In this document: one piece after another, positions 1-64,000 of the stretch
Numbering within the stretch: the first letter of the stretch is position 1
Layout of the letters: each line of letters begins with the position of its first letter
DNA from: Alloactinosynnema sp. L-07
GTDB lineage: Bacteria; Actinomycetota; Actinomycetes; Mycobacteriales; Pseudonocardiaceae
Assembly (NCBI RefSeq): GCF_900070365.1
Contig: NZ_LN850107.1
Span: 3,100,001-3,164,000, forward strand
Reading direction: 5' to 3'
Length of the DNA: 64,000 nt
Program-made: the position numbers and the translations under genes
The notes under the pieces: generated by a model
Seen by the model: only the letters and a program-made list of their open reading frames with translations
Told to the model about the DNA's origin: nothing
The model's database searches: none

Positions 1-1
1 C

Positions 2-529
2 GACACCCTTGGCACCGTCCGCGAACACTACGCCGCCGGTGAATGGGACCTGGCCGACGGCACGCTCCTGCTCAACCTGGCCTACGAGGGCGTCGGCATC
101 ACGCCAGAGGAACAGTCCCTGATCCGCTCCTTCCTCGGCGACCCCGACACCCCGGACCTGCTCAGCGTGCCGGTCATCCCCGAAGCACACCTGACGTATT
201 CCTTCACCCCCACCGCCCCCACCGGCTCCCCCGACCCGACCCGAGCCGACATCGTCCTGTCCACCGACGCCCCCCGCCACGGCGGCAACCGCCTACGCCG
301 CACCTGGCGCACCCCCAAAGAAGGCGCCCATGACGGCGCCACCTGGGTATACGTCCTACAGGTAGCCGAGGGCACCGACGAGCTCAAGGCATTCTCAGGC
401 CTAACGTCACGACTTTGGGTGGCACTACAAGAGAAGTGGGGCCTGGAAGTAGTCGTCGAAGGCACACTCCTGCCGCCCTACCAAGCCGCCGCACTGACCG
501 CCGCCCGCCAAATCTGGCCCGCTGCCTAA
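2..529 (+). CDS. Hypothetical protein, 5' end outside the window
   Basis: The reading frame is open from base 2 to a TAA at 527-529, so about 175 C-terminal residues are visible and the start lies upstream. The visible protein is soluble, with no membrane segment, no cysteine pairs and no catalytic motif that I recognise. It has a proline/threonine-rich stretch near its middle and ends in a helix-like segment. Codon use (G/C in third positions) supports a real gene. An internal ATG at 167 is probably not the start, because the frame continues well upstream with the same composition. No function is assigned. Confidence 0.6.
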   Translation, partial: DTLGTVREHYAAGEWDLADGTLLLNLAYEGVGITPEEQSLIRSFLGDPDTPDLLSVPVIPEAHLTYSFTPTAPTGSPDPTRADIVLSTDAPRHGGNRLRRTWRTPKEGAHDGATWVYVLQVAEGTDELKAFSGLTSRLWVALQEKWGLEVVVEGTLLPPYQAAALTAARQIWPAA

Positions 530-620
530 CAAGCCAGCCTGCTGCCTAATAATTCCGCCCCAACCCAACAAAGCCGCACCCGCCGCCCAAGCAGCATCGG
601 GTGCAGGTGGGCGATCACGC

Positions 621-1076
621 TCAGGTCGACGCCGCAGCCCGTTTGATCGCCGAACGAATGCGACAGTAAGTGCCACAACGGCACACGTTCTCAATGGCGT
701 CGATATCAGCGTCAGTCGGCTCATCCGTGCGGTCGAGCAAGGCAACCGCGGCCATGATCTGACCAGGCTGACAGAAGCCGCACTGAGCAACGTCCTCATC
801 AAGCCAAGCCTGCTGCACCGGATGCAGCGTGTCCCCGTCAGCCAAACCCTCAATCGTCGTTACCTTGCGCCCTTGGCATTGCGAGACCGGCACAACGCAC
901 GGCTGGATCTCAGCACCGTCAAGATGGCTGGTGCACGCCCGACAAGCGCCGACACCGCAGCCATACTTCGGCCCGGTAACGCCAAGGCGCTCACGCAGGA
1001 CCCAGAGCAGCGACGTGTCAGCCGGGGCATCGACGCTGACCTTCTCGCCGTTGACGGTGAACCGGTAGGTGGGCAC
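621..1076 (-). CDS. iorA: (2Fe-2S)-binding subunit of an isoquinoline 1-oxidoreductase-type molybdenum hydroxylase
   Basis: 151 residues, the usual size for the small subunit of these enzymes. The N-terminal plant-type ferredoxin half carries the motif [11 protein letters not shown], and the C-terminal half carries CGFCQPG and [10 protein letters not shown]; together they bind two 2Fe-2S clusters. The protein passes electrons from the molybdenum subunit to an external acceptor, often a periplasmic cytochrome. I chose the GTG at 1076 because the ferredoxin fold starts there and GAGGAG lies just upstream; a longer frame would add a low-complexity arginine/proline leader. It starts 10 bases after the large subunit gene ends, so the two form an operon. 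The substrate is unknown: many relatives oxidise N-heterocycles or aldehydes. Confidence 0.88.
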
Positions 1077-1086
1077 GTGGGACTCC

Positions 1087-3237
1087 TCAGAAGGCGATCG
1101 GGAAGCTGCGCGGGCGGGTGCCGGTCGCCTTGGCGTAGGCGTTGGCGACCGCGGCCGCCGCGGCGGGGACGCCGAGTTCGCCCGCGCCGCCCGGCTTTCC
1201 GGTGGCGGGCATGACATGCACGTCCAGCCGCGGCGGGGTGTCCTTCTGCCGGGCGTATCGGAAGTCGGCGAAGCTCTTCTCCCGGACGCGCCCGTTGTCG
1301 ATGTGCACCCCGGCGGTCAGCATGGTGCTGATCGCGTCGGTGAGCCCGCCCATCAGCTGCGCCTTGAGCCCGGTCGGGTTGATCGGCAGGCCCACGTCCA
1401 CCGCGACCGTCGCGCGGGTCACCCGCGGCGCGGCCGGGTCGGTGGCGTCGATCTCGACCAGGCAGGCGGTGGCCGACCGGTATTCCTCGTGCACCGCGAC
1501 GCCCTGGGCGTGGCCGGGTGGCAGCGCCCGGCCCCACTCCCCTTCTTTGGCGACCTTCGCCAGCACGTCCCTGGTCCGCCGCGCCTTGAGCACCGACATC
1601 CGGAAGCTCACCGGGTCCTTGCCGAACTTGGCCGCGAGCTGGTCGACGACGATCTCCTCGGCGGTGCGCAGCCCACCGGAGTACACCGAGCGCCAACTTC
1701 CGGTGTGTACCGGGACCGGGACCTCGTTGAGCAGTTGGGTCACCACGCCGAAGTTGTACGGGTTGCTCGCCGACAGGTGGAAGAACATCAGCCCGTCGCC
1801 GGGGCCCAGCACCGCGGCGCCGCTGGCGCTGACCACCTCGCCGAACCCGTGCTTGAAGTCGGTCTCGACACTGGCCATCCGATGCTCGAAGGAGAGCATC
1901 TGCCCCAGCGCGAACGTCGCCCTGATCTTGTGGTGCGACGCGGGCCGCAGCCTGCCGTGGCGCATGTCGTCGGTGCGCGTCCACATCAGCCGCACCGGCC
2001 TGCCGATCTTCTTCGACACCTGCGCGGCCTCGATCGCCGGGTCCCAGAACAGCCTGCGCCCGAACGAGCCGCCCGCGCGGGTCACGTGCACGGTGACCTT
2101 GCCGACCGGCAGCCCGACCGCGGCGGCGATCTCACGCTGGGCCACGATCGGCGACTGGCAGGCGAACCAGAGCTCGGCCCGGTCGGCGCGGACGTCGGCG
2201 ACGGCGTTGAGCACCTCCATCGGCGCGTGGCTGACGAAGGCGAAGTCGAACTCCGCGTCGACCCGCTGGGTCAGCAGCGGCGGCACCACGAACGGCGGCA
2301 CCGCGGCCCGCAGCTTGGTCCGGATGTCCGAATCGGACAGTCCGACGGCAGGCCCGTCCTTCCAGGTGACCTGCAGCGCGTCGCGGCCGGCGAGCGCGAT
2401 GTCCATGGTCTCGGCGCTGACCGCGACGCCGGTCGGGATCTTGGTCACCGCGACCACGCCGGGGATGGCGCGCGCGGCGGTGTCGTCGTAGGACACGACC
2501 GTGCCTTTGATCGTCGGCGGCCGGGCGACCACGGTCGCCAGCGCGCCGGGCACGGCGATGTCCATGCCGAACTTGGCCTTGCCGGTGACGATGTCGCGCG
2601 CGTCGACCCGGCCTGTCGGCTTGCCGATCACCGTGTGGTCGGTGGCGGGCTTGGGCGTGGTCCGGACCGCGGGAACGACCGTGGCGGCGCGCTCCGACAG
2701 CGATCCGTAGCCCGCGCTGCGGCCGTCGGGTGCCCACACCGCCGAGTCGCGGGTGGTCAGCGTGTCGGGGGGAAGCGACCAGGTCTGCGCGGCGGCGGTG
2801 ACCAGCCGGGCCCGCGCGGCGGCCGCGATGGCGCGCACCGGGTCCCACAGCGTCCGCACGCCGGTCGACCCGGCGGTGAACTGGTTCCAGAGCAGCGCGG
2901 GGTTCGCGTCGGACAGCTCGACGCGCACGTCGGCGACGCGGGCGTCGAGTTCCTCGGCCAGCATCATCGCCACCGCGGTCGTGATGCCCTGGCCGGACTC
3001 GGCCCGCGGCAGCTCGAACCGCACCAAGCCGTCCTCGGTGATCTCCAGGACCATCGACCCCGCGGTGGGCTTGCTCGCCAGCACGACGACATCGCCGAAG
3101 TCCAGCAGATCGGCCAGTTGGGGATTGCTCGGCAGCGCGTCGGCCGTCTCGTCATCGGTGGCGAGCTTGGCGGCCACGGTGATCGTCGGAGCGGCGATGG
3201 CGAGAGCCAGGAATCGCCGTCGATTCCACACCGGCAT
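1087..3237 (-). CDS. iorB: Molybdopterin-binding subunit of an isoquinoline 1-oxidoreductase-type hydroxylase
   Basis: 716 residues, typical of the IorB-type subunit of the xanthine oxidase family, which holds the molybdopterin cofactor and does the hydroxylation chemistry. The N-terminus [11 protein letters not shown] is a Tat-like signal, as in other exported members that fold with cofactor in the cytoplasm. Family signatures seen are the GGSFGRR block in the middle, and [10 protein letters not shown] near the C-terminus, whose Glu is the expected catalytic base. The ATG at 3237 is chosen because it begins the Tat signal; a longer frame to 3585 has no family similarity. It is the first gene of a two-gene operon with the iron-sulfur subunit. 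No XdhC-like maturation gene is visible nearby. Confidence 0.88.
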
Positions 3238-3606
3238 AAATTTTCCACCATTTTCACTGTTACTGGACAACAAACCCGAAAACGACCGCAAACCATTCCT
3301 GACCAGCGCCGATGATCGTACACAGCGTGCGTGGCGGGTCGCGCCCCGTAGGCTGGTCTGGTTTCGCGACACCGTATTGCACCCGTCCCGGCGCAGTCCA
3401 TAGGCCATTTGGCCTAATCTTGCTTGCGGTGAACGGCCTGCGACTGGCGGTTGCGTCCATCCGGCTGAATCTGCTAAAGAATGCGGCTCGTGACCGCCCG
3501 TGCCGCAATAGGGGCGTTCACAACACGGAGTTATGCGGCACCATGACCGGAAATGTGGAATGGTTGTCGGCGCGAAGACGACCACGGAACGTATTAGGGC
3601 AGGTCA
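3238..3606. other. Divergent intergenic region, 369 bp
   Basis: This gap separates the molybdenum hydroxylase operon (minus) from the conservon kinase (plus), so it should hold both promoters. It is noticeably more A/T-rich near 3238-3310 than the flanking genes. Open frames across it (for example one reaching 3585 on the minus strand) lack family similarity and look like chance. I see no strong palindrome or clear -35/-10 pair. Confidence 0.4.
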
Positions 3607-5787
3607 ATGCAGCTGAACCGGTCGCGGGGATCCGGCACCATCCAGTCCCGCCTATTGATCATCGCCTTGGTCCCGTCGGTCACGATCATGATCATGGGTG
3701 TCGGGCTGTCGGCGTTCCTTGCCTTCCAGGGCCTGAGTACGAAGTCGTTCGCCGACAACGTCCGCGCGGCGCTGGACCCGAGTTCCCGGATGATCGTCGC
3801 GGTCCAGGAGGAACGGCGACTGACCACCCTGCTGCTCACCGGCACGTCGACCGACACCGCGGCGCTGACCGGACAGCGCCTGGAGACCGACGCCGCGCTC
3901 AAGGACCTCGCCGCCACCACCGAGCGGCTCGCCCAGGACGCCCCGGACGAGCTGCGCACGCCGCTGCACGCGCTGACCGTGGCGGCCAACGAGCTGCCGA
4001 CCAAGCGCGGGCACATCGATCACGGGATGGTCGATGTGCAGCAGGCGTACGACTTCTACGGCGAACTGGTCGAACACGTCGGCGCGGGCGTGCAGGGCAT
4101 CGCCCGGTCGGCCACCGACGCCGCGGTCGGCTTCGAGCAGATGATCAGCTCGGAGCTGTTCCGCTCGGTGGAGGCGCAGGCGCGCTCGCACGTGCTGGTC
4201 GAACTCGCCATGGCGAAGGGGATCGACCAGAAGAACTACCACGAACTCGCGCACCAGATGGGCACCTACCACGAGCTGATCGAGACGATCGTCCCCCGGC
4301 TCACCGAGACCGAACGCAAGCAGTACACCGAGTTGAAGGCGACCCCGGAGTGGAAGGCCCTGGTCGCGGGCGACGACGCGGTGATGGCGCGCGGACCGGG
4401 CAAGCACCCGGTGACCTTCGACGTCGAGGCGTGGGAGAAGGCCAACCGCTCGGTGTCCGCGGGGCTGATCGCGCTCTACAAGTCCCATTCGTCCTATGCC
4501 GCCGACCTCGGGACGGAGCGGGGCGGGAGCATGCTCGCCACCTCGCTCGCCGCGGGTCTGGCCCTGCTGCTCGTCGCCGTCGGCGCCGCGGTGATCGCGC
4601 TGCGGCTGTCCCGGCAGCTCATCCGCAGGCTCACCAGACTGCGCGTGGAGACCCTCGACCGGGCCGAGACGAAGCTCCCCGACGTCGTGGCCAGGATCAA
4701 CCGCGGCGAGGCCGTCGACGTCGAGGCCGAACTGCCCGCACTGGACCACGGTGACGACGAGATCGGCCAGGTGGCGCGCGCGCTGGACAAGGCCCAGCAC
4801 ACCGCGATCACGGCGACGGTACGGGAAGTCGAGACGCGGCAAGGCATTCGCACGGTGTTCCTCAACATCGCCCACCGCAGCCAGGTGATGGTCCGCCGCC
4901 AGCTGCAGGTGCTGGACAAGGCAGAACGGTCAGAAGAGGACCCCGACCAGCTCGCGCTGCTCTTCGAGCTGGACCACCTGGCCACCCGCAGCAGGCGCAA
5001 CGCCGAGAACCTGATCATCTTGGGCGGCAAGAAGCCGGGCAGGCAGTGGCGCAACCCGGTGCCGCTCGGTGAAATCGTGCGCAGCGCCGTCGCCGAGACC
5101 AAGGACTACTCGCGGGTGAACGTCGGCAGGCTTCCCGACGTGGCACTGGCGGGCGCCGCCGTCGCCGACATGATCCACCTGCTGGCCGAGCTGGTCGACA
5201 ACGCCACCACATTCGCCCCACCGGAGACCCAGGTCGAGCTGCGCGGGACCGTGGTCGGCCGCGGCCTCGTGCTGGAGATCGAGGACCAGGGCTCGGGGAT
5301 CGAGGAGGGCAAGCTCGCCGAGATCAACGAGCGGCTGCACAACCCGCCGGACTTCGGCGTGATGGCGCTGGCCGGGGAGTCCCGAATCGGCCTGTTCGTG
5401 GTCGCGCAGCTCGCCAACCGCCACGGCGTCAAGGTCACCCTCCGCGAGTCGATCTACGGCGGCGTCCAGGCGATCGTGATGGCGCCCGAGGGCCTGCTGA
5501 CTCGTGATTCCACTGTGGACACGATGGGCCTGCCGAGGATCACCGCGCATCCCGCCCCGATGGGCAACGGGCGACCGCCGTCGCTGCGCAAGCTCATCGA
5601 CCAGGAGACGACCGCACTGCCCCGCCGCGAGCCGCGCACCCCGAGAGCGCCCTACCCGGCTGAGGACGCGCCAACGACCGCGTCTCAGCCGGAACGAAAG
5701 CACTCTATGCTGACCGCGTTCCAGCAAGGCACCCAGCGCGCCCGCGCCGCCGACCCCAACACCGCGACCGACCCCCAGGACCGATGA
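3607..5787 (+). CDS. cvnA: Conservon-type sensor kinase with nitrate/nitrite-sensing (NIT) domain
   Basis: 726 residues. Order of parts: a first membrane segment at about 17-37; an extracytoplasmic NIT-type helical domain to about 305; a second membrane segment at about 309-332; a HAMP-like linker; and a GHKL ATPase domain with the N-box around residue 531 (LAELVDNATTFAPPE) followed by EDQGSGIEEG. This matches the CvnA kinases of actinobacterial conservons, which couple a membrane sensor to a roadblock protein, a DUF742 protein and a small GTPase. The C-terminal tail is short and proline-rich. Its stop overlaps the start of the DUF742 gene (ATGA). The expected roadblock and GTPase genes are not adjacent. 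The signal it senses is not known. Confidence 0.88.
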   Translation: MQLNRSRGSGTIQSRLLIIALVPSVTIMIMGVGLSAFLAFQGLSTKSFADNVRAALDPSSRMIVAVQEERRLTTLLLTGTSTDTAALTGQRLETDAALKDLAATTERLAQDAPDELRTPLHALTVAANELPTKRGHIDHGMVDVQQAYDFYGELVEHVGAGVQGIARSATDAAVGFEQMISSELFRSVEAQARSHVLVELAMAKGIDQKNYHELAHQMGTYHELIETIVPRLTETERKQYTELKATPEWKALVAGDDAVMARGPGKHPVTFDVEAWEKANRSVSAGLIALYKSHSSYAADLGTERGGSMLATSLAAGLALLLVAVGAAVIALRLSRQLIRRLTRLRVETLDRAETKLPDVVARINRGEAVDVEAELPALDHGDDEIGQVARALDKAQHTAITATVREVETRQGIRTVFLNIAHRSQVMVRRQLQVLDKAERSEEDPDQLALLFELDHLATRSRRNAENLIILGGKKPGRQWRNPVPLGEIVRSAVAETKDYSRVNVGRLPDVALAGAAVADMIHLLAELVDNATTFAPPETQVELRGTVVGRGLVLEIEDQGSGIEEGKLAEINERLHNPPDFGVMALAGESRIGLFVVAQLANRHGVKVTLRESIYGGVQAIVMAPEGLLTRDSTVDTMGLPRITAHPAPMGNGRPPSLRKLIDQETTALPRREPRTPRAPYPAEDAPTTASQPERKHSMLTAFQQGTQRARAADPNTATDPQDR

Positions 5788-6143
5788 ACGACGACGAGGC
5801 CTGGTACGACGAGGACGCCGGACCACTGATCCGGCCCTACACCATCACCCGCGGCCGAACCCGCGCCGATGGCCACGACCTCGACCTGATCACCATGGTC
5901 GTGGCCACCGGCCTCTACCCGGCCACGCTCGACCCGGACTACGCCGCGGTGGTGGCGGTCTGCGAGCTCGCCCAGTCGGTCGCGGAGATCTCCGCGCGGA
6001 CGAAACTGCCGCTGGGCGTGGCCAAGATCCTGATCAGCGACTTGATCGACGCGAACTGCCTGATGTTCCGCTCGGCTCCGTCGGTGGTCGACCCGGACAT
6101 CGACATGCTGCGCAAGGTACTGGAGGGCATCCGCAGACTGTAG
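5784..6143 (+). CDS. cvnC: DUF742 protein of a conservon (CvnC-like)
   Basis: 119 residues, the usual size. It shows the family features: an N-terminal LIRPYTITRGRT block, a central LCELA-type helix (AVCELAQSVAEISARTKLP) that looks like a winged helix, and a C-terminal LRKVLEGIRRL. DUF742 proteins work with a membrane kinase and a GTPase in conservons. It is translationally coupled to the kinase gene, with starts and stops overlapping by four bases. In a normal conservon a roadblock gene would lie between them and a GTPase gene would follow; both are absent here, since the next recognisable gene, a DinB-like protein, starts 215 bases on. Confidence 0.88.
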   Translation: MNDDEAWYDEDAGPLIRPYTITRGRTRADGHDLDLITMVVATGLYPATLDPDYAAVVAVCELAQSVAEISARTKLPLGVAKILISDLIDANCLMFRSAPSVVDPDIDMLRKVLEGIRRL

Positions 6144-6154
6144 TTCCTGACCGA

Positions 6155-6167
6155 GTCCACTGTGGAC
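6155..6167. repeat. Copy of a recurrent palindrome (TCCACWGTGGA family)
   Basis: The sequence GTCCACTGTGGAC is a perfect 13-bp palindrome just after the DUF742 gene. Its 11-bp core recurs at 5509, 14877, 16192, 24372, 33541, 45210 and 48202. This is the only intergenic exact copy. See the separate finding. Confidence 0.7.
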
Positions 6168-6358
6168 GACCCGTTGACGCACAGGTCCGAGTGGCAACCA
6201 CCGCCGAACGCGACGGGCCCGGCGGTGGACCCGAACTGCCTGCACACCCTCGCCATCCGCCTCCCCGACAACCGCTGGTCCGGCGCGGACGCCATCCAGG
6301 CCGCCGTACGCCAGCGTCACGAGAGCCGGGTCGCCGGGGCTAGGCGAGAATCGACACC

Positions 6359-6865
6359 ATGACAACCGAACGTGTCGCGCCGCCGCTGGCCGGAGGCGAG
6401 CGGGAGACCCTGCGCGCCTTTCTCGACTTCCACCGGGCGACCCTGGTGATGAAGTGCGATGGACTGGGCGACGACGACCTGCGCAGGCAGTCGATGCCGC
6501 CGTCGACCCTGTCGCTGCTCGGGCTGGTCAGGCACATGGCCGAGGTGGAGCGCACCTGGTTCCGCCGGGTGATCAACGGCGAGGACATCCCGCTGGTCTG
6601 GAGCGACCATGGCGACTACCAGGTCGCCTACGACGCGTCCGGGTCGACCAGGGCCGAGGCGTTCGCGGCGTGGGAGGCCGAGGTCGAGCACTCCCGCCGG
6701 ATCGAGATCGCCGCCGAATCGCTCGACGTCACCGGGCACCAGCCCCGGTGGGACGCCGACGTGTCGCTGCGGCTGGTCATGCAGCACGTCATCCACGAGT
6801 ACGCCCGCCACAACGGCCACGCCGACTTCCTGCGCGAAGGGATCGACGGTGTGGTCGGGGCCTGA
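6359..6865 (+). CDS. DinB family protein (DUF664 type)
   Basis: 168 residues. The pattern fits the DinB/DUF664 four-helix bundle: an N-terminal REtLRAFLDFHRATLV helix, then SLLGLVRHMAEVERTWF, and a C-terminal HEYARHNGHADFLRE. The histidines in the second and last of these blocks are the expected metal ligands. In actinobacteria many members act as mycothiol- or bacillithiol-dependent transferases or as damage-inducible proteins; which applies here cannot be read from the sequence. The ATG at 6359 gives the standard N-terminus. It stands alone, with a putative structured leader of the next gene following it. Confidence 0.85.
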   Translation: MTTERVAPPLAGGERETLRAFLDFHRATLVMKCDGLGDDDLRRQSMPPSTLSLLGLVRHMAEVERTWFRRVINGEDIPLVWSDHGDYQVAYDASGSTRAEAFAAWEAEVEHSRRIEIAAESLDVTGHQPRWDADVSLRLVMQHVIHEYARHNGHADFLREGIDGVVGA

Positions 6866-6930
6866 GCGGCGGAACTGGGTGAAGAGTCCGATTCGAGAAT
6901 TCCTCGACAAGGAGCCACCCGTTCGGCGTA

Positions 6931-7035
6931 TGGGGGATCACCCGATAGGGTGAAAGCCCAGGATCGGCGGCACCGCCAAACCTGCTCTTCGTGGGCGGTT
7001 TGTAACCCGCGACCGTTCACGGCGGGCCACCCCCG
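6931..7035 (+). ncRNA. Candidate structured 5' leader of unknown class
   Basis: The 214-bp gap before the phosphatase-like gene has several short perfect stems in a row: TCACCC-GATA-GGGTGA at about 6938-6953, GGCGG-CA-CCGCC at about 6966-6977, and further G/C-rich arms to about 7035. The block GGATCACCCGATAGGGTGAA looks like part of a c-di-AMP (ydaO-type) riboswitch, but I cannot complete the consensus by eye and the downstream gene is not a typical target. It may equally be a terminator for the DinB gene or an untranslated leader of another class. Confidence 0.25.
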
Positions 7036-7079
7036 GGCGATGTAGCAGTCGACACATCACCCAACAGCGGGGGCACGCC

Positions 7080-8072
7080 ATGATCCTCAAGGTCGGCACG
7101 TTCAACGTGCTGAATCTCGCGCTTCCCGGGGTTCCATACTACCCGGACGAACGGCCGTACTCGGACGCCGAGTTCGACAAGAAGGCCACCTGGATCGGCG
7201 AGCAGTTACGCCGGATGGACGCCGACATCGTTGGCTTCCAGGAGATCTTCGCCGAGGCCGCGCTGCGCGAGGTGTGCTCCCGCTCGGGTGTCTTCACGGA
7301 CCCGACCGTGGTCGCGCCAGGGGCGGATGGGGCCAGCGGCCCCAAGGTCGGCCTGATCAGCGCCTACCCGCTGGCCGAACCGGCCGTGTCGATCACCGAC
7401 TTCCCCGCGGGCGTCAACGCCGCCGTCGACGGCATCGCCCTGCCGGTGGGTACGTTCAGCCGCCCAGTGCTGCGCGCCCGCGTCGCGGTGAACCCCACGC
7501 TGACCCTGACAGTGTTCGTCGTGCACCTGAAGTCGAAGCGCCCCATCCGCGACACGACGGCGCCCGAGCACGACCCGCGCGAGGAGGCGCTGGGCAAGGC
7601 GCGGTCGCTGATCCGGCGCACGGCCGAAGCCGCGGCGCTGCGGTTCCTGGTGTTGGACGAGATCGTGGGCAACAACCGCCCCGCGGTCGTGCTCGGCGAC
7701 CTCAACGACGGCCCGCGCGCGGTGTCCACCGAGATCGTCACCGGCGACGCCCCGTCGCGCTTCTGGCCGCGCGGACGGGAAGTGCGGGAGGCCTACTGGG
7801 ACCGCCTGCTCTACTCCGCCCACGAACTCCAGGCCAAGCGCACCGGCCGCGACGTCAGCTACTCGCACATCTTCAACAGCCGCTACGAGAACCTCGACCA
7901 CATCATGGTGAGCGAGGAGTTCTACGACCGCAACCCCGACCGGCTCGGTGAGCTGATCAACCTGCGGCACTTCAACGACCACCTCGTCGACAACCAGCTC
8001 AGCGAGGACCGACCCGACCGCACCACATCCGACCACGCCCAACTGGTCGCCGAGATCGATCTGCGCTCGTGA
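7080..8072 (+). CDS. Endonuclease/exonuclease/phosphatase family protein
   Basis: 330 residues with the motifs of the DNase I / EEP fold in order: GTFNVLNL (Asn), GFQEIF (catalytic Glu binding metal), VVHLKSKRP (His), VVLGDLNDGP (Asp and Asn) and SDHAQLVAEID near the end (Asp-His pair). All main catalytic residues are present, so it should be an active metal-dependent phosphodiesterase or phosphatase. There is no signal peptide, so it is likely cytoplasmic. The substrate class (DNA, RNA, lipid or sugar phosphate) cannot be decided. It is a single-gene unit that ends at a strong hairpin shared with the convergent FAS1 gene. Confidence 0.85.
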   Translation: MILKVGTFNVLNLALPGVPYYPDERPYSDAEFDKKATWIGEQLRRMDADIVGFQEIFAEAALREVCSRSGVFTDPTVVAPGADGASGPKVGLISAYPLAEPAVSITDFPAGVNAAVDGIALPVGTFSRPVLRARVAVNPTLTLTVFVVHLKSKRPIRDTTAPEHDPREEALGKARSLIRRTAEAAALRFLVLDEIVGNNRPAVVLGDLNDGPRAVSTEIVTGDAPSRFWPRGREVREAYWDRLLYSAHELQAKRTGRDVSYSHIFNSRYENLDHIMVSEEFYDRNPDRLGELINLRHFNDHLVDNQLSEDRPDRTTSDHAQLVAEIDLRS

Positions 8073-8082
8073 TCCACACTGC

Positions 8083-8125
8083 CGGCCGGGTCCACATCAG
8101 ACGATGTCTGATGTGGACCCGGCCG
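8083..8125. terminator. Bidirectional hairpin terminator with a perfect 20-bp stem
   Basis: Arms 8083-8102 and 8106-8125 are exact reverse complements with a 3-base loop. It lies between two convergent genes whose stops are at 8072 and 8141. There is no clear T-run, as is common in actinobacteria. It probably ends transcription from both sides. Confidence 0.8.
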
Positions 8126-8138
8126 TCAGTGGTGACTA

Positions 8139-8795
8139 CTACTTGGGCATGAGAACGCTGTCGATCAGGTAGACCGTGGCGTTGGCGGTCTTGACGCCAC
8201 CACAGATGACGTTGGCGTCATTGACCTTCAGCGCGCCGCCCGAGCCGGAGACGGTGACCTTGCCGGTCTGCACGGTGGTCTGCTCACCGGCGATCTTGCC
8301 GGGGGTGATCTGGCCGGGGACCACGTGGTAGGTCAGGATCTTGGTCAGCAGGGCCGTGTCGGTCTTGAGGGTCTCGATCGTGGCCGCCGGGATCTTGGCG
8401 AACGCGTCGTCCACGGGGGCGAACACGGTGAACTGGCCGCCGTTGAGGGTGTCGACCAGGTTCACGTTCGGGTTCAGCTTGCCAGACACCGCCGCGACCA
8501 GGGTCTTGAGCAGCGGGTTGTTGCTCGCCGCCACCGCCACCGGGTCAACTGCCATGCCCGCGACCGAGCCGCCGCCGGTCGGGACGGCCTTGGCGTAGTC
8601 GGCGCAGCCGGGGCCGACGAGGTCGGCGGCCGGGTCGGCCACGGCCGAGGTCGTGGTGGTCGGGGCCGCCGCGGCGGTCGTCGTGGTGGTGGTCCCCGCG
8701 CTGCTCGACGGGCTCTCGTTGCCGCACGCCGCGCCGAGAAGAGCGAAGGCCACGACACCAGCGGAGGCCACGCCCCGGCGAATGATGTGCTTCAT
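8139..8795 (-). CDS. FAS1 (fasciclin) domain lipoprotein
   Basis: 218 residues. The N-terminus is a lipoprotein signal with lipobox LLGAAC, followed by a Ser/Thr/Ala-rich linker and then one FAS1 domain of about 150 residues with the typical [15 protein letters not shown] and [13 protein letters not shown] blocks and a C-terminal [11 protein letters not shown] strand. This is the layout of the mycobacterial antigens MPT70/MPT83. FAS1 domains mediate adhesion or surface protein contacts. I chose the ATG at 8795, which starts the lipoprotein signal and has GGGAG about eight bases upstream. A longer frame to 8948 adds no signal-like sequence. It is transcribed away from the DUF4331 gene, and no SigK-like sigma factor is nearby. 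Confidence 0.88.
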
Positions 8796-9134
8796 AACAA
8801 GATCTCCCATTTGTTGTCGGGTACGGACCGAACCGGCACTGAGTTCGGAAGTGGTGGGAACCGCTGTTCCCGCCGCTGACAACGGTGCTTCGATCCACGG
8901 GACGGGCCCGGATGGGCGCACATCGGTCGCGTTACCCGATCGTGACATGACGAGGCCCGCCGCAACCCGGTGCTTGGCGAATAGAAATCGCGTTCACCTT
9001 GCAAACTTGTTGCAATAAAAGAAAAGGCGAACCCGATCGCGATCCGCTCCGAATGTGATGGTCGGCCTGTGTCGAACAGGCCGGCTGATCCTTCGACCAA
9101 AGCCGTCCGCGCGCGGGCGGCGAAGGGATGGAGC
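8796..9134. promoter_or_regulatory. Divergent intergenic region with paired TTGCAA sites
   Basis: This 339-bp gap must drive both the FAS1 lipoprotein (minus) and the DUF4331 gene (plus). Around 8999-9015 there are two TTGCAA hexamers separated by five bases, in the most A/T-rich part of the gap (8990-9025). The spacing would suit a dimeric regulator, but no regulator gene is adjacent. I see no other feature. Confidence 0.35.
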
Positions 9135-10724
9135 ATGTCGTCACCGCACCCCGCCCGTCAACGGCGACGAGCGGCTGTCGCGTTGATCGCGGCAGGAAGC
9201 ACGGTGCTCACCGGCGTCCTGATCGGGCTCGCTCCCGGTCCGGCCGCGGCGTCGAGTCACCGGGAAGCACCACTCATCGCGGGTGATCCGCCCGCGGACA
9301 ACACCGATGTGTACGCGTTCGTCTCCCCGGACAAACCGGACACGGTAACCCTGATCGCCAACTGGTATCCCTTCCAGGAACCCAATGGCGGTCCGAACTT
9401 CTACCCGTGGGCCACCGATACCCGCCACGACATCAACATCGACAACGACGGCGACGCGAAGGCCGACCTCACCTACCGGTGGACCTTCCGCACCGACGAC
9501 CGCCGCGGGAAGGCGACCTTCCTCTACAACAACGGTCAGGTCACCTCGCTCGATGACGAGAACCTGCTGTTCCGGCAGACGTACAAGCTGGAGGTTCTCG
9601 ACCGCTACGGCCACAGCAAGACCCTCATCCGCAACGGCAAGGTCGCCCCGTCGAACACCGGCGCGACGTCCATGCCGGACTATGGCGCACTGCGCGGGCA
9701 GGCCATCACCGATGTACCCGGTGGCGGCAAGTCCTATGTGGGCCAGGCCGACGACTCGTTCTTCCTGGACCTGCGGGTGTTCGACCTGCTCTACGGCGCC
9801 AACCTGTCCGAGGTCGGGCAGGACACGCTGGCCGGGTACAGCGTCAACACCATCGCCCTGCAGGTGCCGAGGTCGGCACTGGCGCTCAAGGGCGACACCA
9901 CCCGCAACCCCGTCATCGGCGTGTGGAGTGACACCGAGCGGCGGTCGATGCTGCTCAAGCCGGGCAGCGAGAATGCCTTCGGCCCGTACGTGCAGGTCTC
10001 GCGACTGGGCAACCCCCTGGTCAACGAGGTCGTGGTGCCCGCCGGGCTCAAGAACAAGTTCAACTCGCTGACCCCGGACCAGGACAGGAATATTCCGGAC
10101 CTGGTCAACCGCGTCACCGACCCGGAGTTGCCCAAGCTGATCCAGGCGATCTACGGGATACCCGCACCGCCCACCCCGCGCACCGACCTGGTCGAGATCT
10201 TCCTGACCGGGATCACCACGAAGGCGGGCGGACCCATCCAGGCCGATCTGAACTCGCAGCTCAACAACGCCGACGTGGACCCCAACCGGTTCGCCCCGTC
10301 GGAGCAGCTGCGGTTGAACATGGCCGTCCCGCCCGCGGCGAGCCCCAACCGGCTCGGCGTGCTCGCCGGTGACCTGCAAGGCTTCCCCAACGGCCGCAGG
10401 CTCGCCGACGACGTTCTCGACATCGCCGTGCAGGCCGTCGAGGGCGCGGCGGTGTCCGGGATCGTCCCGGCCCTGGCCGCGGGCGACCAGGTCGACGCCA
10501 ACGACAAGCCCTTCGGCTCGACGTTCCCGTACGTCGCGCTGCCGGGCAACACCGCCGTCAACCAGTCCTCCGGGGGCGCGTCCGCCGCGCCGCCGCCGGG
10601 CTGGTTCAACGGAGCCCCACTGAAGCCGATCCTCGGCGGCCTGCTGGCCGCGGTGCTCATCGGCTCCGGCGTCGCGCTCTACCGGCGACGTCCTGAGTGG
10701 ACACCGGCGCTCGCGGGCGCCTGA
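9135..10724 (+). CDS. DUF4331 family exported protein
   Basis: 529 residues. An arginine-rich n-region followed by a hydrophobic core (AAVALIAAGSTVLTGVLIG) and AAASSHREAPLIAGDP marks an export signal and the start of the mature DUF4331 domain, which begins with the diagnostic SSHREAP. The domain continues with DNTDVYAFVSP and DINIDNDGDAKADLTY. A C-terminal membrane segment (about 505-525) followed by RRR suggests that the protein stays anchored to the membrane. The ATG at 9135 is preferred over 9069 because AAGGG is placed well for it and the signal peptide begins there. Function of the family is unknown. It leads a group with a TPR protein and a NicO-type transporter, an arrangement that suggests a shared envelope role. 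Confidence 0.85.
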   Translation: MSSPHPARQRRRAAVALIAAGSTVLTGVLIGLAPGPAAASSHREAPLIAGDPPADNTDVYAFVSPDKPDTVTLIANWYPFQEPNGGPNFYPWATDTRHDINIDNDGDAKADLTYRWTFRTDDRRGKATFLYNNGQVTSLDDENLLFRQTYKLEVLDRYGHSKTLIRNGKVAPSNTGATSMPDYGALRGQAITDVPGGGKSYVGQADDSFFLDLRVFDLLYGANLSEVGQDTLAGYSVNTIALQVPRSALALKGDTTRNPVIGVWSDTERRSMLLKPGSENAFGPYVQVSRLGNPLVNEVVVPAGLKNKFNSLTPDQDRNIPDLVNRVTDPELPKLIQAIYGIPAPPTPRTDLVEIFLTGITTKAGGPIQADLNSQLNNADVDPNRFAPSEQLRLNMAVPPAASPNRLGVLAGDLQGFPNGRRLADDVLDIAVQAVEGAAVSGIVPALAAGDQVDANDKPFGSTFPYVALPGNTAVNQSSGGASAAPPPGWFNGAPLKPILGGLLAAVLIGSGVALYRRRPEWTPALAGA

Positions 10725-10733
10725 TCACCACCG

Positions 10734-10761
10734 CCCCGGCGGCGTGCCAACGCCGCCGGGG
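10734..10761 (+). terminator. Hairpin after the DUF4331 gene
   Basis: Perfect 12-bp stem with arms 10734-10745 and 10750-10761, a 4-base loop, then TGGCCCTTCC. It lies in the 68-bp gap before the TPR gene and may act as a partial terminator, reducing transcription into the downstream genes. Confidence 0.65.
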
Positions 10762-10792
10762 TGGCCCTTCCGTCGTCGGAGGTTCACCGAGA

Positions 10793-12103
10793 ATGTCTTC
10801 CGCACCCGGCCGCAGGCGGACCACCGCCGTGGCTGTGATCATCGCCGGGGTGGGTCTGCTGGCGCTCAGCGTGGCCGCCCTGGTTCCCCGGGACACGCCC
10901 GCCCCCGCGCCCGCGTCCACCCCGGCCGCCCAGTCGGAACTCACCCGCACCATCGCCGCCGCGCAGGACCGGCTGCGCCGCGTCCCGCGCGACCCGCGCA
11001 CGTGGGCGCTGCTCGGCGGCGCCTACGTCGAACAAGCCCGGGTGACCGGGGATCCCTCGTACTACGCCAAAGCGGAGGGCGCGCTGCGGTCCTCTTTGGA
11101 CCAGCAGGCCGACGGCAACGGCCCGGCGCTGATCGGCATGGGGGCACTGGCGAACGCGCGCCACCAGTTCACCGAAGCCCGCGAGTGGGGCGAGCGGGCC
11201 AAGGCCGCCGCCCCGGACACCGCCGAGGTCTACGGCGTGCTCGCCGACGCCTACACCCAACTCGGCGACACCACCGCGGCCACCGACGCCGTCCAGCGGA
11301 TGCTCGACCTCGAACCCGGCGTGCCGTCGTTCACCCGAGCCGCGTACGACCTGGAGATCCGCGGCCGGGTCGACGAGGCGCGGCAGGCGCTGGACCGGGC
11401 GCTGACCGCGGCCGGGAGCGTCGCGGACACCTCGTTCTGCCACTACCAGCTCGGTGAACTCGCCTTCGACAACGGCGACCTAGACGCCGCCGCGGGCCAC
11501 TACGCCGACGGCCTGCGCGTCGACCCGGCGGGCACCGCGCCGCGCCACGGCCAGGCCAAACTCGCCGCCGCGCGCGGACAGACCGACGACGCGATCGCCC
11601 GCTACGGCGAGTTGGTCGCCCGCACCCCACTCCCCCAGTACGTGCACGAGTACGCCGTCCTGCTGCGCGCCGCGGGCCGCACGGCCGACGCGGACGCCCA
11701 GTTCACCGTCCTCGACCGCCAGCGAACCCTGGCGGGCGCGGCGGCCGACGACCTTGCCGACGCCGAGGTCGCCGCCGACCGCGGCGACGCGGCCACCGCG
11801 CTGCGGCTGGCCCAGGCCGAGTGGGGCAGGCGGCAGAACGTGCTCGTCGCCGACGCGCTGGCGTGGGCACTGCACCTCAACGGCCGCGACGCCGAGGCCA
11901 TCACCTACGCCGACAAGGCCGCGGCGACCGGCTGGCGCAACGCGACGTTCGCGTTCCACCGCGGCATGATCCTCGCCGCACTGGGGCGTGGACCGGAGGC
12001 CATGACCGCTTTGGAGGACGCACTGAAGATCAACCCGCGCTTCTCACCCCTGCACGCGCCCACCGCCGAGCGCGCGCTGGCCGACCTGCGGAGCGGGCGG
12101 TGA
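10793..12103 (+). CDS. Membrane-anchored tetratricopeptide repeat protein
   Basis: 436 residues. An N-terminal membrane segment (about 12-32, VAVIIAGVGLLALSVAALV) is followed by a Pro/Ala-rich spacer and then TPR-like helical pairs through to the C-terminus, for example ALIGMGALANARHQFTEARE and LALALHLNGRDAEAITYADKA-type blocks. TPRs form protein-binding superhelices, so it is probably a scaffold outside the membrane. The ATG at 10793 is chosen because GGAGG lies about ten bases upstream and the membrane anchor follows; a frame back to 10697 would overlap the preceding gene. Its last codon overlaps the GTG of the transporter gene (GTGA), so the two are translated together. Confidence 0.8.
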   Translation: MSSAPGRRRTTAVAVIIAGVGLLALSVAALVPRDTPAPAPASTPAAQSELTRTIAAAQDRLRRVPRDPRTWALLGGAYVEQARVTGDPSYYAKAEGALRSSLDQQADGNGPALIGMGALANARHQFTEAREWGERAKAAAPDTAEVYGVLADAYTQLGDTTAATDAVQRMLDLEPGVPSFTRAAYDLEIRGRVDEARQALDRALTAAGSVADTSFCHYQLGELAFDNGDLDAAAGHYADGLRVDPAGTAPRHGQAKLAAARGQTDDAIARYGELVARTPLPQYVHEYAVLLRAAGRTADADAQFTVLDRQRTLAGAAADDLADAEVAADRGDAATALRLAQAEWGRRQNVLVADALAWALHLNGRDAEAITYADKAAATGWRNATFAFHRGMILAALGRGPEAMTALEDALKINPRFSPLHAPTAERALADLRSGR

Positions 12104-13728
12104 GGCGGGCGGGCGCGATCCTCGCGCTCACCGCCGCCGCGCTGGTGCTCGCCCCCGCGCAGGCCACCGCCCACCCGCTGGGCAACTTCACCGTCAACCA
12201 CTACAACGGCCTGACCCTGTACGCCGACCGCGTCGAACTGCACGCCGTGGTCGACCTCGCCGAGATCCCCACGGTGCAGGAGGAGGCCGCCATCCGGGCC
12301 CCCGGCTACGCCCGTACGCAGTGCGCCCGACTGGCCGACGCCGTCACGGTCACCGTCGGCGGCTCGGCCCTGACCTGGGCCCAGCCCACCGCGGCACTCG
12401 AATTCCCACCTGGCGAAGCGGGCCTGGCCACCACCCGGCTCACCTGCGGGCTCACGGCCGTCGCCGACCTCGACCGCGAGACCACGCTGACGTTCACCGA
12501 CACCTTCCGCGGCGACCGGCTCGGCTGGCACGAACTCACCGCCCGCGGCGAGGGCGTCGCCCTGATCGACTCACCGGTGCCCGCGCGGTCCATCAGCGAC
12601 GAGCTGCGCGCCTACCCCGAGGACCTGCTCGCCGACCCGCTCGACACCCGCTCGACCACTCTCCGGCTGCGCCCCGGCCAGTCCGAGGCGGGCGCGGCGG
12701 CGGACCGGTCCGAGCCCGGGTGGTTCGACCGGACGGTCGCCAGGGTCACCGGGTTCGTCACGGACACGGCGGGCACCCGGGAGCTGACCCCGCTCGTCGG
12801 CGTGCTCGCCATCCTGCTCTCCCTGCTCCTCGGCGCCTCCCACGCCGCGCTGCCCGGCCACGGCAAGACCGTCATCGCCGCCTATCTGGCCGGGAAACGC
12901 GGCTCGACCCGCGACGCGATCACCGTCGGGGCCACGGTCACGGTCACCCATACCGCCGGGGTGCTGATCCTCGGTCTGCTGATCAGCGTGTCCAGCACGA
13001 TCGCGGGCGAGGGTGTGCTCACCTGGCTGGGGGTGATCAGCGGGCTGCTGGTCGCGGGGATCGGCCTGGGACTGCTGGTCTCGGCGCTGCGACAGCGCCG
13101 GGCCCGCGCACCGGAGCAGACACCGGTCCTGGTCGGCGTCGGCGCCGGAACTGGAGCCGGAGCCGGGCGCAGCCCGATCCTTGGAGACGGGATCGGCCAC
13201 GGGCACGGCCACGGAAATGGGCACGAACACGGGCACGGCCATGAGGACGGGCACGGCCATGAACATGAACATGGGCACGGGCACGGGCACGGGCATGGAC
13301 ACGGACATGGACACGGACATGGACACGGACATGGACACGGACATGGACATGGACATGGACATGGACACGGACACGGGCATGGACATGGACACGGGATCGG
13401 GCGGGCGGGGCTGATCGGGATGGGGGTCGCGGGCGGGCTCGTGCCCAGTCCGTCGGCACTGGTGGTCCTGCTCGGCGCGATCGCGCTGGGGCGCACCTGG
13501 TTCGGGGTGCTCCTCGTCCTGGGCTACGGCCTGGGGATGGCCGCCACCCTGACCCTGGTCGGCGTCCTGCTCGTGCGGTTCCGCGACCGCCTCGAACGCT
13601 GGGAGCACCTCGACGGTCTGCGCCACCGTGCCGCGCGGGTCACCGCCCTGCTTCCCGTTCTCACCGCCCTGCTCGTCCTCGTCGTCGGTGTCGGCCTCGC
13701 CGCCCGCTCGATCACCGGGATCGGATAG
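12100..13728 (+). CDS. NicO/RcnA-type nickel-cobalt transporter with extracellular domain and histidine-rich loop
   Basis: 542 residues. After a signal-like N-terminus ending ATAHPLGNFTVNHYNG comes an extracytoplasmic domain of about 200 residues. The membrane part starts near 230 with LLGASHAALPGHGKTVIAAYL, the histidine-containing signature of NicO/RcnA metal carriers. A cytoplasmic-type loop at residues 367-431 has 31 His in 65 residues, mostly Gly-His pairs. Further membrane segments follow to the end. The family moves Ni2+ or Co2+; direction here is not certain. GTG at 12100 overlaps the TPR stop. The large N-terminal domain is unusual beside the short RcnA proteins and suggests capture or sensing outside the cell. 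Confidence 0.78.
   Translation: MRRAGAILALTAAALVLAPAQATAHPLGNFTVNHYNGLTLYADRVELHAVVDLAEIPTVQEEAAIRAPGYARTQCARLADAVTVTVGGSALTWAQPTAALEFPPGEAGLATTRLTCGLTAVADLDRETTLTFTDTFRGDRLGWHELTARGEGVALIDSPVPARSISDELRAYPEDLLADPLDTRSTTLRLRPGQSEAGAAADRSEPGWFDRTVARVTGFVTDTAGTRELTPLVGVLAILLSLLLGASHAALPGHGKTVIAAYLAGKRGSTRDAITVGATVTVTHTAGVLILGLLISVSSTIAGEGVLTWLGVISGLLVAGIGLGLLVSALRQRRARAPEQTPVLVGVGAGTGAGAGRSPILGDGIGHGHGHGNGHEHGHGHEDGHGHEHEHGHGHGHGHGHGHGHGHGHGHGHGHGHGHGHGHGHGHGHGHGIGRAGLIGMGVAGGLVPSPSALVVLLGAIALGRTWFGVLLVLGYGLGMAATLTLVGVLLVRFRDRLERWEHLDGLRHRAARVTALLPVLTALLVLVVGVGLAARSITGIG
13195..13395 (+). repeat. Gly-His coding tandem repeat
   Basis: Internal to the transporter gene. The unit GGACAC/GGACAT (6 bp, encoding Gly-His) repeats with little change, most regularly at 13300-13390. 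Synonymous CAC/CAT and GGA/GGC/GGG changes show that the peptide is kept while the DNA drifts. Such repeats can change length by slippage. The opposite strand reads as a long Pro-Cys frame, which is a shadow. Confidence 0.85.
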
Positions 13729-13730
13729 CC

Positions 13731-14057
13731 ATGCGCAAACTAGCCACCGCCGCCGCGGCACTGCTGGCCCTCGCGGGCTGCTCCTCGGCGCCGGACCTCG
13801 GCCCGGTCTTCGACGACGAAGGCCGGGCCACGACGCTGACCTGCATCAAGCACCAGCCAGCCGGCCCGGGTCCCCGCTACACCGATCCGGCCCACCGCGA
13901 GACCGGCGAGACCTTGGCGGTGCTGAAGTACTACACCCAGTACGGGAAGACCCGGTACTGCGACGGCACACCGCCCACCGACACGGACCGGGCCTGGGCA
14001 CGGCTCTACACCGAACTCGGCGCGGACCGCGCCAACGTCGCCGCGATCCTCGGCTGA
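13731..14057 (+). CDS. Small lipoprotein of unknown function
   Basis: 108 residues. The N-terminus MRKLATAAAALLALAGC is a lipoprotein signal with lipobox LAGC, so the mature part of about 92 residues is anchored outside the membrane. It has two more cysteines (TCIKHQ and YCDGTPP) that could form a disulfide, and a conserved-looking TGETLAVLKYYTQYGKTRYCDG centre. It starts two bases after the transporter stop, so it belongs to the same operon and may assist the transporter or its outer domain. I do not recognise the family. Confidence 0.72.
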   Translation: MRKLATAAAALLALAGCSSAPDLGPVFDDEGRATTLTCIKHQPAGPGPRYTDPAHRETGETLAVLKYYTQYGKTRYCDGTPPTDTDRAWARLYTELGADRANVAAILG

Positions 14058-14093
14058 GCCGCGGCCACCACTCGGCCAAGTCCACGGCGCGTA

Positions 14094-14119
14094 GCGGATC
14101 AGGACAGAGCCTGGTCCGC
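14094..14119 (+). terminator. Hairpin terminator after the lipoprotein gene
   Basis: Arms 14094-14103 and 14110-14119 pair over ten positions with one mismatch and a six-base loop. It separates the DUF4331-transporter group from the glucan operon. Confidence 0.55.
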
Positions 14120-14172
14120 GGGTCGCGGTGGACCATCCGCGCTCGCGCGGCAGCAAACCTTCACCGCGCGGA

Positions 14173-14218
14173 TGAGATCGCTTTCAACCGTTGACTTTCG
14201 GCCGTGAGAGCGCTTCCA
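14173..14218 (+). promoter_or_regulatory. Two CebR/LacI-type operators flanking a -35 box
   Basis: TGAGATCGCTTTCA at 14173-14186 and TGAGAGCGCTTCCA at 14205-14218 are near-palindromes of the CebR-box type (TGGGAGCGCTCCCA). Their centres are 32 bp apart, about three helical turns, so both sites face the same side of the DNA. A TTGACT at 14191-14196 between them can serve as -35; the second operator would then cover the spacer and -10. The LacI gene at the end of the operon is the obvious repressor. A weaker palindrome, TTGTTG-N7-CAACAA, lies at 14235-14253. Confidence 0.8.
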
Positions 14219-14287
14219 TGGGTCACGCGAAGATTTGTTGCAGACCACAACAAGGGTTCCCTGCCTGTGACAAGGAGGTCACCTCCC

Positions 14288-15730
14288 ATGCCCGTCACCT
14301 CCCTCTCCCCGCCCCGACCAGCCCGCCGGGTCCGGCTCGCGCTCGGCGCCGCCGCCGCGGCGCTGGCGGTCGCCGTCCCGCTCACCATCTCCGCCCAGGC
14401 CGCCGTTCCACCGCCGCCCGCCGGGTGGACGCTGCAATGGAGCGACGACTTCACCGGCGCCGCGGGCTCCCTGCCGTCCTCGGCCAACTGGATCTTCGAC
14501 CTCGGCCACGGCTATCCCGGCGGTCCCGGCAACTGGGGCACTGGCGAGATCGCCGCGCACACCAACAACCCGGACAACGTCAGTCTCGACGGCGCGGGCA
14601 ACCTGCGGATCACCCCGCGCCGCGACGGTGCCGGGAACTGGACCTCGGCGCGACTGGAGACCCACCGGGCCAACTTCAAGCCACCCGCGGGCGGCGTCCT
14701 GCGCATCGAGGGCCGGATCCAGATGCCCAACGTCACCGGGACCGCCGCGGTCGGCTACTGGCCCGCGTTCTGGGCGCTGGGCTCGCCGTATCGCGGCAAC
14801 TACTGGAACTGGCCTGGCATCGGCGAGTTCGACATCATGGAGAACGTCAACGGGATCGACTCCGTGTGGGGTGTGCTCCACTGTGGAGTGAACCCGGGCG
14901 GCCCGTGCAACGAGACCAACGGCATCGCCGCGAGCCGCGCGTGCCCCGGCTCCTCCTGCCAGTCCGGCTTCCACACCTACCGGTTCGAGTGGGACCAGAG
15001 CGCCTCACCCAACCAGTTCCGCTGGTACGTCGACGGCCAGCAGTTCCACAGCGTGAGCCAGAACCAGCTCCCCGCCGACACCTGGCAGAACATGACATCG
15101 CACGCGGGCTACTTCATCCTGCTGAACCTCGCCATCGGCGGCGCCTTCCCCGACGCGCTGGCGGGCGGGACCACCCCGACCCCGGCCACCGTTCCCGGTC
15201 ACCCGATGGTCGTCGACTACGTCGCCGTCTACACCAGCGGCGGCGCCCCGCCGACCACGACGACCACGACCGGCCGGCCACCGACGACCACGACCACGTC
15301 TCCCCCGCCGGGCGGCGGCAACGCCTACGGGACCATCCAGGCGGAGAACTTCCAGCAGCAGTCTGGCCTGAGCACCGCGCCCGCCCAGGACAGCGGCGGC
15401 GGGCAGCACATCGGGTCGATCGCCAACGGTGACTGGGCCCTGTACCGCGGCGTCGACTTCGGCTCCGGCGCCCCGGCGACCCAGTTCGACGCGCGGGTGG
15501 CCTCCGGTGCGGGCGGCGGGATCAGTGGCTTGGTCGAGGTGCGGCTCGACAACCGAAGCAACGCCCCGATCGGCACCTTCGCCGTCGCCAACACCGGCGG
15601 CTGGCAGAGCTGGCGCACGATCCCGGCCAACATCAGCGGCGTCACCGGCGTACACGACGTGTACCTGACCTTCACCAGCGGCCAGCCCGCCGAGTACCTC
15701 AACGTCAACTGGTTCACCTTCCGCCGCTAG
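14288..15730 (+). CDS. Secreted GH16 endo-beta-1,3-glucanase-like enzyme with C-terminal CBM6
   Basis: 480 residues. Signal peptide ends near AQAAVPPPP. The GH16 domain (about 42-318) carries GEFDIMEN with the nucleophile Glu180, Asp182 and acid/base Glu185 intact. A Thr/Pro linker (about 320-345) leads to a CBM6-type domain (about 350-480) that starts YGTIQAENFQQQSG and ends EYLNVNWFTF. GH16 enzymes with this motif cut beta-1,3 or mixed beta-1,3/1,4-glucans outside the cell. The ATG at 14288 has AAGGAGG ideally placed. It opens the glucan operon under two LacI-type operators. The released oligosaccharides would be taken up by the ABC importer that follows. Confidence 0.9.
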   Translation: MPVTSLSPPRPARRVRLALGAAAAALAVAVPLTISAQAAVPPPPAGWTLQWSDDFTGAAGSLPSSANWIFDLGHGYPGGPGNWGTGEIAAHTNNPDNVSLDGAGNLRITPRRDGAGNWTSARLETHRANFKPPAGGVLRIEGRIQMPNVTGTAAVGYWPAFWALGSPYRGNYWNWPGIGEFDIMENVNGIDSVWGVLHCGVNPGGPCNETNGIAASRACPGSSCQSGFHTYRFEWDQSASPNQFRWYVDGQQFHSVSQNQLPADTWQNMTSHAGYFILLNLAIGGAFPDALAGGTTPTPATVPGHPMVVDYVAVYTSGGAPPTTTTTTGRPPTTTTTSPPPGGGNAYGTIQAENFQQQSGLSTAPAQDSGGGQHIGSIANGDWALYRGVDFGSGAPATQFDARVASGAGGGISGLVEVRLDNRSNAPIGTFAVANTGGWQSWRTIPANISGVTGVHDVYLTFTSGQPAEYLNVNWFTFRR

Positions 15731-15789
15731 CGCCGTCTCCCGAGGATGACGCGCCCTGCAACCCGATCCCAGCAGTAAGGAGCACAATC

Positions 15790-17070
15790 ATGCACAACGC
15801 GGGACGGCCGATGAGGGCCGTTGTCGCGACGCTCGCGGCGAGCGCGCTGGCGCTCACCGCGTGCGGCGGCGGCGAGACCGGTCAAGCGGGCGTTGTCACG
15901 CTCACGATCAACGTCTTCGGCGACAACTTCTCGCTGCCGGACAACCGGTCGGTCTACGACGAGTACGAGCGGACCCACCCCGGCGTCAAGATCGTGGAGA
16001 ACCGCGGCGACTTCGGCACCCACCACAAGAACCTGCAGGCCCGGCTGACCGCGGGCGACGGTGCGGCCGACCTCGAACTGATCGAGGTCGGCCAGGTGGC
16101 CGGGTTCATCGGCCAACCCGACAAGTTCGTCAACTTCCGCGACGAGGAAGTCAACACATCACAATGGACTGACGCCGTCGTCGCGCGAGCATCCACAGTG
16201 GACAAAGGCACGCTCATCGGCCTGCCGACCGACATCGGCGGCCTGGCCGTGTGCTACCGAACCGACCTGTTCGCCGCCGCGGGCCTGCCCACCGACCGCG
16301 AGGCGGTGGCCGCGCTCTGGCCGACGTGGGAAGCCTACGTCGACACCGGAACCCGCTTCCTGCGGAAGGCACCGTCTGGCGTGAAGTGGTTCGACGCGGG
16401 CGGCCACGTGTTCACCGGCATCCTCGGCGGCGAACGGGAAACCTTCTACGACACCGAGGGCAAGCTGATCGTCGACAACAACAAGGCCGTCCGCGACGCC
16501 TGGGACCTGTCGGTCAAGGCCATCAAGAACGGCCAGTCCGCGGCGCTGCCCGAGTTCAGCCCGGAGTGGAACACCGGCTTCCAGCGCGGGCAGTTCGCCA
16601 CGGTCACCTGCCCGGCCTGGATGATGGGCTACATCCAGGGCAACGCCGCGGAGACCAGCGGCAAGTGGGACATCGCCAAGATCCCCGGCGGCTCCGGCAA
16701 CTGGGGCGGCTCCTACGTCACGGTGCCCAGCCAGGGCAAGAACACCAAGGCGGCCGTCGAGTTGGCGAAGTGGCTGACCGCCCCGGAACAGAACGTGAAG
16801 CTGTTCAAGACCATCGGCAATTTCCCGAGCCAGCAGAGCACCTGGAAGACCCCCGAGGTCGCGGGTTTCGCCTCGCCGTTCTTCAACAACGCGCCCGCGG
16901 GCAAGATCTTCCCCGACTCGCTGGCCAACGCCCCGGCCCAGGTCGTCGGCCCGGAGAGCGGCGTCATCGGCAACATCTTCGCCGCCGCCCTCAACAGCGT
17001 CGAGCAGGGCACCGACCCGAATGAGGCCTGGACCCGGACCCTGTCCGACATCAAGGCAGCGGCGGGATGA
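15790..17070 (+). CDS. cebE: Sugar ABC transporter substrate-binding lipoprotein (CebE-like)
   Basis: 426 residues. The lipoprotein signal has lipobox LTAC, and the mature protein has the two-lobed fold of family 1 extracellular sugar-binding proteins, with ELIEVGQVAGFIGQP and a C-terminal ANAPAQVVGPESGVIGNIF region. AAGGAG sits just upstream of ATG 15790. It follows the glucanase gene by 59 bp with no operator between, so it is probably co-transcribed. Its neighbours match Streptomyces cebEFG-bglC-cebR, whose binding protein takes cellobiose and cellotriose. Because the operon begins with a beta-1,3-type glucanase, laminari-oligosaccharides are also likely ligands. Its stop overlaps the first permease gene. 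Confidence 0.86.
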   Translation: MHNAGRPMRAVVATLAASALALTACGGGETGQAGVVTLTINVFGDNFSLPDNRSVYDEYERTHPGVKIVENRGDFGTHHKNLQARLTAGDGAADLELIEVGQVAGFIGQPDKFVNFRDEEVNTSQWTDAVVARASTVDKGTLIGLPTDIGGLAVCYRTDLFAAAGLPTDREAVAALWPTWEAYVDTGTRFLRKAPSGVKWFDAGGHVFTGILGGERETFYDTEGKLIVDNNKAVRDAWDLSVKAIKNGQSAALPEFSPEWNTGFQRGQFATVTCPAWMMGYIQGNAAETSGKWDIAKIPGGSGNWGGSYVTVPSQGKNTKAAVELAKWLTAPEQNVKLFKTIGNFPSQQSTWKTPEVAGFASPFFNNAPAGKIFPDSLANAPAQVVGPESGVIGNIFAAALNSVEQGTDPNEAWTRTLSDIKAAAG

Positions 17071-18002
17071 CGGTGCAGCGGAGCCGGGACCGGTGGCGGT
17101 CCCGGCTCCACCGCCTGGACCGGTCGGCATCCCCGTATCTCTACATCTCGCCGTTCTTCCTGCTGTTCGCGGTATTCGGCCTGTTCCCGCTGGCCTACAC
17201 CGCGATCATCTCCACCACCGCGTGGAGCCCCCGCAGACCGGGCAGCGCGGACGTGTCGGTCGGCCTCGACAATTATCGAACCCTGTTCGGCGACGAGAAC
17301 TTCCACAACGCGCTGGTCAACACGCTGGGAATCGGGCTGCTGTCGACGGGCCCGCAGCTGATACTCGCCCTGGGGATCGCGCACCTGCTGAACTACCGGC
17401 TGCGGGGGCGCCTGGTCCTGCGAATGGGCGTGCTGGTCCCGTACGTCACCTCGGTGGCCGCGGTCGCGCTGATCTTCAACCAGGTCTTCGCCCGCGATTT
17501 CGGCCTGGTGAACTGGTTCCTGCAACCGTTCGTGGAGAACCCGGTCGACTGGCGGGCCGACACCTGGTCGTCGTGGATCGCGGTGGCGGTGATGGTCACC
17601 TGGCACTGGACCGGCTACAACGCCCTCATCTACCTGGCCGCCATGCAGACCATTCCTTATGACCTGTACGAATCGGCGGCGATCGACGGGGCGAGCAAGT
17701 GGCAGCAGTTCTGGCACATCACCGTGCCAAGCCTGCGCCCGACGATCATCTTCACCGTCATCGTCTCCACCATCGGAGCCCTGCAACTATTCGCGGAACC
17801 GTTCCTGTTCGACGCGACCAGAAACAACAACGGCGGCTCACAACGCCAGTTCCAGACGATCGTGCTCTATCTGTACCAACAGTTCTGGACCAACGGCCGC
17901 TACGGCTACGGAGCCGCGATAGCGTGGACCCTGTTCCTGATCACCGTGATCATCGCGGCGATCAACTTCCTGCTGACCCGCCGCATCAGATCGACGGACT
18001 AG
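17067..18002 (+). CDS. cebF: Sugar ABC transporter permease (CebF-like, MalF type)
   Basis: 311 residues with six predicted membrane segments, the first at about residues 25-50 (PYLYISPFFLLFAVFGLFPL). The EAA loop that contacts the ATPase is ESAAIDGASKWQQFWHITVP. ATG 17067 overlaps the binding-protein stop (ATGA). With the next gene it makes the channel of a sugar importer. No ATPase gene is present in the operon; in this transporter class a shared ATPase (MsiK) encoded elsewhere usually powers several importers. Confidence 0.88.
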   Translation: MTVQRSRDRWRSRLHRLDRSASPYLYISPFFLLFAVFGLFPLAYTAIISTTAWSPRRPGSADVSVGLDNYRTLFGDENFHNALVNTLGIGLLSTGPQLILALGIAHLLNYRLRGRLVLRMGVLVPYVTSVAAVALIFNQVFARDFGLVNWFLQPFVENPVDWRADTWSSWIAVAVMVTWHWTGYNALIYLAAMQTIPYDLYESAAIDGASKWQQFWHITVPSLRPTIIFTVIVSTIGALQLFAEPFLFDATRNNNGGSQRQFQTIVLYLYQQFWTNGRYGYGAAIAWTLFLITVIIAAINFLLTRRIRSTD

Positions 18003-18006
18003 GCCG

Positions 18007-18987
18007 ATGACCCACACACCCAGCAGGCCACCACACCCTTCGGCCGCGCAATCCCGACAAGCGCTCTTTCAAACACCTCAACCCAAAACCCCCCGAGCGC
18101 AGCCCCCACCCATCCCAGGGGGGACGTCCCTGCGCCAGTCTATCGGGAGAGGCCGACAGAAAAGGCGGGGCGAGCGGGGGCTGTGGATAACCTACAGCCT
18201 GTTGACAGCCATCGTCCTCATCTCCGCCTTCCCCCTATACTGGTCAATAGTCGTGTCCTCGCGCGACAAATCCGCCATCGGCCGCTACCCGCCACCGCTG
18301 GTACCCGGCGGCAACCTCTGGGACAACCTCACAACCGCGTTCGACCAAGGCGACTTCGGCATCGCGCTGGTCAACTCGACCCTCGTCGCCGGGACGATCA
18401 CCGTGTCGGTCGTGTTCACCTCGACGCTCGCCGGTTTCGCCTTCGCCAAGTTGAGGTTCAAAGGAAAGAACGCGCTCTTCGGCATGGTCGTGGCCACCAT
18501 GCTCGTGCCCACCCAGCTCGCGATCATCCCGCTCTACATCATGGTCACGCAGTGGTTCGGCTGGTCCAACGACCTGCGCGGGGTGATCGTCCCCGCGCTG
18601 GTCAGCGCGTTCGGTGTGTTCTTCATGCGCCAGTACGTCGCCTCCGCGATGCCCGACGAGCTCATCGAGGCCGGGCGGATCGATGGCGCGTCGACGCTGC
18701 GGATCTATTGGAGTCTGGTGTTGCCGATCGCCCGGCCTGGGGCCGCGGTGCTCGGGTTGCTGATCTTCATCACGTACTGGAACGACCTATTCTGGCCGTT
18801 GATCCTGCTCAACACGCAGAACCCGACGGTGCAGGTCGCCATCGCCAACACCGCCAGCGGGATCGAAGTGGACTACGCGCTGGTGCTCGCCGGGACGGTG
18901 ATCGCCACCTTCCCGATCTTGATCGTGTTCCTGGTGCTCGGCCGTCAGATCATTGGAGGAATCATGCAGGGGGCGGTGAAGGGATGA
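18007..18987 (+). CDS. cebG: Sugar ABC transporter permease (CebG-like, MalG type)
   Basis: 326 residues. A proline-rich cytoplasmic leader of about 55 residues precedes six membrane segments. The EAA loop reads [20 protein letters not shown], as expected for MalG-type permeases. It begins four bases after the CebF-like stop and overlaps the GH1 gene at its end (ATGA). The leader is longer than usual, so a start inside it is possible, but the reading frame, short gap and lack of a better ribosome site favour 18007. Confidence 0.86.
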
Positions 18988-20342
18988 CACGGCTGGTTTT
19001 CCCCGAGGGTTTCGTCTGGGGCGCGGCGACCGCCGCGTATCAGATCGAGGGAGGCGTCGACGCGCGCGGTCGGTCCATTTGGGACACATTCGCGCACACC
19101 CCCGGGAAGATCGACGGCGGCGACACCGGGGACGTCGCCGCCGATCACTACCACCGGTATGGCGCCGACATCGCGCTGATGCGGGACCTCGGGCTGTCGG
19201 CCTACCGGTTCTCCGTGGCGTGGCCCCGCGTGCAGCCGACCGGGCGCGGACCGGCCAACGCCGCTGGACTCGACTTCTACGAGCGGATCGTCGACGAGCT
19301 GCTGGGCCAGGGCATCGCCCCCATGCTCACGCTCTACCACTGGGACCTGCCCCAGGAGCTCGAGGACGTGGGCGGCTGGGCCGAGCGCGACACCGCGGCG
19401 CGGTTCGCCGAGTACGCGGGGCTCGTGGCCGCCAGGCTGGGCGACCGGGTGCCGGGGTGGACGACGCTGAACGAGCCGTGGTGCTCGGCGTTCCTCGGCT
19501 ACGCGTCCGGGGTGCACGCGCCCGGTCGGACCGAGCCCGCCGCGGCGCTGCGGGCCGCGCACCATCTGATGCTCGCCCACGGCCTGGGCACCCTGGCCCT
19601 GCGCGACGCGCTCCCGGCGAGTGCCGAGGTGTCGATCGTGCTCAACCTGGCCGCGGTGAGCCCCGCGTCGCCCGCCGCCGAGGACGCGGCGCGGCGGATC
19701 GACGGGCTGGCCAATCGGATCTTCCTCGACCCGCTGTTCGGCGCGGGCTATCCCGCCGATGTGCTCCAGGACACCGCCGCGCTCACCGACTGGGGATTCG
19801 TGCACGCGGGCGACGAGTCAATCATCGCAACGCCCATCGATCTGTTGGGGGTCAACTACTACAGCCCGACGGTCGTCGACCTCGGCGAGGGCGAGGTCGA
19901 CGGCCCCTGGCCAGGCTGCGCGGACATCCGGACAGTCACACCGGCGGGCCCGACCACGTCGATGGGCTGGCCCATCGACGCGCGCGGACTGGGCGAGATC
20001 CTGGCCCGGCTGCGTGACGACTACCCGCCGATCCCGATCATGATCACCGAGAACGGCGCCGCGTTCGACGATGTCGTGGCCGACGACGCGGTCCGCGACT
20101 CCGACCGCGTGGCCTACCTCCACCAACACCTCGCCGTCGCGCACGAGTCCCTACGAAAAGGGGTCGACCTGCGCGGGTACTTCGTGTGGTCGCTGCTGGA
20201 CAACTTCGAGTGGGCCTACGGCTACGCGAAGCGCTTCGGCATCGTCCACGTCGACTACGCTTCGCAGCGCCGGTTGTGGAAGGACAGCGCATACTGGTAC
20301 CGGGACGTGATCAAGGCGAACGGCATCAACGGGATGGCATGA
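18984..20342 (+). CDS. bglC: GH1 beta-glucosidase (BglC-like)
   Basis: 452 residues, typical for GH1. The first residues [18 protein letters not shown] are the family N-terminal signature. The acid/base Glu164 is in TLNEPW and the nucleophile Glu356 is in ITENGAAF, so the enzyme should be active. There is no signal peptide, so it acts in the cytoplasm on imported beta-gluco-oligosaccharides and gives glucose. The ATG at 18984 overlaps the CebG-like stop; longer in-frame extensions run through the permease gene and are not real. Its stop overlaps the repressor start, so enzyme and repressor are coupled. Confidence 0.93.
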
Positions 20343-21352
20343 GTTCAACACGGCGTCAGCCGACACTGGACACGGTGGCCGCCGCGGCGGGGGTCTCGCG
20401 CGCGACGGTGTCGCGGGTGATCAACGGCTCGCCCAAGGTCTCCCCCGAGGTCAAGACCACCGTGGACGCGGCCATCTCGCGGCTGGGCTACGTGCCCAAC
20501 CGGGCCGCCCGCAGCCTGGCGACCCGCCGCACCGACTCGGTCGCGCTGGTCATGCGCGAACCGGACGCCACCGTGCTCGCCGACCCGTACCTCGGCAACA
20601 TGATCATCGCGACCAGCCACACGCTGATGGGCACCGGCGTGCAACTGGTCCTGATGAACGCCCAGAACGACGCCGAGCACGCCCGGCTGGCCGATTACGT
20701 GCGCGGCGGCCACGTCGACGGCGTGCTGCTGGTGTCCATGCACGGCGACGACCCGCTGCCGGAGATCCTGCTCGGCGCGGGGATCCCGACCGTGGTCGGC
20801 GGTCGCCCGCAACGGCTGCTGCCCGGCCTGACCTACGTCGACGTCGACAACCTCGGCGGCGCCGTGCTGGCCACGGAACGGCTGATCACCATCGGCAGGC
20901 GGCGCGTGGCCACTGTCGCCGGTCCACCGGACATGACCGCGGGCGTCGACCGCCTCGCCGCCTTCCAGGACACCCTGAGCGCCGCGGGCCTCGACCCGAC
21001 CCGCGTGGCCCGCGGCGCGTTCACCCGCGAGTCCGGCGAGAGGGGCATGGCCGAGGTGCTCGACCGCTGGCCGGACACCGACGCGGTGTTCGTCGCCAGC
21101 GACCTGATGGCCATCGGCGCCCTCCGCGCCCTTCGCGCGGCGGGCAGGCGGGTGCCAGAGGACGTCGCGGTGGTCGGCTATGACGACATCGAGATGGCCA
21201 AGCACACCGAGCCGCCGCTCACCACCATCCACCAGCCGGTGGTCGACCAGGCCCGGATCATGGCCGAACTCCTCCTCACCCAGATCGGCGGCGACCCGGT
21301 CGGCGACCCGGTGGTGCTGCCCACGGTGCTGGTCGAACGCGAGTCCGCCTGA
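20339..21352 (+). CDS. cebR: LacI family repressor (CebR-like)
   Basis: 337 residues. The helix-turn-helix is at the N-terminus ([21 protein letters not shown]), followed by the hinge helix region and a periplasmic-binding-protein-like sugar domain ending [15 protein letters not shown] 20339 overlaps the GH1 stop. Gene order is the same as the Streptomyces ceb locus, where CebR is released by cellobiose. The two TGAGAKCGCTTYCA operators before the GH16 gene fit this family, so it probably represses the whole operon from 14.2 kb and, through the same transcript, itself. Confidence 0.9.
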
Positions 21353-21602
21353 CCATCCCGGTGTCATCCACCTACGACGGGTAGATGTCCCAAACTCCGC
21401 ATGACCCTGGACGGCCGCCTGCGCAACCGGCTCGCCGGGACCGCGAGCCGCACGTCCCCGAGGCGGTCGAGCCGCAGCAGATACGCCCCGATCCAGCAGG
21501 GCACCTGACCGGGCCAACACCGCTCGACCGGGTGAACCGATCGGCCGTAACGTCAAGGCGCCCGCTGACGACGGCCAGTACACGCGGATTCCGAGGTGGC
21601 CT

Positions 21603-23345
21603 ATGTTCCAGTCGGACGGACTCACCCCGCAGGTGCTCGTGCCCGGTGACGGCGGTCAGGTCTCGCCGCCCACGAAGGCGGCCCAGGGCCGCGACCCGGT
21701 GAAGTGGCTGTCGATCGGGCAGTTGCGTCGGACCGCGCTCGAGGTCGTGCAGGCGTCGGTGTTCGCCAAGTTCGCCGACAAGCGGGAGACCATGTCGGGC
21801 TGTCCGCGCGAGTTCTACCGCCTGCCCACCACCGACAGGGCCGTGTGGGTGGACTACGTGGCCGACACCGGTGACGGGTTCGAGGCGACATTCGCGACAG
21901 CGCGCGGCCTGGCGGGCGTCGAGGACGATGGGACGCCGATCCCGGTGGCCGGGCTGGAAACCGAACTCAAGGACCGTCCACATCAGGCACATCTCCTGGT
22001 CATGGGCGGCGACCAAGTGTACCCGGTGGCGTCGGTCGACGAGTACCGCGAACGCCTGCTCAAGGTGTTCGGGCAGGCCTCGCGCGGGAAAGTCCATGGC
22101 CGCCCGCCGGTGGTCGCGCTACCGGGCAACCACGACTGGTACGACGGGCTTGTCGCCTTCCGCAGGGTGTTCTGCGAGTCGTGGGCGCTCAACCAGCGGG
22201 CCAGACAGCGGTCGGGCATGGTCGACCTGCCCGCGGTGCGCGATGACATGGGCGGCTGGGGTGCGTTCCAGTCGCGCAGCTACTTCGCCGTCCAACTCTC
22301 GCCGCGGTGGTGGCTGTGGGGAGTGGACAGTCAGTTGGAGGCGGCGATCGACGCCGAGCAGCTGTCCTACTTCGCCGAAGCCGCGACCCACCTCGACGGC
22401 GCGGGGATCATCCTGTGCACGGCGACGCCCTGCTGGATGGAGGCCGACACCGGCGCGGTGTACGAGGCCGACGAGCAGACTCCGCTGTTCACGATGCTCT
22501 GGTTCCTGGAGCGGATCCTGGGCGCGGGCTGGCGCGACCGGGTGCGTCTGATCCTCACCGGCGACAGCCACCACTACGCGCACTACGCCCCCAGCGAAGG
22601 GATCGGCCCGGACCTGGTGACCTGCGGCGGCGGCGGCGCCTTCCTGTCCGGCACCCACCACCTGCCGGACACGCTCAAGCCCGCGTGGCGACCGTGGGAC
22701 GCGGGCTCCGACAACACGACCTACAAGCTCAAGCACAGGTATCCGTCCAAAGACGACTCCAGGAGGCAGACGACCCGGTTCCGGTTCCTCGCCGCCGCCT
22801 ACCGCAACGGCGTCGACTTCCCGCTGCTGGCGGGCGTGGTGCACGCCCTGATCTTCCTTGCCGTACTGCTGCGCGGGCCGGTGCTGATCACCATCGTGGC
22901 GGTGGTCATCGCGGTTCTGTTCGGCGCCTACGCCGCCAGTGGGGTCAAGGGGCACCGGCCAGGGTGGCCGAGGAAGTTCGCCATGTTCGGCCTGACCATC
23001 GGGCACGCCGCGCTGCACGCCGGACCGGCGTTCCTGGTGGCCTGGCTCGGGTTCGGGTGGGAACTCGGTGGACACGAGCCTTGGGTCTACGCGGTCACCG
23101 CGGTCGGGATGGTCGTGCTCGGCACGGTGGTGTTCGTGTCGTATCTGCACCTGGCCGACGGATTCGGGTACCACACCCTGGAGGCCTACTCCGGGCTGCG
23201 GATCGAGGACTACAAGTGCCATCTGCGGCTGCGGGTCACCGCGGACCAGGTGGAGGTGTACGTGATCGGGATGGACAAGGTCACCGCGCCGCTGACGAAG
23301 GTTGAGGCCTTCCCAGTCAAGCGGTTCCCCGAACCGCGCGGGTGA
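21603..23345 (+). CDS. Metallophosphoesterase with C-terminal membrane segments
   Basis: 580 residues. The N-terminal calcineurin-like phosphoesterase domain has MGGDQVYPVAS, LPGNHDWYDGL and LILTGDSHHYAHY, which supply the Asp, Asn-His and His residues of the di-metal site. The first canonical DxH block is not obvious, so the site may be altered. After about residue 400 there are four hydrophobic segments (FPLLAGVVHALIFLAVLL onward), then a soluble tail. It is thus probably membrane-bound with a cytoplasmic catalytic domain. ATG 21603 follows GAGGTGG. Similar large membrane phosphoesterases are common in actinobacteria, with unknown substrates. Confidence 0.78.
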   Translation: MFQSDGLTPQVLVPGDGGQVSPPTKAAQGRDPVKWLSIGQLRRTALEVVQASVFAKFADKRETMSGCPREFYRLPTTDRAVWVDYVADTGDGFEATFATARGLAGVEDDGTPIPVAGLETELKDRPHQAHLLVMGGDQVYPVASVDEYRERLLKVFGQASRGKVHGRPPVVALPGNHDWYDGLVAFRRVFCESWALNQRARQRSGMVDLPAVRDDMGGWGAFQSRSYFAVQLSPRWWLWGVDSQLEAAIDAEQLSYFAEAATHLDGAGIILCTATPCWMEADTGAVYEADEQTPLFTMLWFLERILGAGWRDRVRLILTGDSHHYAHYAPSEGIGPDLVTCGGGGAFLSGTHHLPDTLKPAWRPWDAGSDNTTYKLKHRYPSKDDSRRQTTRFRFLAAAYRNGVDFPLLAGVVHALIFLAVLLRGPVLITIVAVVIAVLFGAYAASGVKGHRPGWPRKFAMFGLTIGHAALHAGPAFLVAWLGFGWELGGHEPWVYAVTAVGMVVLGTVVFVSYLHLADGFGYHTLEAYSGLRIEDYKCHLRLRVTADQVEVYVIGMDKVTAPLTKVEAFPVKRFPEPRG

Positions 23346-23431
23346 GGAATTGCCCTCTTCCGCGGGCGGCAGGCCACAACTAAAATACAGTCCGGAATGT
23401 TTTTTCAAGACGTCGTCGAGAGGGAACGTTC

Positions 23432-24274
23432 ATGCGACCTTCGACCCGGCCCGCGGTCATCGCCGTCACTGGCGGCGCCCGCGGGATCGGCCTGTGTGTG
23501 GCCAAGGCATTCGCCGCCACCGGCGCCAAGGTCGGGATCGGCGACCTGGACGCCGATGGCGCGGAGAAGGCCGCCGCCGAGCTGCCCACCGAGTCGGTCG
23601 GGCTGCCGCTGGACGTCAGTGACTCGGCCGCGTTCGCGACCTTCCTCGACACCGTCGAGAGCACGCTCGGCCCGCTGGACGTGCTGGTCAACAACGCCGG
23701 GGTGATGCTGACCGGCGAGTTCCTGCGTCAGCCGGAGCGGATCGAGGCGCAGATGCTCGCGGTGAACCTGCACGGCGTGCTCACCGGCTCCCGGCTCGCG
23801 GGCACCCGTTTCGCCGCGCGAGGGCGGGGGCACATCGTCAACATCGCCTCGCTGGCCGGTGTGGTCGGCCTGCCGGGCGTGGCGAGCTACGCGGCGACGA
23901 AGTTCGGCGTGGTCGGCTTCAGCCAGGCGCTGCGCGCGGAGCTGCGGCCCACCGGGGTGCGGGTCTCCACCGTGCTTCCCGGCGTGGTCAACACCGAACT
24001 CTCCCAGGGGCTGCGCCTTGGCCGCGTCATGAAGCGGATGGCGTCGGTCGAGCCGGAGCAGGTGGCCGAGGCGGTGGTGCGGGTGGTCGCCCACGACCGG
24101 CCCGTGCGCAGCGTGCCACGAACCCTCGGAGTCACCCTGCGCACGATCAATGCCCTGCCAGAGCGGCTACAGATAGCCTTGGCCAAGGCGATGGGCGGCG
24201 AGCGCGGCTACCTCGACGTCGACCAGGCCGCGCGCGACTCCTACCACCATCGCGCGACCGGAGGCCAGGCATGA
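23432..24274 (+). CDS. Short-chain dehydrogenase/reductase (SDR)
   Basis: 280 residues. Cofactor motif TGGARGIG at the N-terminus, NNAGV in the middle, and the catalytic YAATK with an upstream Ser (NIASLAG). A classical SDR that uses NAD(P). The C-terminal extension after about residue 225 (SVPRTLGVTLRTINALPERLQ) is of the kind seen in SDRs acting on lipid or steroid-like substrates, which is only suggestive. ATG 23432 has AGAGGGAA upstream. It is coupled to the aldehyde dehydrogenase (ATGA overlap), so the pair may oxidise an alcohol to an acid through the aldehyde. Confidence 0.87.
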   Translation: MRPSTRPAVIAVTGGARGIGLCVAKAFAATGAKVGIGDLDADGAEKAAAELPTESVGLPLDVSDSAAFATFLDTVESTLGPLDVLVNNAGVMLTGEFLRQPERIEAQMLAVNLHGVLTGSRLAGTRFAARGRGHIVNIASLAGVVGLPGVASYAATKFGVVGFSQALRAELRPTGVRVSTVLPGVVNTELSQGLRLGRVMKRMASVEPEQVAEAVVRVVAHDRPVRSVPRTLGVTLRTINALPERLQIALAKAMGGERGYLDVDQAARDSYHHRATGGQA

Positions 24275-25800
24275 CCGCCACCATCGACGACATCCTCGCC
24301 GACACCGCCGACCGGGCGGGCGACCCGGTCTGGATCACCGCGCCGTTCACCGGCGAGCCGCTGGCCGCGATTCCACAGTGGACAGCCGAGGACGTCGCCG
24401 ACGGGTATCTCATGGCCAGGGCCGCGCAGCCCGGGTGGGCCGCGACCCCGGTCGCCGCCCGGTGCCAGGTCATCGGCGAGTTCCTGCGGCTGCTGCACGC
24501 CGAGCGGGAGCACGTGTACGACGTGCTGCAGGCCGAGGGCGGCAAGGCTCGGATGGACGCCGTGCTCGACGTCGCCGAGGCGATACTCGGCGGCGGCTAC
24601 CACGTGCGCACCGCGGGCCGGGTGCTGCGGCCGGTCCGCCACCGCGGCGCGATCCCGGTGCTGACCAAGACCGTGGAACTGCGCCGCCCCAAGGGTGTCG
24701 TCGCGGTGATCGCGCCGTGGAACTTCCCGGTCGCGCTGGCTGTCGCCGACGCCGTGCCCGCCCTGCTCGCCGGGAACACGGTGCTGCTCAAGCCGGACAA
24801 CCAGACCGCGCTGTCGGCGCTGCTGCTGGCCCGACTGGCGCGGCGGGCCGGGCTGCCCGACGACGTGCTCACCGTGGTCACCGGCGACCCGGCCGAGATC
24901 GGCGACGCGCTGGTCGACGGCGCGGACTATGTCGCCTTCACCGGCTCGACCGCCACCGGCCGCCGCATCGCCCAGCGCTGCGCGGCCAACCTGACCGGCT
25001 GCTCACTCGAACTCGGCGGCAAGAACCCGATGATCGTGCTCGCCGACGCGAACCTGGACCGGGCCGCGGCCGCGGTCGCGCGGGCGTCGTTCGGCAACGC
25101 GGGCCAGCTGTGCATGACCGCGGAACGGCTCTACGTGCACGCCTCGGTGTATGACCGGTTCCTGGACCTGGTCGTCCGCCATTCGAAGACGATCACCCTC
25201 GGCGCGGGCTACGACTTCACCGCCGACATCGGCTCCCTGGCCACCCGCGCGGCGCTGGACCGGGTGTCGGGCTACGTCGAGGACGCCGTGGCGCGGGGCG
25301 CGACCGTCCACATCGGCGGTCGGGCCCGGCCGGACCTTGGCCCGCTGTTCTATGAGCCGACCGTCCTCAGTGGTGTGCCTGCGACCGCGCGGATGCATCG
25401 CGAGGAGGTGTTCGGGCCGGTCGTTGCGGTGTACCCGTTCGACACCGAGGACGAGGTGATCGCGCTGGCCAACGACACCGCCTACGGCCTCACCGCGAGT
25501 GTCTGGACCACCGACACCGCGGCGGGGGCACGGCTGGCCGCGCGGATCGACGCGGGCGGGGTCGGGGTGAACGACGCCTACGCGGCGACGTTCGGCTCCC
25601 ATTCCGCGCCCGCGGGCGGCTGGAAGGACTCCGGCCTCGGCAGGCGCCACGGGTCGGCGGGACTGCTGCGCTTCACCGAACCGCAAACCCTTGCCACCCA
25701 GCGCCTCGTGGCCCTGGACGCGCGCTGGGGGCTGCCCAGGGCGCTGCACGGCAAGCTGCTCGCCAGGTCGATCGGCTGGCTCGCCCGCCTCCCGCGCTGA
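24271..25800 (+). CDS. Aldehyde dehydrogenase, succinate-semialdehyde dehydrogenase-like
   Basis: 509 residues, the standard length for the ALDH superfamily. Conserved features: APWNFPV, the cofactor loop FTGSTATGR, the catalytic Glu in LELGGKNP and the catalytic Cys in GNAGQLCMTAERL, and EEVFGPV. The C-terminus adds about 35 residues with a basic amphipathic stretch, which may hold it near the membrane. It is translated together with the SDR. The natural aldehyde is unknown. Its stop is four bases before a palindromic insertion element. Confidence 0.88.
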   Translation: MTATIDDILADTADRAGDPVWITAPFTGEPLAAIPQWTAEDVADGYLMARAAQPGWAATPVAARCQVIGEFLRLLHAEREHVYDVLQAEGGKARMDAVLDVAEAILGGGYHVRTAGRVLRPVRHRGAIPVLTKTVELRRPKGVVAVIAPWNFPVALAVADAVPALLAGNTVLLKPDNQTALSALLLARLARRAGLPDDVLTVVTGDPAEIGDALVDGADYVAFTGSTATGRRIAQRCAANLTGCSLELGGKNPMIVLADANLDRAAAAVARASFGNAGQLCMTAERLYVHASVYDRFLDLVVRHSKTITLGAGYDFTADIGSLATRAALDRVSGYVEDAVARGATVHIGGRARPDLGPLFYEPTVLSGVPATARMHREEVFGPVVAVYPFDTEDEVIALANDTAYGLTASVWTTDTAAGARLAARIDAGGVGVNDAYAATFGSHSAPAGGWKDSGLGRRHGSAGLLRFTEPQTLATQRLVALDARWGLPRALHGKLLARSIGWLARLPR

Positions 25801-25804
25801 GGGT

Positions 25805-25970
25805 TAGGGCGTGTCCTGTGGATCATGGTGGGTGGGATCCGTGATCCGCTTGGCACTTGGGCGTGCCGCGGGGACGGTCGCGTACTGGTTGTCCGTGGCC
25901 GTTCCTGCGGTGCGGCCAGGTGCCAAGCGGGCGCCGATAGCGCCCGCCATGATCCGCAGGACATGCCCTA
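25805..25970. mobile_element. MITE-like palindromic element 1 (166 bp)
   Basis: The left end begins TAGGGCGTGTCCTGTGGATC and the right end, read in reverse complement, begins TAGGGCATGTCCTGCGGATC. The match between arms continues almost to the centre (about 80 bp per arm), with scattered changes. TA (or TTAG/CTAG) at each end could be a target-site duplication, as for IS5-type elements. The apex contains, on the minus strand, CCACGGACAACCAGTACG, an 18-mer also found in the apex of element 2 at 63501. It has no transposase. The CTAG at its right end forms the TAG stop of the minus-strand gene 25968-26237. Confidence 0.78.
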
Positions 25971-26237
25971 GGCCGCCACGCTTCCGTCCAGCCACCGGAC
26001 CCCGTGCTCGGTGAGCTCGACGGGCGTGTCGCGGGTGCCTGGGCCGGGTCGCACCGCGACCAGTCCGCGCCGCTCCAGCAGTGCCAGTGCCTCGGACTCC
26101 CACTGCGGCACGTGGCCCGCGGCGAGTCCGTCGTCCCCGGCCCAGAGATAGCCCATCGGCGCGCCCCAGAGCCCGTTGTGGAAGAGCACCGCTCCCTGCG
26201 CGCAGTGGCGTAGCGCCTGTAGTTCCGTGGCGTTCAT
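25968..26237 (-). CDS. Small winged-helix-like protein of unknown function
   Basis: 89 residues. ATG 26237 has GGGAGG upstream; a longer frame to 26378 starts in an A/T-rich promoter-like region. The middle QWESEALALLERRGLVAVRPG followed by TPVELTEHGVRWLDG looks like the recognition-helix and wing part of a MarR/ArsR-type winged helix, where TEHG usually marks the wing. The N-terminal LQALRHCAQGAVLFHNGLWG helps form the first helix. It may bind DNA; a paired TACGTA site lies 64 bp upstream. Its last codon is completed by the CTAG at the end of the adjacent MITE-like element, so the insertion defines its C-terminus. Confidence 0.55.
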   Translation of the reverse strand: MNATELQALRHCAQGAVLFHNGLWGAPMGYLWAGDDGLAAGHVPQWESEALALLERRGLVAVRPGPGTRDTPVELTEHGVRWLDGSVAA

Positions 26238-26875
26238 CGCACACCTCCCGAAGTTGATTCGAGACTGCGCCCCGAGAAGGCGGTCGCGCCTCGCGAGAAA
26301 TACGTAAACAAGTACGTAGAGTCGCCCCTGAGAACGCAGGAACCCTGGAGGCCCGCTGGAGTGGCGGTCGACTTTCACCCCATCCGGTCGGGATATCCCA
26401 CGCTATGAACCGCACTGACCGCGTATGTGGGCGGCATCCGACGACGGCGGGGAGATCCTCGTCTGCGAGGCCCCGGTGTCCTGAACAGCACCGATCATGA
26501 AGGCGGCGGAGTAGCGTGGGAACCGCCGAGGACATCGTTCTCGGCGGAGTCCAGTCCGGCCGACACCGGCCGGAGACGAGGTCCGACCTGCGTCGGGCCC
26601 GCACCCACGCGACACCCCAACGGCCGCTCCGGCCACCGAGCCGCCCTCGGCACACTCGACGAATTCGGTCGCGACCGAAGGCGCCCACCACGGGGTGTGC
26701 CGACGGCGCTCAGTGGCCACGCTCGCCGAACCTCGCCACCGAGCCGCCCGCCCCGTGCGGACGGCTCGGCTGGGTGCCGATCCCACTGACCGTCCACATC
26801 GGATGGCCACGCGCTCAAGTCGCGGCACCGGTTGCGCGGCGCTACGTTCACTCGCGGAGAGTGAAGGGAGCAGGC
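26238..26875. other. Gene-poor stretch, 638 bp
   Basis: Between the small winged-helix gene and the HdeD-like gene. Open frames exist on both strands (for example 26403-26828 minus and 26516 onward plus) but they encode Arg/Pro-rich chains without any family pattern and overlap each other, so I treat them as chance. The left part holds the paired TACGTA site and probably the promoter of the minus-strand gene; the right part should hold the promoter of the HdeD-like gene. It may contain decayed coding sequence that I cannot identify. Confidence 0.4.
26301..26318. promoter_or_regulatory. Candidate operator TACGTA-N6-TACGTA
   Basis: Two identical self-complementary hexamers with a six-base spacer lie in an A/T-rich patch 64 bp upstream of the winged-helix gene at 26237. 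This is a common layout for TetR or MarR dimers, and autoregulation by the adjacent gene is the simplest reading. Nothing else here supports it. Confidence 0.4.
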
Positions 26876-27415
26876 ATGGGCCAGCCTCTTGGTGCGATCA
26901 GCCGCAAGTGGTGGATGGTGGTCCTCCTCGGGGTGCTCATCGCCGTGCTCGGTGTCCTGCTCCTGGCCAACCTGGCCGCCGCGCTGGCGACGTTGGCCGT
27001 GTTCGTCGCGATCGGGATGCTGGTCGCCGGGATCGACGACATCGTCGGTGCCGACCGGTACCGGACCCGCTGGCCGTCCTACCTGCTCGGCGCGATGTGG
27101 ATCGTGTTCGGGCTCGTCGCCCTGTTCTGGCCGGGGATCACGCTGCTCGCCCTGGCGCTGACCGTCGGGATCTCGTTCGTGGCGGGCGGTGCCATCCAGG
27201 TGGGCATGGCGCTGGCGTGGCGCCGTGAGCTGCCCGCGTGGGGGATGTGGCTCGCGGTGGGGCTGGTGACCCTGATGGTCGGGCTCATCGCGCTGGCCTG
27301 GCCCAACCTCACCGTGCTCACCCTGGCGATCTGGCTGGGTGTTGGCCTGCTGGTGCGCGGTCTCACCGTGATCTGGTTCGGCACCCGCCTGCGCACGCTC
27401 GGCGCGCTGGTCTGA
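26876..27415 (+). CDS. HdeD family (DUF308) membrane protein
   Basis: 179 residues with six hydrophobic segments arranged as three similar pairs, for example VVLLGVLIAVLGVLLLANLA and MWLAVGLVTLMVGLIALAWP. The repeated pattern of a helix ending in G/A-xx-xLLxP is characteristic of HdeD/DUF308. HdeD in Escherichia coli is part of an acid-resistance island; in actinobacteria the role is unknown. ATG 26876 follows AAGGGAG. Its stop abuts the stop of the decayed FMN reductase gene on the other strand, with no space for a terminator. Confidence 0.82.
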   Translation: MGQPLGAISRKWWMVVLLGVLIAVLGVLLLANLAAALATLAVFVAIGMLVAGIDDIVGADRYRTRWPSYLLGAMWIVFGLVALFWPGITLLALALTVGISFVAGGAIQVGMALAWRRELPAWGMWLAVGLVTLMVGLIALAWPNLTVLTLAIWLGVGLLVRGLTVIWFGTRLRTLGALV

Positions 27416-27925
27416 TCAGAGCGCCACCGCAAGTGGGCGACGGGCGTGGACCGCCTCCGAGAATCCGTCGACCGCGGTGCGCACCGGCCCTTCGCCCGCC
27501 GCGTCGAGCGCGACTCGGTCCGCGTCGACCGCGATGTGCTTGTCCAGGACCAACCAGCCTTGCACCACGTGGTCCGCGCCCAGTGACGTGAGCACCGGGC
27601 GCAGCGCGTAGTCGATGGCGAGCACGTGGGCGGGGGTGCCGCCGGTGACCAGCGGCAGCACGGCCTTTCCCGCCAACGCGAACTGCGGGAGCAAGTCGAG
27701 CAAAGCCTTCAACAGCCCCGAATAGGCCGCCTTGTAGACGGGTGAAGCGACCACCACCGCGTCCGCGCCCGCGATCGCGTCGATCACCCCGGTGATGGCA
27801 GGGTCGGCCGTGTCGGCGGCCAGCAGCGCCGCGGTGGCAGGTCGCGGACGCGAACTCGCGGACCACGTGCCCGTGCGCCCGCAGCCTGCGCGCGACATAG
27901 CCGGACAGGGCGGCGGTCCTCGACG
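27416..27925 (-). pseudogene. Decayed NADPH-dependent FMN reductase (SsuE/MsuE-like)
   Basis: The C-terminal two thirds are intact in one frame: ADAVVVASPVYKAAYSGLLK and GKAVLPLVTGGTPAHVLAID are hallmarks of SsuE/MsuE-type flavin reductases. The next part of the protein (RTAALSGYVARRLRAHGHVV, then RDLPP) is found in the two other frames, so at least two frameshifts have occurred near 27830-27850. The first 10-15 residues, including the usual GSPS flavin loop, are missing: the sequence breaks at about 27925 against the remains of a monooxygenase on the other strand. Such reductases feed FMNH2 to two-component monooxygenases. An open frame to 27988 could still be translated, with an unrelated N-terminus. 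Confidence 0.75.
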
Positions 27926-28158
27926 TCGCCGAACGTGAACGCCTGACCCTGCGCCAACTCCTGGCGCCTCGGCGGCGGCCGCGGCCACCAGGTCGTCGCC
28001 GGAACCCTGACCAGATCGCCGACCACATCGAACTCTGGTTCACCCAGGGCGCCGCCGACGGCTTCAACGTGATGGCGCCGCTGCTGCCGTCCGGGTTGGA
28101 GGAGTTCGTCGAGACTGTCGTCCCGCTGCTAAGGGCACGCGGCCTGTTCCGCCGCTGA
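27919..28158 (+). pseudogene. 3' remnant of an NtaA/SnaA/DszA-type flavin monooxygenase
   Basis: Only about 80 C-terminal codons remain. The end reads DHIELWFTQGAADGFNVMAP and then LPSGLEEFVETVVPLLRARG, the typical C-terminus of NtaA-family FMN-dependent monooxygenases. Just before it, LDVAERERLTLRQLL and a GTPDQIA-like segment are in frames that differ by compensating single-base changes near 27967 and 28007. There is no start and the N-terminal 350 or so residues are missing. The gene faced away from the FMN reductase, so one deletion probably removed the 5' ends of both and joined what was left. Confidence 0.72.
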
Positions 28159-28170
28159 GTCCGACCGTGC

Positions 28171-29187
28171 TCAGACGCCGCCCTCGGGTCGGGTGCTGAA
28201 CGCGGCGTCGAAAGACGTGGTCGGCGGATCGAACACGAGGTTCCGGACGAACGCGACGGCCTCCTGCGCGCCGCGGAGTCGGTCCATGCCCGCGTCCTCC
28301 CACTCCACCGAGATCGGTCCGGCGTAGCCGATGGCGTTCAGCGCGCGGAAGCAGTCCTCCCATGGCACGTCGCCGTGGCCGGTCGAGACGAAGTCCCAGC
28401 CGCGGCGGGGGTGGCCCCAGGGCAGGTGGGAGCCAAGGCGTCCGCCGCGGCCGTCGAAGCGCTTGCGGGTGTCCTTGCAGTCGACGTGGTAGATCCGGTC
28501 GGCGAAATCGAGGATGAAGCCGACCGGGTCGAGGTCCTGCCAGACGAAGTGCGACGGGTCCCAGTTCAGGCCGAAGGCGGGGCGGTTGTCCACCGCGTCC
28601 AGGGTGCGTTTCGTGGTCCAGAAGTCGTAGGCGATCTCCGACGGGTGGACCTCGTGGGCGAAGCGCACGCCGACCTCGTCGAACACGTCGAGGATCGGGT
28701 TCCACCGACGCGCGAAGTCCGCGTAGCCGTCCTCGATCACCGATTCGGGCACCGGTGGGAACATCGCCACGTACTTCCAGATCTTCGACCCGGTGAACCC
28801 GACGACGGTGTCCACGCCGAGTTCGGCCGCCGCCCGCGCCGCGTCGGCCATGTCGGCGGCGGCCCGCTGCCGAACGCCCTCCGGCTCGCCGTCGCCCCAA
28901 ACGCGGGCGGGCAGGATGGCCTGGTGGCGGAAGTCGATCGGGTCGTCGCAGATCGCCTGGCCGACGAGGTGGTTGGAGATGGCGAAGACCTTCAGGCCGT
29001 GCCGGTCGAGCTGGGCGAGCTTGGCCTCGACGTACCCGTCCTCGGCGACGGCGCGGTCGACCTCGAAGTGGTCACCGGAGCAGGCGATCTCCACCCCGTC
29101 ATAGCCCCACTTCGCCGCGAGCGCGCACACCTCGTCGAAGGGCAGGTCGGCCCACTGGCCGGAGAACAGGGTGATCGGGCGGCTCAT
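28171..29187 (-). CDS. Sugar phosphate isomerase/epimerase (TIM barrel)
   Basis: 338 residues of the AP-endonuclease-2-like TIM-barrel family. Likely metal-site residues are in [30 protein letters not shown] and [10 protein letters not shown], the pattern of sugar isomerases and epimerases such as those acting on inosose or related polyols. It is the last gene of the ebo-type operon and overlaps the upstream phosphodiesterase gene by four bases (ATGA). Because the operon starts with inositol-3-phosphate synthase, an inositol-derived substrate is plausible but inferred. Confidence 0.85.
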
Positions 29188-30587
29188 CGAACCAGCTCCT
29201 TCGCGGAGAGTCCTTGCAGGTCGAGCAGGAGGTCACGGACGTCGGTGGCGGCGATGCGGCCGTCGCGTTCGACGGCGGCGGGCACGGCCGGGTCGGAACA
29301 CAGCAGGACCGGGCCCTCGTCGGCGGAGTCGGGCAGCCTGCCGTGGGTGCCGCGCACGACGGACGGGTCCAGCGGCACGACCTTCATCGTGTACCGGAGG
29401 CCGAGCTTCTTGCGCGCGAGCGTCAGCCCCGCTTTGGCCTTGGCGAGCGGGTCGGCCGGGTCGAAGAACAGCTCGGCCGGGTCGTAGCCGGGCTTGCGGT
29501 GGATGTCGACGCCTCGGGCGAAGTCCGGCGCGCGGTCGTTGTCGGTCCAGTAGTAGTAGGTGAACCAGGCGTCCGGCTCGGCGACGGCGACCAGTTCGCC
29601 GGACCGCTCATGGTCGAGTCCGACGCTCGCCTGGGCCGCGCGGTCGAAGACGGTGTCCACGCCGGGCAGCTTGTCCAGGATCGCCTTCACCCGCGGCACG
29701 TCGGCCGGGTCGGCCACGTAGACGTGCGCGAGTTGGTGGTCGGCGACGGCGAAGGCGCGCGAGGTCCACGGGTCGAGGTACTCCATGCCCGCCTGCGTGT
29801 AGACCTCCAGCAGACCTTCGGCACGCAGCGCGCGGTTGATGTCGACCGGCCTGCGCGCCTCGGTGATCCCGTACTCAGACAAGGCGACCACCGTGGCGCC
29901 CGCGGACGAAGCGTCACCGAGCAGCGGGGCGATCGCGGCGTCGACGTCGCGCGCGGCGGCGACGGCCTGGGCGGAGTCCGGACCGAACCGTTGCAGGTCG
30001 TAGTCCAGGTGCGGGACGTAGACCAGCAGCAGGTCAGGACGCTGGTCGGCGAGGATCTGCCGGGCCGCGCCGACGATCCACCGGCTCGACCCGATCGACG
30101 CCGTCGGCCCCCAGTACTGGAACAGCGGGAACGCGCCGAGCGACCCGGTGAGCCGGTCGTGCAGCTCGGGTGGGCGGACGTAGCAGTCCGGCGACTTGCG
30201 CCCGTCGGCGTGGTAGATCGGGCGCGGGGTGACCGTGATGTCGGTCGAGGCGCCCATCGCGTACCACCAGCAGACGTTCGCCGCGGTGTAGCCGGGGTGC
30301 GCGCGGCGGGCGGTCTCCCACACCTTCTCCCCCGCCACCAGCGCGTTGTGCTGGCGCCACAGGTGCACCTCGCCGAGGTCGCGGAAGTACCATCCGTTGC
30401 CGACGATCCCGTGCTCGGCGGGGGTGCGGCCGGTGAGCAGGGTCGACTGCACGCTGCAGGTGACGGCGGGCAGCACGGTGCCGAGTTCGGCCTGCCAGCC
30501 CTGGGCGCCGATGCGGGCCAGGTTCGGCATGTGCGCCAGCAGCCGGGGCGTCATCCCGACGACATCGATGACCACCAAGGGCTTCAT
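29184..30587 (-). CDS. eboF: Alkaline phosphatase / nucleotide pyrophosphatase family protein (EboF-like)
   Basis: 467 residues. The N-terminal [13 protein letters not shown] gives the first metal ligand, and [19 protein letters not shown] carries the nucleophile Thr/Ser region and TG-xP-xxHGI signature of type I phosphodiesterases. Further ligands appear in [14 protein letters not shown] and [10 protein letters not shown]. No signal peptide is seen, so it acts inside the cell. Proteins of this class are EboF in ebo clusters, where the substrate is unknown. ATG 30587 overlaps the EboE gene stop; a longer frame to 30821 runs into that gene. Confidence 0.83.
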
Positions 30588-31681
30588 ACGGCCGCTCCCA
30601 GGCTCATGGCCGCCCAGCGCAGCTCCGCGGCGATGCCCGAGGACAGCGACGCCTGATCGAATCCGGGCAGGACCGACCAGGTGTAGGTCTCGACCTCGAC
30701 GTGCGGCAGCACCGCCACAGTGGACCGCAGCGCCGCCATGGCGGCAAGCAGGACATCGGTGGTCGAGGTGAGCGGCGCGGGCGGAGCGGCGTGCAGGGGG
30801 ACATGGAAATGGACCCGCCACGGATGCGCGGCGGGCAGGGTGTCGAACGCGTCGGGCAGGTCGTCGGCGGGGAGGACGCCGACCGGGGTGTTCTCCCGAA
30901 CCTGGTGCAGGTAGCGGGGTTCGGCGAACGCGGCGAGCGCGGCCCTGGCCTCGGCGGTGCCCGGTTCGGCGACCTCCAGGGCCGCCGACGCCTGCACCTT
31001 GACCACCGACAGCCCGGCCCGGTGGATCGCCGACACGGTGTCGGCCGGGTCGGCGAAGGACACCGCGAGGTGGCAGGTGTCCAGGCAGATCCCCACGTAG
31101 TCCGGGTCGACGTGCCCGGCCAGCCAGGCCACGGCGTCGGCCACGGTGTCGAGCACGCAGCCCGGCTCCGGTTCGACCGCGAGCCGGATCGGCCGGTCCG
31201 ACGCCGACCGCACCACCTGGGTGATCTTGTCGAACGCTCGCCGCGCCCGCGCGTCATCCTCGGCGGTCCACGGTTCGCGCCAGGCCAGCGGTAGCGTCGA
31301 GATGCTGCCGTAGGCCGCGGAGTCCGGCAGCAGGTCGGCGAGCACGGTCGCGCAGTCGGCCGTATAGGCCACGCGCTCGCGGTCGGCCCAGGTCGGCAGA
31401 TAGACGGCGTGTTTGACGACGTCGTCGTGGAAGCCGCCGTAGGGGAACGCGTTGAGGGTGCTGACCGTCAGCCCGCGAGCGTCGAGTTCGGCCCGCAGCC
31501 CGTGCCGGGCGGTGGCGTCCGCCGCCAGCGCGCGGGCGACGGGCGCCGACAGCCACAGGCCGAGCGCGAGCGTGTCGACCGCCAGTTCCTCGCGGACGGC
31601 GACGGCGTAGCGGTCGAGCTGGGCGACGATCCCGGCGAGGTCCTCGGCCGGGTGGACGTTGGTGCAGTAGGCCGGGATCAC
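30584..31681 (-). CDS. eboE: Metabolite traffic protein EboE (TIM barrel)
   Basis: 365 residues. Begins YCTNVHPAEDLAGIVAQLDRYA, the distinct start of EboE, and continues with LNAFPYGGFHDDVVKHAVYLPTW-type and AVEPEPGCVLDT and CLDTCHLAVSF blocks, where Glu, Asp and His would bind metal. In cyanobacteria the ebo genes are needed to move a scytonemin precursor to the periplasm; elsewhere they accompany other natural products. The start is GTG at 31681, which overlaps the TatD-like gene stop (GTGA). I am confident in the family, not in the substrate. Confidence 0.85.
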   Translation of the reverse strand: MIPAYCTNVHPAEDLAGIVAQLDRYAVAVREELAVDTLALGLWLSAPVARALAADATARHGLRAELDARGLTVSTLNAFPYGGFHDDVVKHAVYLPTWADRERVAYTADCATVLADLLPDSAAYGSISTLPLAWREPWTAEDDARARRAFDKITQVVRSASDRPIRLAVEPEPGCVLDTVADAVAWLAGHVDPDYVGICLDTCHLAVSFADPADTVSAIHRAGLSVVKVQASAALEVAEPGTAEARAALAAFAEPRYLHQVRENTPVGVLPADDLPDAFDTLPAAHPWRVHFHVPLHAAPPAPLTSTTDVLLAAMAALRSTVAVLPHVEVETYTWSVLPGFDQASLSSGIAAELRWAAMSLGAAV

Positions 31682-32532
31682 GCGCGCTCACCGCGCAGCA
31701 CCGAGTTGCCCGCGAACGTCTCGGCCGCATCGGGCGCGTCGTCGAGCACCAACCGCCCGCTCTGCCCGTAGAATTCCACTGGGTTGCGCCACAGCACGGT
31801 GTCCACATCGGACTCGGTGAAGCCCGCGGCGAGCATCGCCAAGCCGGTTTTGTGTGTCTTGAGCGGGTCGGAGCGACCCCAGTCGGCCGCGGAGTTCACC
31901 AGCACCCGCTCGGTGCCGTACTCCTTGAGGATCGCGACCATCCGCGTCTCGTCCATCTTGGTGTCCGGGTAGACCGAGAAACCCATCCAGCACCCGGCTT
32001 CGGCGACCGCGCGCACGGTCAGCTCGTTGAGGTGGTCCACCACGACGCGCTCGGCGGGCAGGCCCGACTCGGCGACCAGGTCGAGCGTGCGCCGCGTGCC
32101 CGCCGTCTTGTCCCGGTGCGGGGTGTGCACCAGCGCGGGCAGGCCGTGCTCGACGGCCATCTCCAACTGCCTTGCGAACGCGTGGTCCTCTTCCGGCGTC
32201 ATCGAGTCGAAGCCGATCTCGCCGACCGCGACCACACCGTCCTTGGCGAGGTAGCGCGGGAGCAGGTCGAGCACGCCGACACAGCGCGGATCGTTGGCCT
32301 CCTTGGGGTTCAGCGCGATCGCGCAGTGGTGCCGGATGCCGAACTGGGCCGCCCGGAACCGCTCCCAGCCGATGAGCGCGTCGAAGTAGTCGGTGAACGA
32401 GCCCACCGACGTGCGGGGCTGGCCGAGCCAGAACGCGGGCTCGACGAGCGCGCGGACCCCCGCGGCGTACATCGCCTCGTAGTCGTCGGTGGTGCGGGAG
32501 GTCATGTGGATGTGGGGATCGAAGATGCGCAT
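31678..32532 (-). CDS. eboB: TatD-like metal-dependent hydrolase (EboB)
   Basis: 284 residues of the amidohydrolase TIM-barrel type. FDPHIHMTSRTTDDY holds the HxH metal pair, VGEIGFDS the carboxylate, LVHTPHRDK and VVDHLNE further histidines, and VLVNSAADWGRSDPLKTHK the final Asp. This is the EboB subgroup rather than DNA-processing TatD. ATG 32532 overlaps the upstream stop by one base (TGATG), and the longer open frame to 33066 lies over the preceding gene. Role within the ebo pathway is unknown. Confidence 0.83.
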   Translation of the reverse strand: MRIFDPHIHMTSRTTDDYEAMYAAGVRALVEPAFWLGQPRTSVGSFTDYFDALIGWERFRAAQFGIRHHCAIALNPKEANDPRCVGVLDLLPRYLAKDGVVAVGEIGFDSMTPEEDHAFARQLEMAVEHGLPALVHTPHRDKTAGTRRTLDLVAESGLPAERVVVDHLNELTVRAVAEAGCWMGFSVYPDTKMDETRMVAILKEYGTERVLVNSAADWGRSDPLKTHKTGLAMLAAGFTESDVDTVLWRNPVEFYGQSGRLVLDDAPDAAETFAGNSVLRGERA

Positions 32533-33914
32533 CAGCTCTGGCTCCTCAGCAGGTCGACAGCGTCGTCGGGTACCGTGCGGCCCGCCGCGCGGCGCTCGTC
32601 GGCGAAGGCGCCGACCATCCGCAGCAGCTCGCCGTCCACCCGCCGGTCGAGCCCGGCGACGGCGGCCAGCGGGATCGAGGTGAACAGGCACTTGAGGACG
32701 CCGTGGCGCCATGAGTGCTGGTCGAGGTGGTCGGCGGCGAACGGTCCGAGCGCGGCGGATACGAGGCTGGTGTCGTTGGCGCGCAAGGCGTCCTTGACGA
32801 TCTCCACCCCCGCTTCCGGCGCGATCTCGCCGACCTCGGCGAGCGCGTGCAGCACGCCTCGGCGCTCGGCGTCGTCGCCGTAGCGGTAGAGCGCGGTCAG
32901 CTCCTGGCCGAGCGCGTCGGCCTCGACCGCCGCCGCGTAGACGACCAGCAGCCGGGTCCGGGCCGCGTCGTCGACCTCTCGTCCCACCTCGCGGCCGACC
33001 GCCGGGAACAGCGCGCGGATCGAGTCCGGCGCCGACCGCACCGACCGCTCGGCCGAGACCAGCCACGGATGGTCCATAGTGGACTTTGGCAACGCGGCCC
33101 GCAGCGCCTCGATCGAACGCCGCGCCACGTCCGGGGCGGCATGGCTGTGGCGGGGCAGCTCGACGGCGGCCAGCCCGCGATAGCCGACCTCGGTGAGCGC
33201 GGCCAATGTCGCGGGCAGGTCGAGCACGCCGTCACCGAACTCCAGGTGCTCGTGCACCCCGGGCAGCATGTCGTCCAGCTGGATGTTGACCAGCAGCCCC
33301 GCCGCCTCGCGGATGCACGCCGCGGCGTCCTTCGGCTCGACCGCGACGCAGTGGCCGACGTCGAGGGTGATGCCCAGCAGGTCCGGCGAGCCGAGTTCGG
33401 CCCGCAGCCGCAGCGCGTCGGTGAGCCGCTCGACCAGCATGCCGGGCTCCGGCTCGATGCCCAGCGGCACGCCGTAGCCTGCCGCGCCGTCAAGCACCGC
33501 GCCCACGCCCGCGCGCAGCCGGTCCCACGCCACCTCAGGATCCACAGTGGACGGTCGGATGCCCGACCAGAACGACACGCAGTCCGCGCCGAGCGCCGAG
33601 GCCACCCGCACGGCCCGCAGCAGGAAGTCGACCCGGACGTCCTGTGCCTCGCTGACCAGCGTCGGGTGGTGCTTGCGCCGCGCGTCGAGCAGGTACCGCG
33701 CCCCCGTCTCGACGACCACCCGGAGCCCCAACTGGTCCAGCCGCGCGGCGATCCGGTTGGCCTGGCCTGCGATGTCGTCGGCGAACGGGTCGAGGTGGTG
33801 GTGGTCGAGGGTCAGCGCGACCCCGGTGTAGCCGAGGTCGGCGATCACCGCGAGGGCGTCGTCGAGCCGGTGGTTGGCGAACCCGTTGGTGCCATAGCCG
33901 AGGTCGAAGCTCAT
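32532..33914 (-). CDS. eboA: Fusion of sugar phosphate isomerase/epimerase and EboA domain
   Basis: 460 residues. Residues 1-275 form a TIM barrel of the isomerase/epimerase type (GTNGFANHRLDDALAVIADL, IEPEPGMLVERL, TLDVGHCVAVEP, VELPRHSHAAP). From about 280 an EboA-like helical domain follows (RALFPAVGREVGREVDDAART, LLVVYAAAVEADALGQELT, HSWRHGVLKCLFTSIPLAAV). In cyanobacteria EboA is a separate protein, so this fusion shows directly that the epimerase belongs to the system. ATG 33914 overlaps the EboC gene. A second separate epimerase ends the operon. Confidence 0.82.
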   Translation of the reverse strand: MSFDLGYGTNGFANHRLDDALAVIADLGYTGVALTLDHHHLDPFADDIAGQANRIAARLDQLGLRVVVETGARYLLDARRKHHPTLVSEAQDVRVDFLLRAVRVASALGADCVSFWSGIRPSTVDPEVAWDRLRAGVGAVLDGAAGYGVPLGIEPEPGMLVERLTDALRLRAELGSPDLLGITLDVGHCVAVEPKDAAACIREAAGLLVNIQLDDMLPGVHEHLEFGDGVLDLPATLAALTEVGYRGLAAVELPRHSHAAPDVARRSIEALRAALPKSTMDHPWLVSAERSVRSAPDSIRALFPAVGREVGREVDDAARTRLLVVYAAAVEADALGQELTALYRYGDDAERRGVLHALAEVGEIAPEAGVEIVKDALRANDTSLVSAALGPFAADHLDQHSWRHGVLKCLFTSIPLAAVAGLDRRVDGELLRMVGAFADERRAAGRTVPDDAVDLLRSQS

Positions 33915-34765
33915 GTCGGACTCACCTTCCGGCTCAGCCGCCGCGCCAGCGGCAGCGCCAGCGCGACCACGGCGGCACCGGCCGCCGATCCGGCGCGGGC
34001 GGCCAGCGCTGACTGCAACGGCACCATTCCGTGGATGCCTGCCTTCGTCGCACCGCGGACGGTGGCCGCGCTCGGGTCGACCGCGGCCGCGTACTGCGCC
34101 CGGCCGACCGAGGCGGCGTACCCGGCGGCCGCCACCGCGCCCGCGACCCGGTGGCGCCAGGAGCGCGCCGGTCCGCCGACCGCGGCGAGCGCGGTCAGCA
34201 CCGTGCCGCCGACCGCGGCCCGCGCGACCTCGGGCGATCCGCCGTGAACCTCACCGCGCGACAAGGCGGTCACGGCGAAGGTGTGGGCCGCCATGGCCGT
34301 CGCCGCGGGCAGGGCCGACGCGGCCCGGGCACGGCCTGCGCCGAGCAGCACATCGAGCCCACGGCAGGCCGCCATCGCGGCGGGCCCGGCCGGGGTGGAC
34401 TTGAGAACGGTGTCGTAGGACCAGATCGCACCCGCCAGCAAGACCGCGACGCGCGCCGAGTCCCGGCCGCCCGCCCACGCCGCGATGCCCAGACCCGCGG
34501 CGGTGAGCGCCGTGGCCGTTGCCAACGCCGCGCCCGGGCTGACCCGGCCGGACGGGATGGGCCGCTCGGGGCGTTCGGTCGCGTCGAGTCCGCGGTCGGA
34601 CCAGTCGTTGAGCGCCATCCCGGACCAGTACAGCGCCACCGACGCCAGCGGCAGCAACAGTCGCCTGCCGGTGAGCGGTCGACCGCTCACGGCGGCTCCC
34701 GCGACGGTGTCGCCCAGCACGGTCAGCGCGGCGGGCGCGCGGACAAGTTCGAGGTAGGGGTTCAT
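33911..34765 (-). CDS. eboC: UbiA-like prenyltransferase EboC
   Basis: 284 residues with about eight membrane segments. The Asp-rich motif after the second segment, ALNDWSDRGLDATERPERP, is the Mg-diphosphate site of UbiA prenyltransferases. A second Asp-rich site is less clear (SYDTVLKSTPAGPA), as is normal for the EboC group. It would transfer a prenyl or similar lipid group to a polar acceptor at the membrane. ATG 34765 overlaps the inositol synthase stop (ATGA). Confidence 0.84.
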   Translation of the reverse strand: MNPYLELVRAPAALTVLGDTVAGAAVSGRPLTGRRLLLPLASVALYWSGMALNDWSDRGLDATERPERPIPSGRVSPGAALATATALTAAGLGIAAWAGGRDSARVAVLLAGAIWSYDTVLKSTPAGPAAMAACRGLDVLLGAGRARAASALPAATAMAAHTFAVTALSRGEVHGGSPEVARAAVGGTVLTALAAVGGPARSWRHRVAGAVAAAGYAASVGRAQYAAAVDPSAATVRGATKAGIHGMVPLQSALAARAGSAAGAAVVALALPLARRLSRKVSPT

Positions 34766-35916
34766 GCGCGCAACTCCCCCGCCCACCGGTACAGCTCGCG
34801 GGTCTGCTCGGCGAAGCGGTGTTCGTCGGATCCCAACGGGTCCTTGAAGAAGACCGCCAGCGAGCCCAGCGGACCGGACTGGCCGTCGGCGTGCGCGGCG
34901 GCGACCAGCCGGGCCAGGTCCAGCACCAGCGGAGCCGCCAGCGAAGAGTCCAGGCCGGTCCAGGTGAACTGCAGGGTCATCCGAGCGCCGAGGAACCCCT
35001 CGAACGAGACGTGGTCCCAGGCCGTTTTCTGCTCGCCCAGGTCCGGCACGTTGTCGATGTGCAGCGGCGCGACGACGTCGTGGCCGAGCAGCGCGGCCAG
35101 GCCGCGGGCCTTGGACTCCAGCTTGCTGCCCGCCCGGTCGGGATCCTGCAGGGTCGCGCCGTCGCCGCCGCCGAGCAGGTTGGTGCCCGCCCACGAGCGG
35201 ACGCGCAGGGCGCGGGCGGTGAACATGGGCGCCAGGACCGTGCGCAGCAGGGTCTCCCCCGTCTTGCCGTCCCGGCCCGCGTACGGCAGAGCCAGCTCAC
35301 GGGCCAGCTGGTCCAGCACAGGCAGGGCGATACCGGTCGACGGCGTGAAGTCGACGAAGGAGCAGCCCGCCCGCAGTGCGGCGTACGCGGAAAGCGAACT
35401 GGCAGGCAGGACCGCTCGGCCCGGGTCGGCCATGGCCGCTTCCAGGGCGGCGAGGTCGCCGTGCTCGGGGACGAACGGCGCGGGCGGCTCGGTCGAGGAC
35501 ACGTTGACCACCACGACCCGCGCCAACCCGTGCCGGTCGCGGAACCCGGCGATGTCGTCGACCATCCGCCGCGCCGCGTCGGCCTGGCTGCCCTGGTGGG
35601 TCACCGGGTGGTAGCCGTCGCGGATCTCGGTGTCGACCGCGCGCAGACCAGGCACGATGTGACTGAGCAGGTGGTGCGGCAGCACGCCCGCCTGCGCCAG
35701 CGGCTCGGCGCACTTCTCCAGCGGCGTCGCCACCACGTCGTGCCCGCCGACGACGAGGTCCTCCCAGGCCGGTAACGGAACCTCGGCGAACTCGGGTCTC
35801 TGCGTGACACACCCGGTCGGCGGCGCGAGGCCCGCCCGCAGCGCGAGCAGCCCGCTGACCGCGGTGGTCGCGACCGACCCCCGGGCCCCGATGAGCCACA
35901 GCCCAGTGCGTGTCAT
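34762..35916 (-). CDS. ino1: Inositol-3-phosphate synthase family protein
   Basis: 384 residues. N-terminal Rossmann motif LIGARGSVATTAVSGL, then SSTEPPAPF, FVDFTPSTGIALPVL, YAGRDGKTGETLLRTVLAPM and SWAGTNLLGGGDGATL, all characteristic of myo-inositol-1(3)-phosphate synthase, including the Lys-containing GKTG loop. It converts glucose-6-phosphate to inositol-3-phosphate with NAD. Being the first gene of the ebo-type operon and coupled to EboC, it is probably dedicated to a secondary product and takes the place that the sugar phosphate cyclase EboD has in cyanobacterial clusters (inference). GGGAGG precedes ATG 35916. Confidence 0.87.
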   Translation of the reverse strand: MTRTGLWLIGARGSVATTAVSGLLALRAGLAPPTGCVTQRPEFAEVPLPAWEDLVVGGHDVVATPLEKCAEPLAQAGVLPHHLLSHIVPGLRAVDTEIRDGYHPVTHQGSQADAARRMVDDIAGFRDRHGLARVVVVNVSSTEPPAPFVPEHGDLAALEAAMADPGRAVLPASSLSAYAALRAGCSFVDFTPSTGIALPVLDQLARELALPYAGRDGKTGETLLRTVLAPMFTARALRVRSWAGTNLLGGGDGATLQDPDRAGSKLESKARGLAALLGHDVVAPLHIDNVPDLGEQKTAWDHVSFEGFLGARMTLQFTWTGLDSSLAAPLVLDLARLVAAAHADGQSGPLGSLAVFFKDPLGSDEHRFAEQTRELYRWAGELRA

Positions 35917-35943
35917 GGAACAGTCCTCCCATTACCCCGATTT

Positions 35944-36015
35944 GGTGTCCTGACCACGGGCAGGCGCCGGGTGGATGACACCCGACGCCCGCCGTCACGG
36001 GCATGGTCCGACACC
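35944..36015 (-). promoter_or_regulatory. Large hairpin in the leader of the ebo-type operon
   Basis: On the minus strand, GGTGTC pairs with GACACC at the base, GACCA with TGGTC above it, and a 15-bp stem with two G-U pairs (GGCGGGCGTCGGGTG with CACCCGGCGCCTGCC) closes a 5-base loop. The whole 72-bp structure ends 27 bases before the ino1 start codon. A competing hairpin, GCCCG-N6-CGGGC, uses part of the long stem, so two folds are possible. It could be an RNA switch, an attenuator or an operator; the octamer TGCCCGTG occurs twice in it. Confidence 0.5.
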
Positions 36016-36180
36016 CACGCCTGCGACGTCTAGGTGATGCCCAGCAGCGGACTTTCCTCGCTTGGACAGCTTGAAGACGGGTCACTCTTCTGCCTCGCAA
36101 CGGCCCACACCGCGCTAACCGAGCGAACGCGGACGCCGGTCGGCACACTGGACCTCCCATGACTTCCTAGGAGGACGGCC

Positions 36181-37866
36181 ATGCCTGCGCTGTCGCGATT
36201 CGTCCCCGGGGCGGTCGCCCTCAGCCACTACGAGCGCGGTTGGCTGCGGTCCGATGTGGTCGCGGGTGTGACGGTGGCGGCCTACTTGATCCCGCAGGTC
36301 ATGGCCTATGCCGAGGTGGCGGGGCTGGAGCCGGTGGCGGGGCTGTGGGCGATCATGGGCTCCCTCCTGGTCTACGCGATTTTCGGCAGTTCCCGGCAGC
36401 TCTCCGTCGGTCCTGAGTCCTCCACCGCGCTGATGACCGCCGTCGCCATCGCTCCCCTGGCTGGTGGGGACCCGGTCCGCTATGCCGCCCTTGCCGCTGC
36501 CCTGGCGTTGGTCGTGGGGGTGCTCTGCGTGGTGGGATGGCTGGCCCGGCTGGGTTTCCTCGCCGATCTGCTGTCCCGGCCGGTGCTCGTCGGCTATATG
36601 GCGGGTATCGCGGTGATCATGATGGTGGGGCAGCTCGGCAAGGTCGCGAAGGTGAGCGTCGAGGGCGAGTCGATCGTGGGGGAAGTCCGGTCGTTCCTGC
36701 GTGAGGCGTCGAACGCGCACCTGCCGACCATTCTGCTCGCCGCCGGGGTTCTGGCTTTCCTGGTGACGGCGGGCAAACTGTGGCCGCGTATTCCGGTGCC
36801 GCTGATCGGGGTGCTGCTGGCGACGGCGGTGACGGCGATGTTCTCCCTGCGGGACTACGGCATTCTCGTTGTCGGCGAGATTCCGGCCGAGATTCGGGTG
36901 CCTGGTCTGCCCGCCGTGTCGGGCGCCGACCTGATCGCGCTTTTGTTGCCCGCCATCGGTGTCGCGGTGGTCGGGTACTCCGACAATGTTCTCACCGCGC
37001 GCTCGTTCGCCACCCGCAACGGCTATCGGATCGACGCCAATTCCGAGTTGCTTGCCCTTGGCGCGTCGAATCTGGCGGCTGGGTTGCTGCGTGGGTTCCC
37101 GGTGAGCAGCAGTGCCAGCCGCACTTCGATCGGTGACGCACTGCGCAGTCGCAGTCAGGCGCATTCGCTTGTCGCGCTGGGCGTGGTGGCGCTGGCGCTG
37201 CTGTTCGGACGATCGATTCTGGGCAACTTCCCCACGGCGGCGCTGGGTGCGCTGGTCATCTACGCGGCGTTTCGGTTGATCGAGGTGACTGAGTTCCGGC
37301 GGATCGCGCGGTTCCGGCACAGCGAGATCGTCATCGCGCTGGCCACCGTTCTGGCGGTCCTGCTGCTCGGCGTCCTCTACGGGGTGCTGGCCGCCATCGC
37401 ACTGTCCATCTTGGACCTGCTACGCCGGGTCGCCCGGCCGCACGACGGCATCCTCGGCTATGTGCCCGGGGTCGCCGGGATGCACGACATCGACGACTAC
37501 GACGACGCCCAGCAGGTCCCCGGCCTGGTCGTCTACCGCTACGACGCCCCGCTGTTCTTCGCCAACGCCGATGACTTCCGGCAGCGCGCGCTCGCCGCCG
37601 TCGAGGAGGCGCCAACCCCTGCTCGGTGGTTCCTGCTCAACGCCGAGGCCAACGTCGAGATCGACCTGACCGCCATCGACACCCTGGAGGAGCTGCGCGC
37701 CGACCTCGACCGGCGCGGCATCGTCTTCGCCATGGCGCGGGTCAAACAGGACCTCCGCGACGACCTGGACCGGGCGGCGTTCCTCGACAAGGTCGGCGAC
37801 GAGCGGGTCTTCGCCACCCTGCCGACCGCCGTGCAGGCCTACCGCGACGCGGAGCGCGAATTGTGA
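36181..37866 (+). CDS. SulP family anion transporter with STAS domain
   Basis: 561 residues. The SulP signature region is near the N-terminus (VTVAAYLIPQVMAYAEVAGL), and there are about 12-14 membrane segments to residue 410. The C-terminal STAS domain (about 430-555) contains APLFFANADDFRQRALAAV and FLLNAEANVEIDLTAIDTLEEL; the usual phosphorylatable position next to DLTA is Asp/Ile-rich rather than a clear Ser. It carries sulfate, bicarbonate or other anions; the substrate cannot be told from sequence. ATG 36181 has GGAGG six to ten bases upstream. Confidence 0.88.
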   Translation: MPALSRFVPGAVALSHYERGWLRSDVVAGVTVAAYLIPQVMAYAEVAGLEPVAGLWAIMGSLLVYAIFGSSRQLSVGPESSTALMTAVAIAPLAGGDPVRYAALAAALALVVGVLCVVGWLARLGFLADLLSRPVLVGYMAGIAVIMMVGQLGKVAKVSVEGESIVGEVRSFLREASNAHLPTILLAAGVLAFLVTAGKLWPRIPVPLIGVLLATAVTAMFSLRDYGILVVGEIPAEIRVPGLPAVSGADLIALLLPAIGVAVVGYSDNVLTARSFATRNGYRIDANSELLALGASNLAAGLLRGFPVSSSASRTSIGDALRSRSQAHSLVALGVVALALLFGRSILGNFPTAALGALVIYAAFRLIEVTEFRRIARFRHSEIVIALATVLAVLLLGVLYGVLAAIALSILDLLRRVARPHDGILGYVPGVAGMHDIDDYDDAQQVPGLVVYRYDAPLFFANADDFRQRALAAVEEAPTPARWFLLNAEANVEIDLTAIDTLEELRADLDRRGIVFAMARVKQDLRDDLDRAAFLDKVGDERVFATLPTAVQAYRDAEREL

Positions 37867-37957
37867 AGAACCTGTTCTGCTCGGGTCACCGACCTGTGCC
37901 GGGCTGGCTTCGACCTGCCGCGATGTCCATACTCGGCGGCAGGGAGGTGTCCACGGT

Positions 37958-38653
37958 TTGTGCGCGCACGTGTTGGTGGCCGACGACGACATCAAGCAGG
38001 CCGAGCTGATCCGCCGCTACCTCGAACGTGAGGGTCACCAGGTCGCGGTGGTGCACGACGGCCGGGCCGCGCTGGAGGACGCCCGCGGCCTGCGGCCCGA
38101 CCTGCTGCTGCTCGACGTGATGATGCCCAAGGTCGACGGGCTGGACGTGTGCCGGGTGCTGCGCGCCGAGGGCAACCAGGTGCCGGTGCTCATGCTGACC
38201 GCGCGGTCCACCGAGGACGACCTGCTCCTCGGCCTCGACCTCGGCGCCGACGACTACCTGACCAAGCCCTACAGCCCGCGTGAGCTGATGGCCAGGGTGC
38301 GCACCCTGCTGCGCCGGGTCAGCCGCACCGAGGCCGCCCAAGAGCGACCGCTGGTCGTGGGCGACCTGGTGGTCGACCCGATCCGGCACGAGCTGACCGT
38401 GGCCGGGCGCCGGGTCGAGTGCACGCCGTCGGAGTTCCAGATCATGCTGGTGCTGGCCGGGCAGCCCGACCGGGTGTTCACCCGCAGGCAGCTGCTGGAG
38501 CAGGCGCACGGGGTCGACGGCTTCATCACCGAGCGCACCATCGACGTGCGGGTGATGAACCTGCGCAAGAAACTGGAGCCCGATCCGCGCAAACCGGTCT
38601 ACCTGACGACCGTCTACGGGGTGGGGTATCGGCTCTGTGGCCGCGCGGGTTGA
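37958..38653 (+). CDS. OmpR/PhoB-type response regulator
   Basis: 231 residues. The receiver domain has acidic residues 9-11, the phosphorylation site Asp53 in LLLLDVMMPK, and LTKPYSP. The C-terminal winged helix has the usual RELMARVRTLLRR linker and ends TTVYGVGYRLCG. The start appears to be TTG at 37958, with GGGAGG about ten bases before; an internal GTG at 37970 is possible but lacks a site and would cut the first strand. It overlaps the kinase gene by 17 bases, so the pair is co-expressed. Confidence 0.88.
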   Translation: MCAHVLVADDDIKQAELIRRYLEREGHQVAVVHDGRAALEDARGLRPDLLLLDVMMPKVDGLDVCRVLRAEGNQVPVLMLTARSTEDDLLLGLDLGADDYLTKPYSPRELMARVRTLLRRVSRTEAAQERPLVVGDLVVDPIRHELTVAGRRVECTPSEFQIMLVLAGQPDRVFTRRQLLEQAHGVDGFITERTIDVRVMNLRKKLEPDPRKPVYLTTVYGVGYRLCGRAG

Positions 38654-40490
38654 GTTCCGCCGCCGCCTGCTGGTGCGGCTGCTGGCCGGGTCGGTCCTGA
38701 TCGCGGCGTGCGCCATCGCCGCGACGGCGTGGCTGGCGGTGCGGTCCACGTCGGGGGCGATCCGCGCCGAGCAGGGGTCGGCGCTGGCCACCGACGCGAA
38801 GATCTACGACACCTTGCTCGGCTACGCCGCCACGCACCCGAAGTGGGACGGCGTCGGCCAGGTGGTGGCCGACCTGGCCCGCGACACCGGCCGGGTGATC
38901 GTGCTGACCGACAACACGCGCGCGCCCATCGCTCAGTCCGCCAACGCCACGCTGCCCCAGACCGCCTCGGCGGTGGTCGACCCGCTCGCGGTCGACCCGG
39001 CGCTGGTGCCCAACGCTCCGTCGCACCGGATCGACCCGCGCGCGGTCGGACCCTTCGCGCTGACCCCCCAGGAGCGCGCGGACGTGCGGTCGCGAGCCGA
39101 GCGGGCGGCGTCCTGCCTGCGCGAACAGGGCTTCACCATCTCCCTCACCGAGCAGCCCACCGGGCGCACGATCCTGACGCCGATCGACGCGGTCGACGGC
39201 GTCCGGTCATGCGGAGTGCCGAGCCTGGCGAAGCTGACGGCCACCGAGCAGAACACCCTCAACGCGCTCTACGACGCGGTCAACGCGTGTCTCACCGCGG
39301 CGAACGCGGACCCGGTCATGTTCAAGCTCGACCTGTCCTGGCTGATCGAGGGCGCACTGCCGATGGTCCCGACCACCAGCCGCCCAGCCCAGCCGCCGTC
39401 AGCCGCGCCGCGGGCCCCCGAGGTCACGGTGACGGCCGCGCCGGCGCCCGCGTCAGCCAACGACGTCGTCTCGACCTGCGTGAACAACAGCCGCCGCGCC
39501 ATGGTCCTGCCCTACACCAGCCCGGCCGCGCTGCTGTTCATCACCGACCCCGCCGGGGACACCGCCGCGCCGACCGGGCTGTCCACCGCGAGCGCGCTGC
39601 GGATCGCCGCGACGGCGGCGGCCGTGCTGCTGCTGGCCGTGGGGGTCACCGTGCTGATGGCGACCCGGCTCACCCGGCCGATCCGCGCGCTCACCGAGGC
39701 CGCGCAGCGGATGCGCGACGGCGACAGCGCCACCCGCGTCACGGTCCGGTCCAAGGACGAGATCGGTCAGCTGGCGGCGGTCTTCAACGAGCTGTCCGCC
39801 CACCGCGAGGCGTTGGAGCGCCAGCGCAAGGACATGGTCAGCGACGTCTCGCACGAACTGCGGGCGCCGCTGGGCAACATCCGGGGCTGGCTGGAGGCCG
39901 CCCAGGACGGCGTCGCCGAGACCGATCCCACGTTCGTGGCGTCGCTGCTGGAGGAGAGCGTCGTCCTGCAGCGGCTCATCGACGACCTTCAGGACCTCGC
40001 CCTGGCCGACGCGGGCAAGCTGAGGCTGCACCCGCGGCCGGTCGACGTGGCCGACCTGATCGACCAAGTCGTCGCCACGCACCGCGCCCAGTCCGATGTG
40101 GACATCACCGCCGAGGTCCGCGCCGTGCCGGAGATCGTCGCCGATCCGGTGCGGCTGCGGCAGGTTCTCGGCAATCTGGTCGGAAACGCCGTGCGCTACG
40201 GCGGGCCCGACGGGCAGGTCACGATCCGCGCGGTCCAGCGCGGCGACCACGTCGTCATCGAGGTCGCCGACGCCGGACCGGGCATCGCGCCCGACGACCT
40301 GCCGCACGTGTTCAACCGGTTCTGGCGGGCGGAGAAGTCGCGCAGCAGGCAGACCGGCGGCAGCGGACTGGGCCTGGCGGTGGTGCGCGACCTGGTCGAA
40401 CTGCACGACGGGACCGTCACCGTGGCGAGCACCCTTGGCGAGGGCACCACGTTCACGGTCCGCCTTCGCCTTTCAGGGCCGCGTAGATGA
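38637..40490 (+). CDS. Membrane sensor histidine kinase
   Basis: 617 residues. Membrane segments at about 12-32 and 320-342 enclose a large extracellular sensor (about 285 residues) with at least four cysteines and a Pro/Thr-rich part near 245-275. Then follow HAMP, HisKA with His406 in VSHELRAPLGN, and HATPase with NLVGNAVRYGG, DAGPGIAPDD and GSGLGLAVV. It signals to the preceding regulator. GTG 38637 lies inside the regulator gene. Its 3' end overlaps the convergent sortase gene by 38 bases. The sortase and LCP genes nearby suggest an envelope-related stimulus. Confidence 0.88.
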   Translation: MAARVEFRRRLLVRLLAGSVLIAACAIAATAWLAVRSTSGAIRAEQGSALATDAKIYDTLLGYAATHPKWDGVGQVVADLARDTGRVIVLTDNTRAPIAQSANATLPQTASAVVDPLAVDPALVPNAPSHRIDPRAVGPFALTPQERADVRSRAERAASCLREQGFTISLTEQPTGRTILTPIDAVDGVRSCGVPSLAKLTATEQNTLNALYDAVNACLTAANADPVMFKLDLSWLIEGALPMVPTTSRPAQPPSAAPRAPEVTVTAAPAPASANDVVSTCVNNSRRAMVLPYTSPAALLFITDPAGDTAAPTGLSTASALRIAATAAAVLLLAVGVTVLMATRLTRPIRALTEAAQRMRDGDSATRVTVRSKDEIGQLAAVFNELSAHREALERQRKDMVSDVSHELRAPLGNIRGWLEAAQDGVAETDPTFVASLLEESVVLQRLIDDLQDLALADAGKLRLHPRPVDVADLIDQVVATHRAQSDVDITAEVRAVPEIVADPVRLRQVLGNLVGNAVRYGGPDGQVTIRAVQRGDHVVIEVADAGPGIAPDDLPHVFNRFWRAEKSRSRQTGGSGLGLAVVRDLVELHDGTVTVASTLGEGTTFTVRLRLSGPRR

Positions 40491-41085
40491 TCGTGTTGTC
40501 GCGGTAGCTCTTCGCGGCGCGGTCGAAGGTCCCGCCGCAGGTGATCAGCCGCAACTCGGGCCGGGCCGTGTCCCCGTAGACCTCGTCCGACGGGAACTCC
40601 GCCTTGGCGACCTGCTGCACGCGTTCGACCACGAAGGTCAGCTTTCCGCCGTCCTCCCGGCTGATCAGGATCTCGTCGCCGGGGCGCAGTTCGCGCAGGC
40701 GGAAGAAGATCCCCGGTTTGCCTTGGCCGTCGACATGCCCGAGCACCACCGCGGGCCCGACCTCCCCCGGCGTCGGGCCTTTGCTGTACCAGCCTGCTTG
40801 CATGCGCTGCTCCAGCGGCGGCACCTCCACGGTCTGGTCCGGGTTGAGGCCAAGCGACGTGAGCGTGGACGTCGCGCCGATGCGGGGGATCTCGACGCGG
40901 TTGGGCGTCGATCGGCCCAGGCCGGTCGTCGTCGTGGTCGTGGTCGGTCCCGCGGGCGCCGAGGTGGACGTGGTGGTCGGCGGAGCCGGATCCACGCTCG
41001 CCGTGGCCTCGCATCCCGCCACCAACGCGAACAGCAGGGCGGCCGCCACGACGCGGCGACCGCCCTGCCTGCCGAATTTCGGCAC
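40453..41085 (-). CDS. srtF: Class F sortase
   Basis: 210 residues. The N-terminus VVAAALLFALVAGC looks like a lipoprotein or uncleaved signal. A Thr/Pro-rich spacer leads to the sortase barrel, with catalytic His117 in VVLGHVDG and Cys183 in LITCGG, plus a downstream Arg in KSYRDNTIIY. Class F sortases are the typical actinobacterial type. GTG 41085 is chosen because it starts the hydrophobic segment and lies three bases after the stop of the putative substrate gene. The gene overlaps the end of the kinase gene on the other strand. Confidence 0.87.
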   Translation of the reverse strand: MPKFGRQGGRRVVAAALLFALVAGCEATASVDPAPPTTTSTSAPAGPTTTTTTTGLGRSTPNRVEIPRIGATSTLTSLGLNPDQTVEVPPLEQRMQAGWYSKGPTPGEVGPAVVLGHVDGQGKPGIFFRLRELRPGDEILISREDGGKLTFVVERVQQVAKAEFPSDEVYGDTARPELRLITCGGTFDRAAKSYRDNTIIYAALKGEGGP

Positions 41086-41087
41086 GC

Positions 41088-41405
41088 TCAGCTCGTCACC
41101 CGACGACGCCGCAGCGCCAGCGCGCCACCCGCGCCGACCGTCGCCAGCCCGGCCGCGCCGACGATCCAAACCGCCAGGTCAGAGCCTTCCGCCGGGCCGC
41201 CACCGGTCTCCGGCGCGCCCTTCGGTTGCACCTTGATCTGCCCCTCGGGCGCCTTGGGGGCGGGCGTGACCGCAGGCGCGGCGGACGGGGCGGGCGCTTT
41301 CACAGTGGTGCTCGGCTGCTGGTCGGCCGACGCCAAGGGCGTCGCGATGACGAGCGCGGCCGCCGCCAGCGCCACGCCGGTGCCGAGTGTGCGGGCGAGG
41401 TTCAT
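41088..41405 (-). CDS. Cell-wall protein and likely sortase substrate
   Basis: 105 residues. A signal peptide ends at about LASADQ, and an Ala/Pro-rich mature region follows. The C-terminus has APETGGG, then a membrane segment (LAVWIVGAAGLATVGAGGALAL) and RRRR. That order (xPxTG-like motif, hydrophobic span, basic tail) is a cell-wall sorting signal, with Ala in place of the usual Leu. It lies directly upstream of the class F sortase in a two-gene operon, so it is the natural substrate. The very short mature part (about 45 residues) suggests a surface-coating or adaptor role. Confidence 0.7.
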   Translation of the reverse strand: MNLARTLGTGVALAAAALVIATPLASADQQPSTTVKAPAPSAAPAVTPAPKAPEGQIKVQPKGAPETGGGPAEGSDLAVWIVGAAGLATVGAGGALALRRRRVTS

Positions 41406-41599
41406 GGTTGCTCACATTCCCTGAGTGCCGGCAAGTCCCGGCCTTGATCGCTTACGAGACTCACTGTGTCGAGCGGTTGTGATGATCCTGTTCGTCGGCT
41501 GTGAGCAACCTGTACGCTCGTTGAGTCCGATATGGACACTCATAGGTCTGTCACATTCGACTGACAGCTTCACAACACCGCGCGGGCACCCTCAGCGGT

Positions 41600-42556
41600 A
41601 TGAAGCGCTCCCGCCTGGTTCTGCTGCTGGCCATCGCCGTGGTCTGCGCGGTCGGCGGCGTCGCGGCCGCCGCGTACGTCCGGCTCCAGGGCAACCTCAC
41701 CACCATCGACCTGGACGCCACGCTCGGCGCCGACCGGCCGCCGCCGCTGCCACCGCTGGCCGCGGGCAAGCCGCTGACCGTGCTGCTGATCGGCTCGGAC
41801 ACCAGGCAGGGCGAGAACGGCCGCTACGGCCCCGCCGACAGCGGCGCCCGCTCCGACACCACGATGCTGGTTCGGCTGTCGGCGGACCGCAAGCAGGCCA
41901 CCGTCGTCAGCATCCCCCGCGACCTGATGGTGCCCCGGCCCGACTGCGGCCGGGGGAACGCCGTCGGCGAGGCCATGTTCAACAGCGCCTTCGCCACCGG
42001 CGGCGCGGCCTGCACGGTGCGCACGGTCGAGGCGCTCACCGGGATCCGCGTCGACCACTTCATCCAACTGGACTTCACCGGCTTCGCCACCCTGGTCGAC
42101 GCCGTCGGCGGCATCGACGTCACCGTCACCACCGCCATCGACGACGACCACAGCGGCCTGCACCTGGCACCGGGCACCCACCACCTCGACGGCGCCACCG
42201 CCCTCGCCTTCGTCCGCACCAGACACGGCGTTGGCGACGGCGGCGACCTCGGCCGAATCCAGCTGCAACACCAGTTCCTGCGCGCCATGGCCACCGCGCT
42301 CGCGCCCAAGGACGTGCTCTCCGACCCGGCGCAGGCCTACCGGCTCGCCGACATCGCCACGAGATCCATGATCACCGACACCGGGCTCGGCTCCCTGCCC
42401 GCCCTGGCGGCGCTGGCCCACGACCTGCGCGGACTCACCGCCGACGCGATCGAGTTCGCCACCGTGCCGACCACACCCCACCCCGCCAACGCCAACCGCC
42501 TCGCCCTGCGGCCTGACGCGCCCGAACTCTGGCAGCGGCTGCGCACCGCGCCATAA
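41600..42556 (+). CDS. LytR-CpsA-Psr (LCP) family glycopolymer ligase
   Basis: 318 residues. An N-terminal membrane segment (about 5-27) is followed by the LCP domain with LLIGSDTRQGENGRYG, ARSDTTMLVRLSAD, VVSIPRDLMVP and FVRTRHGVGDGGDLGRI, which include the conserved Arg and Asp residues that bind the polyprenyl-phosphate group. These enzymes join glycopolymers such as arabinogalactan or teichoic-acid-like polymers to peptidoglycan. It is divergent from the sortase operon, with 194 bp between, so both may answer to the nearby two-component system. Confidence 0.88.
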   Translation: MKRSRLVLLLAIAVVCAVGGVAAAAYVRLQGNLTTIDLDATLGADRPPPLPPLAAGKPLTVLLIGSDTRQGENGRYGPADSGARSDTTMLVRLSADRKQATVVSIPRDLMVPRPDCGRGNAVGEAMFNSAFATGGAACTVRTVEALTGIRVDHFIQLDFTGFATLVDAVGGIDVTVTTAIDDDHSGLHLAPGTHHLDGATALAFVRTRHGVGDGGDLGRIQLQHQFLRAMATALAPKDVLSDPAQAYRLADIATRSMITDTGLGSLPALAALAHDLRGLTADAIEFATVPTTPHPANANRLALRPDAPELWQRLRTAP

Positions 42557-42591
42557 CCGCTGCTCAGCCGGTGCCAAGGCCATGTCCCGGC

Positions 42592-42642
42592 TCGTCTTCG
42601 ACATCGCGGCGTCGGGGTGACGGTTCGTCTTCGACATCGCGG
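42592..42642. repeat. Two 18-bp direct repeats after the LCP gene
   Basis: TCGTCTTCGACATCGCGG occurs at 42592-42609 and again at 42625-42642, 33 bp apart. Both lie in the 259-bp gap between the LCP and SGNH genes. They could be sites for a regulator or what is left of a dispersed repeat. Nothing else was found in the gap. Confidence 0.6.
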
Positions 42643-42815
42643 GGGTCTTGTGGGCGCCTGTGCGGGTGGTGTCGCGTTGGCTAGGAGTGCGATGACCGCC
42701 GGGTCCACCACCGGATTTCCGAAGCCAGGGCTTGACACAGCGGTGTGACTGGCACCACTCTCCGGGTTAAGCGAAAGTTACTCGGAAGTAGCCCCCTGCG
42801 ATCTCGGAGAGCTCT

Positions 42816-43667
42816 ATGAAGCGTCGCATCGCGCTGGCCGTCGTCCTGGCCGCGACATCCCTGCTGGTCACGGTGGCTCCGTCACAGGCGGCGGAACCGT
42901 TGAACTATGTCGCCCTCGGCGATTCCTACAGCGCGGGGTCGGGCGTGTTGCCACTCGATCCCGCCATCACCCCGCTGTGCGCGCGAACGACCCGTAACTA
43001 CCCGAACCTGATCGCCAAGGCCACCGGCGCCCAGTTCACCGACATGACCTGCGGCGGCGCCCAGACCAAGGACTTCGCCGCCGCGCAGTACCCGCTGGTC
43101 ACCCAGCCGCAGTTCACCGCGCTGAGCGCCGAGACAGACCTGGTCACCCTGACCATCGGCGGCAACGACGCGAACATCTTCATCAGCGCGATCGCCGCGT
43201 GCGGGTCGGCCGGAGTGGTGACGCTGGGGTTCGGCAGCCCGTGCAAGACGATCTACGGCAACCACTTCGACAACCAGATCGACTCGACGGTGTACCCGGC
43301 GGTTCTGCAGGCTCTGCGTGACCTTCGAGCCAAGGCGCCCAACGCCAGGGTGGCGATCCTGGGCTACCCGTGGATCATGCCCGCCAGCGACGGCTGCTTC
43401 TTGACCATGCCCATCGCCAAGGGCGACGTGCCTTACCTGCGCAACCTGCAGGCGCACCTCAACCAGGTGATCGCCACGGCCGCGAGCCAGACCGGGGTGA
43501 CCTTCGTCGACCTGGCGGCGGCCTCGGAGGGACACGACGCGTGCAAGCCGATCGGCACCCGCTGGGTCGAGCCCGCGCTGTGGGGCACCAACTTTGTCCC
43601 GGTGCACCCGAACGCGCTCGGCGAGGCCAAGATGGCCGAGCGGGCGATGGCGGTGCTCGGGCTCTGA
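42816..43667 (+). CDS. Secreted SGNH/GDSL-type lipase or esterase
   Basis: 283 residues. The signal peptide ends at about SQAAEP. Block I is VALGDSYSAGSG with the nucleophile Ser, block III is TIGGNDANIF with the oxyanion Asn, and block V ends FVPVHPNALG with the catalytic His. Six cysteines fit the three disulfides of the Streptomyces secreted lipase group (SCO1725-like). It probably cleaves fatty acyl esters outside the cell. It ends at a hairpin shared with the convergent CBS gene. Confidence 0.9.
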   Translation: MKRRIALAVVLAATSLLVTVAPSQAAEPLNYVALGDSYSAGSGVLPLDPAITPLCARTTRNYPNLIAKATGAQFTDMTCGGAQTKDFAAAQYPLVTQPQFTALSAETDLVTLTIGGNDANIFISAIAACGSAGVVTLGFGSPCKTIYGNHFDNQIDSTVYPAVLQALRDLRAKAPNARVAILGYPWIMPASDGCFLTMPIAKGDVPYLRNLQAHLNQVIATAASQTGVTFVDLAAASEGHDACKPIGTRWVEPALWGTNFVPVHPNALGEAKMAERAMAVLGL

Positions 43668-43676
43668 CCCGTCCGG

Positions 43677-43703
43677 CTGGGCCGCCCACCGCGGGCGGCC
43701 CAG
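43677..43703. terminator. Bidirectional hairpin terminator
   Basis: Perfect 11-bp stem, arms 43677-43687 and 43693-43703, with a 5-base loop. It lies between the convergent SGNH and CBS genes (stops at 43667 and 43715). Confidence 0.75.
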
Positions 43704-43714
43704 TCGCGGTGCGG

Positions 43715-44128
43715 TCAGGCGTAGACGCTCTCCACGAAGCCCGCGATCTGCTCCTCGTTGAGGTGGCGGGCCAGGTCGGCCTCACTGATCATGCCGACGA
43801 GCTGCTTGTCGTCAAGGACGGGCACCCGGCGGATGCGGTGGGACTGCATGGTGCGCAGGACCTGGCTGACGTCGGCGTCGGCCCTCACACAGTGCGGTGC
43901 ACCGTTGGCAAGGTCGGACGCCTTCATGTCGGCCGGGTTGCGGCCCTCGGCGCAGCACTTCAGGACGATGTCGCGGTCGGTGATGATGCCGTGGAGGCGG
44001 TCGTCGTTGCCACAGATCGGCAGCGAGCCCACATCGAGGTCACGCATCATCCTGGCGGCCACGAGCAGGCTCTCGTCCTCGTTGATGCATTCGGCACCGG
44101 CATGCATGATGTCGCGCGCGGTGGTCAT
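43715..44128 (-). CDS. hrp1: Tandem CBS-domain protein, Hrp1-like
   Basis: 137 residues with two CBS domains (about 1-65 and 70-130). MTTARDIMHAG, GSLPICGNDDRLHGIITDRDIV and RIRRVPVLDDKQLVGMISEADLARHL closely follow the M. tuberculosis hypoxic response protein Hrp1 (Rv2626c), including the paired cysteine position. Hrp1 is induced by the DosR system in low oxygen. CBS pairs usually bind adenosine nucleotides. No DosR box is apparent by eye upstream. It is a monocistronic gene upstream of which lies the end of the kynureninase operon. Confidence 0.85.
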   Translation of the reverse strand: MTTARDIMHAGAECINEDESLLVAARMMRDLDVGSLPICGNDDRLHGIITDRDIVLKCCAEGRNPADMKASDLANGAPHCVRADADVSQVLRTMQSHRIRRVPVLDDKQLVGMISEADLARHLNEEQIAGFVESVYA

Positions 44129-44200
44129 TCGCGGTCTCCTTCGGCTGGCACGGTCACGGCCGTTCCAGCGTCCACCCGCGACCCTCTCACGGCGACTCGA

Positions 44201-45346
44201 TCACCGGCTGACCTCGCCCAACGCCGCCATCGCCGCGGTCAGCTGGTCGTCCCGCAAGTAGGGCGCGGGGCCGAAGCGGAGGTGGTGTCCGCGACTGTCC
44301 GTGAGCACCCCGCGCGCGGCGAGCGCCTTCTGCCATTGCGCGGCGTGCGGGGTCTCGACGGCGAGGAATCCCCCGAACGAGCTACGCGGGGTCGACCGGT
44401 CGCGGGTCGCGTCGACCAGGTCCAGTTCGTCGAAGGCCGCCGCGAGCAGGCTGGTCTGGCGCAGCGAGATCTCCCGCAGGACCTCCGGGGTCAGGCCTTG
44501 CGCGCGGAAGAAGTCGATCACCCGCACGGCCCGGTAGTGGCTGGTCGGGTCGTAGGTCGACCCGGCGAACCGGGTGCCGCCCGGTCCGTAGGTCACCCGG
44601 GTGGGGTCCTTCTCGTCGGCGAGCGCGTCGAACTCGGCGTACCAGCCGGTGATGACCGGGCGGAGTTCCTGCGCGTGCGGGGGCAGCCGCAGGAAGCAGT
44701 TGCCCTCCCCCAGTTGCAGATACTTGTAGCCGCCGCCGACGACCCACGCGTCCGCCAGCCCGTCCAGCGTCGTCGGCACGACGCCCAGCGCGTGGTAGGC
44801 GTCCACCAGCAGTTCCACGCCGCGCGCCGCGCAGACCTCGGCGAGCCCATCCAGGCCGGGCACGATCCGCGACGTCTCGAACAGCACCGACGACACGAGC
44901 ACCGCGGCGGTCCGGTCGTCCACCTCGGAGGCCAGCCGCTCGGCCAGGGTCTCGGCTGGCAGCGCGGGCACCAAGACCACGTCGACGCGTTCCTCGGCGA
45001 GCCGGGCGAGTTGCCTGCGCAGCGTGTGGAACTCGCCGTCGGTGGTCACCAGCTTCGGCCGCCGGTCCATGTCGAGCGCGGAGAGGAACCGCACGACCAG
45101 TTCGTGGGTGTTGGCACCCAGCGCGATGTCACCGGACGGGTCGTGCAGCAGCGTGCGGAACCAGTTGCGGACTCGGTCGGCCTTGGCGAATGCCCGCTCC
45201 CACTTGTCGTCCACAGTGGACGCGGCGTCGACGAACGCCTCGATCTGTCCCTCCAGCGCGACATCCGGCCACGCCTGGTGCGAGTGGCCGGTGAGCAGCA
45301 GCCGGTTCGCGACGTCGAAGCGGGTGTAGTGCTCGGCGAGACTCAC
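44201..45346 (-). CDS. kynU: Kynureninase
   Basis: 381 residues, a PLP aminotransferase-class-V fold. The PLP lysine is in GGGYKYLQLGEG, preceded by LVDAYHALGVVP where the Asp holds the pyridine ring. The end FGPAPYLRDDQLTAAMAALGEV is typical. It cleaves kynurenine to anthranilate and alanine. The start is GTG 45346, which overlaps the KynA stop (GTGA); the longer frame to 46003 lies over kynA. The anthranilate it makes is the substrate of the plus-strand operon that begins at 47153. Confidence 0.88.
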   Translation of the reverse strand: MSLAEHYTRFDVANRLLLTGHSHQAWPDVALEGQIEAFVDAASTVDDKWERAFAKADRVRNWFRTLLHDPSGDIALGANTHELVVRFLSALDMDRRPKLVTTDGEFHTLRRQLARLAEERVDVVLVPALPAETLAERLASEVDDRTAAVLVSSVLFETSRIVPGLDGLAEVCAARGVELLVDAYHALGVVPTTLDGLADAWVVGGGYKYLQLGEGNCFLRLPPHAQELRPVITGWYAEFDALADEKDPTRVTYGPGGTRFAGSTYDPTSHYRAVRVIDFFRAQGLTPEVLREISLRQTSLLAAAFDELDLVDATRDRSTPRSSFGGFLAVETPHAAQWQKALAARGVLTDSRGHHLRFGPAPYLRDDQLTAAMAALGEVSR

Positions 45347-46140
45347 AGCTCGCTCCGCACGGCCCACAGGTCCGGGAACACCGGGGCGAACAGGGTGGAC
45401 CGCAGGTAGGCCGCGCCCGCCGAGCCGCCGGTGCCCATCTTGCTGCCGATGGTCCGCTCGACCATCTTCACGTGCCGGTACCGCCATTCCTGCAGACCCT
45501 CGTCCAGGTCGATCAGGTGCTCGGCGACGGTCGACGGCCCGGAGTCGTCGGCGTAGACCTCCAGCAGCACCTCCTGCACCGCGCGCGACGGCTCGGCGGG
45601 CTTGGCCACGTCGCGCCCGATCACCTCGGCCGGGAGCTTGTAGCCGTGGGTGCCGAGGTAGGCCAGGAAGGAATCGAACAGCGACGGGCGGCTCATCGCC
45701 GCGGCGATCCGCGCCCGCTGCTCGCCGCCCTCGGGGTAGTGCGCGAACGCGTGGTCGTCGCGGCGGCCCAGCACGGCCTCCAGCTCGCGAAACTGCGCGG
45801 ACTGAAAGCCACTGGAGGCGTCGAGGCGGGCACGGAAGCTGGTGAACTGGCGCGGCGTCATCGTCTCCAGGACGTCGATCTGCGCGACGATCACCTTGAA
45901 GATCGTCAGCGTTCGGCGCAGCACCCGCACCGCGTGCGGGGTGTGTCCCGACTCCAGGACCCGCTGCAGTTCGGCGACCTCGTGCAGGATCTGCTTGAAC
46001 CACAGTTCGTAGACCTGGTGGATGACGATGAACAGCAGTTCGTCGTGCTCCTCCGAACGCGGCCGTTGCGCGCCCAAGACCTCATCCAGCGCCAGGTACG
46101 ACGTGTAAGTCAAAGCCGCCTGGGTGTCAGTGCTACTCAC
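45343..46140 (-). CDS. kynA: Tryptophan 2,3-dioxygenase
   Basis: 265 residues, usual for bacterial TDO. Signature LTYTSYLALDEVLGAQRP, HDELLFIVIHQVYELWFKQ (with the substrate-binding and distal His) and FTSFRARLDASSGFQS; the axial heme His lies in the C-terminal RYRHVKMVERTIGSK. It opens the indole ring of tryptophan to N-formylkynurenine. GTG 46140 overlaps the last codons of paaX by eight bases, so all three genes are co-translated. No kynurenine formamidase gene is adjacent. Confidence 0.92.
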   Translation of the reverse strand: MSSTDTQAALTYTSYLALDEVLGAQRPRSEEHDELLFIVIHQVYELWFKQILHEVAELQRVLESGHTPHAVRVLRRTLTIFKVIVAQIDVLETMTPRQFTSFRARLDASSGFQSAQFRELEAVLGRRDDHAFAHYPEGGEQRARIAAAMSRPSLFDSFLAYLGTHGYKLPAEVIGRDVAKPAEPSRAVQEVLLEVYADDSGPSTVAEHLIDLDEGLQEWRYRHVKMVERTIGSKMGTGGSAGAAYLRSTLFAPVFPDLWAVRSEL

Positions 46141-46933
46141 GAGACATCACTCCGTCGAAATGGCGTTGGGCCTGCGGCGCGAGCGCCGGGTAGGCACGGT
46201 GGAACAGCGACACGGCCGCCGCCCGGTGCGGCGGTGGTGGGACAAGGTCGGCGGGCAGCTCCGGGTCGAGCATGGCGAACTGGCGAAAGGTGTGCACGAG
46301 ACGCACCCGCAGCGCGAAGGCCGTCCGCGCGTCCTCGGCGTCGGTCTCGGCGAAGTCGGCGAGGAACGACTCGTAGCGGGCGGCGAGCGCGTCGAGGTCC
46401 CAGACCCGGGGGACGAACCCGGCGAAGTCGGGCACCTGCGCGGGCGCGCCGAGCAGCACCCCGGCGTGCGTGCTGACCCCGAGTTGGTCGAGCAGGGCGG
46501 CGACCTCGGCGGTCCGATCGCGCGGGGCCAGCCACGTGCCGTCCTGCACCGGCCCGAAACCCAGGAACCGCAGCCTGCGCACCAGTCGGGCGCGGGCGAC
46601 CCGCTGGTCCTCGGGGATCGTGTGCCACAGGACGGTCCACTGGACGGCCGAGCCGTTGTCGCGGCCAAGGCCGAAGATCCGGCGGTCACCCTCGGCCAGC
46701 ACGGTCGCGGCGCGCGGGGTCAGCTTGTAGTGCACCATCCGGCCGTCTTTGGCGCGTTCCAGCAGGTCACGGCGGACGAGCCGGGTCAGTGCGACGCGGG
46801 CGGCGCCTTCGGTGAACCCGAACTCGGCCAGCAGCGCGACCAGCCCGCCGGACCACACGGTCGCCCCCGAGCGGGGGCCGACATGGGCTCCCAGAATGGT
46901 CAGGACGAGGTCCTGCGGGGCGGGTTCGAACAC
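46133..46933 (-). CDS. paaX: PaaX family transcriptional regulator
   Basis: 266 residues. N-terminal winged helix (LVLTILGAHVGPRSGATVWS then GFTEGAARVALTRLVRRDLL), a middle PaaX domain with FGPVQDGTWLAPRD, and a C-terminal LVHTFRQFAMLDPELPADLV. PaaX regulators sense aryl-CoA thioesters, for example phenylacetyl-CoA. Here anthraniloyl-CoA, formed by the ligase at 50825, is the likely effector (inference). The GTG start at 46933 lies only six bases after a -10 box, so the message appears leaderless. It leads the kynAU operon and probably also controls the divergent operon. Confidence 0.87.
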   Translation of the reverse strand: MFEPAPQDLVLTILGAHVGPRSGATVWSGGLVALLAEFGFTEGAARVALTRLVRRDLLERAKDGRMVHYKLTPRAATVLAEGDRRIFGLGRDNGSAVQWTVLWHTIPEDQRVARARLVRRLRFLGFGPVQDGTWLAPRDRTAEVAALLDQLGVSTHAGVLLGAPAQVPDFAGFVPRVWDLDALAARYESFLADFAETDAEDARTAFALRVRLVHTFRQFAMLDPELPADLVPPPPHRAAAVSLFHRAYPALAPQAQRHFDGVMSRE

Positions 46934-46939
46934 GAGTGG

Positions 46940-46968
46940 AGCATAGTTGACACCTGAGCCTGGTCAAC
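46940..46968 (-). promoter_or_regulatory. paaX-kynAU promoter with overlapping inverted repeat
   Basis: On the minus strand TTGACC (46967-46962) and TATGCT (46945-46940) form -35 and -10 boxes with a 16-bp spacer. The inverted repeat GTTGAC-N11-GTCAAC at 46946-46968 covers the -35 and spacer, as expected for an operator that shuts its own promoter. The start codon comes six bases after the -10. Confidence 0.7.
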
Positions 46969-47005
46969 CGTAGGGTTTTCTCAGAAGAGAGCTACGTCAC
47001 CACCA

Positions 47006-47119
47006 CCGCTCGGCCGCGGTGACGTATCGGGTACGTGAACGCGCCGACGAAGTCTGGCGTGTTCACGTGCCCGATACGTCACCTTGAGGCGGCCGAGCGC
47101 GCGTCCCCGAAGGGGACGC
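47006..47119. repeat. Large near-perfect inverted repeat and second small hairpin
   Basis: Arms 47018-47045 and 47056-47083 (28 bp each) match except for a few positions around a 10-base loop. After a 5-base bulge the pairing resumes for about 11 bp (47007-47017 with 47089-47099). A further perfect hairpin, GCGTCCCC-GAA-GGGGACGC, is at 47101-47119. Each arm also contains a small site of the form ACGTA-N5-TACGT. It lies between the divergent halves of the tryptophan island and could be a regulator target, a leader RNA or an inserted palindromic element. Confidence 0.7.
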
Positions 47120-47152
47120 CAACGGCACAGGTCGCCAACGGCAGAGGACGTA

Positions 47153-47995
47153 ATGGTGAAGGTCGGTATCGGACTGCCCAACACGGTTCCCGGATGCGAT
47201 GGCGCGACGCTCGTGGAGTGGGCACGCCGGGCCGACGGCGGGCCGTTCTCCACGCTCGCGGTCCTCGACCGCGTGCGCTACGACAGCATCGACCCGTTCG
47301 CCGCGCTGTCGGCCGCCGCGGCGGTCACCACGCGGATCGGTCTGGCCACGATGATCGCCATCGGCCCGCTGCGCGGCGCGGCGATGCTGGCCAAGCAGGC
47401 GGTGTCGGTCGACGCGCTGTCCAATGGCCGGTTCACCCTGGGCCTGGCGGTCGGCGCCCGGGTCGACGACTACGCCGCCGCGGGCGTCGAGCACAAGACC
47501 CGGGGCGCGACGCTGTCCAGGCAGCTGGCCTACCTGCGCGGCGAGTTCGAGTCGGCCGAGATCGGCCCGGCGATCCCGTTCGGCGCCAAGGGAATCGAGC
47601 TGCTCGTCGGCGGCACCAGCGGCGCCGCCCTGGCCCGCATGGCCCGCTACGGCGACGGCTACGCCCACGGCGGCGGCCCGCCGCGCGCCTTCGGCTCGGC
47701 CGCCACCAAGGCCCGCGCCGCGTGGCGCGACCTCGGCAGGCCGGGCGAACCCGCGCTGTGGGGCCAGGGCTACATCGCCTTGGGCGACCCCGAACGCGGC
47801 CGTGACTATCTGCGCGACTACTACGCGTTCACCGGCCCGTTCGCCGAGAAGATCGCCGCGGGCGCGCTGACCAGCGCGCGTGAGATCAAGGACTTCATCC
47901 GCGGCTACGCCGACGAGGGCTGCGACGAGCTGATCCTGTTCCCGGCCGTCGCTGATCTGGATGAGCTCGACCGCCTCGCCGAGGCCCTGTCATGA
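47153..47995 (+). CDS. LLM-class flavin/F420-dependent oxidoreductase
   Basis: 280 residues of the bacterial luciferase-like barrel family: VGIGLPNTVPG at the start, LDRVRYDSIDPFAALSAAA, TRIGLATMIAIGPLRG, and SNGRFTLGLAVGARVDDYAAAG. Many actinobacterial members use F420 instead of FMN. GAGGA precedes ATG 47153; a longer frame to 47084 enters the hairpin region. It is the first gene of the anthranilate operon and overlaps the monooxygenase gene (ATGA). It may carry out a reduction or hydroxylation of a ring intermediate, perhaps standing in for the weak OYE half of the next protein. Confidence 0.82.
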   Translation: MVKVGIGLPNTVPGCDGATLVEWARRADGGPFSTLAVLDRVRYDSIDPFAALSAAAAVTTRIGLATMIAIGPLRGAAMLAKQAVSVDALSNGRFTLGLAVGARVDDYAAAGVEHKTRGATLSRQLAYLRGEFESAEIGPAIPFGAKGIELLVGGTSGAALARMARYGDGYAHGGGPPRAFGSAATKARAAWRDLGRPGEPALWGQGYIALGDPERGRDYLRDYYAFTGPFAEKIAAGALTSAREIKDFIRGYADEGCDELILFPAVADLDELDRLAEALS

Positions 47996-50064
47996 GGGTG
48001 ACCGTCGTCGGCGCCGGACCGGCCGGGCTCTACCTGGCGATCCTGCTGCGCAAGGCGGGCCACGACGTGACCGTCCTTGAGCGCAACGCACCGGACGCGA
48101 CGTTCGGCTGGGGCGTGGTGTTCTCCGAGGAGACCCTTGGCGCCCTGCGCGACGCCGACGCGGCCACCCACCTGGAGATCACCGACTCGTTCGCCCGGTG
48201 GTCCACAGTGGACATCCGCTACCAGGGCAAGCTGCTGCGGTCCCGCGGCCACTCGTTCTCCGCGATCGCCCGCAAACACCTGCTCGCCATCCTCCAGCGC
48301 CGCGCCCACGAACTGGGCGCCGACCTGCGCTTCGGCGTCGAGATCGAAGACCTCGACTTCCCCGACGCCGACCTGATCGTGGCCGCCGACGGCGCCAACA
48401 GCCGGGTCCGCAACCGCGACGCCAAGCGATTCCGCGCGAACGTCGCGCCGCAGGGCTGCAAATACGTGTGGTTCGGCACCGACCTGGTGCTCGACTCGTT
48501 CACCTTCTCCTTCAAGGAGACCGAGTTCGGCCTGTTCCAGGCGCACGCGTACCCGTTCGACGAGCACACGAGCACATGGATCGTGGAGTGCGCCGAACCA
48601 GTGTGGCGGCGCGCTGGCCTGGACACGATGACCGAGGCGGAGAGCATCGCGTTCTGCGAGAAGCTGTTCGCCGACGACCTCGCGGGCCACCGGCTGATGT
48701 CGAACCGGTCGCTGTGGCTGGACTTCCCGCTGGTCCGCTGCGCGAGCTGGCACCACGGCAACATCGTCCTCCTCGGCGACTCCGCGCACACCGCGCACTT
48801 CTCCATCGGCTCGGGCACCAAGCTCGCCATGGAGGACGCCATCGGCCTGACCACCGCGCTGGCCCGGCACACCGACCTCGGCGCGGCGCTCACCGAGTAC
48901 GAACTGGACCGTCAGCCCATGGTCGAGCGGTTCCAGCAAGCGGCGGGCGAGAGCGCGGCCTACTTCGGCCGGACCGCCACCTACACCGGGTTCGCCCCGA
49001 TCCAGTTCGCCTTCAACCTGCTCACCCGCAGTGGCCGGGTGTCGCACACCAACCTGGCCCAGCGCGACCCGGACCTGATCCGGGTGCTCGACGCGTGGTT
49101 CGCCCACGGCGCCGACCAGGTGCCCGGCGCGGTCGCCCCGCCACCGCTGTTCGCGCCGCTACGCGTCGGCGGGACCCGGCTGCCGAACCGGCTGGCCGTC
49201 GAGGACACCGACCCGGTCCGGGCCGCCCGCACGGGCGCCGGGCTCGTGCTCGCCGGGCCGGTCGCGGTCACCCCTGAGGGCCGCGCACACGCCGCCACCC
49301 CGGTCATGGACTCCCCCGGCGACTGGGCCGCCATCGCGGACAAGGTCCACGACAACGGCACCCTGCTGGGGCTGCGCCTGGGCCACGCGGGCGCCCGCGG
49401 CGCCACCCGCGCGCCCGCCGACGGCCTCGACATCCCGCTGCCCGCCGCCGAGTCCTGGCCGATCATCGCGGCCTCTGCCGTCCCGTACGCGCCGTTCGCC
49501 CAGACCCCCAAGGCCATGGACGCCGCCGACCTCGACCGGGTGCGCCAGGCGTTCACCGACGCCGCCGGGCACGCCGCGAAGGCCGGGATCGACGTCCTCG
49601 AACTCGACCTCGCCGACGGGCACCTGCTCGCCGGGTTCCTGTCCCCGCTGACCAACCGCCGCGACGACGAGTGGACCGGCTGGGCCTATCCGCTGTCGGT
49701 GATCGACGCCGTGCGGGCGGTCTGGCCGCGATTGCTGTCGGTGCGGCTGACCGTCACCGACTGGACCCCGCGCGGGCTGACCCTGGCCGACGGCATCCAA
49801 CTCGCCTCGGCCGTGCACAGCCACGGTGCCGACCTGATCCACGTCCGCGCGGGCCAGACCACCGCCGAGGCCCGGCCGGAGTTCCGCCGTGGCTACCTGA
49901 CCGCGCTGTCCGACCAGGTACGCAACCAGACGAGCGTGCCGACCATGGTCGGCGGCTACCTCACCACACCCGACGAGGTGAACACGATCGTCGCCGCGGG
50001 CCGGGCCGACCTGTGCGTGCTCAGCCCCGCGCCGTCGGCGGTGGAGGCGGTGGTGCTGTCGTGA
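47992..50064 (+). CDS. Anthraniloyl-CoA monooxygenase/reductase fusion (FAD hydroxylase + OYE-like domain)
   Basis: 690 residues. Residues 1-370 form an FAD aromatic hydroxylase: VVGAGPAGLYLAILL, a DG motif (AADGANSRVR) and LGDSAHTAHFSIGSGTKLAMED. This half resembles salicylyl-CoA 5-hydroxylase. From about 385 an Old Yellow Enzyme-like barrel follows (LFAPLRVGGTRLPNRLAVE, LGHAGARG, FLSPLTNRR, IHVRAGQTTAEARP). The fusion is that of 2-aminobenzoyl-CoA monooxygenase/reductase, which hydroxylates and dearomatises anthraniloyl-CoA. The OYE half is about 305 residues, shorter than usual, and the His motif expected in HCAHGYL reads DLADGHL, so its reductase function may be lost or changed. Confidence 0.82.
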   Translation: MRVTVVGAGPAGLYLAILLRKAGHDVTVLERNAPDATFGWGVVFSEETLGALRDADAATHLEITDSFARWSTVDIRYQGKLLRSRGHSFSAIARKHLLAILQRRAHELGADLRFGVEIEDLDFPDADLIVAADGANSRVRNRDAKRFRANVAPQGCKYVWFGTDLVLDSFTFSFKETEFGLFQAHAYPFDEHTSTWIVECAEPVWRRAGLDTMTEAESIAFCEKLFADDLAGHRLMSNRSLWLDFPLVRCASWHHGNIVLLGDSAHTAHFSIGSGTKLAMEDAIGLTTALARHTDLGAALTEYELDRQPMVERFQQAAGESAAYFGRTATYTGFAPIQFAFNLLTRSGRVSHTNLAQRDPDLIRVLDAWFAHGADQVPGAVAPPPLFAPLRVGGTRLPNRLAVEDTDPVRAARTGAGLVLAGPVAVTPEGRAHAATPVMDSPGDWAAIADKVHDNGTLLGLRLGHAGARGATRAPADGLDIPLPAAESWPIIAASAVPYAPFAQTPKAMDAADLDRVRQAFTDAAGHAAKAGIDVLELDLADGHLLAGFLSPLTNRRDDEWTGWAYPLSVIDAVRAVWPRLLSVRLTVTDWTPRGLTLADGIQLASAVHSHGADLIHVRAGQTTAEARPEFRRGYLTALSDQVRNQTSVPTMVGGYLTTPDEVNTIVAAGRADLCVLSPAPSAVEAVVLS

Positions 50065-50813
50065 CCCGGTTCGCCGACCTGACCTCGCCCGCCGTCGCCG
50101 AAGTCCGCGCCGACGACCGGATCCCGGTGTTGCTCCTGCCGGTCGGGGCGATCGAGCCGCATGGCCCGCACGCTCCCCTGTCGACCGACCCGATCATCTC
50201 CGCGGGCATGTGCGACCGCGCCGCCGCTCGACTGGCCGACGACCCCGAGGTGCGGGTGCTGATCCTGCCGCCGCTGCCCTACGGCGTCACCCGCTACGGC
50301 GCGGCGTTCCCCGGCGCGGTCGGCGTCAGCGAGGACACTCTGCACGCGATCGTGGTCGATGTCTGTCTTTCCCTTGCCCAGCAAGGGTTCCCGCGCGTCG
50401 TCATCGTCAACAACCATTTCGAGCCGGAGCACGTCTCAACCCTGCTCCGGGCGGTGGCGACGCTCGACAGTCCCAGCGTCCGCTACCTCAACCTGCTGCG
50501 GCGGCACACCGCCGCCCGGCTGACCGACGAGTTCCGGTCCGGCTCGTGCCACGCGGGCCGGTACGAGACCTCGCTGGTGCTGGCCGACCACCCCGACCTG
50601 GTCGACACCGCGGCGATGCGCGATCTGCCGCCGCTGATCGTCGACATGCCCGCCGCCATGCGCGACGGGCGGACCGATTTCCCAACGATGGGCATGGACC
50701 AGGCGTACTGCGGCTCGCCCGCCGAGGCCACCGCCGCCGAGGGACTGTCCACTTTTGACACGCTGACCGAGCTGCTGATCGACGTCATCCGGGATCTGGC
50801 GAAGCAGGACTGA
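50061..50813 (+). CDS. Creatininase-family amidohydrolase
   Basis: 250 residues. VLLLPVGAIEPHGPHAPLSTD holds the Glu and His metal ligands, PLPYGVTRYGAAFPGAV follows, VVIVNNHFEP replaces the more common NGHGGN block, and SCHAGRYETSLVLA supplies the HAGxxETS metal site. Members hydrolyse cyclic or N-acyl amides. Within this operon it could open a lactam or remove a formyl group; since no kynurenine formamidase is present, deformylation of N-formylkynurenine is a possible role (inference only). GTG 50061 overlaps the monooxygenase stop. Confidence 0.8.
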   Translation: MTRFADLTSPAVAEVRADDRIPVLLLPVGAIEPHGPHAPLSTDPIISAGMCDRAAARLADDPEVRVLILPPLPYGVTRYGAAFPGAVGVSEDTLHAIVVDVCLSLAQQGFPRVVIVNNHFEPEHVSTLLRAVATLDSPSVRYLNLLRRHTAARLTDEFRSGSCHAGRYETSLVLADHPDLVDTAAMRDLPPLIVDMPAAMRDGRTDFPTMGMDQAYCGSPAEATAAEGLSTFDTLTELLIDVIRDLAKQD

Positions 50814-50824
50814 GAGGACACGCG

Positions 50825-52372
50825 GTGTTGCGCTACGAGACCCTCCCCGAGCGGCTGAACCTGGCGACGTACTTCCTCGACCGCAACGTCGACGAGGGCC
50901 GCGGCGACCGCACAGCCCTGCTCGGCGCGGGCGGCCCCACCACCTACGCCGAACTCGCGGGCCTGACCAACCAGGTCGGCCACGTCCTGCGCGACCTGGG
51001 CCTGCGCGCCGGACACCGGGTGCTGCTCGCACTCAACGACGGCGTCGAGTTCGTCGCCACCTGGTACGCCGCGCAGAAGCTCGGCGCCGTGACCGCCGAG
51101 GTCTACACATTCCTGCCCGCCAAGGACTACGCGTACTTCCTGGACTACACCCACGCCGACGTCGTCGTGGTCGACCCGGTGACGCTGGACCGGGTCCGCG
51201 AGGCGGGCACGGCGGGCAGGCAGGTGCTGGTCGTCGGCGCGGGCGGGCTGGACCTGCGCGACAACGAACACGACTTCGACGCCCTGGTCCCGGCCGCGCC
51301 GACCGACCTGGAGGCCCACCACAGCCTGCGCGACGACGTGGCGCTGTGGAAGTTCACCACCGGCAGCACGGGCACGCCGAAAGCGTGCGTGCACACCAAT
51401 CGCGCCCCAGTGCTGAGCCACGACTGGTACGCACGCGGTGTCCTGGACCTGCGGGCCGACGACATCGTGCTGCCGGTGCCCAAGCTGTTCTTCGGCTACG
51501 CCCGCGACCTGGCCGCGCTGTACCCGTTCGGCGTCGGCGCGGCCGGGATCGTGTTCGCCGAGCGCACCACGCCCGAGCGGATCTTCGAGCTGATCGCCGA
51601 GCACCGGCCGACGATCCTGGTGAACGTGCCCACGATGATGAGCGCGATGGTCGCCCACCCGGCCGCCGCCGACCAGGACCTGAGCTGTCTGCGGCTGTGC
51701 ACCTCGGCGGGTGAGGCGTTGCCGCCGGAGCTGCACCGCAAGTGGGACAAGGCGTTCGGCGTCGAGGTGGTCGACGGGATCGGCTCATCGGAGGCATACC
51801 ACATCTACATCTCCAACCGGCCGGGCGCGGCGTCGACGGGCGTCGGCACGCTGGTCCCCGGCTACCGGGCGCGGGTGGTGGACCCGGACGGGGTCGAGGT
51901 GCCCGATGGTGAGACCGGCACGCTGGAGATCATCGGCGCGACCGCCGCCCTCGGCTACCACGGCGACCCGGAGAAGTCGGCGCGCACCTTCCCGGGCGGC
52001 GACACCGTGCATACCGGCGACCTGTTCAGCCGCGACGCCGACCACGTCTTCCACTATCAGGGCCGCGCCGACGACCTGCTCAAGGTGAGCGGGATCTGGG
52101 TGGCGCCCAGCGAGATCGAGCACTGCCTGATCGGGCATCCCGACGTGGTGGAGTGCGCGGTCACCGGGCACGAGACCGACGGGCTGGTCCGGCCGTACGC
52201 GTATGTGGTCGCACGAGCGGAGTTGGATGGCGAGGACCTGCGCGCCTACGTCCGCGAACGCCTGTCGCCACACAAGACCCCGGAACGCGTGATCTTCGTG
52301 GACGCGTTGCCGCGCACCATCAACGGCAAGCTCGACCGGCGTGCGCTGCGGCAGTTGGATGTGGCGCGATGA
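50825..52372 (+). CDS. Benzoate-CoA ligase family enzyme, probable anthranilate-CoA ligase
   Basis: 515 residues of the AMP-forming acyl-CoA synthetase superfamily. The phosphate loop is KFTTGSTGTPKACVHTN, followed by PKLFFGYARDLAALYPFGVG (a block seen in benzoate- and aminobenzoate-CoA ligases), GIGSSEAYHIYISNRPG, and the C-terminal lysine region LPRTINGKLDRRAL. It activates an aromatic acid to its CoA thioester; anthranilate is indicated by the operon. GTG 50825 has GAGAGGA upstream; the gap to the previous stop is 11 bases. Its stop overlaps the SDR gene. Confidence 0.85.
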   Translation: MLRYETLPERLNLATYFLDRNVDEGRGDRTALLGAGGPTTYAELAGLTNQVGHVLRDLGLRAGHRVLLALNDGVEFVATWYAAQKLGAVTAEVYTFLPAKDYAYFLDYTHADVVVVDPVTLDRVREAGTAGRQVLVVGAGGLDLRDNEHDFDALVPAAPTDLEAHHSLRDDVALWKFTTGSTGTPKACVHTNRAPVLSHDWYARGVLDLRADDIVLPVPKLFFGYARDLAALYPFGVGAAGIVFAERTTPERIFELIAEHRPTILVNVPTMMSAMVAHPAAADQDLSCLRLCTSAGEALPPELHRKWDKAFGVEVVDGIGSSEAYHIYISNRPGAASTGVGTLVPGYRARVVDPDGVEVPDGETGTLEIIGATAALGYHGDPEKSARTFPGGDTVHTGDLFSRDADHVFHYQGRADDLLKVSGIWVAPSEIEHCLIGHPDVVECAVTGHETDGLVRPYAYVVARAELDGEDLRAYVRERLSPHKTPERVIFVDALPRTINGKLDRRALRQLDVAR

Positions 52373-53043
52373 GGCTCGTGGTGGTCACCGGCGGCACCCG
52401 CGGCATCGGCGCGGCCATCGCCGCCCGGTTCCGGGACGCGGGCGACAAGGTGGTCGCGGTCGGCCGCGCGGATCTTGATGTCACCGACGAATCTGCGGTG
52501 ACCGCGTTCTTCGCCGGGATGGCGGTGGACGTGCTGGTCAACAACGCGGGCATCGCCTCCAGCGCCCCACTCGCGAAGACCACCTTGGCCGACTGGCGGT
52601 CCCAAATGGACACCAATGCCGCGGGCGTCTTCCTGTGCACGCGCGCCGTGCTGCCGGGGATGGCCGAGCGCGACAGCGGCCGGATCGTCACCGTCGCGTC
52701 CGTCGCCGGGCTCGCCGGGTCGAAGTACACCTCGGCCTACACGGCCTCCAAGCACGCGGCGGTCGGCCTGACCAAAGCTGTGGCGGCGGAGGTGGCGGGG
52801 ACGGGCGTGACCGCCAACGCCGTGTGCCCCGGTTTCGTGCGAACCGACATGACAGCGGAAACCGTGCGTCGGATCGAGGAACGCACTGGCCGCGACGGTG
52901 AAGCGGCGCTGGCGAAGATGTCGCCGCTGGGTCGGCTGATCGAACCTTCAGAAGTGGCTTTCGCGGTGGGTTTCCTCGCCGCGCCCGAGGCCGGGGCAAT
53001 CAACGGCCAGACGCTCGTGCTTGATGGAGGAGGAGTTTCATGA
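52369..53043 (+). CDS. Short-chain dehydrogenase, probable 3-hydroxyacyl-CoA dehydrogenase
   Basis: 224 residues. TGGTRGIG cofactor loop, NNAGIASS, catalytic Ser in VASVAGLAG and YTASK, then ANAVCPGFVRTDM and the C-terminal INGQTLVLDGGG. This FabG-like form is common for beta-oxidation-type 3-hydroxyacyl-CoA oxidation. ATG 52369 overlaps the ligase stop and its own stop overlaps the enoyl-CoA hydratase start, so it is a step in the same pathway. A longer open frame to 52153 lies inside the ligase gene. Confidence 0.85.
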   Translation: MRLVVVTGGTRGIGAAIAARFRDAGDKVVAVGRADLDVTDESAVTAFFAGMAVDVLVNNAGIASSAPLAKTTLADWRSQMDTNAAGVFLCTRAVLPGMAERDSGRIVTVASVAGLAGSKYTSAYTASKHAAVGLTKAVAAEVAGTGVTANAVCPGFVRTDMTAETVRRIEERTGRDGEAALAKMSPLGRLIEPSEVAFAVGFLAAPEAGAINGQTLVLDGGGVS

Positions 53044-53867
53044 GTCCGTTCAGGGCATCGCCCGGCTTTACCGAGAAGTGGGAGCACTTCGGGTTCACAG
53101 TCGCCGACGGAGTCGCCATGGTGACGCTGAACCGGCCGGAGAAGCTGAACGCGCTCACCTTCGACGTCTACGCCGACCTGCGCGACCTGCTCGCCGAACT
53201 CCCCCATCGCGGCGACGCGCGCGTGCTCGTGCTGCGCGGCGAAGGCCGGGGTTTCTGCTCCGGCGGCGACGTCGAGGAGATCATCGGCGAACTCCAGAAG
53301 ATGGCACCCGCCGAGCTGCTCGACTTCACCCGGATGACCGGCGCCGTGGTCAAGGCGCTGCGCGAGTGCCCGCTTCCGGTGATCGCCGCGGTCAACGGCG
53401 TGGCGGCGGGCGCCGGGTCGGTCATCGCGCTGGCCAGCGACTTCCGGCTGCTGGCCGAGTCGGCGTCCTTCGCGTTCCTCTTCACCAAGGTCGGCCTCGC
53501 GGGCGCGGACATGGGCTCGGCCTACCTGCTGCCCCGCCTGATCGGCCTGGGCCGGGCCACCGAGCTGCTGATCCTCGGCGACAAGGTCGACAGCGCCAAG
53601 GCCGACCGGATCGGCCTGGCCACCCAGGTCGTCGCCGACGCCGACCTCGCCGCGACCACCGACGCGCTGGCCCGCAGGCTGGCTGACGGTCCCGCGCTGG
53701 CGTACTCGACGACCAAGGTGCTGCTGACCAGGGAGCTGGACATGGACCTGGGCAGCGCAATCGAGCTGGAGGCCATCACCCAGGCCCTGCTCATGAAGTC
53801 CACCGACCACAACGAGTTCTACACCGCGTGGACCGAGGGCCGCCGTCCGAAGTGGACCGGCCGGTGA
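53040..53867 (+). CDS. Enoyl-CoA hydratase/isomerase
   Basis: 275 residues of the crotonase superfamily. GEGRGFCSGGDVEEI forms the first oxyanion part, and NGVAAGAGSVIALASDFRL the second. AFLFTKVGLAGADMGSAYLLPRLIG follows; the usual catalytic Glu of LGLxPE-type loops is not evident, while Asp in GADMG occupies the place used by ring-hydrolysing or isomerising members. In anthraniloyl-CoA degradation, relatives hydrate or open the dearomatised ring. The four-base overlaps with both neighbours show one operon. Confidence 0.85.
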   Translation: MSPFRASPGFTEKWEHFGFTVADGVAMVTLNRPEKLNALTFDVYADLRDLLAELPHRGDARVLVLRGEGRGFCSGGDVEEIIGELQKMAPAELLDFTRMTGAVVKALRECPLPVIAAVNGVAAGAGSVIALASDFRLLAESASFAFLFTKVGLAGADMGSAYLLPRLIGLGRATELLILGDKVDSAKADRIGLATQVVADADLAATTDALARRLADGPALAYSTTKVLLTRELDMDLGSAIELEAITQALLMKSTDHNEFYTAWTEGRRPKWTGR

Positions 53868-54265
53868 CCGCGCACGAGATCGTCACCGCGCCTGGCCTGG
53901 CCAAGCCGGTCGGCTTCGCCCACGCCGTCGTCGCCGCGCCCGGACGCACGGTGTACCTGGGCGGTCAGACCGCGCAGGACGCCGACAGCCAGATCGTCGG
54001 CACCACCATGGCCGAGCAGTTCGACCAGGCCGCGGGCAACGTGGTCGCCGCACTCGCGGCGGCGGGCGGCGAGCCGGGACACCTGGTGTCGCTGGTGATC
54101 TACGTGACCGACGTGGCCGGGTACAAGGCGGCACTGCCCGAGCTGGGCCCGTTGTGGCGCAAGCATTTCGGCAGGCACTACCCGGCGGTCGCGCTGCTCG
54201 GCGTGGTCGAGCTGTTCGACGCCGAGGCCATGATCGAGTTGATCGGAACGGCGGTCGTACCGTGA
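53864..54265 (+). CDS. RidA family enamine/imine deaminase
   Basis: 133 residues. VYLGGQTAQDADSQIVG, QAAGNVVAALAAAGGEPGHL and the C-terminal YPAVALLGVVELFDAEAMIE follow the RidA/YjgF fold. The conserved Arg of typical RidA (xRxxV near residue 105) is not obvious, so it may belong to a subgroup. RidA proteins hydrolyse reactive enamines and imines to ketones and ammonia, which fits an amino-substituted cyclic CoA ester losing its nitrogen. GTG 53864 overlaps the hydratase stop; its stop overlaps the dehydrogenase start. Confidence 0.82.
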   Translation: MTAHEIVTAPGLAKPVGFAHAVVAAPGRTVYLGGQTAQDADSQIVGTTMAEQFDQAAGNVVAALAAAGGEPGHLVSLVIYVTDVAGYKAALPELGPLWRKHFGRHYPAVALLGVVELFDAEAMIELIGTAVVP

Positions 54266-55380
54266 ACGAGCTGAGCGCCCACACCGAGAAGGCCGCTGCG
54301 GGCCCACTGAAGGAGATCGCCGAGCGCGGCATCGCGGGCCGGATCAACCGGCCCCTGCTGTCGGCGCTGGCCGAACACGGGCTGCTCGGCCGCATCTTCC
54401 AGCGCGGCGCCGAAGGCTACATCCCGACGTCGGCGATGGACCTGTGCCTCATCCGCGAGGGCCTGGCCAGGCACTGCACCGAGGCCGAGACCGCGTTCGC
54501 GCTGCAGGGCCTTGGCGCGTACCCGATCCTGCTGGCCGGGTCGCCCGAGGTCGTCGAGCGCTGGATCCCGCGCATCGCGGCGGGCTCGGCGGCGGTCGGT
54601 TTCGCCCTGACCGAACCGGACGCGGGCTCCGACGCGGCTTCGCTGACCCTCAGCGCGACCGCCGACGGCGACGACTACGTCCTCAACGGCGAGAAGACCT
54701 ACATCTCGCACGCGCCGGAGGCCGAGGTCTACTCGGTGTTCGCGCGCACGACCGAGGGCGTCGGCGCCAAGGGCATCACCGCGTTCGCCGTCGACCGCGA
54801 CACCCCCGGCCTGACCGGCCAACACATCGACCTCATCGCCCCTCACCCGATCGGGCGACTCCGTTTCACCGACGTCCGCGTGCCGCGCGAGCGGGTACTC
54901 GGCGAGGTCGACGGCGGCTGGTCGGTGGCCATGCGCACCCTCGACATGTTCCGCCCCAGCGTCGGCGCCTTCGCCGTCGGCATGGCCCAGGCCGCCCTCG
55001 ACGCCGCTGTCGCCCACGCCGCCCAGCGCCACGCCTTCGGCCGCTCCCTGTCCACCTTCCAGGGCGTCTCCCACCAACTCGCCGACGTCGCCACCCGCCT
55101 GCGCGCCGCCCGCCTGCTGGTCCACGACGCCGCCGCGGCCTACGACGCCGACCCCGGCCACACCGGCCACCTCTCGGCGATGGCCAAGCTGTTCGCCACC
55201 GAGACCGCCCAGGTGGCCGTCGACCTGGCCATCCAGGTCCACGGCGCCCGCGCCCTGGAACGCGGCCACCTGCTGGAACACCTGTACCGGGAAGTGCGCG
55301 CCCCCCGCATCTACGAGGGCGCCTCGGAGATCCAGCGCGAGATCATCGCCCGCAGCCTGTTCCGTCCTGTCGGTCCCTGA
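54262..55380 (+). CDS. Acyl-CoA dehydrogenase
   Basis: 372 residues. FALTEPDAGSDAASL is the first FAD-binding signature, GEKTYISHAPEAEVYSVFART the second, QRHAFGRSLSTFQGVSHQLADVA is in the C-terminal bundle, and the catalytic base Glu is expected in PRIYEGASEIQREIIAR. It oxidises an acyl- or cyclic acyl-CoA with electron-transfer flavoprotein as acceptor. GTG 54262 overlaps the RidA stop. It is the last gene of the anthranilate operon. No thiolase gene is seen, so the final cleavage must use an enzyme from elsewhere. Confidence 0.88.
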   Translation: MNELSAHTEKAAAGPLKEIAERGIAGRINRPLLSALAEHGLLGRIFQRGAEGYIPTSAMDLCLIREGLARHCTEAETAFALQGLGAYPILLAGSPEVVERWIPRIAAGSAAVGFALTEPDAGSDAASLTLSATADGDDYVLNGEKTYISHAPEAEVYSVFARTTEGVGAKGITAFAVDRDTPGLTGQHIDLIAPHPIGRLRFTDVRVPRERVLGEVDGGWSVAMRTLDMFRPSVGAFAVGMAQAALDAAVAHAAQRHAFGRSLSTFQGVSHQLADVATRLRAARLLVHDAAAAYDADPGHTGHLSAMAKLFATETAQVAVDLAIQVHGARALERGHLLEHLYREVRAPRIYEGASEIQREIIARSLFRPVGP

Positions 55381-55395
55381 TGCCACCATGATCGC

Positions 55396-55974
55396 ATGAC
55401 CGAAGAGGCCTTCTGGCTGCTGATCACCCGCGCCGCCGAACAGCCATGCGACCGCGAGGAACAAGCCGAGTGGCTGACCGAGGAACTGACCCGCCTGCCG
55501 GTCGACCAGATCGTCGCCTTCCAGATCAAGCTGTCCGAAGTCCGCCTCCGCGCCGACACCTGGCCGATGTGGGCCGCCGCCCGAGTCATTCAGGACGGCT
55601 TCTGCTCCGACGACAGCTTCTGGTACTTCCAACTCTGGCTGCTCACCCTGGGCCGCGCCACCTTCGCACGCGTCGTCGCCGACCCGGACACCCTCGCCGA
55701 GACCGACGCGGTGCGCGCCTTGGCCTCCCGCCCGATGAAGACCTGGTCGGACCAGGACTGGCCGGACTGGGAAAGCCTCGACTACGCCGCCCACGAGGCC
55801 TACCAGGACGCCACCGGCCGCGAAGCGGGCCTGGAACAGGCCCTGCTCGAAACCGGACACGACCTGCCCGTCAACCCGGACCCCGCCGCCATCACCTGGG
55901 ACGTCGCCGAACCGGACGCGGTAGCCGAACACTTGCCCAAACTGACCTTCCTCTTCAGCGCCAAGGTCGCCTGA
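55396..55974 (+). CDS. DUF4240 domain protein
   Basis: 192 residues. EEAFWLLITRAAEQ, DQIVAFQIKLSEVRLRADTW, AAARVIQDGFCSDDSFWYFQ and LWLLTLGRATFARVV are the DUF4240 pattern. These proteins occur widely in actinobacteria, often beside toxin-immunity or restriction genes, and no activity is established. It follows the dehydrogenase gene by 15 bases and may be read from the same transcript, though it has no evident metabolic link. Its stop is four bases from the convergent gene. Confidence 0.82.
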   Translation: MTEEAFWLLITRAAEQPCDREEQAEWLTEELTRLPVDQIVAFQIKLSEVRLRADTWPMWAAARVIQDGFCSDDSFWYFQLWLLTLGRATFARVVADPDTLAETDAVRALASRPMKTWSDQDWPDWESLDYAAHEAYQDATGREAGLEQALLETGHDLPVNPDPAAITWDVAEPDAVAEHLPKLTFLFSAKVA

Positions 55975-55978
55975 CGTC

Positions 55979-56677
55979 TCACCGGTATTGGCGCCGTTGA
56001 GCGGCGAGGACGGCGGCCTTGAGATCGGCGGGCAACTCGACCACCTCGACCTCGATGTCGAACCCGCGTAGCGCGTGCGCCGCCCATGACCGCGCTGACG
56101 TGAAGTGGTGGGCCGCATCCGAATCGCAGAGACAGAGCATGAGCCTCGGCCGAGTCGGCAGGGTGGTGGCGACGTGCAGGAGTTTGAGTACGTCGGCGAG
56201 AACCTTGTTCTTCTGAGCCGACTTGGGAGGGCCGTGATGCGCCCAAGCCTCGACCAGAATCGAGAGCTGCTGATCAGCTCCATCGACCTCGATCCGGACG
56301 CCGTCGGCAAGCGCGAACCTACGAGGTCTCAGGGCGATCCCCAGCCTCGTACTCAAGAGATCAAGCATGGCGCGCTCGGCATCGCGCTGCTCGCGGCTAT
56401 CGCCCGACGGACTCTCGACGTCCTCCGCGCGCACCAATGCCGGAGCATCGGTGATCGCGGTCGTCGTCGCGTTGGGGCGCCTGAGGTCGTTCACGATCTT
56501 GCCACTCGGGCCGACGTAGCGAGACAGCCTGCCGACGCGCTCCAGGCCGCGACACACCTGATTGATCGACTGTCGTGGGCTGACCCCGAGTCGGAACGCC
56601 AACTCGTCGTCATCCAACGCGCGATCGCAGCGTCGAAGCTCCTCCAACACGCGGTGCGCAATGGTGGCCTCCGTCAT
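55979..56677 (-). CDS. Unknown protein with N-terminal winged helix and nuclease-like C-terminal part
   Basis: 232 residues from ATG 56677; the longer frame to 56860 runs through the promoter region of the ABC-F gene. The N-terminal 60 residues (ALDDDELAFRLGVSPRQSIN, then GLERVGRLSRYVG) look like a winged helix. The C-terminal half has IEVDGADQQLSILVEAWAHH and KSAQKNKVLADVLKLLHVA, then LMLCLCDSDAAHHF. The spacing of acidic residues and the E-xW...K pattern is reminiscent of PD-(D/E)xK nucleases or their inactive relatives, but I cannot confirm this. The family appears to be actinobacterial. Confidence 0.6.
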   Translation of the reverse strand: MTEATIAHRVLEELRRCDRALDDDELAFRLGVSPRQSINQVCRGLERVGRLSRYVGPSGKIVNDLRRPNATTTAITDAPALVRAEDVESPSGDSREQRDAERAMLDLLSTRLGIALRPRRFALADGVRIEVDGADQQLSILVEAWAHHGPPKSAQKNKVLADVLKLLHVATTLPTRPRLMLCLCDSDAAHHFTSARSWAAHALRGFDIEVEVVELPADLKAAVLAAQRRQYR

Positions 56678-56766
56678 GTGACCATCTTCGCCCGGCGAAC
56701 GAAGTGACGCAGATCGTGACGCCCGCGTCTCGCCATAAATCGGATGAGCGGATCCTTGGCTTGACC

Positions 56767-56806
56767 TAGCCTGGTGAACGTGATGCACCAACAGTTCTAC
56801 CTCTGA
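56767..56806 (+). promoter_or_regulatory. Leaderless leader peptide of the ABC-F gene
   Basis: TAGCCT at 56767-56772 is a good -10 box (the -35 is poor). Seven bases later is GTG-ATG, from which a tiny frame reads (V)MHQQFYL and stops at 56804-56806. It would start at or near the 5' end of the RNA. Short peptides of this kind upstream of antibiotic-resistance ABC-F genes let a stalled ribosome prevent a terminator from forming. Confidence 0.6.
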
Positions 56807-56823
56807 GGGACAACGCCTCCCCC

Positions 56824-56858
56824 GGTACCGCGGACCGCGGTGCCGTCTTCGTCCTTTC
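56824..56858 (+). terminator. Candidate attenuator upstream of the ABC-F gene
   Basis: Stem GGTACCGC / GCGGTGCC (56824-56831 with 56837-56844, one G-U pair), loop GGACC, then the T-rich GTCTTCGTCCTTTC. It begins 18 bases after the leader peptide stop and ends about 30 bases before the gene, as in ribosome-mediated attenuators. Confidence 0.6.
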
Positions 56859-56888
56859 ACGCATCACTTTTCTCGGAGGCAATTCCCC

Positions 56889-58484
56889 ATGTCATCTCAC
56901 GTTTCGCTCACCCCTGCGCGCGCGGCGCACGTCCGTATGTCCGACGTCCACCTGTCCTTCGGCGGCAGGCCCGTGCTCGCCGGGGTCGACCTTGTCGCCG
57001 CCGCCGGTGACCGGGTCGCCGTGGTCGGGGAGAACGGCCGCGGCAAGACCACCCTGCTCCAGGTGCTCGCGGGCGACCTGCCCGTCGACAGCGGGGAAGT
57101 GCGCCGACTGGGCTCGGTCGGCGTCGCCGACCAGCAGCTTCCCCTGGACGGCACCGTCGGCGACCTGATCGACCTGGAGCTGGCCGCCGCGCGCGATGCC
57201 CTGTCCCGCTTGGAGAGCGCCACCGAAGCGCTCACCGACGGCCGTCCCGGCGCGGACGGTGCCTACGCCGCCGCGCTCGCGGAGGCCGAGACACTCGACG
57301 CGTGGGACGCCGATCGGCGGGTCGAGATCTCACTGGCCGCGCTGAACGCCATCGGCGACCGCACCCGTCCGCTCGGGACCCTGTCGGTCGGGCAGCGCCA
57401 CCGCGTGCGGCTGGCCTGTCTGCTGGGTGCCGGGCACAGCGTGCTGTTGCTTGACGAGCCAACCAACCACCTCGACGCCACCGGCCTCGACCATCTCACC
57501 GAGCGCCTGCGTGCCCACCCCGGTGTGGTCGTGCTGGTCAGCCACGACCGGGCACTGCTCGCCGACGTGGCCACGACGGTGGTCGACCTCGACCCGTCCA
57601 GCGACGGCAAGCCACGGGTCTACGGCGGCGGTTACGTGACCTATGTCGAGACCCGCCACGCCGAGCGGGCCCGCTGGGAGGCACTGCACACCGAGCAACT
57701 CGTCGAGCGGAAGCGACTGGCCGACGACCTGTCCGCGGCACAGAACCGGCTCCAGGACAGCTGGCGGCCCGGCAAGGGCCACGGCAAGCACACCCGCGCC
57801 ACCCGCGCACCAGGCCTGGTCCGAGCCGTGCGCCGACGCCAGGAGGACCTGGCCGAGCACGTGGTGGCGATCCCGCCGCCGCCGGTCCGGTTCGCCATGC
57901 CCGACCTGCCGGAACACCGCGGCACGACCCTGCTCCGCGCCGACGAGGTCACCGTTGCGGGCAGGCTCGCGCACCCAGTCGACCTGGCACTGGACTCAGG
58001 CGACCGGCTGGTGGTCACCGGCTCGAACGGCGCGGGCAAGTCGACCCTGCTGACCGTGCTTTCGGGCGATCTGGAGCCCACCACGGGCACCGTCACCCGG
58101 GCCCGGCCGGTGCGGCTCAGGCGGTTGGGCCAGGAGTCCGACCTACCTGCCAGGCGCTCGGCGGTGGAGGTCTACGACGAACATCTGGCCCGGTCAGGTG
58201 TTCAGGGACCGGGTCTGGGAGAACTGGGCCTGCTGGACCGACACGACACGCACCGGCCGGTTGCCGAACTGTCGATCGGCGCCCGCAGGCGGCTGGACCT
58301 GGCGCTGGTACTGGCCGCCCGCCCGCACGTGTTGCTACTTGACGAGCCGACCAACCACCTGTCGGCCGCCCTCGTCGACGAGCTCACCGCCGCGTTCGGA
58401 TCCACCCCGGCCGCGGTGGTGATCGCCACGCACGACCGGCAACTGTTGCGCGACACCGCGTCCTGGCCCCGACTGGCCTTGTGA
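56889..58484 (+). CDS. ABC-F family ATPase, antibiotic-resistance type
   Basis: 531 residues with two ABC domains and no membrane segments. Walker A: GENGRGKTT and GSNGAGKST. Signatures: LSVGQRHR and the degenerate LSIGARRR. Walker B: LLLDEPTNHL in both halves, followed by SHDR and THDR switch histidines. A linker of about 80 basic and helical residues (about 255-335) separates them and would reach into the ribosome. ABC-F proteins of this type displace macrolide, lincosamide or pleuromutilin-like drugs from the ribosome. A leader peptide and attenuator upstream favour an inducible resistance role. GGAGG precedes ATG 56889. Confidence 0.88.
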   Translation: MSSHVSLTPARAAHVRMSDVHLSFGGRPVLAGVDLVAAAGDRVAVVGENGRGKTTLLQVLAGDLPVDSGEVRRLGSVGVADQQLPLDGTVGDLIDLELAAARDALSRLESATEALTDGRPGADGAYAAALAEAETLDAWDADRRVEISLAALNAIGDRTRPLGTLSVGQRHRVRLACLLGAGHSVLLLDEPTNHLDATGLDHLTERLRAHPGVVVLVSHDRALLADVATTVVDLDPSSDGKPRVYGGGYVTYVETRHAERARWEALHTEQLVERKRLADDLSAAQNRLQDSWRPGKGHGKHTRATRAPGLVRAVRRRQEDLAEHVVAIPPPPVRFAMPDLPEHRGTTLLRADEVTVAGRLAHPVDLALDSGDRLVVTGSNGAGKSTLLTVLSGDLEPTTGTVTRARPVRLRRLGQESDLPARRSAVEVYDEHLARSGVQGPGLGELGLLDRHDTHRPVAELSIGARRRLDLALVLAARPHVLLLDEPTNHLSAALVDELTAAFGSTPAAVVIATHDRQLLRDTASWPRLAL

Positions 58485-58487
58485 TCC

Positions 58488-58517
58488 TTGCGGTCCGTCG
58501 ATACCTAACACTACTAT
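58488..58517 (+). promoter_or_regulatory. Promoter of the padR operon
   Basis: TTGCGG (58488-58493), an 18-bp spacer and TACTAT (58512-58517) form a plausible promoter. The A/T-rich ATGCATTACACAT that begins inside the -10 is in the usual place for a PadR operator. The start codon is at 58555. Confidence 0.5.
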
Positions 58518-58554
58518 GCATTACACATCTAGGGTGTCGCCGAGCGGAGGTCGC

Positions 58555-58923
58555 GTGAAAGTCACCAAGGATCTCGTGGCCGCCTCGGCGACCCCGATGG
58601 TGTTAGGCATCTTGGCCGAGGCGGACAGCTACGGGTACGCCATCCTCAGGCGGATCAACGAGCTGTCGGGCGGAAAGCTGGACTGGACCGAGGGACTGCT
58701 CTATCCGCTGCTGCACCGGCTTGAGCGCCTAGGCCACGTGGAGTCCAACTGGCAGTCGGTCGCCGGGGAACGGCGGCGCAAGTACTACCGCATCACCAGC
58801 AGTGGCCGGGCTGAGCTCGCCGAGCAGCGCCGCCAGTGGGACACGGTGGTGGACACACTCAAGGAGATCTGGCCCGGCGACACCAGGCCGTCGATCGCGA
58901 TCCCGTTGGGGGGCCACGCATGA
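58555..58923 (+). CDS. PadR family transcriptional regulator
   Basis: 122 residues, as expected. VLGILAEADSYGYAILRRINELSGG gives the first helices, TEGLLYPLLHRLERLGHVESNW the recognition helix, and RRRKYYRITSSGRAEL the wing. GTG 58555 has GGAGG placed well; the frame could extend to 58516 but that would overlap the promoter. It overlaps the next gene by four bases. PadR repressors next to a membrane protein commonly control that protein in response to drugs or cell-envelope stress. Confidence 0.88.
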   Translation: MKVTKDLVAASATPMVLGILAEADSYGYAILRRINELSGGKLDWTEGLLYPLLHRLERLGHVESNWQSVAGERRRKYYRITSSGRAELAEQRRQWDTVVDTLKEIWPGDTRPSIAIPLGGHA

Positions 58924-60287
58924 CCGACGGTCAGGACGAACTGGAGGTCCAGTTCACCCAGTGGCGCCAGTACGTGCAGCGCCGCCGGGAGCTGCGGCCC
59001 GCCGACGTCGAGGAACTGGAGGACCACCTCAGGGGTTCCGTCGACGAGCTCGTGACCGCGGGCCTCCACCCCGACGAGGCGTTCCTGGTCGCGGTCAAAC
59101 GCATGGGCAGCCTGGACGAGCTGTCCCGCGAGTTCGCCAGGGAACACTCGGACCGGCTGTGGACGCAACTGGTGCTGACCGGCGAGACCGACAGCCCGGC
59201 GGCCGACACCCGATCCCGCCGCGACCTGCTCGCGATGACGATCTGCGCGGCGGGCGCGGCGGCGTCCATCAAGGTGCCGGAACTGTTCGGCATGGACTTC
59301 GAACAGGACGGCGCGTTCTATGGGCCGAACATCGGCCTGTTCGCGCTGCCCTGGCTGGCGGCGTTCCTGGCCTGGCGCCGCCACGCCACGAAGACACTGA
59401 TCGGCGTCCTGCTCGCACTGTTCACACTCGGCGCCGTCGCGGCCAACGCCTATCCGCTCACCGACGGCTCCCAATCGGTGGTCCTGACCAGCATCCACCT
59501 CCCCATCGCCCTGTGGTTCGTAGTCGGCCTCGCCTACGTCGCCGACGACGTGCGCTCGCCACGCAGACGCATGGACTTCATCCGCTTCACCGGCGAATGG
59601 TTCGTCTACTCAGTTCTGATCGCCCTCGGCGGCGGCGTCCTGATCGCCTTCATGTTCGGCACCTTCGAGGCCATCGGGATCTCCCCGGAAACCTTCATCA
59701 CCCAGTGGCTCCTCCCTTGCGGCGCCACCGCGGCGGTCGTGGTGGCCGGGTGGCTCGTCGAGGCCAAGCAGAGTGTCGTCGAGAACATCGCCCCGGTACT
59801 CACGCGCCTGTTCACCCCACTGTTCACCGCGGCACTGCTGGCGTTCCTCGTCGCCGTCGTGGTCACCACCTCCGGCATCGACGTCGAGCGGGAGGCGTTG
59901 ATCCTGTTCGACCTTTTGCTGGTCGTGGTCCTGGGATTGCTCCTGTACTCGATCTCGGCGCGCGACCCGCTGGCCCCGCCCGGACTGTTCGACAGGCTCC
60001 AACTCGCCCTCGTGGTCAGCGCGCTGGCCATCGATGTGCTGGTATTGGTGGAGATCACCGGGCGTATCACCGAGTACGGCACCACTCCTAACAAGGCGGC
60101 GGCGCTCGGGGAGAACGTCATTCTGCTGGCGAACCTGGCGTGGTCGGCTTGGCTGGTCTTCGGGCTCGTCCGGCGGCAGGCTCCCTTTGCGACACTCGAA
60201 CGGTGGCAGACCACGTATCTTCCGGTCTATGCGGCATGGGCGTGGATTGTGGTCCTGCTCTTCCCGCCGCTGTTCAGCTACCTCTGA
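58920..60287 (+). CDS. Membrane protein with HAAS/permease-prefix domain
   Basis: 455 residues. Residues 1-80 (QFTQWRQYVQRRRELRPADV, then HLRGSVDELVTAGLHPDEAF) form the cytoplasmic HAAS or permease-prefix domain that often partners PadR. About ten hydrophobic segments follow from residue 105 to the C-terminus. The transported or sensed compound is unknown. ATG 58920 overlaps the PadR stop. PadR/HAAS pairs are common in drug- and envelope-response modules. Confidence 0.8.
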   Translation: MTDGQDELEVQFTQWRQYVQRRRELRPADVEELEDHLRGSVDELVTAGLHPDEAFLVAVKRMGSLDELSREFAREHSDRLWTQLVLTGETDSPAADTRSRRDLLAMTICAAGAAASIKVPELFGMDFEQDGAFYGPNIGLFALPWLAAFLAWRRHATKTLIGVLLALFTLGAVAANAYPLTDGSQSVVLTSIHLPIALWFVVGLAYVADDVRSPRRRMDFIRFTGEWFVYSVLIALGGGVLIAFMFGTFEAIGISPETFITQWLLPCGATAAVVVAGWLVEAKQSVVENIAPVLTRLFTPLFTAALLAFLVAVVVTTSGIDVEREALILFDLLLVVVLGLLLYSISARDPLAPPGLFDRLQLALVVSALAIDVLVLVEITGRITEYGTTPNKAAALGENVILLANLAWSAWLVFGLVRRQAPFATLERWQTTYLPVYAAWAWIVVLLFPPLFSYL

Positions 60288-60401
60288 CGAGTGGGCTCGT
60301 TCGTGCTTCGACTTGGGCACCGACATCCGCTTCACCGAGACGGAGGCGGCCACCACGAACGAATGCGTCCATTGTGGATCTACAGGTGCGGAGTGCGCCC
60401 C

Positions 60402-61757
60402 TCATGCCAGTGCGGGTAGTTCCGCCAGCGCACGGTCCACTTCGTCCTGCGGCAATTCGTGGTCGACCATCTCCCCGCGCAGGTACGCGTCATAGGCGGG
60501 CAGGTCCAGATGGGCGTGCCCGCAAAGCGCCGTGAGGATCACCTTTGACTCGCCCGATTCCCGGCAGCGCACCGCTTCCCGGACGCATTCCGCCAACGCG
60601 TGCGTCGGTTCCGGCGCCGGGATGATTCCCTCGGTGCGGGCGAACCGAACCCCCGCCGTGAAGCACTCCACCTGTGGGATCGCGACCGCCTCGATCAGCC
60701 CGAGCTCGTAGATGTGCGACATCAGCGGCGACATCCCGTGATACCGCAGCCCGCCCGCGTGGATCGGGTCGGGAATGAATCCGTGCCCCAGCGTGTGCAT
60801 CTTGAACAGCGGCGTCAGGCCCGCGGTGTCCCCGAAGTCGTAGGCGTAGACGCCCTTGGTCAGCGACGGGCATGCCGACGGCTCGACCGCGCGGATGGTC
60901 GGCGACATCCGGCCCGCGAGCTTCTCCCGCAGGAAGGGAAACGCCAGGCCGCCGAAGTTCGAGCCGCCGCCGGTGCAGCCGACGATCACGTCCGGGGTGT
61001 CCCCGGCGAGTTCGAACTGCTTGAGCGCCTCCTCCCCGATCACCGTCTGGTGCATCAGCACGTGGTTGAGCACGCTGCCCAGCGCGTAGCGGGTGTCGGC
61101 GTCGCCCGCGGCCATCTCGACGGCCTCGCTGATGGCGATGCCGAGGCTGCCGGTGGAGTCCGGGTGCTCGGCCAACACCGCGCGGCCGGACGCGGTGAGG
61201 TCCGACGGGCTCGGGTGCACGGTGGCCCCGAACGTCTCCATCATGATCTTCCGATACGGCTTCTGGTCGTACGAGGCGCGGACCTGCCATACCTCGCACT
61301 CCAGGCCGAACACCGCGCACGCGAACGCCAGCGCGCTCCCCCACTGGCCCGCGCCGGTCTCCGTCGTCAGTTTCCGCACGCCCTCACGCGCGTTGTAGAA
61401 CGCTTGCGGGACCGCCGTGTTCGGCTTGTGCGAGCCGACCGGGCTGACACCCTCGTACTTGTAGTAGATCCGCGCGGGCGTCCCGAGCGAGCGTTCGAGG
61501 CGGTGGGCGCGGAACAGCGGCGACGGCCGCCACAGCCGGTAGACATCCAGCACCTCGTCGGGAATGTCGACATAACTCTCCTGCGACACCTCCTGCAGGA
61601 TCAGCGCCTGCGGGAACAGCGGCGCCAAGTCCGCGGGCCCTACGGGCTGCTTGGTCCCCGGGTGCAGCGGCGGCGGTGGCGGCTCAGGCAGGTCGGGGAC
61701 GATGTTGTACCACTGCGTCGGCAGGTCGGACTCGTCGAGCAGGAACTTGGTGCGCAT
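60402..61757 (-). CDS. trpB2: TrpB-like PLP enzyme (TrpB2 type)
   Basis: 451 residues, longer than catalytic TrpB1 (about 400) because of an N-terminal extension ([18 protein letters not shown]). The PLP lysine is in [13 protein letters not shown], and the phosphate loop is [11 protein letters not shown]. TrpB2 proteins make tryptophan from indole and serine without a stable TrpA partner. It is a single gene with no trpA next to it. GGGAGG precedes ATG 61757. Its presence beside a tryptophan-degrading island is notable but may be chance. Confidence 0.9.
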
Positions 61758-61832
61758 GCTCCGCCTCCCGGATCGTCGTTCCGACCAACGCTAGAACTCG
61801 CGCGCTCACCCGGCCACCGGACGCGCGCTTGC

Positions 61833-61847
61833 TACGGTGAAAGGGTG
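61833..61847 (+). promoter_or_regulatory. Leaderless promoter of the antiporter operon
   Basis: TACGGT (61833-61838) is a fair -10 box, and the GTG start of the TrkA_C protein follows after six bases, so the transcript probably begins at the start codon. No ribosome site is needed or seen. Confidence 0.5.
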
Positions 61848-62327
61848 AACGTCGAGGTGACTCCCCTGCCGGGCATCGGCACGCGCCAGGACTTCGAGCT
61901 GCGCTCCGGACGGCGGATCGGGGTGATCGCGCACCGCGACGGCCACACCGACCTGATCGTGTCCAAGCAGGACGATCCCGACTCGTGTGTCGCGTCGATC
62001 CCGATGACCCCCGAGGAGTCGAGCACGCTCGCGGGCCTGCTCGGCGCGCCGCATCTGGTCGTGCGGCTCGAAGAGCAGCACAAGGAAGTCACCGGGATCA
62101 CCACCCGGCAGCTCCCGATCGTGCCCGGGTCGCCGTTCGACGATCGCACGCTCGGCGACACCGCGCTGCGCACCCGCACGGCCGTGTCCGTGGTGGCGGT
62201 CGTCCGCGGCGGCACCGTGCACCCGTCGCCCACGCCGGACTTCCGGTTCGTCGGTGGCGACCTGCTGGTCACCGTCGGCACCACCGATGGCCTGGCCGCC
62301 GCGGCGGATCTGCTGGAAACCGGCTGA
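61845..62327 (+). CDS. khtT: TrkA_C domain regulator of a K+/H+ antiporter (KhtT-like)
   Basis: 160 residues. The N-terminal half (VEVTPLPGIGTRQDFELRSG) is the KhtT/YhaT N-terminal domain, and the C-terminal half (ITTRQLPIVPGSPFDDRTLG then FRFVGGDLLVTVGTTDGL) is a TrkA_C (RCK_C) domain that binds a nucleotide such as c-di-AMP. It controls the transporter encoded next. GTG 61845 is the leaderless start; earlier in-frame codons lie inside the divergent trpB2 promoter. Seven bases separate its stop from the transporter start. Confidence 0.85.
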   Translation: MNVEVTPLPGIGTRQDFELRSGRRIGVIAHRDGHTDLIVSKQDDPDSCVASIPMTPEESSTLAGLLGAPHLVVRLEEQHKEVTGITTRQLPIVPGSPFDDRTLGDTALRTRTAVSVVAVVRGGTVHPSPTPDFRFVGGDLLVTVGTTDGLAAAADLLETG

Positions 62328-62334
62328 GCGGCCC

Positions 62335-63504
62335 GTGCACAACCCCGCTATCGCCCTGATCGAGCTGGGCGCGGTCTTCTTCGGCCTCGGGCTGCTCGGC
62401 AGGCTCGCCTGGAAGATCGGCATCTCGCCCATCCCGCTGTACCTGGTCGGCGGCCTGGCCTTCGGCGCGGGCGGACTCATCCCACTGGAAGGCATCGAGG
62501 AGTTCGCCGAACTCGCCGGTGAGATCGGCGTGGTCCTGCTGTTGCTTCTGCTCGGCCTGGAGTACTCGGCCGACGAACTGGTGACCGGTCTGCGTCGGTC
62601 CTGGCTGGCGGGCCTGCTGGACATCGTGCTCAACGCCGCACCAGGAGTCGCGGTGGCGCTGATCCTGGGCTGGGGCCCGGTCGGAGCCATGGTGATGGCG
62701 GGAGTCACCTACATCTCGTCGTCAGGCATCATCGCCAAGGTCCTGGGCGACCTCGGGCGGCTGGGCAACCGGGAGACACCGGTCGTCCTGTCGATCCTGG
62801 TGTTCGAGGACCTGGCCATGGCCGTCTACCTGCCCATCCTCACCGCCGTCCTGGCGGGCGCGACGCTGCTGGGCGGGCTCACCGCCGTGGGGATCTCGCT
62901 GGTCGTGATCACCGTGGTACTGGTGATCGCGCTGCGCTTCGGTCGGTTCGTGTCGATGCTGGTCGACAGCCCCGAACCCGAGGTGTTCCTCCTCCGGGTG
63001 CTCGGCGCGGCTCTGCTCGTGGCGGGGGTGGCCTCGCAGCTGCAGGTCTCGGCCGCGGTGGGCGCCTTCCTGCTCGGCATCGCGATCTCCGGGTCGACCG
63101 CGGAGAACGCCACGAAGCTGCTGGAACCCCTGCGCGACCTGTTCGCGGCGATGTTCTTCGTCGTCTTCGGGCTCAACACCGACCCGTCCACCATCCCGCC
63201 GGTCCTCGCCTACGCCGTCGGCCTCGCCGTGGTGACCACGCTGACCAAGGTCGCCACCGGCTGGTGGGCCGCTCGCCGCCAGGGCATCTCCCGCATGGGC
63301 CGCGCCCGCACCGGCGCCGCCCTCGTCGCCCGCGGCGAGTTCTCCATCGTCATCGCAGGCCTCGCCGTGACCGCCGGCGCCGTCGACGGCCAACTCGCCG
63401 CCCTGGCCACGGCCTATGTCCTGCTGATGGCGATCATCGGCCCGGTCGCCGCTCGCGTGGTCGAACCGGTAGCCAACGCGCTGCGCCGAAAGACCGCGAG
63501 CTAG
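62335..63504 (+). CDS. khtU: CPA2 family K+/H+ antiporter (KhtU-like)
   Basis: 389 residues with about 12 membrane segments. LIELGAVFFGLGLLGRLAWK and LLLLLLGLEYSADELVTGL are typical for the first helices; VTYISSSGIIAKVLGDL and SILVFEDLAMAVYLPIL hold the ion-binding Asp in the ED motif, and LVARGEFSIVIAGLAV is the C-terminal signature. It exchanges K+ (or NH4+) for protons under control of the KhtT-like protein. GTG 62335 gives the family N-terminus. The TAG stop is part of the CTAG at the left end of the palindromic element. Confidence 0.87.
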   Translation: MHNPAIALIELGAVFFGLGLLGRLAWKIGISPIPLYLVGGLAFGAGGLIPLEGIEEFAELAGEIGVVLLLLLLGLEYSADELVTGLRRSWLAGLLDIVLNAAPGVAVALILGWGPVGAMVMAGVTYISSSGIIAKVLGDLGRLGNRETPVVLSILVFEDLAMAVYLPILTAVLAGATLLGGLTAVGISLVVITVVLVIALRFGRFVSMLVDSPEPEVFLLRVLGAALLVAGVASQLQVSAAVGAFLLGIAISGSTAENATKLLEPLRDLFAAMFFVVFGLNTDPSTIPPVLAYAVGLAVVTTLTKVATGWWAARRQGISRMGRARTGAALVARGEFSIVIAGLAVTAGAVDGQLAALATAYVLLMAIIGPVAARVVEPVANALRRKTAS

Positions 63505-63667
63505 TGTCCTGCACCCGAAATCCGCCACATAATTCGGCGGCCCAGCTTCCCGCTGGCCGCACGGCCGAAAAGCCCACGGACAACCAGTACGAGAACCTTC
63601 CGTCCGCACACCCAGCGGAAACCTGGACCACCGACTTATGCACCGGATTTCGGGTGCAGAACACTAG
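63501..63667. mobile_element. MITE-like palindromic element 2 (167 bp)
   Basis: Both ends read CTAGTGTYCTGCACCCGAAA (20 nt, one variable base) inward, and the arms continue to pair, with changes, to the centre. The apex holds CCACGGACAACCAGTACG, shared with element 1 at 25805 at the same distance from a shared CTGGCCGCAC block; outside the core the arms of the two elements differ. The left CTAG makes the TAG stop of the antiporter gene, the right CTAG makes the stop of the DUF1015 gene on the other strand. No transposase is present. Confidence 0.8.
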
Positions 63668-64000
63668 TTCAGGTCGGCTAGAACTAGCCCGCTGCGCGGT
63701 TTGGGCGTGAAGTAGGTGCTCTTGCGCGGCATCCGCCTGCCCGCGGCGTGGATCGTCAGCACGTCGGCGAGCGGGACCGGCGCGATCAGGATCACCGCCT
63801 CCGCGTCGGCGCCCGGCTCGCGGCCGTTCGGCAGCGTCCGCACCCGCGGACCCTCCGGGTCGATCCCGAGTGCCTTGTGCACCATCAGCTCCTCGACCAC
63901 GGCGTGATCGATGCGCGGCAGCGCGTCGACGGGATCGGTCGGCGGCAGCTCCACGACCAGTGATCGGCCGCCGCACCGGACCACGACCGTGCCCGGCACC
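63664..64000 (-). CDS. DUF1015 family protein, C-terminal part
   Basis: About 112 C-terminal residues are visible; the gene runs off the right edge. LIAPVPLADVLTIHAAGRRM then PRKSTYFTPKPRSGLVLADL is the conserved end of DUF1015, whose members are thought to be enzymes of unknown reaction (some are linked with SerC or phosphoglycerate dehydrogenase). The frame is open to the edge, and the GTG near 63999 is probably internal. The stop codon is supplied by the adjacent palindromic element. Confidence 0.85.
   Translation of the reverse strand, partial: VPGTVVVRCGGRSLVVELPPTDPVDALPRIDHAVVEELMVHKALGIDPEGPRVRTLPNGREPGADAEAVILIAPVPLADVLTIHAAGRRMPRKSTYFTPKPRSGLVLADLN

Follow-up and report, generated by a model that had tools for sequence, protein, structure and literature searches.

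Introduction

Earlier reports describe the eboABCDEF cluster as a tight operon in eustigmatophyte plastids, Bacteroidetes and Cyanobacteria (PMC5133447, PMC6282210), and both an isoprenoid-cyclitol product (PMC5133447) and metabolite translocation (PMC6282210) have been proposed for it. Nostoc ebo mutants, like a scyE deletion, lack scytonemin and accumulate its monomer (PMC6282210). A fusion of EboA in Actinobacteria was already recorded in 2016 (PMC5133447), and in Streptomyces coelicolor the neighbouring locus numbers SCO3242 and SCO3243, annotated as a transferase and a myo-inositol phosphate synthase, are grouped with the CDA antibiotic genes (PMC3610822). The operon of Alloactinosynnema sp. 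L-07 analysed here shares EboA, EboB, EboE, EboC-like and EboF-like proteins and a tight arrangement with the eboABCDEF cluster, but it has an inositol-phosphate synthase (Ino1) where that cluster has EboD, carries a barrel (Epi1) fused to EboA, and runs in the order Ino1-C-Epi1/A-B-E-F. Its EboC-like protein is of the same prenyltransferase family as SCO3242; the listing with CDA genes sets the S. coelicolor pair apart. In the literature searched, we found neither a printed description of an Ino1/EboD exchange nor an enzyme assay for an Ino1-type ebo variant.

Results

A seven-gene ebo-type operon with overlapping ends

In the window, by which we mean the whole 64-kb stretch of DNA analysed, ORF calls place seven ORFs in one direction on the minus strand (35916-28171):

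34762..35916, minus strand: ino1(ebo), myo-inositol-phosphate synthase, 384 aa, first gene (PF07994, PF01658)
33911..34765, minus strand: eboC-like UbiA-superfamily prenyltransferase, 284 aa, SCO3242 family (NF045897)
32532..33914, minus strand: epi1::eboA fusion, 460 aa (PF01261 at residues 22-273, NF035938 at residues 315-455)
33084..33914, minus strand: Epi1 domain of the fusion, ketose-3-epimerase-like TIM barrel
32550..32972, minus strand: EboA domain of the fusion, helical-repeat model (NF035938)
31678..32532, minus strand: eboB, TatD/amidohydrolase-like metal-dependent hydrolase, 284 aa from ATG 32532 (PF01026)
30584..31681, minus strand: eboE, TIM-barrel protein, 365 aa (NF035939)
29184..30587, minus strand: eboF-like type I phosphodiesterase/nucleotide pyrophosphatase, 467 aa (PF01663)
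28171..29187, minus strand: epi2, TIM barrel related to 2-hydroxy-3-keto-glucal hydratase, 338 aa, accessory (2zds, 8ro4)

All six junctions overlap, as expected of an ebo operon: five by 4 bases, and the Epi1::EboA/EboB junction, TGATG, by 1 base if EboB starts at ATG 32532, a start taken from the sequence letters (the ORF script listed a CTG start). GC3 is 0.90-0.94 across the seven genes. In 61 of 80 named loci, a set fetched by EboE, the genes for Ino1, EboC, Epi1, EboA, EboB, EboE and EboF lie in the same order on one strand, so the arrangement is more than chance.

EboE scored 421 bits against NF035939 (cut-off 250), and the EboA domain, C-terminal to the PF01261 barrel, scored 149.5 bits against NF035938 (cut-off 50), whereas its score with NF035937, the model of the full-length EboA_family, was 53.9 bits, under the cut-off of 320. 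EboB (PF01026, 49 bits; cut-off 27) can be aligned with EboB from EboD-type clusters, and the EboF-like protein matched PF01663 at 214.5 bits (cut-off 23); we count all four as ebo members, and an NCBIfam search returned no ebo-specific model for EboB and no EboF-specific model for the EboF-like protein. A reading of this locus made from sequence alone (the sequence-only reading) had described a seven-gene ebo-type operon with overlapping ends and had made it depend on EboA and EboE holding up in profile searches; both exceed their curated cut-offs, and the description stands. The EboC-like protein matched UbiA (PF01040, 58 bits; cut-off 34.2) and the SCO3242 family (NF045897, 371 bits; cut-off 260), but reached only 158 of the 250 bits that the equivalog model for EboC requires. 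All three aspartates of the EboC NDxxDxxxD motif are present in 98 of 100 aligned rows, the other two having gaps. Assayed relatives of EboC farnesylated quinoline-type aromatics, 14 aromatic acceptors having been tried (PMC9235831). This finding and the low equivalog score both weigh against the cyclitol reading favoured below.

An AlphaFold2 model of the Epi1::EboA fusion had a mean pLDDT of 96.3 and a pTM of 0.73; its EboA part (residues 279-460; pLDDT 97) gave no Foldseek match at E<=0.001. Epi1 models as a ketose-3-epimerase-like barrel, and its presence in 75 of the 80 named loci marks it as part of the Ino1-type ebo cluster. Epi2 (PF01261, 155 bits; cut-off 31.1) is present in 43 of the 80 loci, and we therefore place it outside the ebo core. 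It aligns with 2zds over residues 1-332 of 338 (E 4.5e-172) and with the 2-hydroxy-3-keto-glucal hydratase 8ro4, its best functionally named solved relative, over residues 17-327 of 338 (E 1.9e-41). Epi2 thus resembles that hydratase, the likeness to both structures being one of sequence. The two barrels are not the equal additions that the sequence-only reading took them for, Epi1 being typical of the variant and Epi2 hydratase-like and accessory. An inositol epimerase activity is improbable for Epi2, whose solved relatives indicate 3-keto-sugar chemistry.

Ino1 takes the place of EboD

In a phylum-wide sample of Actinomycetota, 18 genomes have EboE above cut-off, and in 17 of them Ino1 is no more than 6 kb away from it; the remaining genome (G381) has EboD, a DHQ-synthase-family gene, instead, and none has both, an exclusivity based mainly on the Ino1 cases given the single EboD case. 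Among the named loci, Ino1 was found in 65 of 80 and EboD in none. Contig ends cut three of the 15 loci missing Ino1; the 12 uncut loci, including six from Lentzea and three from Streptomyces, have ebo genes and no Ino1 in the locus, which counts against the reading favoured below, as do isolated EboE genes. Conversely, Ino1 is absent from all 11 EboD-type loci inspected. Among plasmid records, through which alone phyla other than Actinomycetota were sampled, none belongs both to the EboD set (16 records, E<=1e-40) and to the set having an Ino1 relative (44 records, E<=1e-5). The only PF01761 match in the source genome is at 3.24 Mb, about 108 kb away, so the operon has no EboD sugar phosphate cyclase by this search, and we class it as a variant rather than a canonical ABCDEF cluster. 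The earlier proposal that Ino1 takes the part of EboD in an ebo-type operon is supported: the operon is a conserved, largely actinobacterial ebo variant with Ino1 where other phyla have EboD. Comparison shows these genes, as assigned by sequence, substituting for each other in otherwise homologous clusters.

The exchange may have happened repeatedly. On quick trees, the Ino1/EboD labels change at least twice for EboE and at least three times for EboB. Gemmatirosa has Ino1, yet its EboE and EboB cluster with those of EboD-type clusters; its placement within the EboD rows of the EboE tree (SH-aLRT 81, short of the 95 mark) suggests an independent exchange. Five haloarchaeal plasmid records carry Ino1, and in all three that were opened (Halobaculum, Natronococcus and Halocatena) it is joined with EboB-, EboC-, EboF- and Epi1-like genes; tblastn gave no match to EboA or EboE in these three sets, and two of them have divergent genes, in contrast to the one-strand source operon.

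A dedicated Ino1

The operon Ino1 matched both Pfam domains of the family (PF07994, 164 bits, cut-off 25; PF01658, 106 bits, cut-off 27). Its nearest solved structure in sequence is the Ino1 1u1i from Archaeoglobus fulgidus; the two are of the same family, and the source protein differs in belonging to an ebo operon. The lysines and the aspartate of the active site align between them, and eight active-site columns are invariant in all 87 bacterial relatives having the gene. The chains 3qvw and 3qvx each have alanine at one of these lysines.

It is very improbable that Ino1 is a general inositol supply (for mycothiol, phosphatidylinositol or an osmolyte) that sits in the operon by chance. The sequence-only reading would have been undermined had this been the sole Ino1 of the genome; a second, mycothiol-type Ino1 exists (G000:C1:5770492), scoring 692.6 bits against the mycothiol-Ino1 model TIGR03450 (cut-off 638), where the operon protein scored 28.1. 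A second Ino1 is likewise present in 15 of the 17 Ino1-type genomes, and only G268 and G318 (82% complete) have the ebo Ino1 alone, as a general supply would predict. In a tree for which 34 actinobacterial ebo-Ino1 rows were picked from the 87, with 12 housekeeping rows from the sampled genomes, the former make up one clade (SH-aLRT 98) distant from the latter; haloarchaeal Ino1 groups with this clade (SH-aLRT 87), and the linkage of the ebo clade with ebo genes extends across classes. Judged by its sequence, the operon Ino1 is a member of a dedicated clade that keeps its active-site residues intact, and not the housekeeping enzyme.

Neighbouring genes

That no partner gene adjoins the operon, as first noted, holds for the window: we found no ThuA/glucose-sorbosone-dehydrogenase (GSDH), ScyE-family or type II PKS gene among eight neighbouring ORFs, about 5 kb on either side. 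It does not hold for relatives: ThuA/GSDH genes often adjoin their operons, and some have a ScyE-family gene or a cluster of type II PKS genes beside them. GSDH lies within 10 kb in 10 of 18 genomes, against 0.29 expected. Other recurrent neighbours are a sugar ABC importer, ThuA, another barrel and a Gfo/Idh/MocA protein resembling levoglucosan dehydrogenase (363.6 bits, below the cut-off of 650); in the 20 kb that surround the source operon, the query used found no Gfo/Idh/MocA gene.

These sugar-oxidation neighbours are equally compatible with catabolism. In an unlikely alternative, the barrels, phosphodiesterase and hydrolase would act on imported sugars or glycosides by 3-oxidation and beta-elimination, with Ino1 feeding or draining the route and lipid chemistry secondary. 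The match of Epi2 to 8ro4 and the recurrent neighbours agree with it, and operons that pair two oxidoreductases with two 'sugar phosphate isomerases' have been described (PMC10628242). However, several loci (for example, L054, L055 and L142) have the ebo core and none of these neighbours detected, the window core has only Epi2 among them, and the route as described has no place for a UbiA prenyltransferase or an inositol synthase.

Slightly less likely still, the ebo genes would form a module that exports or matures an aromatic or other metabolite synthesised from another part of the genome, a role already suggested in the case of scytonemin, and the cyclitol would be only a tool. A ScyD/ScyE-family gene directly precedes Ino1 on plasmids of S. 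camelliae and Streptomyces NBC_00663, and the operon of Streptomyces AMCC400023 lies inside a cluster annotated as aromatic polyketide. Such a partner is absent from the surveyed flanks of the source operon, however, and none of the recurrent transporters is a constant companion of the core: the importer ATPase is present in 24 of the 80 named loci.

Discussion

We favour, with moderate confidence, the reading that Ino1 took over from EboD as cyclitol supplier and that the operon product is a cyclitol-based, probably prenylated small molecule; both the product and its role in transport are what we infer. Ino1 would convert glucose-6-phosphate to inositol phosphate, as EboD would form its cyclitol elsewhere from another sugar phosphate. 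Epi1, EboE, EboB and EboF, with isomerase, hydrolase and phosphodiesterase folds, may then modify or dephosphorylate the cyclitol, and EboC, acting in the membrane, would add an isoprenoid tail. EboA could be a helical scaffold or effector, a partner of the isomerase fused to it here, and Epi2 a recruited 3-keto-sugar enzyme. The cyclitol-headed, probably prenylated product might serve as a carrier, a membrane component or an end product. The earlier proposals of an isoprenoid-cyclitol product (PMC5133447) and of metabolite translocation (PMC6282210) speak for this reading. A prenylated cyclitol fits the predicted activities of EboC and Ino1; nonetheless, prenylation may not be obligatory, since three Herbidospora loci have Ino1, EboA, EboB and EboE and no EboC, Epi1 or EboF match in the locus.

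Two unrelated enzymes, both predicted to turn a sugar phosphate into a cyclitol, fill one slot in otherwise homologous operons, which provides independent evidence for a cyclitol in the ebo product. The question of that product, standing since the genes were named, becomes a direct one, as inositol can be traced and EboD and Ino1 swapped. If the cyclitol reading is true, one chemistry spans cyanobacteria, algal plastids, antibiotic-producing actinobacteria and haloarchaea.

A wider proposal, which we regard as improbable, is that every ebo operon, whichever cyclitol synthase comes first in it, supplies extracytoplasmic oxidoreductases, of which many are beta-propellers, with a prenylated membrane cofactor or carrier derived from a cyclitol. 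Nostoc ebo mutants would then be without a partner of ScyE. The location of the monomer, which is cytoplasmic in ebo mutants and also periplasmic in the scyE deletion (PMC6282210), counts against this proposal. The oxidoreductases served might include ScyE, in scytonemin synthesis, the actinobacterial ThuA-GSDH proteins, and genes annotated as PQQ-type dehydrogenases that we noticed in Salipiger and Natronococcus.

An accessory ebo-type operon with a dedicated Ino1

The operon runs from 35916 to 28171 on the minus strand in the order ino1, eboC-like, epi1::eboA, eboB, eboE, eboF-like and epi2, where Epi1 is a ketose-3-epimerase-like barrel fused to EboA and Epi2 is the barrel encoded by the seventh gene. 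Five of the six gene junctions are 4-base overlaps; at the epi1::eboA/eboB junction, an ATG start for eboB within the letters TGATG leaves an overlap of 1 base. Profile searches bore out the family of all seven products: the EboA domain and EboE score above curated NCBI cut-offs, and the prenyltransferase, whose aspartate motif is intact, scores above the SCO3242-family cut-off and below the EboC equivalog cut-off. A divergent SulP-type permease lies upstream and an FMN-reductase-like gene downstream; neither a biosynthetic cluster nor a secreted dehydrogenase was seen among the eight neighbouring ORFs scanned (~5 kb on each side). Since EboE is present in three of 16 genomes of the genus, Alloactinosynnema sp. 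L-07 counted, the operon is accessory in its genus.

The Ino1 (myo-inositol-phosphate synthase) of the operon is not the housekeeping copy: the genome has a second, mycothiol-type Ino1, and ebo-type and housekeeping rows separate on a tree. PF01658 matches two genes in this genome, and the second, at 5.77 Mb, scores 692.6 bits on the mycothiol-Ino1 model (638 bits needed), on which the operon's Ino1 scores 28. The best database relatives of the latter are named as Actinokineospora. A tree of 54 rows, built by a quick method, places 34 actinobacterial ebo-Ino1 rows (selected out of 87) in a single clade (SH-aLRT 98); 12 of the 14 housekeeping rows found make up another, and very long branches lie between the two. 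Among solved structures, the Ino1 1u1i is nearest in sequence to the operon's enzyme. The active-site residues are intact, with no variation at eight active-site columns across all 87 bacterial ebo-Ino1 rows and all three haloarchaeal ones. A second Ino1 is present in 15 of 17 Ino1-type genomes, the exceptions being G268 and G318 (82% complete).

Ino1 in place of EboD

Canonical ebo clusters encode EboD, a sugar-phosphate cyclase. A sample of 396 genomes from across the phylum yielded 19 with an EboE match, 18 of them above the cut-off. Of these 18, 17 encode an Ino1 no more than 6 kb from an EboE; a further EboE copy in one of the sampled genomes (G128) is without a neighbouring Ino1. The eighteenth genome (G381) has a DHQ-synthase-family gene 1.7 kb from EboE, with its sole Ino1 match lying on a different contig. 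The EboE of the excluded genome (G279) is split, scores under the cut-off and has no adjacent Ino1; this two-piece EboE lies within a row of EboA, EboB and EboF matches.

Of 213 named loci retrieved through EboE, the best 80 were surveyed: 65 contain Ino1 and none contains EboD. Contig ends truncate three of the 15 loci without an Ino1 match (L029, L032 and L078); the remaining 12 come from Lentzea (six), Streptomyces (three), Actinomadura, Sphaerisporangium and a MAG (one each). One Lentzea locus has a gene for the sugar-binding protein of an ABC importer directly before EboC (L012:5711-7028); ten loci encode that binding protein, and six of them have no Ino1. Such a gene likewise directly precedes EboC in L181, where Ino1 is missing. 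Both states occur in Lentzea nigeriaca, where copy L020 has Ino1 and copy L014 lacks it.

EboD without Ino1 was found in ten plasmid loci (Roseobacteraceae, Azospirillum, Mycetohabitans, Deinococcus, Gloeothece and Aureibacter) and in G381. Gemmatirosa (Gemmatimonadota) has Ino1, yet its EboE and EboB fall among EboD-type sequences, with an SH-aLRT of 81 for its inner position on the EboE tree. Because these quick trees need at least two (EboE) and at least three (EboB) changes of Ino1/EboD label, an exchange, in either direction, likely took place more than once.

Composition of the variant and a possible product

Across the 80 loci, EboC is present in 75, Epi1 in 75, EboA in 78 (79 under a laxer 60-bit limit), EboB in 77, EboF in 77 and Epi2 in 43. 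The full core of seven segments (Ino1, EboC, Epi1, EboA, EboB, EboE and EboF) is co-directional and identically ordered in 61. Epi1 and EboA share a single open frame in 51 of 74 judgeable loci and are separate in 23; their fusion had already been noted in PMC5133447. The operon is a real, conserved and dedicated variant of the ebo system.

Five haloarchaeal plasmid records have Ino1; the three opened (L170-L172) combine it with EboF-, EboB-, EboC- and Epi1-like genes, and gave no tblastn match to EboA or EboE. Against the EboE model, which requires 250 bits, the two Halobaculum barrels reach 19.9 and 22.0. Comparing gene contents, the EboD-type, actinobacterial and haloarchaeal sets thus have in common a cyclitol synthase, a UbiA prenyltransferase, a TatD-like hydrolase, a phosphodiesterase and a xylose-isomerase-like barrel.

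In the pathway we envisage, Ino1 would convert glucose-6-phosphate to inositol phosphate, which the barrels and hydrolases would modify and EboC would prenylate at the membrane, with EboA perhaps acting as a helical scaffold tethered to the isomerase. An isoprenoid-cyclitol product of EboD and EboC has been proposed (PMC5133447), as has a cyclitol-headed lipid carrier (PMC6282210). The exchange of EboD for Ino1 supports the cyclitol half of this idea from an independent direction. Evidence against the prenyl-cyclitol half is that assayed EboC relatives farnesylated quinoline-type aromatics, giving product from 6 of 14 aromatic acceptors; we saw no cyclitol among the acceptors (PMC9235831). Three Herbidospora mini-clusters of Ino1, EboA, EboB and EboE (L074, L082 and L084) have no match to EboC, Epi1 or EboF within the locus, which argues against an obligatory prenyl step. 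The sequence-only reading, a prenylated or lipid-linked inositol-derived molecule made by the operon itself, holds in part.

The Ino1 variant is visible in annotation, and we found no description of the EboD/Ino1 exchange in the literature searched: none of those papers has EboA and inositol together as whole words, and "inositol" does not occur in the main text of PMC5133447, PMC6282210 or PMC9235831. SCO3242 and SCO3243 turn up in two papers, in one of which (PMC3610822) they appear as annotated genes within the CDA list.

Neighbouring genes

A ThuA/GSDH-type protein (GSDH, glucose-sorbosone dehydrogenase), probably secreted judging by eye from its N-terminus, is encoded near the operon in 48 of the 80 loci, a further barrel with an apparent Tat signal (also judged by eye) in 35, a Gfo/Idh/MocA dehydrogenase in 32 and a sugar ABC importer ATPase in 24. 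Six regions (L145, L148-L152), all from the family that clusters with Streptomyces plasmid rows, have ThuA and GSDH matches preceding ino1 in the same orientation. In 10 of the 18 genomes, a GSDH is found no more than 10 kb from EboE, compared with 0.29 expected from GSDH number and genome size (none of 2,000,000 simulations reached 10), a statistic that ignores kinship, the ten genomes representing four families. Alloactinosynnema sp. L-07 is outside these ten, its nearest GSDH match being ~970 kb away; one congener (G396) has ThuA-GSDH before ino1 and another (G409) a sugar importer at that place. Beside the ebo-like Ino1 sets of haloarchaea are an annotated PQQ-dependent sugar dehydrogenase and an importer (Natronococcus) and ThuA and an importer (Halocatena).

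Genes of the kinds found beside the operon have been described in a route that degrades glycosides through oxidation, elimination, hydration and reduction (PMC10628242). The Gfo/Idh neighbour resembles levoglucosan dehydrogenase, scoring below that model's cut-off. Epi2 aligns with 2zds over almost its whole length and also matches 8ro4, named 2-hydroxy-3-keto-glucal hydratase. 2zds, which we take to be from S. coelicolor, is titled 'Putative DNA-binding protein'; the window protein (28171-29187) is a xylose-isomerase-like barrel by Pfam.

In two Streptomyces plasmids, a gene of the family of ScyD and the scytonemin-synthesis protein ScyE is directly upstream of the ebo Ino1 (L138:3182-4384 and L168:3924-5123), and a multicopper oxidase gene is downstream; a ScyD/ScyE tblastn over 82 loci matched one, the query's own. 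In a third (L169), polyketide genes, with annotated aromatase/cyclase and tailoring genes, enclose the whole Ino1-ebo operon, and its sister plasmid (L139), with annotated type II ketosynthase genes, has a lone eboE in the polyketide cluster. PqqC is above its cut-off in two of 19 genomes. One of the ten EboD-type plasmid loci has an annotated PQQ-dependent dehydrogenase gene, below model cut-offs, and one (L165, Mycetohabitans) a LodA/GoxA-type oxidase gene nearby. A bold proposal from these neighbours is that the ebo product could be a cofactor or carrier for extracytoplasmic oxidoreductases, an idea weakened by the localisation data in PMC6282210.

An inositol cluster different from the ebo-Ino1 operon is carried by plasmids of Methylobacterium, Roseomonas and Hymenobacter (L173-L175), in which Ino1 relatives are accompanied by a Gfo/Idh/MocA gene and an Epi1-like epimerase; the two annotated records among the three also have a YcaO-like gene.
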